Source: a bacterium (GTDB taxonomy: Bacteria > JAJVIF01 > JAGGVT01). Taken from it: a stretch of DNA of 14,900 nt. The notes under the pieces were generated by a model. The model made no database searches, was not told the DNA's origin, and saw nothing but the letters and a program-made list of their open reading frames with translations. Position 1 is the first letter of the stretch. Each line of letters begins with the position of its first letter. Below, one piece after another: positions 1 through 14,900 of the stretch. A program made the translations under genes and the position numbers. The stretch spans positions 1 to 14,900 of the forward strand of contig JAGGVT010000038.1 of assembly GCA_021157815.1 (NCBI GenBank). Reading direction: 5' to 3'.

Positions 1-10
1 AATTACTTGT

Positions 11-1303
11 TTATAGCGGCGGTTCAATCACCTCTACCGGTATAACGATTTCATCCTCGCCGCCATTACTATCATCCACGGTTATGGTTATTGAATAATT
101 GCCTGTTGTGAGCGGGGCAATCCAGACCGCTATATTGCTGTTGATTGATTGGAAACTTCCTCCGGACGCCGACCAGTCGTAGCTAAGTTCATCACCGTCC
201 GGGTCATGAGCGGTAACCGAAACGTTAACAATCTGTCCTGTTTCAGGACGAGTAGCATCAATGTCATAACCATCAATTACAGGATCAGAATTCGACTGCA
301 CGCTAAGATAGATTTTTTTCTCTACATACGCGCCAAGAGCATCATAAACCTTGACAGTGATAGTAACATCGCCGGTTGACGCGCTTACCCATTCAACGCT
401 GTTGTCGGCCTCCTGCGTGAAATATCCCTTCGATGCGCTCCATTCGTATGTTAACGGCAGGTTGCCATCGGGATCATCCGCCGTGACTGTAATTGTGATT
501 GGCTCGTTTGTTTGCGGAATCGGATTTGAGACATCGATGTTGGAAATCACAGGTGATTTATTGTCACTAACCTCGAACGTGAAACTGCCAAGCACAGTAT
601 CGTTGAATCTGTCCTTTATTTCGACAATGAGCTGGTAGAACCCCTGAACATCCGGAGTTCGCCAGTAGCATGTAACAGCATCGCGGATAAGGAAATTGTC
701 ATTGGGGTCATAGCCGAGGGATCCGGGTTCAATTTCAATCGCTGTCCATAAAAAATCATAATCATCGGGATTCGGATCGCCTGAGATATCAGGATCGTGG
801 AAATTAACTGTTACCTCAATAACCTCGTTGGCGCCAATTGTGCTTCCCGAGAAAGATGCCGTGAACGAATCGATAATCGGCGATTCCGTATTATCACTGA
901 CCAGAAGAGTGTATCCACCGATAACAGGCTCATCGTAGCGATCACGAATCTCAACAATCAACTCGTAATATCCCTGGACCTCTGGCGTTCTCCAGTAACA
1001 GGTGGCATCGTCATCAATTAGGAAGTTGTTTTTTTCATTAAATTGAACATCAGCAGGTTCTATCGACCTTGCAGTCCACTGGAAAGTGTAGTCGGAAACC
1101 GGCAGCGTTCCTGTGATATCCGGGTCGCTGAAATTGACCGTGAGTTTAATCACTGTGTCCGGACTTACGCACGCGGTTGTGAAAGATGGCGTGAAGGAAT
1201 TGATAACCGGAGCTTTATTGGTTGATTTAGCTGTTTTGCCACAACCTATGAATAAACATGCCACTATGAAAAGTGGTATTGCTATCAGAATCAATTTCTT
1301 CAT
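11..1303 (-). CDS. PKD/Ig-like tandem-repeat lipoprotein
   Basis: A probable envelope lipoprotein of 430 residues made of four extracellular beta-sandwich-like repeats; no enzyme motif is visible. The signal sequence starts MKK and has a hydrophobic core, with two possible lipobox cysteines (IVAC at residue 16, FIGC at residue 21). Repeats 1 and 2 begin at about residues 32 and 142 and are close copies spaced exactly 110 residues apart; both carry the core TCYWRTP(E/D)VQG and end in VSDN. Repeats 3 (about 251-338) and 4 (about 341-426) are PKD-like, with DPDGN and DPDGDELSYDWSA motifs. An in-frame ATG four codons upstream (1315) is possible, but 1303 is preferred: it has GGTGA five bases before it and gives a normal n-region. 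It is the last visible gene of the operon headed by the secretin. Such domains usually bind proteins or glycans; the partner is unknown. Confidence 0.85.
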   Translation of the reverse strand: MKKLILIAIPLFIVACLFIGCGKTAKSTNKAPVINSFTPSFTTACVSPDTVIKLTVNFSDPDITGTLPVSDYTFQWTARSIEPADVQFNEKNNFLIDDDATCYWRTPEVQGYYELIVEIRDRYDEPVIGGYTLLVSDNTESPIIDSFTASFSGSTIGANEVIEVTVNFHDPDISGDPNPDDYDFLWTAIEIEPGSLGYDPNDNFLIRDAVTCYWRTPDVQGFYQLIVEIKDRFNDTVLGSFTFEVSDNKSPVISNIDVSNPIPQTNEPITITVTADDPDGNLPLTYEWSASKGYFTQEADNSVEWVSASTGDVTITVKVYDALGAYVEKKIYLSVQSNSDPVIDGYDIDATRPETGQIVNVSVTAHDPDGDELSYDWSASGGSFQSINSNIAVWIAPLTTGNYSITITVDDSNGGEDEIVIPVEVIEPPL

Positions 1304-1328
1304 TTGAATCACCATACCTGGTTTTATT

Positions 1329-1359
1329 AAATAGCAGAGGGTTTAACCCTCTGCTATTT
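1329..1359 (-). terminator. Perfect 15-bp-arm hairpin between operon genes
   Basis: A 31-base perfect palindrome (two 15-base arms, one central base) lies between the propeller-like gene and the lipoprotein gene. On the coding strand the 3' arm ends CTATTT and is followed by AATAAAA, so there is no clean U-run. It could be a weak terminator or attenuator, or an RNA-stabilising or processing hairpin that sets lipoprotein expression below the upstream genes. The structure is seen directly; the role is inferred. Confidence 0.55.
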
Positions 1360-1389
1360 ATGAACCCATAGTCAGAGGTTAAGAATAAT

Positions 1390-2355
1390 TTATCCGCCTG
1401 TCGGCACAACTGGTTGAGCAGCGGCTTCGCCCTCCGCTTCCGTCTCAGCTGGAATCATCGTGATTTCACCTGTATCGACATTGTATCGCTTGAATTTGAT
1501 TTCACTACCCACGCTCGTATAACGCCAGATTATGAATTTACCATCATAGCTGATGGCAAAGCTAAGAAAGTTGGCGTCATCCGCAAGAACCACGGGTTCA
1601 TCCTCCATGTTTTCAATCAACATAAGGGATTTACTTGTATTCCTCACAGATGGATTCTTGGTTTGCGTTCCAATGACAAACACTCTCTTGTTTCGCATAT
1701 CCGGGATAATATCAAAGATGCTTGGGGGAGCCTCAATTTCAAGGAACAGGCTCATGCCTTCGCCATAAACCTCAGCTGTCCATATCTGCTGAAGAACGGT
1801 GCCACCCTGATGGCTGTTAAGTTTGAAAACGAGCATACCATCGTTGTATGGGTCAACTTTATGAATTGTAAACGGCATCCCCTGCCATTCTGATTTACTG
1901 ATGAAACGTGTTCTGTCCTTTTTAAAATTATGCTCAATATAACCGATTTCACCTTTAATTAATTTCGCCATGACGAACATATCCCCACCTTTGATGAACT
2001 GAACATCGATGAAGTCCTGAACATTCCTGCGGTCAGAACGATAGTCAGTAATTTCCTGGACGTTTTTCCCATCTGTACCGCATGAATAAACGGTAAGCTT
2101 GTCCTTGTCCCGGACGACATAAACCACCCTGTCACCTCTTGGGCTCATCACGGCGTTTGTGAGCTCACCCTCAATAGGAATCAGTTCCATTGAGTTATCC
2201 TGTCGAATCAGCGCGATTGAGTACTTGTATCGTTCTGTTTCCACTGGAACAGCAAACTCAAACGGTGAGTATGCCGCCTTGACCTCCTGAACTCCAGTGA
2301 TGAGAAAAAACCCAACCATAAGGATCATAAGGCTGATTTTAATCGTGGATTTCAT
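1390..2355 (-). CDS. Secreted TolB/beta-propeller-like protein
   Basis: A 321-residue exported protein of unknown specific function. The N-terminus has a Sec signal peptide (MKSTIKIS, then a hydrophobic stretch) with a likely cleavage near VKA-AYS at about residue 28. The mature part has the periodic blade signature of TolB/WD40-like propellers: MSPRGDRVVYVVRDKDKLTVYSC near residues 69-91 and a similar strand set, FAISYDGKFIIWRYTS, near 266-281. These resemble 'S-DG--I-Y' blades, but the protein is too short for a full TolB and lacks the TolB N-terminal domain. The C-terminus is an acidic, Ala/Pro-rich tail. The start is supported by GGAGG nine bases upstream. It lies 81 bases after the secretin stop, so a periplasmic role linked to the secretin is plausible. 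The family call is based on pattern only. Confidence 0.8.
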   Translation of the reverse strand: MKSTIKISLMILMVGFFLITGVQEVKAAYSPFEFAVPVETERYKYSIALIRQDNSMELIPIEGELTNAVMSPRGDRVVYVVRDKDKLTVYSCGTDGKNVQEITDYRSDRRNVQDFIDVQFIKGGDMFVMAKLIKGEIGYIEHNFKKDRTRFISKSEWQGMPFTIHKVDPYNDGMLVFKLNSHQGGTVLQQIWTAEVYGEGMSLFLEIEAPPSIFDIIPDMRNKRVFVIGTQTKNPSVRNTSKSLMLIENMEDEPVVLADDANFLSFAISYDGKFIIWRYTSVGSEIKFKRYNVDTGEITMIPAETEAEGEAAAQPVVPTGG

Positions 2356-2436
2356 TAATTTGACCTCCGAACTCTTGTAATTGAGTGAATGAATATATGA
2401 TTGAAAAATAATAAATTACCTGCAAAATTCTGGAAT

Positions 2437-4785
2437 TTAATCCTCTTGCTCCTGATCTTCAAAATCGCTTTCCCGTCCCTCATATATTTTTCTGATATTT
2501 TCCTTAATCCGGTTATATTGCGGATCGTCATTGTATGTTGGATCTATTGCATCTCCAGGCCATTTGGATCTCCCACCAGATTTTTCGTTTACCGGCACTG
2601 ACTGCGTTGGCAGTATGATAACACGTCCAACAATCAGATTTTCAAGCCTGAGATCGTTAATCTGTATAATGTAATTCACAAGGAAAGCTTCCGCGGCAAT
2701 CGTTTTTTCATACTGGGAATCTGAATACGGGTAATCATCCGGGAAGACAATATCCTTTGTCATATTGAGTTTCTTTACAATATTGTGTTTGTCAACGATA
2801 CGTTTAACAGTCATGAAAACAGGATCGTTCATGCTTCCAATCTCAGGTATTTTATCACCATGAAAACTGATTGGTTCGTGGCTGACAGGATCAACGCCGA
2901 CAATATCAGCGAATTTGATGAAATAAGTCGATGGCGTCACCTGATTGTCCAGCTCATCCAGATATGATGAATCCTTTGGTGTAAGCATTGGACTGTCCAT
3001 CTGGTATTTAGTGATTTCCTGATGAGTGCGATCGCCTATTTCCTTCGCGATGTGCGGTGTAATTACTATGATGATTTCAGTTCGGTCCTGCTTCGATTTG
3101 GTTCGCCTGAACAGTTTTCCAAGCAACGGAATGTCTCCGAGAATGGGAACTTTATATGTTCTTTCCTCGGTTTGTGTGGATATCAAGCCACCCAGAATCA
3201 ACGGCTGATGATTTGGAATGCGAACTATGGTTGAAACCTCGCGCGTGTTAAGTTCCGGAGCCTGAATGTTCAATCCGGTTACGACATTATTTATTGTCTC
3301 AACATTCGACACAACCGCGTTTACCTGCATTGAGATTTCACTGTTCCCTCGTCCAATACGCGGTTTGATATTGAGTGTGATACCGACAGGCACGAATGAA
3401 ATATCGAATCGACTCTGATTCTGGTTTACTATGGTCTCCTGAACGACTGGCACCTGCCTGACGATTGTAATAATCGCCTGCCTGCCATCGACAGTTGTAA
3501 CTTTCGGCCTTGCCTTTATCGTGGCTTTCCCTTCGAGAACCAAAGCTGCAATCGACGCATTGAAATCACCCGCGCTGACACCTGAGTCATCGTAAGTTAA
3601 AATAACTGCGGTTTCCTCCTGGCTGCTTGAACTTGTTTCACCCGGGAAAGCCGGTTTGGCGGTACTCTCAATAAGGTCATCATTTCCGGTTAGCTGCCGT
3701 AATCCGATATCGGAAAGGTCATCAATGTTTATCTCTATTATCTGCGCTTCAATCAGAATCTGTTTTGCCGGAACATCCAGCATCTCGACAAAATTCCTGA
3801 TACCGTCAATTTCCTCCTGGGAGCCGTAAACGATTACGCTATTAATATCCGATGTCGCTGTTGGTTCTTTATATTCAAGAATCTTGAACTGATTTCCGCC
3901 AATCCTGCCTTCGCTTCTGCTTGAAAATTGCGTTGATATACTTGTGGTTTCAGATGTAATTTTCGGAGCGGTATATACTACCGGTGAAATGCCACTTTGA
4001 ATTGATTTAAGTGCATTTGCATCCAGAGCGGTGTCAGTATCGATTGCTGTATAACCAGCAGCTTTCAATTGAGTGATAATCGCTCCGACTTCAATATAAT
4101 AAACCGGGATTGTCTCATAGCGTTTGTCACCGATGGGTTGGTCGATTGTCAGAAGGAACTCGAGCATGGTATCAATATATTTCTGCTCAGCGGTTGTGGC
4201 TCGGCAAAACACTTTATAACCTGAATATCCCTGTTTTCTATCAAAGAATCCCTGCTGAACCTGCTCGTAATTCGGGATATAGAAACTCAGCCTGTTCTTG
4301 GAACCATCACCTCGCGCGAAAACAACATTGTTATCCGCGCCTGTGTCGAAACGCTGGAAATCGAGAAAATTATTCATGACCTCATCAAGTTTCAACCAGA
4401 GGTCATTCGGAGCAAGGTAGCGCACTTTGAATGTCTTGATAATGTCCTGCGGTTTTGCCGGCGGTTTTGGTGGAGCTTTGGGAGGCGGGTCAATATTCTT
4501 CATCAACATCTTGACAATTTCAATCGCATCGGGTGTTCCCTGCGCGGCGATTTTTTTCGGTTGAAGCGGCAGTATTGTAACAGTGATTTTATCTTCGCCG
4601 ATATCCAATTCGGCAAGATTGCTTTTAAGCAGTTTCAGCGCCTCTTCAGGATTGTCCTTGTATTTATATAGCGGGATGTACTCCAGCTTTCTGCCGGCTT
4701 CCTGACCCGATACCGGCGCGGCAAACATAACCGCACCTAAAAAAACAAGTACCAGAGATATTGGCAAAATCCTTTTGAATAACAT
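2437..4785 (-). CDS. Outer-membrane secretin with C-terminal extension
   Basis: A 782-residue secretin (GspD/PilQ/PulD superfamily), which forms a multimeric gated channel in the outer membrane. Visible order: signal peptide (about 1-28), N-terminal region, proline-rich linker (100-113), N0/N1-like modules (about 115-340, including a segment ending VIVYGSQEEIDGIRNFVEMLD), then the secretin core (about 340-580). The core contains the family signature VPILGDIPLLGKLF at 546-559 and ends TEIIIVITPHIA. About 200 residues follow the core, where most secretins stop or carry a short S-domain; residues 690-727 faintly resemble LysM. A weak AGAGG lies about 13 bases before the ATG. There is no inner-membrane or ATPase partner (GspE/F, PilM-Q) in the window, so the export system it serves cannot be named. 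It is the first visible gene of the three-gene operon. Confidence 0.93.
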   Translation of the reverse strand: MLFKRILPISLVLVFLGAVMFAAPVSGQEAGRKLEYIPLYKYKDNPEEALKLLKSNLAELDIGEDKITVTILPLQPKKIAAQGTPDAIEIVKMLMKNIDPPPKAPPKPPAKPQDIIKTFKVRYLAPNDLWLKLDEVMNNFLDFQRFDTGADNNVVFARGDGSKNRLSFYIPNYEQVQQGFFDRKQGYSGYKVFCRATTAEQKYIDTMLEFLLTIDQPIGDKRYETIPVYYIEVGAIITQLKAAGYTAIDTDTALDANALKSIQSGISPVVYTAPKITSETTSISTQFSSRSEGRIGGNQFKILEYKEPTATSDINSVIVYGSQEEIDGIRNFVEMLDVPAKQILIEAQIIEINIDDLSDIGLRQLTGNDDLIESTAKPAFPGETSSSSQEETAVILTYDDSGVSAGDFNASIAALVLEGKATIKARPKVTTVDGRQAIITIVRQVPVVQETIVNQNQSRFDISFVPVGITLNIKPRIGRGNSEISMQVNAVVSNVETINNVVTGLNIQAPELNTREVSTIVRIPNHQPLILGGLISTQTEERTYKVPILGDIPLLGKLFRRTKSKQDRTEIIIVITPHIAKEIGDRTHQEITKYQMDSPMLTPKDSSYLDELDNQVTPSTYFIKFADIVGVDPVSHEPISFHGDKIPEIGSMNDPVFMTVKRIVDKHNIVKKLNMTKDIVFPDDYPYSDSQYEKTIAAEAFLVNYIIQINDLRLENLIVGRVIILPTQSVPVNEKSGGRSKWPGDAIDPTYNDDPQYNRIKENIRKIYEGRESDFEDQEQED

Positions 4786-5109
4786 TTTATAATATTACCT
4801 CTACAGGCATGAGTAACTTATAAGATAATACTCCCATATTATGAGACTGAAACAATCGATTTGGTTTGGTTATTCCATGTTGTTTACCGCCTCATCTCAA
4901 CAAATCCCGTGCACCTCAAGGCTCTTTACTTAAAAGGAACATTCAAGTATCCTTTTGAAGTTATTTCTAAACTGATTGATTTCCACCTTATAAGTATTTA
5001 ACATGGCGGAGTTATCAATCATGTAAAAGTCCACCATTGATTTAATGTCAATTTTACAATTATAAGTAAAGTTAATGACTGGTTCAATGATAAAAAGGAA
5101 ACAAAACCC
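4786..5109. other. Divergent intergenic region, secretin operon / M28 peptidase
   Basis: This 324-base spacer separates two divergent transcription units and holds no convincing gene. The peptidase side has a sigma70-like promoter (5037-5066) and AAAAGGAA before the ATG. An imperfect hairpin lies at 4928-4961 (arms ACTTAAAAGGA and TCCTTTTGAAGT); its role is unknown. On the secretin side AT-rich -10-like hexamers are present (reverse strand of 4821-4846), but none has a well-spaced -35. Confidence 0.5.
5037..5066 (+). promoter_or_regulatory. Putative sigma70 promoter of M28 peptidase
   Basis: TTGATT (5037-5042), an 18-base spacer and TATAAG (5061-5066) match a vegetative promoter. The predicted start near 5073 gives a leader of about 37 bases containing AAAAGGAA before the ATG at 5110. 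Confidence 0.4.
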
Positions 5110-6606
5110 ATGAAAAAGCACTCTGGACTACTAACTATCAGTTTTGCGGTTCTTTTCATTTATTCGGTTTCGACACCGATTTCAGCATCCGGGAACCTGC
5201 CATCCGCGATAACCACTGCCATCGACACCATCACAGAAGATGATGGCATCGCGATTATAAGCGAGCTGGCATCCGAGGAATTCGGCGGTCGTATGACAGG
5301 TTTTGAGGGCCAGTGGCTCACCGCTCATTTAATCAAAAAGGAGTTTGAAAAAAGCGGACTTAAGCCATACGGCAGCGCAAATTCTTTTTATCAGAAATTC
5401 CCGCTCGCAACGAACCGAATCCTGCCAACGCCTTTGCTTGAAGTGAAAATCGGAGACATTGAATATACGAATTACGAATTCGGAACGAATTTCATCTGCA
5501 GGGGATTTTCAGGCGCTGGCGATATTCGCGCCGAGGTGGTTTTTTGCGGATATGGAATCACGATGGATGGCTATGACGATTACGCCAATGTTGATGTCGA
5601 GGGAAAAATCGTTTTTATCATGAACGGCCAACCAGCGAAACCGAAATCGATGAAACACCGGGTATCCGAATGGGATGTTACAGGCAATAAAGTAAACAAC
5701 GCGATTGGCCACGGCGCAATTGGCATGATGATGATTCGCTCGAAAACGAGCGGTAGGCTTGGGAAGTTGATTGGCAGTGTTCTGTGGGGTGATTACAAGC
5801 ACCAGCCTGAATTTCCAGTGCTTGTAATTGACAGGTTTGTCGCGGCGGATATTTTCAAAAAAAGCCAGCAGGACCTTCCGGTTCTCCAGGCTATGATAAA
5901 TAGAAGCCTTAAACCGATTAGCTTTTATACAGGCACAGCTGCCCATATACGAGTCGATGTTGACTACAGGCCCACCCAGGAAACCTGCAATGTTGTGGGG
6001 ATTATCGAGGGTTCGCATCCACGATTGAAAAATGAATATGTTGTCATCGGGGCGCACATGGATCATGTCGGTACACAGGGACTGGATATCATGTTCCCCG
6101 GCGCGAATGACAATGCGACAGGAATCGCTGCTTTAATTGAAATAGTACGCGCTTTCAACGAGGCAAATTTGAAACCCAAACGAAGCATAATCTTCGCGGC
6201 ATTCACCGGTGAGGAGATGGGCTCGAAAGGTTCGCATTATTTTGTTGACCACCTTCCATTTCCTAAAAGCAAAATAAAATATATGCTTAATATGGACATG
6301 CTCGGTCAGGGTGATAATTGCCTGAATACTTTCAGCAAACAGTTTCCTGAAATCACGGCTAAAGTGAAAAAGGCAAACAGGAATCTGCACAATCTGGCAA
6401 TTCAGGTTATCCCATCCGGATTCGGCTCCGACCACGTGTCATTTTTCAACGCGGGAATTCCATCAGGGATGCTTCTTACCTGCGGAGAGTATGATTATCC
6501 TTATCATCATACGCACTATCACTATCGCGAATGGATGATTGAAATTAACTTGTGGAAGAAATCTGCTGATACAGCGCTTTTGACGTTGTGGTATCTGGCG
6601 AATTAG
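5110..6606 (+). CDS. Secreted M28-family zinc peptidase with PA domain
   Basis: A 498-residue exported metallopeptidase of family M28 (aminopeptidase Y/S type), which hydrolyses peptides using two zinc ions. A signal peptide (about 1-27, ending near ISASG) is followed by a substrate-side region, a protease-associated (PA) insert at about 137-245 (VVFCGYGI, YDDYANVDVEGKIVFI), and the catalytic part from about 290. Candidate zinc and catalytic residues all fall in family motifs: H316 and D318 in GAHMDHVG, D334 in GANDNATG, E368/E369 in TGEEMG, D396 in NMDMLG, and a terminal His (about H467) in PYHHTHYHY. The usual Asp of the final YHTPxD motif is replaced by a His-rich run, which is unusual. 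The ATG at 5110 is preceded by AAAAGGAA. It is transcribed alone, divergent from the secretin operon; a nutritional or envelope-processing role is likely. Confidence 0.93.
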   Translation: MKKHSGLLTISFAVLFIYSVSTPISASGNLPSAITTAIDTITEDDGIAIISELASEEFGGRMTGFEGQWLTAHLIKKEFEKSGLKPYGSANSFYQKFPLATNRILPTPLLEVKIGDIEYTNYEFGTNFICRGFSGAGDIRAEVVFCGYGITMDGYDDYANVDVEGKIVFIMNGQPAKPKSMKHRVSEWDVTGNKVNNAIGHGAIGMMMIRSKTSGRLGKLIGSVLWGDYKHQPEFPVLVIDRFVAADIFKKSQQDLPVLQAMINRSLKPISFYTGTAAHIRVDVDYRPTQETCNVVGIIEGSHPRLKNEYVVIGAHMDHVGTQGLDIMFPGANDNATGIAALIEIVRAFNEANLKPKRSIIFAAFTGEEMGSKGSHYFVDHLPFPKSKIKYMLNMDMLGQGDNCLNTFSKQFPEITAKVKKANRNLHNLAIQVIPSGFGSDHVSFFNAGIPSGMLLTCGEYDYPYHHTHYHYREWMIEINLWKKSADTALLTLWYLAN

Positions 6607-6653
6607 TAGTATAGAAACCGAATCAAATAGCCCAGCAGGTCGAATAATACGTC

Positions 6654-6807
6654 ATTCCCGCGAAAGGGGCTGTTGAAAAAGGTCTGAATGTAGGGGTAGG
6701 TCTCTGTGCCTACCCTAAATATTGGCATAAATACAGGGCAACCACGGAGAGTTGCCCCTACGGTCTGGGATATAATAGGCTTTTTCAACAGCCCCGAAAG
6801 CGGGAAT
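6654..6807. repeat. Hairpin repeat split by a miniature element
   Basis: ATTCCCGC (6654-6661) and GCGGGAAT (6800-6807) are the arms of a small hairpin repeat with loop GAAA. The loop now holds the 130-bp element at 6666-6795, with GAAA on both sides. A variant of the same hairpin flanks the next element (6918-7136), so this is a local repeat family. Its position after the peptidase gene fits a transcript-end hairpin, although no U-run follows. Confidence 0.75.
6666..6795. mobile_element. Miniature element A (MITE, 130 bp)
   Basis: A non-coding element with perfect 16-bp terminal inverted repeats, GGGGCTGTTGAAAAAG (6666-6681) and its complement (6780-6795). It is flanked by a direct GAAA duplication (6662-6665 and 6796-6799). 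Inside are two further hairpins, around GGTAGG/CCTACC (near 6695-6715) and GGGCAAC/GTTGCCC (near 6736-6757). No transposase is encoded, so it would need one in trans; the parent family cannot be named from sequence alone. Confidence 0.8.
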
Positions 6808-6929
6808 CCATTTTTTTTTATTCAAATATAAGACACACATGAAAAATTGAGTAAATTGAAAACCTTAACCAGAAATGGAAAGACCTGCACGATAGTCGGA
6901 TTAAAGATAAAATTGGATTCCGGCTTTCG

Positions 6930-7125
6930 AGCCTGTCGGGAAAGGCATTGCAAACAAAATGCCCCAGCCCAGCCCTCCCCGCGAGCGGGAAGGGAGAATG
7001 TTGTCTTTTCCCTTCGCAAGTGTATAGACCGGGTAAATCGTTTGCAAATACAAAAATATTTCCCCCCGCTCGCGGGGGGATTAAAGGGGGGAATGAGATG
7101 TAAAAACAACCTTTCCCGACAGACT
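6930..7125. mobile_element. Miniature element B, copy 1 (196 bp)
   Basis: Terminal inverted repeats of 16 bp with one mismatch, AGYCTGTCGGGAAAGG, begin at 6930 and end at 7125. The element is flanked by a 6-bp direct duplication, CTTTCG (6924-6929 and 7126-7131). Removing the element and one duplication restores a hairpin of the type ATTCCGGCTTTCGCAGGAAT. Internally it carries GC-rich palindromes built on CCCGCTCGCGGG and CCCCCCGCGAGCGGGGGG. It has no plausible coding capacity. A second, inverted and interrupted copy starts near 14567. Confidence 0.8.
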
Positions 7126-7201
7126 CTTTCGCAGGAATGACATAATCTTGTTTCGCATGAATTACGAAATCTTGTTTCGTGGAATAGACAAAATCTTCAT
7201 C
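7122..7201. repeat. Imperfect 24-bp tandem repeat
   Basis: AATCTT recurs at 7144, 7168 and 7192, exactly 24 bases apart. The first two full units share AATCTTGTTTCG, and a shorter preceding unit (7122-7143) contains TTTCGCAGGAATGACAT. The units look like decayed copies of the right arm of the neighbouring hairpin repeat. The array ends about 20 bases before the promoter of the radical SAM gene. Confidence 0.55.
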
Positions 7202-7221
7202 CTCAATTTCAATTCATTTAC

Positions 7222-7230
7222 TGGTATAAT
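7222..7230 (+). promoter_or_regulatory. Extended -10 promoter, predicted leaderless start
   Basis: TGGTATAAT is a consensus extended -10 motif (TGnTATAAT); no good -35 is visible. The ATG at 7242 lies only 11 bases past its last base, so transcription should start about 4-6 bases before the start codon. No Shine-Dalgarno sequence is present. Confidence 0.6.
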
Positions 7231-7241
7231 GCGCATCTGTT

Positions 7242-9071
7242 ATGAGCGAAAATCGCGGCATACCTGAACATCTACTGCACGATATCCTACCGCTGGTTGA
7301 CCATCCCGTGCGATATATCGGCGGGGAACGTGGAAGCGTTCTCAAGGATTTCGATAATTGCACAGCACGAATAGCTCTGGCATTCCCCGATGTTTATGAA
7401 ATAGCGTCCGGTAATCTTGGACAGGAAATTCTCTATCATATCCTCAACTCGCATGACGATTACCTTGCTGAACGTGTTTATGCTCCCTGGACGGATTTTG
7501 AAAAGCAATTGGAGAAACATTCCATCCCGCTTTACACTCTGGAAAATAAAATCCCTGTTAAGGAATTTGATTTAATCGCGCTTACTGTTTCCTATGAACT
7601 CGGCTATACAGGCATTTTGACAATTCTTAACTCATCAGGACTACCGCTTAAATCATCCGAGCGAGGATTCCCAATTGTCGGGATGGGTGGCAGCTGCGCG
7701 TTTAATCCGGCTGTGATGTCTGACTATATCGATTTCTTCCACGTTGGCGACGGCGAAAAAAGCATTTTGAAAATCGCCGGGGTTATCGCTGAATACAGGA
7801 ATGACATTGATAATCGCAGTGATTATTTGGATTTAAAGCGAACCATACTTGAACGTCTGGCTGAGATTCCTGGCATGTATGTGCCGATTCTGGGGAAAAG
7901 CGCAAACGTACGTGCGATTGTTCCTGAGCTTGAATCCGATGATTTCCCCGCTTGCGCGATTATCCCCTACTTCGGCGATATGAAAAACCGTATTACGCTT
8001 GAGGTATTTCGCGGATGCACCCAGGGATGCCGTTTCTGCCAGGCTGGTTATATATACAGGCCATACAGAAAACGCTCGGTGGGACAACTTATCGCGCTGG
8101 CGCATGAATCGTTCGCCCATTCAGGCCATTCGGCAATTTCGCTGTCATCGCTTAACACAACCGATTATCCTGAATTGATTCAATTGGTTGAGGGTATTAT
8201 CGAGCTCAGGGGAAATCGCCCGCTTAAAATTTCAATTCCGTCAAGTCGAATCACCAGTTTTAATGATGATCTGGCGAAAGTGCTGAAGCCATATTCATCG
8301 GGAAGCCTTACGCTCGCGATTGAAGCCGGCACTGAACGGCTTCGCAAAGTGATTAACAAACACACATCCGATGATAAAATATTTGATGCCGTCCGAATCG
8401 CGCTTAAAAACGGTCTTGGCAAGTTTAAACTCTATTTCATGATTGGTCTGCCAACTGAAACGATGGAGGATATTGAGTCTATAATCGATATAATGAGCCG
8501 TATTCGCGATATACAAAGGGAACTGAAAAGGAATAATGAACTGCCTCCTAAAACCAATTTCCAGTTGAAGGTCGCTGTCGCTAATTTTGTGCCTAAACCC
8601 TATACCCCATTCCAGTGGTGTGAAATGGACAGCATCGAAACGATGGTTATGAAACACGTCGCGCTCAAGCCGCTCAGGTCGATGAAATCAGTCAGAATGA
8701 AATATCACTCAGCGGAGGGTTCTTTTCTGGAGGGAGTCATTTCACGGGGAGACGGGAAGGTTGGAAAGGTAATCGAAACCGCATGGCGCATGGGCAGCCG
8801 TTTTGAAAGTTGGAAAGAGCTTTTGGATTTAAATCTATGGCTCGAAGCTTTCAAAAAGGAAAATGTGAATCCAGATGATTACAACCGCCGCTGGGATTTG
8901 GATGAGGATTTGCCGTGGGATGTCACACCGTTTACAGTCAATAAAAAGTTCCTTCAGAAGGAATACGAAAAGGCGTTAAACGCTAAAGAAACGCCTGACT
9001 GTTTCGAGTCTAACTGCGCGGGATGCGGTTTGTGGAAGGAAGTTTGTGTGAATCTACCAAGAGGAAAATAA
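7242..9071 (+). CDS. B12-binding-like radical SAM protein (TIGR03960 type)
   Basis: A 609-residue radical SAM enzyme of the uncharacterised TIGR03960 type. It binds a 4Fe-4S cluster to cleave S-adenosylmethionine; the substrate is unknown. Residues about 1-240 form the cobalamin-binding-like domain, but no DxHxxG motif is visible, so cobalamin may not be bound in the usual way. The radical SAM core starts with the cluster motif in RGCTQGCRFCQAG (C259, C263, C266) and includes IEAGTERLRKV near 360 and YFMIGLPTET near 398. The C-terminus has a second cysteine set (C587, C592, C595, C602), which is common in this family. The start at 7242 fits the family N-terminus (PVRYIGGE, then ALAFPDVYEI). 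The next gene encodes the partner domain that is fused to this protein in many bacteria. Translation is predicted to be leaderless. Confidence 0.93.
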   Translation: MSENRGIPEHLLHDILPLVDHPVRYIGGERGSVLKDFDNCTARIALAFPDVYEIASGNLGQEILYHILNSHDDYLAERVYAPWTDFEKQLEKHSIPLYTLENKIPVKEFDLIALTVSYELGYTGILTILNSSGLPLKSSERGFPIVGMGGSCAFNPAVMSDYIDFFHVGDGEKSILKIAGVIAEYRNDIDNRSDYLDLKRTILERLAEIPGMYVPILGKSANVRAIVPELESDDFPACAIIPYFGDMKNRITLEVFRGCTQGCRFCQAGYIYRPYRKRSVGQLIALAHESFAHSGHSAISLSSLNTTDYPELIQLVEGIIELRGNRPLKISIPSSRITSFNDDLAKVLKPYSSGSLTLAIEAGTERLRKVINKHTSDDKIFDAVRIALKNGLGKFKLYFMIGLPTETMEDIESIIDIMSRIRDIQRELKRNNELPPKTNFQLKVAVANFVPKPYTPFQWCEMDSIETMVMKHVALKPLRSMKSVRMKYHSAEGSFLEGVISRGDGKVGKVIETAWRMGSRFESWKELLDLNLWLEAFKKENVNPDDYNRRWDLDEDLPWDVTPFTVNKKFLQKEYEKALNAKETPDCFESNCAGCGLWKEVCVNLPRGK

Positions 9072-9077
9072 ATGTAA

Positions 9078-9143
9078 CCCGGCATCCCTTTGCCGGGGTA
9101 TTGCCTGAATTAACTACCTTTTTTCCCGGTGAAGGGACACCGG
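9078..9143 (+). promoter_or_regulatory. Two hairpins between radical SAM gene and partner
   Basis: CCCGGCA/TGCCGGG (9078-9084, 9091-9097) forms a 7-bp stem right after the radical SAM stop. CCGGTG/CACCGG (9126-9131, 9138-9143) forms a 6-bp stem whose loop AAGGGA is the best Shine-Dalgarno-like sequence for the next ATG at 9151. Neither has a U-run at the right distance, so they look like intercistronic or translation-control structures rather than terminators. Confidence 0.4.
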
Positions 9144-9150
9144 TTTACGA

Positions 9151-9879
9151 ATGGATATGATTATGCAGAATCGAAAATTCCCATATATGCTTAGATTCGC
9201 GCGCGATGGTTTCGCGTGTTACATTGGGCATCTCGACTGGATTCGTCTTGTGCTGGTCGCGCTTGATTACACTCATCTGCCAATCGTATATACTGAGGGA
9301 TACTCTCCCAAAGCGAAATTGAAATTCTCCCCTCCCCTGCCGGTGGGGCTTAACAGCGATACGGAACTCGTTCTGATATACCTGCGGGAAAATCTGAGTG
9401 AGGATATTATTCATCAGGAGTTTGATTATGCGCTTCCGGACGGCATGACGCTTCTGAATGTAAAATACCTTTACCCGCAGCCGCCGAAGAATCCGTTTAA
9501 GTCAATCAACGGCGCGCTTTATGAAATACATTTCCCGATGGAATTAAATCCTGATGAAAGAAAAAATATCCTCGATACATTGCAGGGAGTTGGGTTATCC
9601 GATGATGCTCCTGAAATAATCCTTAAGCAGCAGGATTGGATTTTGAAAATACTTAACGGTGATGAATTTGCGGACAAGGCTGTCCGCGTTCCGGGGCAAC
9701 ATGATTATATTGATCATGTTGATTATGTCGCGCGACTGGAAAGCGGACGAACGTTTCATCCGGTTAAATTCGCGCTTGCGCTGAAGGATTATTTGAATCT
9801 ACCGCATTTACCGCAGGGCAAACGCCTGTCGTTTTTGCATATCGAGGATGAGGGTGCACGGAAGCTGTTTGAGTTTTAA
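9151..9879 (+). CDS. Radical SAM-linked protein (TIGR03936/DUF2344)
   Basis: A 242-residue protein of the DUF2344 family, found next to or fused to TIGR03960 radical SAM enzymes; its biochemical role is unknown. Family hallmarks are visible: FARDGFACYIGHLDWIRL (about 16-33), TEGYSPKAKLKF (48-59) and PPLPVGL (61-67). The C-terminal half is less conserved, as is usual. Three ATGs lie close together (9151, 9157, 9163), so the exact start is uncertain; the first is used. It follows the radical SAM gene by 79 bases on the same strand and is probably co-transcribed. A single miniature element and hairpin repeats follow its stop. A substrate- or RNA-recognition role for the enzyme is only inference. 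Confidence 0.9.
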   Translation: MDMIMQNRKFPYMLRFARDGFACYIGHLDWIRLVLVALDYTHLPIVYTEGYSPKAKLKFSPPLPVGLNSDTELVLIYLRENLSEDIIHQEFDYALPDGMTLLNVKYLYPQPPKNPFKSINGALYEIHFPMELNPDERKNILDTLQGVGLSDDAPEIILKQQDWILKILNGDEFADKAVRVPGQHDYIDHVDYVARLESGRTFHPVKFALALKDYLNLPHLPQGKRLSFLHIEDEGARKLFEF

Positions 9880-10203
9880 CTCGTAGCCCTGCTTCTCATG
9901 AGACTGTCTCAGAACCTGGCTTTTTCTGTCATCCTGAGCGAAACGAAGGATCTATTTTAGATAGTGTAGATTAATTTCATCAGGTTTAATCATCAACACA
10001 GTAGCAAATAGATTCTTCGCTGCGCTAAGAATGACAAACCTTTTTGCTTATAATTGAGTTATGAGACACTTTCCTCATTAACCGGGGTAACGACCTGACT
10101 TATATGCAATATGTCAAAATGTATGTGCGAAGGTAATTTAAAAATCCAGGCTGCAGTGCTCATGCCATCAATTTTCCCGGCTAATGAGAAGCCGGGCTAC
10201 GAG
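9880..10203. repeat. Inverted pair of hairpin repeats
   Basis: A 20-base sequence CTCGTAGCCCKGCTTCTCAT occurs at 9880-9899 (plus) and 10184-10203 (minus) with one mismatch. At 10176-10196 the second copy forms an intact hairpin (CCCGGCT, loop AATGAGA, AGCCGGG) beyond the flhB stop. The first copy is the same kind of hairpin, split by element C and resuming as TAACCGGGG at 10079. No U-run follows either one, so a terminator function is not clear. Otherwise 9880-10240 holds no gene. Confidence 0.65.
9900..10074. mobile_element. Miniature element C, copy 1 (175 bp)
   Basis: The ends share the inverted motif GTCTCANAA (GAGACTGTCTCAGAA at 9900; complement of GGAAAGTGTCTCATAA at 10074). TCAT is duplicated directly outside (9896-9899 and 10075-10078). 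Subterminal inverted arms of about 31 bp start TGTCATYCTKAGCG on each side. There is no coding capacity. The copy at 14670-14843 is one base shorter and is inverted; the two share an internal segment around CACMAACACAGTAGCA. The target site was the loop of a hairpin repeat. Confidence 0.8.
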
Positions 10204-10240
10204 ACTACAAGACAAAGAACATTTTCAGAATCATCAACTA

Positions 10241-11299
10241 TCACACGCCAACCGTCTTATTCTTCTTCTGGTAAATCTTCGCGAGGATTTCAGCGAGGGC
10301 TTCGTAGAGTTCGTAGGGTATCACGTCGCCGATATCTGTCATGCGATATAAAGACTGCGCAAGCGGTGGATTTTGCTCTATTGGAATGTTGAACTCCTTT
10401 GCGATTTGAATAATTCTCAGAGCGATATCCCCTTTTCCCTTTGCGACAACCTGCGGCGCGGGCATCTCCTCCTCATATTTTAACGCTACGGCGAAATGAG
10501 TCGGGTTGGTGATGACAACGTCGCTTTCAGGAATCTCCTGCATCATTTGCGTCATAGCAACCTGACGTTGCCTTTCACGAATTCTGCGCTTTATCAGAGG
10601 GTCTCCTTCCATCTGCTTGAATTCATCTTTGACCTCCTCCTTGGACATTTTCAGCTGCTTCTCCGATTCCCAGCGCTGGTAAAGAAGATCAAGAATCGAG
10701 AGAATCATAAAAAAGGCGCAGATGTATATCGCCAGGTAAAATGCGAGTTTCCCGAAAACCTCGATCAGCGCGACTGGCTCACCGAAAAATCCCTGCACAA
10801 TTATATCCATTTTACTTTTGATATAAGCGTACACCATCGCCGCGACGATTCCGATTTTAATTACCGCTTTGAGAAGTTCGACAATTCCGCGCGTTGAGAA
10901 CATACGTTTGAAACCAGTCACCGGATTCAGCCTTTCGAGTTTCGGGCTGATTGGATCTATTGAGAGAACGCCTTTTGTCTGGAACAGGCTGGCGGCGATA
11001 ATTGTAAGCGCGCTCGCAACAGCGATTGGCAGAACAAAGAATGAGATTTTCTGAATTGAGTAAAGCGCCCACGACTGGTAGAAAGCCTCATTGATTTCCA
11101 TCGGGCGAACATCCGACCAGGCATCGTGAAGGATGTCCAAAAACCCGCGCCCCCAATACTGCATGACAAGATAGAGCATGCAGAAGGAAACAAGCATCGC
11201 AAACGACTGCCCAAGTTCCTTCGACTGTGGCACCTGCCCTTTTTCGCGAGCTTTCTCGCGTTGGCGCGGAGTGGCGTCTTCTGTCTTTTCACCCGACAT
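10241..11299 (-). CDS. flhB: Flagellar export switch protein FlhB
   Basis: FlhB is the membrane component of the flagellar type III export gate that switches substrate class from rod/hook to filament. It is 352 residues, the normal length. The N-terminus MSGEKTEDATPRQREKAREKGQ is the family hallmark. Hydrophobic helices fall at about 30-48, 83-106, 140-160 and 183-206. The cytoplasmic part contains the autocleavage motif NPTH at 265-268 in VVITNPTHFAVALKYE, so it should self-process. The non-flagellar paralogue (T3SS YscU/SpaS) is less likely, since the sequence resembles flagellar members and no virulence genes are near. Unusually, neither fliR nor flhA is adjacent: the neighbours are a radical SAM partner gene and lemA. 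The start lies eight bases past an extended -10 motif and has no Shine-Dalgarno sequence. Confidence 0.96.
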   Translation of the reverse strand: MSGEKTEDATPRQREKAREKGQVPQSKELGQSFAMLVSFCMLYLVMQYWGRGFLDILHDAWSDVRPMEINEAFYQSWALYSIQKISFFVLPIAVASALTIIAASLFQTKGVLSIDPISPKLERLNPVTGFKRMFSTRGIVELLKAVIKIGIVAAMVYAYIKSKMDIIVQGFFGEPVALIEVFGKLAFYLAIYICAFFMILSILDLLYQRWESEKQLKMSKEEVKDEFKQMEGDPLIKRRIRERQRQVAMTQMMQEIPESDVVITNPTHFAVALKYEEEMPAPQVVAKGKGDIALRIIQIAKEFNIPIEQNPPLAQSLYRMTDIGDVIPYELYEALAEILAKIYQKKNKTVGV

Positions 11300-11307
11300 G
11301 GCATTGA

Positions 11308-11316
11308 ATTATACCA
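11308..11316 (-). promoter_or_regulatory. Extended -10 promoter of flhB, predicted leaderless
   Basis: TGGTATAAT on the minus strand is identical to the motif before the radical SAM gene at 7222-7230. Only eight bases separate it from the flhB ATG (11297-11299), so the transcript should begin at or within about two bases of the start codon. No -35 or Shine-Dalgarno sequence is evident. Confidence 0.6.
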
Positions 11317-11373
11317 TAAGTTTTATAATTTATGACGAAACAAATCCATAATTTATTAAGTCATATAAACATG

Positions 11374-11501
11374 TGTATCGCAAAAAAGGGGACAGTCCAC
11401 ACGAGGCTTCAAACTTGATGATTTCAATGAGTCTCATTAATAACCCCAGTGTTTATCGCATTAATAAACGTTGTTGTGACAGTCCCCTTTTTTGCGATAC
11501 A
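11374..11501. mobile_element. Miniature element D, copy 1 (128 bp)
   Basis: Perfect 20-bp inverted ends, TGTATCGCAAAAAAGGGGAC (11374-11393) and its complement (11482-11501), enclose about 88 bases with no coding capacity. A second, more degenerate copy in the same orientation is at 12351-12462; the two share the GGGGACAGTCCACA end and the nearby CAGGCTTCAAA-like segment. No direct target duplication is evident. The palindromic ends resemble repeats mobilised by REP-associated tyrosine transposases, but this is an inference; no transposase is in the window. Confidence 0.7.
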
Positions 11502-11505
11502 TTTA

Positions 11506-11514
11506 TGATATAAT
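11506..11514 (+). promoter_or_regulatory. Extended -10 promoter of lemA beside element D
   Basis: TGATATAAT matches TGnTATAAT. It begins four bases after the right end of element D, so any -35 contact would fall inside the element's T-rich terminal repeat. A start near 11521 leaves a leader of about 20 bases with GGAGG at 11530-11534. Confidence 0.55.
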
Positions 11515-11540
11515 TCTGCAATCAATTCTGGAGGTGCATC

Positions 11541-12095
11541 TTGACTGGCATATACATATTAATCGCGGTAATCGTTGTAATCGTACTCTGGTGGATTGGA
11601 GTATTCAATTCCCTTGTAGTTCTCCGCAACCGTATTGAGAACGCGTGGGGGCAAATCGACGTTCAGCTCAAACGACGGTATGACCTTATTCCCAACATTG
11701 TTGAGACCGTAAAGGGATACGCAAAGCACGAAAAAGAAACTTTCGAAAACGTGGTAAAGGCAAGGCAAATGGGCATGGATGCCTCTAATGTCCAGGACCA
11801 GGCTGCCGCTGAGAATATGCTTACCGGCGCATTGAAAAGCATTTTCGCTCTCTCCGAGGCATACCCCGAACTTAAAGCAAACGAGAATTTCAAGCTCCTG
11901 CAGGAGGAGTTGGCTGGAACCGAATCGAAAATCGCTTTTGCCCGCCAGCATTACAACGACTCGGTCATGTTGTTTAATACTCGAATCCAGATGTTTCCAG
12001 CGAGCATTGTCGCAAACGCATCAGGTTTCAAAGATCGTGATTTCTTCGAACTTGAGGAACCCGAGGCGCGCGAGGCTCCGAAGGTACAGTTTTAG
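11541..12095 (+). CDS. lemA: LemA family membrane protein
   Basis: A 184-residue LemA family protein, which has an N-terminal membrane anchor and a long helical-bundle domain; its molecular function is not settled. One transmembrane helix is visible at about residues 4-20 (IYILIAVIVVIVLWWIG), with the main part then predicted on one side of the membrane. Family motifs include FNSLVVLRNRIENAWGQIDVQLKRRYDLIPNIV (22-54), ETVKGYAKHEKETFENVVKAR (55-75) and TESKIAFARQHYNDSVMLFNTRIQMFPA (127-154). The length is normal. The start is TTG, supported by GGAGG six bases upstream and no suitable nearby ATG. No TPM-domain partner gene follows, unlike many lemA loci; the gene is transcribed alone and ends at a strong terminator. 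Confidence 0.94.
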   Translation: MTGIYILIAVIVVIVLWWIGVFNSLVVLRNRIENAWGQIDVQLKRRYDLIPNIVETVKGYAKHEKETFENVVKARQMGMDASNVQDQAAAENMLTGALKSIFALSEAYPELKANENFKLLQEELAGTESKIAFARQHYNDSVMLFNTRIQMFPASIVANASGFKDRDFFELEEPEAREAPKVQF

Positions 12096-12119
12096 CGGAA
12101 GAAGATTATTAGTAATAAC

Positions 12120-12157
12120 TGATTCAAATAACACCACGCTTTAGCGTGGTTCTTTTT
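12120..12157 (+). terminator. lemA terminator, copy 1 of a mirrored 38-bp repeat
   Basis: The stem ACCACGC / GCGTGGT with loop TTTA (12132-12150) is followed by TCTTTTT, a normal intrinsic terminator 36 bases after lemA. The whole 38-bp stretch matches the reverse complement of 12614-12651 at 36 of 38 positions. Confidence 0.8.
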
Positions 12158-12193
12158 ACAATTTGTTGAAACCATACACTACATGGGGTGCCG

Positions 12194-12225
12194 CCCACAC
12201 ATCACGTCTTTTTGTGATTTGTGGG
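12194..12225. repeat. Hairpin CCCACACATCAC / GTGATTTGTGGG
   Basis: A 12-bp stem with one mismatch and an eight-base loop, followed by GGGTGAAACG. The same decamer recurs at 12524-12533, where ATGGGTGAAA (12522-12531) pairs with TTTCACCCAT (12549-12558). Both hairpins lie in the lemA / hydratase spacer and look like fragments of small repeats; no gene is present in 12158-12613. Confidence 0.5.
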
Positions 12226-12350
12226 TGAAACGCATTAGTGTCCAGTTAAGTTAGAGTCCAATAACCGTATTGCTGATTAATAGAGAATATACCGGCTTGT
12301 TGATATTTATCAGACATGAATTGAAAGTGAATATCGAATCGTTCTATCCG

Positions 12351-12462
12351 TAAAAAGGGGACAGTCCACACCAGGCTTCAAATCTGATGCAATCAATATA
12401 CCATGCTGTAAACCCTTATTTATACGGTGTTTATTCACTTTGTTGGGACAGTCCCATTTTTA
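12351..12462. mobile_element. Miniature element D, copy 2 (112 bp, degenerate)
   Basis: The ends TAAAAAGGGGACAGTCC and the complement of TAAAAATGGGACTGTCC bound a stretch resembling 11381-11494. Shared features are the GGGGACAGTCCACA opening, the AGGCTTCAAA segment, a TGTTTAT near the right end, and the GACAGTCCC closing. It lacks the outer TGTATCG extension and has mismatched ends, so it is probably an older or inactive copy. Confidence 0.65.
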
Positions 12463-12613
12463 CTACCATCGTGTAGTATTCCAAGATATTTCTGTATTCT
12501 TATAGTTTTAATCGGACAGTAATGGGTGAAACGTACAAACTCATAACATTTCACCCATAAATCCGAGTCGGCTGTATAGGCGGTACCCAGCTAATGATAA
12601 ACATTTAGGAATG

Positions 12614-12651
12614 AAAAAGCACCACGCTAAAGCGTGGTGTTATTTAAATCA
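12614..12651 (-). terminator. Hydratase terminator, copy 2 of the mirrored 38-bp repeat
   Basis: Read on the minus strand, the stem CACCACGC / GCGTGGTG with loop TTTA is followed by CTTTTT, an intrinsic terminator starting about 25 bases after the hydratase stop. It is the mirror copy of the lemA terminator, with two differences in 38 bases. Confidence 0.8.
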
Positions 12652-12664
12652 ACTTAACTCGTAA

Positions 12665-13519
12665 TTATTTATTTTTCCAGTTGGGTTTTTCTTTCTTAAT
12701 GAAAGCGTCGATGCCCTCTTTCCTGTCCTCGCTTGCCCAGGCGAAGCCGAACAGTTCGCTTTCAAGGTCGTTTGCGTATTTAAGCGGAACTTCCATCCCG
12801 GTTTTAATAGCTCGTTTGGCGTACATCAACGCTACCCTCGAACGATTCACAAACGGTTTTGCGAATGTCTTGCTAAATTCAAGGATATCATCTGAATTAG
12901 GAACGATGTGCGAAACAAGTCCCATTTCAAGGGCCTCCTTTGCGTTTATCATTTCACCGGTGAGAATCATTCTCATCGCGTTCGACTGTCCGATTGTTCT
13001 TGGCAGGCGAACACATCCGCCCCATCCCGGAATTAGTCCGATGTTAACCTCGCTTTGCGCGAAACGGGCTTTCTGCGCGGCGATTCTGAAATCGCAGCAC
13101 AGCGCGAGTTCAAGTCCGCCACCAAGGCAAAGGCCGTTAATAGCCGCGATTGTTGGAATGTTAAGTTCCTCAAGTTTTCCAAAAGCAAGTTTACCGCTGC
13201 GAGCGAAATGGCGTGCCTCATTGGCGGTGATATCCTTGATTGAATGAACATCCGCGCCAGTTGAAAATACACGGTTGTTTCCGGTAATAATCAGAACTTT
13301 CGTTTCGTGGTCATCCCAGATTTCCTGCAAAGCGGAATCGATTTCCAGGCATGTGCTGAGATTAAGCGTGTTGAGCTGGTCGCCATCACGGTCAATTTTT
13401 AAAATCGCAAACGGATAGTCTTTGATAAGTTCGATGTCGTGATACATCCTGTCCGTCCCTGTTTTATCAGAGATATCTTCCAGGATTGTTTTTCGATTGC
13501 CTGATTCCACTTGGGTCAT
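12665..13519 (-). CDS. Enoyl-CoA hydratase/isomerase (crotonase family)
   Basis: A 284-residue crotonase-fold protein expected to hydrate trans-2-enoyl-CoA in fatty-acid or amino-acid breakdown, in the cytoplasm as a hexamer. The oxyanion-hole segments are FSTGADVHS (about 85-93) and NGLCLGGGLELALCCDFRIA (128-147). Both catalytic glutamates of true hydratases are present: E137 in GGGLELA and E157 in FAQSEVNIGLIPGWGG, with the classical 20-residue spacing. This argues against a non-hydratase paralogue, but substrate chain length cannot be read. The C-terminus ASEDRKEGIDAFIKKEKPNWK is typical. Two starts are possible: 13519 (GGAG upstream) and ATG 25 at 13447 (AGGGA upstream), the latter giving 260 residues, the usual family length. 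No other beta-oxidation gene is adjacent. Confidence 0.93.
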   Translation of the reverse strand: MTQVESGNRKTILEDISDKTGTDRMYHDIELIKDYPFAILKIDRDGDQLNTLNLSTCLEIDSALQEIWDDHETKVLIITGNNRVFSTGADVHSIKDITANEARHFARSGKLAFGKLEELNIPTIAAINGLCLGGGLELALCCDFRIAAQKARFAQSEVNIGLIPGWGGCVRLPRTIGQSNAMRMILTGEMINAKEALEMGLVSHIVPNSDDILEFSKTFAKPFVNRSRVALMYAKRAIKTGMEVPLKYANDLESELFGFAWASEDRKEGIDAFIKKEKPNWKNK

Positions 13520-13575
13520 CTCACTTGCTCCGATATCACCAGTATGCCCTACACGAAGAAACGGGGCAATTTATT

Positions 13576-13604
13576 ATATTATGAAAATTCCTGCATTTAA
13601 TCAA
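13576..13604 (-). promoter_or_regulatory. Putative sigma70 promoter of the hydratase
   Basis: On the minus strand TTGATT (13604-13599), a 17-base spacer and TAATAT (13581-13576) fit a vegetative promoter. The predicted leader to the ATG at 13519 is about 50 bases. A hairpin TCAATTAC / GTAATTGA (13623-13630, 13637-13644) lies just upstream of the -35 and could be an operator. Confidence 0.45.
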
Positions 13605-13777
13605 GTAAAAAAGCGTTCGGTTTCAATTACGCTTGTGTAATTGACGATACTTTCCATAGCTGGTAAGATAAAAGTGAGATTTAAATAGTTCGATCCTGTG
13701 AATTGAAATGCACATATCCACGCGGTTAACGCTCCGGTTGATACATCAATTCGAAATGACCCGTACCTAATAATAAG

Positions 13778-13806
13778 TTGTCTTATAGAGTAAGAAGGGA
13801 TAAACT
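13778..13806 (+). promoter_or_regulatory. Putative promoter of the membrane-anchored protein
   Basis: TTGTCT, a 17-base spacer and TAAACT match the sigma70 hexamers at four of six positions each. The predicted leader is about 30 bases. No clear Shine-Dalgarno sequence precedes the ATG at 13844. Confidence 0.35.
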
Positions 13807-13843
13807 TATTTTGAAGATAAAAATTCTAACTGTGTGATTAAAT

Positions 13844-14584
13844 ATGAAGAAAAAAACAACTGATAACAAGCTTTTCTGGAGCCTTGTACTGGCGCTTGGT
13901 ATGGTTGTCATTGTGATACTCATTTTCACAACCGCCAAAATGACCCCGGCAATGCACAAGTATTCAGGGAAACCGTATTATGACATTCCAAAGGGCAAGT
14001 CGCCTGATCCTGTGATGTCTCCTGAAAGCAGGCTTAAATCCCATGCGAAAGTCGGATTCATCGACCCGATTGTTAAAAGCAGAATGCAGGAGGAACGCGA
14101 TGGCGTTCCGAGTCCGCTTGATATCATGAACACTCCAGGAATTCTCCCCGGAATTAATGACAAGGCTTTCCCCAAGGTTCACGCGCCTGAAATTCCCGGA
14201 TATGGCAAAGCGCCCAAAAGCCCGTACGATGTGCTTTATGACCCCGACTCACCGTTTGAATTCACCGGACCGCCGGGGCGTCTTGGAGAAAAAATGAAGA
14301 GGTATATGAATCCCGATGATAAACGCAAAGCTGAACTTGGGTTATCAGGGATACCATATGAACCCACGGGTGAACCTGATGATAACCAGAGCGAGGATTT
14401 AGTAATCACACGCATGAACACTGATAACATTGACATTAATAAAATCAGAAGAGCCGTGATGAAGATTTTCTTTTCGGTTATGGAATCCAGAAAGGTTACT
14501 GTTCAACAGCCTGATGAACCTGTCGAGGGCCAACTTGAAGAAGCCAGCCCGGGTGAGATTGAAAAACTCACCTCCCCCCATTAA
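13844..14584 (+). CDS. Unrecognised membrane-anchored proline-rich protein
   Basis: A 246-residue protein of a family that I do not recognise. A basic N-terminus (MKKKTTDNK) and one hydrophobic helix at about residues 11-30 (FWSLVLALGMVVIVILIFTT) suggest a single-pass anchor with the rest outside the cytoplasm. Residues about 40-160 are rich in Pro, Gly and Asp (GKSPDPVMSPESR, NTPGILPGIND, PEIPGYGKAPKSPYD, FTGPPGRLGEK) and probably lack a compact fold. A short amphipathic segment follows (DINKIRRAVMKIFFSVMESRKV, about 197-218), then an acidic tail. The last few codons and the stop overlap the start of repeat element B copy 2, so the native C-terminus may have been replaced. Codon use looks like that of neighbouring genes, so it is probably expressed. 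A role as a periplasmic linker is only a guess. Confidence 0.7.
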   Translation: MKKKTTDNKLFWSLVLALGMVVIVILIFTTAKMTPAMHKYSGKPYYDIPKGKSPDPVMSPESRLKSHAKVGFIDPIVKSRMQEERDGVPSPLDIMNTPGILPGINDKAFPKVHAPEIPGYGKAPKSPYDVLYDPDSPFEFTGPPGRLGEKMKRYMNPDDKRKAELGLSGIPYEPTGEPDDNQSEDLVITRMNTDNIDINKIRRAVMKIFFSVMESRKVTVQQPDEPVEGQLEEASPGEIEKLTSPH

Positions 14585-14900
14585 TCCCCCCGCGAGCAGG
14601 GGGAGATATTATTTTCATTTGCAAACGATATATCCGGTTTATACACTTGTAAAGGAAAAAGACAACATTGGAAATGTCTTCTAACCTTGATTTAAACAGG
14701 ATACATTGTCATTCTGAGCGCAGCGAAGAATCTATATGCTACTGTGTTGGTGATTATATATAATGAGAAACATTTATGTTATCGCGAATAGATTCTTCAC
14801 TTCGTTCAGAATGACAGAAAATATGGGCTTCTGAGACGGTTTCCATTCTCCCTCCACGCTCGCGGGGAGGGCTGGGGTGGGGGCTTCTTGTTTGCGGCGC
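14567..14900. mobile_element. Miniature element B, copy 2, interrupted (partial)
   Basis: From CTCACCTCCCCCC onward this matches the reverse complement of copy 1 (6930-7125): CCCCCGCGAGC with its arm, TTTGCAAACGAT, TATACACTTG, then GACAACATT. The match resumes at 14848 with CTCCCTCCACGCTCGCGGGGAGGGCTGGG and continues to the window end. A 174-bp insert of element C lies between. The outer terminal repeat is not clear inside the preceding gene, and the far end is cut by the window. Confidence 0.75.
14670..14843. mobile_element. Miniature element C, copy 2, nested in element B
   Basis: Inserted in element B and flanked by CATT on both sides (14666-14669, 14844-14847); the uninterrupted copy of B has a single CATT at this point. 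The ends GGAAATGTCTTCTAA and the complement of GAAACCGTCTCAGAA match the terminal motif of copy 1. The interior carries the same TGTCATTCTGAGCG arms in inverted order relative to copy 1. Confidence 0.8.

Follow-up and report, generated by a model that had tools for sequence, protein, structure and literature searches.

What brings two miniature elements into the loops of the same hairpin repeat? The question is raised by positions 6650 to 7142 of the window, by which we mean the whole stretch of 14,900 nucleotides that was analyzed, contig C219 of a draft genome of 3.2 Mb in 221 contigs. The original prediction had placed two elements, A and B, in this region, had regarded them as unrelated products of two transposition systems, and had proposed the hairpin loop as their shared preferred target and the hairpin family as a landing pad that protects genes.

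Elements A and B and their host repeat

Element A is a 130-bp miniature inverted-repeat element (MITE) at 6666-6795, as predicted, with perfect 16-bp terminal inverted repeats GGGGCTGTTGAAAAAG. It is bordered by two copies of GAAA (6662-6665 and 6796-6799), the loop of hairpin 1, whose left arm ATTCCCGC lies at 6654-6661 and whose right arm GCGGGAAT, followed by a CCA tail, lies at 6800-6807. For B the prediction had given 6930-7125 and a duplication CTTTCG. An element and a hairpin are indeed found there, but the limits are better set one base wider at each end, because the leading G and the trailing C are conserved across B copies and the next flanking bases vary. B is thus a 198-bp MITE at 6929-7126 (GAGCC...GACTC; ends GAGCCTGTCGGGAAAGG / CCTTTCCCGACAGACTC) with a 4-bp duplication TTTC, which is GAAA on the other strand, at 6925-6928 and 7127-7130. 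The arms of its hairpin are ATTCCGGC at 6917-6924 and GCAGGAAT at 7131-7138, the latter followed by GACA, an inverted TGTC tag. This hairpin is imperfect and folds as DNA with -4.7 kcal/mol, compared with -9.0 kcal/mol for the hairpin of A when empty.

Both elements therefore duplicate the identical 4-bp loop, GAAA/TTTC, and the claim of two miniature elements in the same loop of the same hairpin repeat holds. They are not unrelated, since 12 of 17 end positions are identical, a value reached by 159 of 200,000 shuffles, and since they share the 4-bp target and have IS1182-like ends. Related ends and the same duplication in the same loop also argue against two transposition systems. Inside A, between 6690 and 6760, two short inverted repeats are present, GTAGGGGTAGG...CCTACCC and GGGCAAC...GTTGCCC.

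The hairpins of A and B form, in inverted orientation, the two ends of a single head-to-head REP dimer (6650-7142), which had been missed before and in which both hairpins are filled: CGTC-ATTCCCGC[GAAA]GCGGGAAT-CCA...TGG-ATTCCGGC[TTTC]GCAGGAAT-GACA. Without A, B and one copy of each duplication the dimer has 155 bp, and relatives of this unit that cover 85% or more of it at 76-82% identity are present at five other loci (contigs C30, C182, C103, C206 and C17; the one on C30 shows 82% over 156 bp). A and B occupy opposite hairpins of one dimer in two more cases, on C206 (A left, B right) and on C150 (B left, A right). The published description of CGTC-1 REPs, or dRS3, gives a CGTC tag, an 8-bp stem beginning with AT, a 4-nt loop, a CCA tail and head-to-head dimers as their traits (PMC3733652). 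The hairpin of the window, in the following called F1, is CGTC-1-like in all of these: CGTC is located at 6650-6653, the 8-bp stem starts with AT, the 4-nt loop is GAAA, the tail is CCA, and inverted pairs spaced 60-132 bp occur on C17, C27, C30, C85 and C123. In contrast to the sections of that description considered here, in which loops filled by MITEs do not appear, F1 serves as a target in our genome.

Some further variants of the repeat were observed. Three tandem 24-nt units (TTTCGCAGGAATGACATAATCTTG and variants) at 7127-7198 represent repeated half-REPs after the right hairpin, and similar GTCATTCCCGCGAAA-CAAGATTCC units are present at other sites. At least seven copies of F1 (C118:2881, C11:17281, C11:22942, C149:14955, C163:7480, C84:869 and C57:6678) carry the right stem GCGGGTTCTTTAGTCTGTCCTCAGA, a short extra sequence within the stem.

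Relationship to IS1182

Element A has the properties of a MITE, with a length of 130 bp, multiple copies and no transposase gene of its own. Its right end has 24 bp in common with the terminus of a decayed element of the same genome (C90:4771-5765), which has A-type ends on both sides and contains transposase fragments matching the IS1182 model NF033551 (E values 8.8e-33 and 6.1e-14). In a genome of the Hydrogenedentota an element with exact A ends codes for an IS1182 transposase that scores above the curated cut-off (L259), so that A shares its terminal inverted repeats with IS1182-type elements both inside and outside its own genome. An IS1182-type element with A ends in a Rhodobacteraceae genome (L242) lies in AAAACAGTC[CGGGG]GACTGTTTT with a 5-bp duplication, and in a genome of the same class as ours an IS1182 element (L341) has, by eye, a 5-bp TGGAA duplication and an imperfect stem. 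Further ends of IS1182 elements in other genomes are GAGCCTGTC, GAGGCTGTC and GAGGTTGTTGAAAAA. On this basis A can firmly be classified as an IS1182-derived MITE.

The ends of B resemble IS1182 ends from other genomes, namely GAGCCTGTCC at L346 (11 of 16 positions), GAGCCTGTCG at L356 (10 of 12) and GAGGCTGTC at L352; none of these transposase elements has the exact B end. The palindromic or hairpin targets known from some IS1182 members (PMC5678879, PMC4923244) are found for copies of both A and B. B is probably an IS1182-derived MITE as well, an assignment based on the similarity of its ends and on its targets.

The sampled genome yielded no intact transposase gene bordered by A or B ends; the decayed copy on C90 is the only one for A. 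An intact 337-aa transposase (L152, C155:6729-7742) matches the IS1182 and IS5_4 models and scores above the IS5_4 cut-off; it lies at the end of a contig, and neither A- nor B-type ends were detected within the stretch examined. Among 385 genomes searched, no transposase with exact B ends was found, and the B 15-mer occurs in seven of them. Outside its own genome, paired B ends were found in one genome of the same class (G001), in elements of 396 and 170 bp with inverted arms; the B-type loci L373 and L377 of G001 have inverted arms and no direct duplication. The A-type ends of other genomes, whose pairing was too loose for an unbiased proof, give a mixed picture, with a loop duplication only at L242 and, weakly, at L236 and L292. 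Three IS1182 elements (L342, L352 and L356) have inverted-arm flanks. As stem score contributed to the ranking of their boundaries, the resemblance to the inverted-arm copies of our genome is suggestive and does not amount to a fair count.

Hairpin targets across the genome

The 15-base end of A has 308 matches genome-wide compared with 18 for a reversed-pattern control, and the 17-base end of B has 135 compared with 17. Complete copies were defined as paired ends in 391 kb of stretches around matches. The sample is thus enriched around matches and, as the genome was sampled, all copy counts are lower bounds. It contains at least 71 A-type pairs, length variants included, and at least 42 B-type pairs. 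In 57 of these copies (36 A and 21 B) 4 bp or more are directly duplicated and enclosed by an outer stem of 6/8 or better, and in another 18 (10 A and 8 B) inverted arms abut directly and a duplication is lacking. An outer stem of this quality is found at only 1.8% of random positions, which bears out the hairpin loop as a shared preferred target. About one third of the complete pairs lie outside the strict duplication and stem thresholds; many of these can be read by eye as the same hairpins carrying a point mutation or as chimeric sites with halves of two hairpins, and some are probably false pairings of ends. An analysis run independently of the stem filter gave a similar result: 67 copies have 4 bp or more of direct duplication, and in 62 of them (39/43 A and 23/24 B) its midpoint falls on the local dyad axis, compared with 108 of 2000 random positions (5.4%).

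Other A-type copies resemble A at their ends and differ from it in length (190, 210 and 395 bp), which suggests several MITE subfamilies. A 453-bp B-type element (L210, C86:6141-6593) carries several internal tandem copies, each of about 32 bp, of a B segment. The contigs C7, C9, C19, C103, C50 and C115 start or finish inside a copy of A, which shows that A fragments the assembly, and given such contig ends the chimeric flanks may be assembly artefacts.

The 63 hairpin sites with direct duplications, clustered with a stem threshold of at least 5/8, fall into 11 target clusters, which correspond to 9-11 truly different hairpins because a few are variants of each other. F1, ATTCCCGC[GAAA]GCGGGAAT, is used by A and B and has a duplication of 4 bp in 30 of 30 sites. 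A also uses F2, TGCGGGC[ATCCT]GCCTGCA (5 bp in 9/9), F3, GAGCGCCGCA[GTAGCC]TGCGGCGCTC (6 bp in 2/2), and F5, GTAGGGTGGAT[TTAAA]ATCTACCCTAC. B was found in G2, GCAGAGGGT[TTAA]ACCCTCTGC (4 bp in 11/11), in G3, CACCATGC[TAAA]GCATGGTG (4 bp in 5/5), which is also used by one A-type copy of 166 bp, and in G4, ACCTCTCAC[TAAC]GTTCGAGG. The length of the duplication (4, 5 or 6 bp) is therefore constant within a hairpin cluster and variable between clusters. DNA folding of empty F1 and G3 gave a loop that equals the duplication exactly; in F2, F3, F5 and G2 one or two bases pair inside the duplication, which then comprises the loop and closing pairs. Taken together, the duplication is centred on the hairpin and has about the length of the loop, a robust observation.

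Empty copies were found for F1, F2, G2, G3 and G4. The arms thus lie outside the elements, and the possibility that they are part of A or B was rejected. For the F1 pattern 35 matches are exact and 48 near, and a few of the near ones represent filled sites. Most often the host is a REP dimer, which probably reflects the fact that no other hairpin of the genome is as abundant, and the copies in such dimers may in part have been amplified together with the dimer and not be independent insertions. A special role of the hairpin family of the window as a landing pad is not supported, since A and B also occupy many hairpins of unrelated sequence. Of 74 testable insertion sites, 6 fall within open frames of at least 150 aa, compared with 434 of 600 random positions at the same loci. 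This avoidance of long frames fits the idea of a landing pad that would protect genes, but it is already to be expected from the extragenic location of REP-like hairpins.

Most DDE transposases generate a duplication of roughly fixed length. A duplication length that varies and follows the hairpin points to structure, not sequence, as the target code. We favor, with a probability of roughly 0.78, that A and B are two related, IS1182-derived MITE families without a transposase which insert by recognition of a hairpin or cruciform shape and are joined near the stem-loop junctions.

An unlikely, though not far-fetched, alternative is that a transposase dimer binds the palindromic duplex in a symmetrical manner, with cuts on either side of the dyad at a distance of 4-6 bp from each other, and that no extrusion is involved. 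The dyad-centred duplications agree with it, as do the targets TTAA and TATA, which lie in almost perfect palindromes where a loop is indistinguishable from the palindrome itself, and a regulator-like recognition of palindromes was suggested by Tobes and Pareja for REP-targeting insertion sequences (PMC1525189). The arms, however, are wholly different between targets and offer no half-site to read, and the duplication length shifts with the geometry of the hairpin.

Very improbable is an insertion that is specific for the sequence of one or a few REP families and was followed by co-amplification of filled REPs in the manner of RAYT systems. F1 does have the largest share (30 of the 63 direct sites, and 85 A and 20 B ends) and nine Y1/RAYT-like genes are present in the genome, but the insertions are spread over nine or more hairpins whose loops and arms are unrelated, which disfavors it as a full account. 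Furthermore, insertions occur in both orientations (12 against 7 for A, with the REP tag as reference), F1 is occupied by A, B and several length variants, and the hairpins flanking the RAYT genes of this genome belong to other families. None of the nine Y1_Tnp genes has a ATTCCCGC hairpin within about 1.5 kb, which speaks against a RAYT with F1 as its own REP, and two of the nine are accompanied by other REP arrays, so that F1 does not have the character of a RAYT-mobilised REPIN. CGTC REPs reportedly lack a dedicated transposase (PMC3733652). As a separate observation, one REP-associated tyrosine transposase-like gene (L160, C85:595-870) has a nearby array of AGCCCGGGGA-AGCG-TCCCCGGGTT hairpins and another (L159, C182:9586-9906) lies between AACCCGGCA-type hairpins; both REP families differ from the host hairpins of A and B. 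That the arms belong to larger composite elements which move together with A or B is hardly credible, because empty hairpins are common (F1, F2, G2, G3 and G4) and A is found with entirely different arms, even though some A matches extend through the arms at 95-99% identity.

Proposed mode of insertion and comparison with known systems

According to the favored reading, insertion by recognition of hairpin shape, A and B would be internally deleted derivatives of IS1182-type insertion sequences, and an IS1182-type transposase would be supplied in trans. This enzyme would recognise the extruded hairpin or cruciform by its shape and join the 3' ends of the element, on the two strands, at or beside the stem-loop junctions. 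Repair would then copy the loop and produce the order arm-loop-element-loop-arm. The inverted-arm copies without a duplication could have arisen by hairpin replacement as in IS1272 or by recombination between two copies. In the inverted-arm copies of F1 the outer CGTC sides of the REP dimer are found on both flanks, and the sequence between the two loops is missing. An IS1272-type replacement of a large inverted repeat, recombination within one dimer between elements of the same family, or an assembly join would all give this same sequence.

IS1272 and TnSha1, members of the IS1182 family from staphylococci, insert into inverted repeats of any sequence, and the hairpin is lost (PMC5678879, PMC4923244). 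The model of Wan et al. includes a branch 'c', in which joining at the two loops would lead to duplication of the loop; it was only drawn, and their own data showed replacement. A and B resemble IS1272 and TnSha1 in the sequence-independent hairpin target, in the presumed IS1182-family transposase and in the inverted-arm sites without direct duplication. In contrast to IS1272, which deletes or replaces the hairpin and makes no duplication, most copies described here keep the hairpin and duplicate 4-6 bp centred on the loop. With 57 copies of this kind and 18 inverted-arm copies without a duplication, they do not represent an IS1272-type replacer and match branch 'c' of the published model. They also differ from IS1272 and TnSha1 in being high-copy MITEs of 0.1-0.2 kb.

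Specific insertion into REP palindromes is also a property of IS1397, IS621, ISPpu9/10, ISPsy8 and ISRm22, the last of which inserts at the axis of palindromy (PMC1525189). These insertion sequences, which belong to the IS3, IS110, IS4 and other families, are described as recognising the REP of their own host, whereas many unrelated hairpins serve as targets for the one element family considered here.

A broader proposal, which we consider possible but put forward tentatively, is that an IS1182-type DDE transposase recognises extruded DNA hairpins by their structure alone and that the geometry of the target would determine the outcome. Hairpins with a small loop would give loop duplications of a length set by the loop, large inverted repeats such as whole REP dimers would give IS1272-like replacement with inverted arms, and one system would colonise the hairpin repeats of the genome.

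More than 60 sites in a single genome, distributed over about 11 hairpin sequences, represent a natural dataset with which the proposed hairpin mechanism of IS1182/IS1272 becomes directly testable, and which bears on the question why duplication of the loop is the outcome of some insertions and replacement of the hairpin that of others. Hairpin targeting may also explain the gathering of other mobile elements at REP-like repeats.

Follow-up and report, generated by a model that had tools for sequence, protein, structure and literature searches.

The window analysed here is a 14,900-nucleotide stretch of a bacterial contig (JAGGVT010000038.1), near the right end of which a lemA gene on the forward strand converges with an enoyl-CoA hydratase/isomerase-type gene on the reverse strand. 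A repeat search of the window found two inverted arms of 38 nt between these genes, at 12120-12157 and 12614-12651, which match at 36 of 38 positions (95% complementary) and are 456 nt apart. The first arm begins 25 nt after the lemA stop codon. In a terminator scan, both arms were terminator-like on the sense strands of lemA (+) and hydratase (-), with stems of 7 and 8 pairs and tails of TCTTTTT and CTTTTT, respectively. The first-pass annotation had described the terminators of lemA and of the hydratase as a 38-bp mirrored match at 36 of 38 positions, and the repeat search confirms this match together with its coordinates. No Rfam family matched anywhere in the window. The features of the interval and its flanks are as follows.

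11541 to 12095, forward strand: lemA, from the ORF list; homologues in relatives of the class have 44-62% identity.
12120 to 12157, forward strand: repeat A, copy 1, with tag ATAA at 12128-12131, hairpin at 12132-12151 and tail CTTTTT at 12152-12157; terminator-like for lemA.
12186 to 12232, forward strand: left part of repeat B (GGGTGCCGCCCACACATCACGTCTTTTTGTGATTTGTGGGTGAAACG), which ends with the first target-duplication copy and aligns to intact B when joined.
12224 to 12232, no strand: left copy of the 9-bp target-site duplication GGTGAAACG.
12233 to 12524, forward strand: 292-bp MITE (M280) inside B, with inverted ends CATTAGTGTCC..GGACAGTAATG; recognised from its relatives, end motif and 9-bp duplications.
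12352 to 12461, forward strand: palindromic repeat C (AAAAAGGGGACAGTCC .. GGACAGTCCCATTTTT) within the MITE; recognised from genome matches and from the C-like ends around the RAYT gene of L053.
12525 to 12533, no strand: right copy of the 9-bp target-site duplication GGTGAAACG.
12534 to 12589, forward strand: right part of repeat B, ending in GGCGGTACCC (the left end mirrored), from the joined alignment with intact B copies.
12614 to 12651, reverse strand: repeat A, copy 2, inverted, with tail at 12614-12619, hairpin at 12620-12639 and tag at 12640-12643; terminator-like for the hydratase.
12665 to 13519, reverse strand: enoyl-CoA hydratase/isomerase-type gene, convergent with lemA, from the ORF list; homologues occur in 27 of 40 genomes, including the organism's own.

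The interval between the arms is filled by other repeats. B is a palindromic unit of about 103 bp that starts with GGGTGCCGCCCACAC and ends in its mirror, as seen in a repeated-word scan of fetched loci, and the hairpin within it matches 92 times in the genome. The window copy of B is interrupted by the 292-bp insert. When the two flanks of the insert are joined at one copy of GGTGAAACG, the resulting sequence aligns with ten intact B copies from one end to the other; removal of the insert thus restores B. The insert has inverted ends, a target duplication and multiple copies and carries no gene, all of which are the marks of a MITE. Its own genome contains about 20 longer relatives at 75-89% identity and 44 matches to the end motif. 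Flanking duplications of 9 bp in the same register were found at four other copies (L058, L064, L066 and L123); a search for them at L120, L122 and L126 was negative, perhaps because these sites have decayed or were later rearranged. The C repeat within the MITE has an end, AAAAGGGGACAGTCC, with 114 genomic matches. Because B is split by a MITE with its own target duplication and C lies inside that MITE, the architecture of the interval is A [ B [ MITE [ C ] ] B ] A. The first-pass annotation had seen no clear target duplication, which is true for the 38-bp arms; the 9-bp duplication flanks instead a different element nested inside them.

Several further repeats were seen in the course of this analysis. 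Another C-type palindrome with 24-bp mirrored ends occupies 11376-11501 of the window, directly upstream of lemA and at the expected place of its promoter. Additional long inverted repeats (9900-10071 with 14672-14843; 6962-7092 with 14573-14669 and 14844-14882) have AGATTCTTCGC..GAATGACA and CCCCGCGAGCGGGG motifs, at three places. The MITE end motif lies about 110 bp from many contig ends, for example at C17:112, C22:117, C53:110, C203:109 and C213:110, which suggests that a full-length insertion sequence with such ends broke the assembly.

The first-pass annotation had proposed a genome search for the 38-mer, and a lack of other copies, which would have spoken against its reading, was not what the search showed. 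The search covered the 3.22 Mb of the own genome (221 contigs, assembly about 91% complete) and found the core in about 55 copies. A 22-base core gave 55 matches at no more than 1 mismatch, and a 19-base core gave 51 matches at no more than 2 mismatches with none for the reversed-pattern control. The 22-base core had no match in 58 other genomes, only 3 of which belong to the same class. The catalogue of A was built from pattern searches and fetched loci, and the copies on C1, C120 and C166, which are identical contig ends, are to be counted once.

The alignment of 59 copies defined the consensus of A as a 5' tag, ATAA, followed by an 8-bp hairpin, CACCAYGC-TTTA-GCRTGGTG. The four positions of the tag are conserved in 52, 55, 59 and 53 of the 59 copies. 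The TTTA loop is invariant (59/59), partly because the selecting pattern holds the loop. Outside tag and hairpin the flanks drift. On the 3' side of the hairpin, every position of the T-run is occupied more often by T than by any other base (41-46% per position), which is a tendency and not a conserved feature. The stem, by comparison, is paired in 50-57 of 57 copies at every position and is kept by compensatory changes, with C-G, T-G or T-A at pair 3/12 and C-G or A-T at pair 5/10. REP sequences and IS200-type ends are likewise built with a tag at the 5' foot of a hairpin (PMC6006769; PMC3733652).

Other hairpins with different stems are found beside A; these have a GCTTTAGC (or GCTTCCAGC) centre, e.g. 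GGCTTTAGCC, and such centre-sharing neighbours occur both in Bacteroidota and in the own genome (L070 and L095-L099; own contigs C162, C208 and C210). Arrays of GTTAGCAGGTTAGTAAG-like 8-bp units also recur beside A, C and some Y1 genes, including several A loci such as L013 / G000:C171:10833-11105.

The two window copies are closer to each other than A copies usually are. They match at 36 of 38 positions of the arm and 13 of 14 of the flank; the averages for all 1711 pairs of copies are 26.5/38 and 5.3/14, and the window pair ranks fifth among them. The only pairs that exceed it come from one copy duplicated at contig ends or from a single direct segmental duplication, and the flanks of other inward-facing A pairs match at only 2-6 of 14 positions. 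Shared family membership alone does not explain the 36/38 match. Possible sources are local copying between nearby inverted repeats, which could have proceeded by template switching or gene conversion, and descent of both copies from one parent. Since a third copy, on C9, matches the second window copy at 34/38, the window copies and C9 may form a sub-lineage of A.

Which enzyme could have moved A was approached through the Y1-type (PF01797) transposase genes, of which the own genome has nine. Most of these are bounded by inverted palindromes of their own, a different family for each (L048-L056). The protein of L056 scored above the NCBIfam cut-off for REP-associated tyrosine transposases, with L053 and L048 just below it. 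The RAYT gene of L056 is flanked by B and that of L053 is bounded by C-like ends, so that B and the C-like ends have the association between gene and flanking repeat that is known for RAYT-linked REPs. For A this association was not seen, as none of the nine Y1 genes has a copy within about 1.5 kb. Outside the own genome, a scan of a species-genome collection returned the exact A hairpin in four records, with one copy each, all from Bacteroidota/Chlorobiota. In Carboxylicivirga sediminis, the copy follows a Y1 gene of 155 aa, which is preceded by a similar hairpin, ATAACACCGTCCTTCAGGGCGGTG, in inverted orientation; the Y1 protein is above the NCBIfam cut-off for IS200/IS605. A second Bacteroidota MAG has an A-like hairpin ahead of a reading frame that by eye resembles the start of the Carboxylicivirga transposase. 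Since in Bacteroidota this hairpin flanks the gene of an IS200-like transposase, the best reading of A is as the REP-type end of a Y1-transposase element. The own genome holds no good relative of the Bacteroidota IS200 transposase, with only a weak match to another Y1 gene. Given this result and the lack of an A-flanked Y1 gene, the mover of A is unseen in the assembly of about 91% completeness, and A is most plausibly the end of a Bacteroidota-type IS200-like element whose gene this assembly lacks.

In class-level relatives, the hydratase homologues have about 50% identity, and lemA and hydratase are not adjacent in the loci read. No A copy follows the lemA or hydratase homologues at these loci or occurs elsewhere in the genomes of these relatives, whose distance is too great for an empty site to be recognised. 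As no close relative offers an empty A site, the mobility of A is deduced from its dispersal and not observed directly. Within the own genome, a second lemA-like gene (46% identity; L018 / G000:C217:9366-10198) is followed after about 30-40 nt by an A copy, then by B and another A; the A-B-A order is that of the window and the flanks are unalike.

Can the resemblance of the arms be accounted for in simpler ways? Stem, short loop and T-run are a general form common to intrinsic terminators, and two ordinary terminators could in principle look alike by chance or convergent evolution. The probability of this is negligible; about 55 near-identical genomic copies of A against no match for the control already refute it. 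The first-pass annotation had also raised the idea that 12120-12651 is one transposon-like element of 532 bp, with inverted ends of 38 bp that would act as terminators of any genes beside it. In line with a unit, the arm match runs past the conserved repeat by 8 nt on one side and 5-6 nt on the other, and the order A(+), B, A(-) recurs at C206 (173 bp), C208 (191 bp) and C217 (239 bp). However, most A copies are single, and no other A pair has the spacing of the window pair, since inward-facing pairs elsewhere are 45-239 bp apart and that of the window 488 bp. The extra length is a MITE insertion with its own target duplication. Without the MITE and one duplication, the window pair shrinks from 488 to about 187 bp, which is within the range of the other inward A-B-A pairs. 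The window interval is 488 bp because other repeats landed between the A copies. The sequences between A and B are, moreover, unlike at each A-B-A locus, so that these arrangements are read more simply as separate insertions that cluster together. A single 532-bp element is therefore not supported and is very unlikely, and separately inserted repeats account for the interval.

One might suppose that A is a mobile or selected family of transcription terminators, which spread by ending transcripts and of which the T-run is the working part. Both window copies lie 25-40 nt past stop codons and have CTTTTT tails, C208, likewise between convergent genes, repeats the window arrangement including a pair of CTTTTT tails, and T is, as noted, the commonest base past the hairpin. 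The 57 copies placed relative to genes, with gene calls from a simple script and not a trained gene finder, were 17 in convergent, 24 in tandem and 7 in divergent regions, with 6 at contig ends and 3 inside called genes. The 17 convergent versus 7 divergent copies would suit terminators, yet the 7 divergent copies themselves would not. The strongly conserved flank of A, moreover, is the ATAA tag, on the opposite side from the T-run. In tandem regions, 17 of 24 copies are co-oriented with the upstream gene (p = 0.06, not significant). Among the 15 copies that closely follow a co-oriented gene, 6 had at least 5 T in 9 nt, versus 9 of the 39 others (p = 0.31, not significant). Because T-runs are not significantly commoner behind co-oriented genes, terminator activity is not the defining property of the family, and with neither bias significant the case for terminator use is confined to the window pair and a small number of further copies. 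A family selected for termination is accordingly improbable. The suggestion of the first-pass annotation that a terminator-bearing repeat was copied to both sites holds in that A is a dispersed palindrome with about 55 copies, and fails in that A is not specifically a terminator: tag and hairpin are conserved, the T-run varies and shows no significant enrichment at gene ends. It is plausible that predicted terminator activity belongs to some copies, both window copies among them, without defining the family. We also give a small chance to a combined account, in which A is an ATAA-tagged REP family from a Bacteroidota-type IS200-like element that lost its transposase, was recruited genome-wide as paired terminators insulating convergent genes, and has nearby copies kept alike by inverted-repeat conversion.

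The explanation that we favor, and consider quite probable, is that both arms belong to one REP-type repeat, in opposite orientations, which spread between the genes of this genome; the repeat is most likely the end hairpin that a Y1 (HUH) transposase of the IS200/RAYT superfamily recognises. B, the MITE and C are nested between the two copies, and the repeat would be partly reused as terminators. The Y1 transposase that would have mobilised it in trans was not found in the assembly. Local copying between nearby inverted repeats would be the source of the close 36/38 match. Although a T-run follows only a minority of A copies, both window copies have one, and because each then carries CTTTTT, the two may have been reused as predicted intrinsic terminators of lemA and the hydratase, a hairpin followed by a T-run downstream of a gene being the form of such terminators. 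This use of A is probably incidental.

DNA uptake sequences form paired terminators in some genera. We considered A as such a sequence and set this aside, as about 55 copies in 3.2 Mb are much too small a number and A is a palindrome in its own right. The nested insert and its relatives resemble the MITEs of DDE-type insertion sequences in size (262-308 bp), inverted ends, target duplications of 9 bp, presence in many copies and lack of a gene; the insert differs from them in carrying the palindromic C repeat. The IS200/IS605-type ends of Bacteroidota (Carboxylicivirga sediminis and MAGs) share with A a TAACACC..TTTA..GGTG hairpin, which there bounds a Y1 gene. They occur in one or few copies beside or near the gene, whereas A is present here in many copies without it.

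The closest known systems are REP, BIME and REPIN, which are dispersed intergenic palindromes of 20-40 nt with a conserved unpaired 5' tetranucleotide and a link to RAYTs (PMC3733652, PMC3116915, PMC1525189). REPs favor gene 3' ends and convergent pairs, form palindrome mosaics and serve as insertion targets (PMC3733652, PMC3116915, PMC1525189). A differs from REPINs in that its pair spacing is variable and has no fixed form, and the cognate A-flanked RAYT was not found in the assembly. Strict REPIN doublets, in which most copies are inverted and at a set spacing, were not adopted as a description, since A copies are mostly single, with clusters both direct and inverted and spacings of 45-239 bp. 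A is a short, imperfect, tagged palindrome, dispersed and intergenic (54 of 57 copies are outside called genes), with a hairpin kept by compensatory C-G/T-A and C-G/A-T alternation; it favors gene 3' ends and convergent pairs and forms mosaics with other palindrome families, and REP-type repeats are insertion targets. Published REPs are mainly between convergent and unidirectional genes (PMC3733652), with which the placement of A agrees. It differs in its tag, ATAA, where the two described super-families have GTAG or CGTC, and in having only about 55 copies. A is thus a new, lineage-specific family of the REP/BIME type. The general phenomenon, comprising REP mosaics, insertion into REPs and the preference for gene 3' ends, is already well described. 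What this locus adds is an ATAA-tagged REP-type family in a sparsely sampled bacterial class, with a sequence link to Bacteroidota IS200-type ends, and one 532-bp interval that shows unrelated miniature elements stacked in a single intergenic niche and supplying hairpins able to end transcripts.
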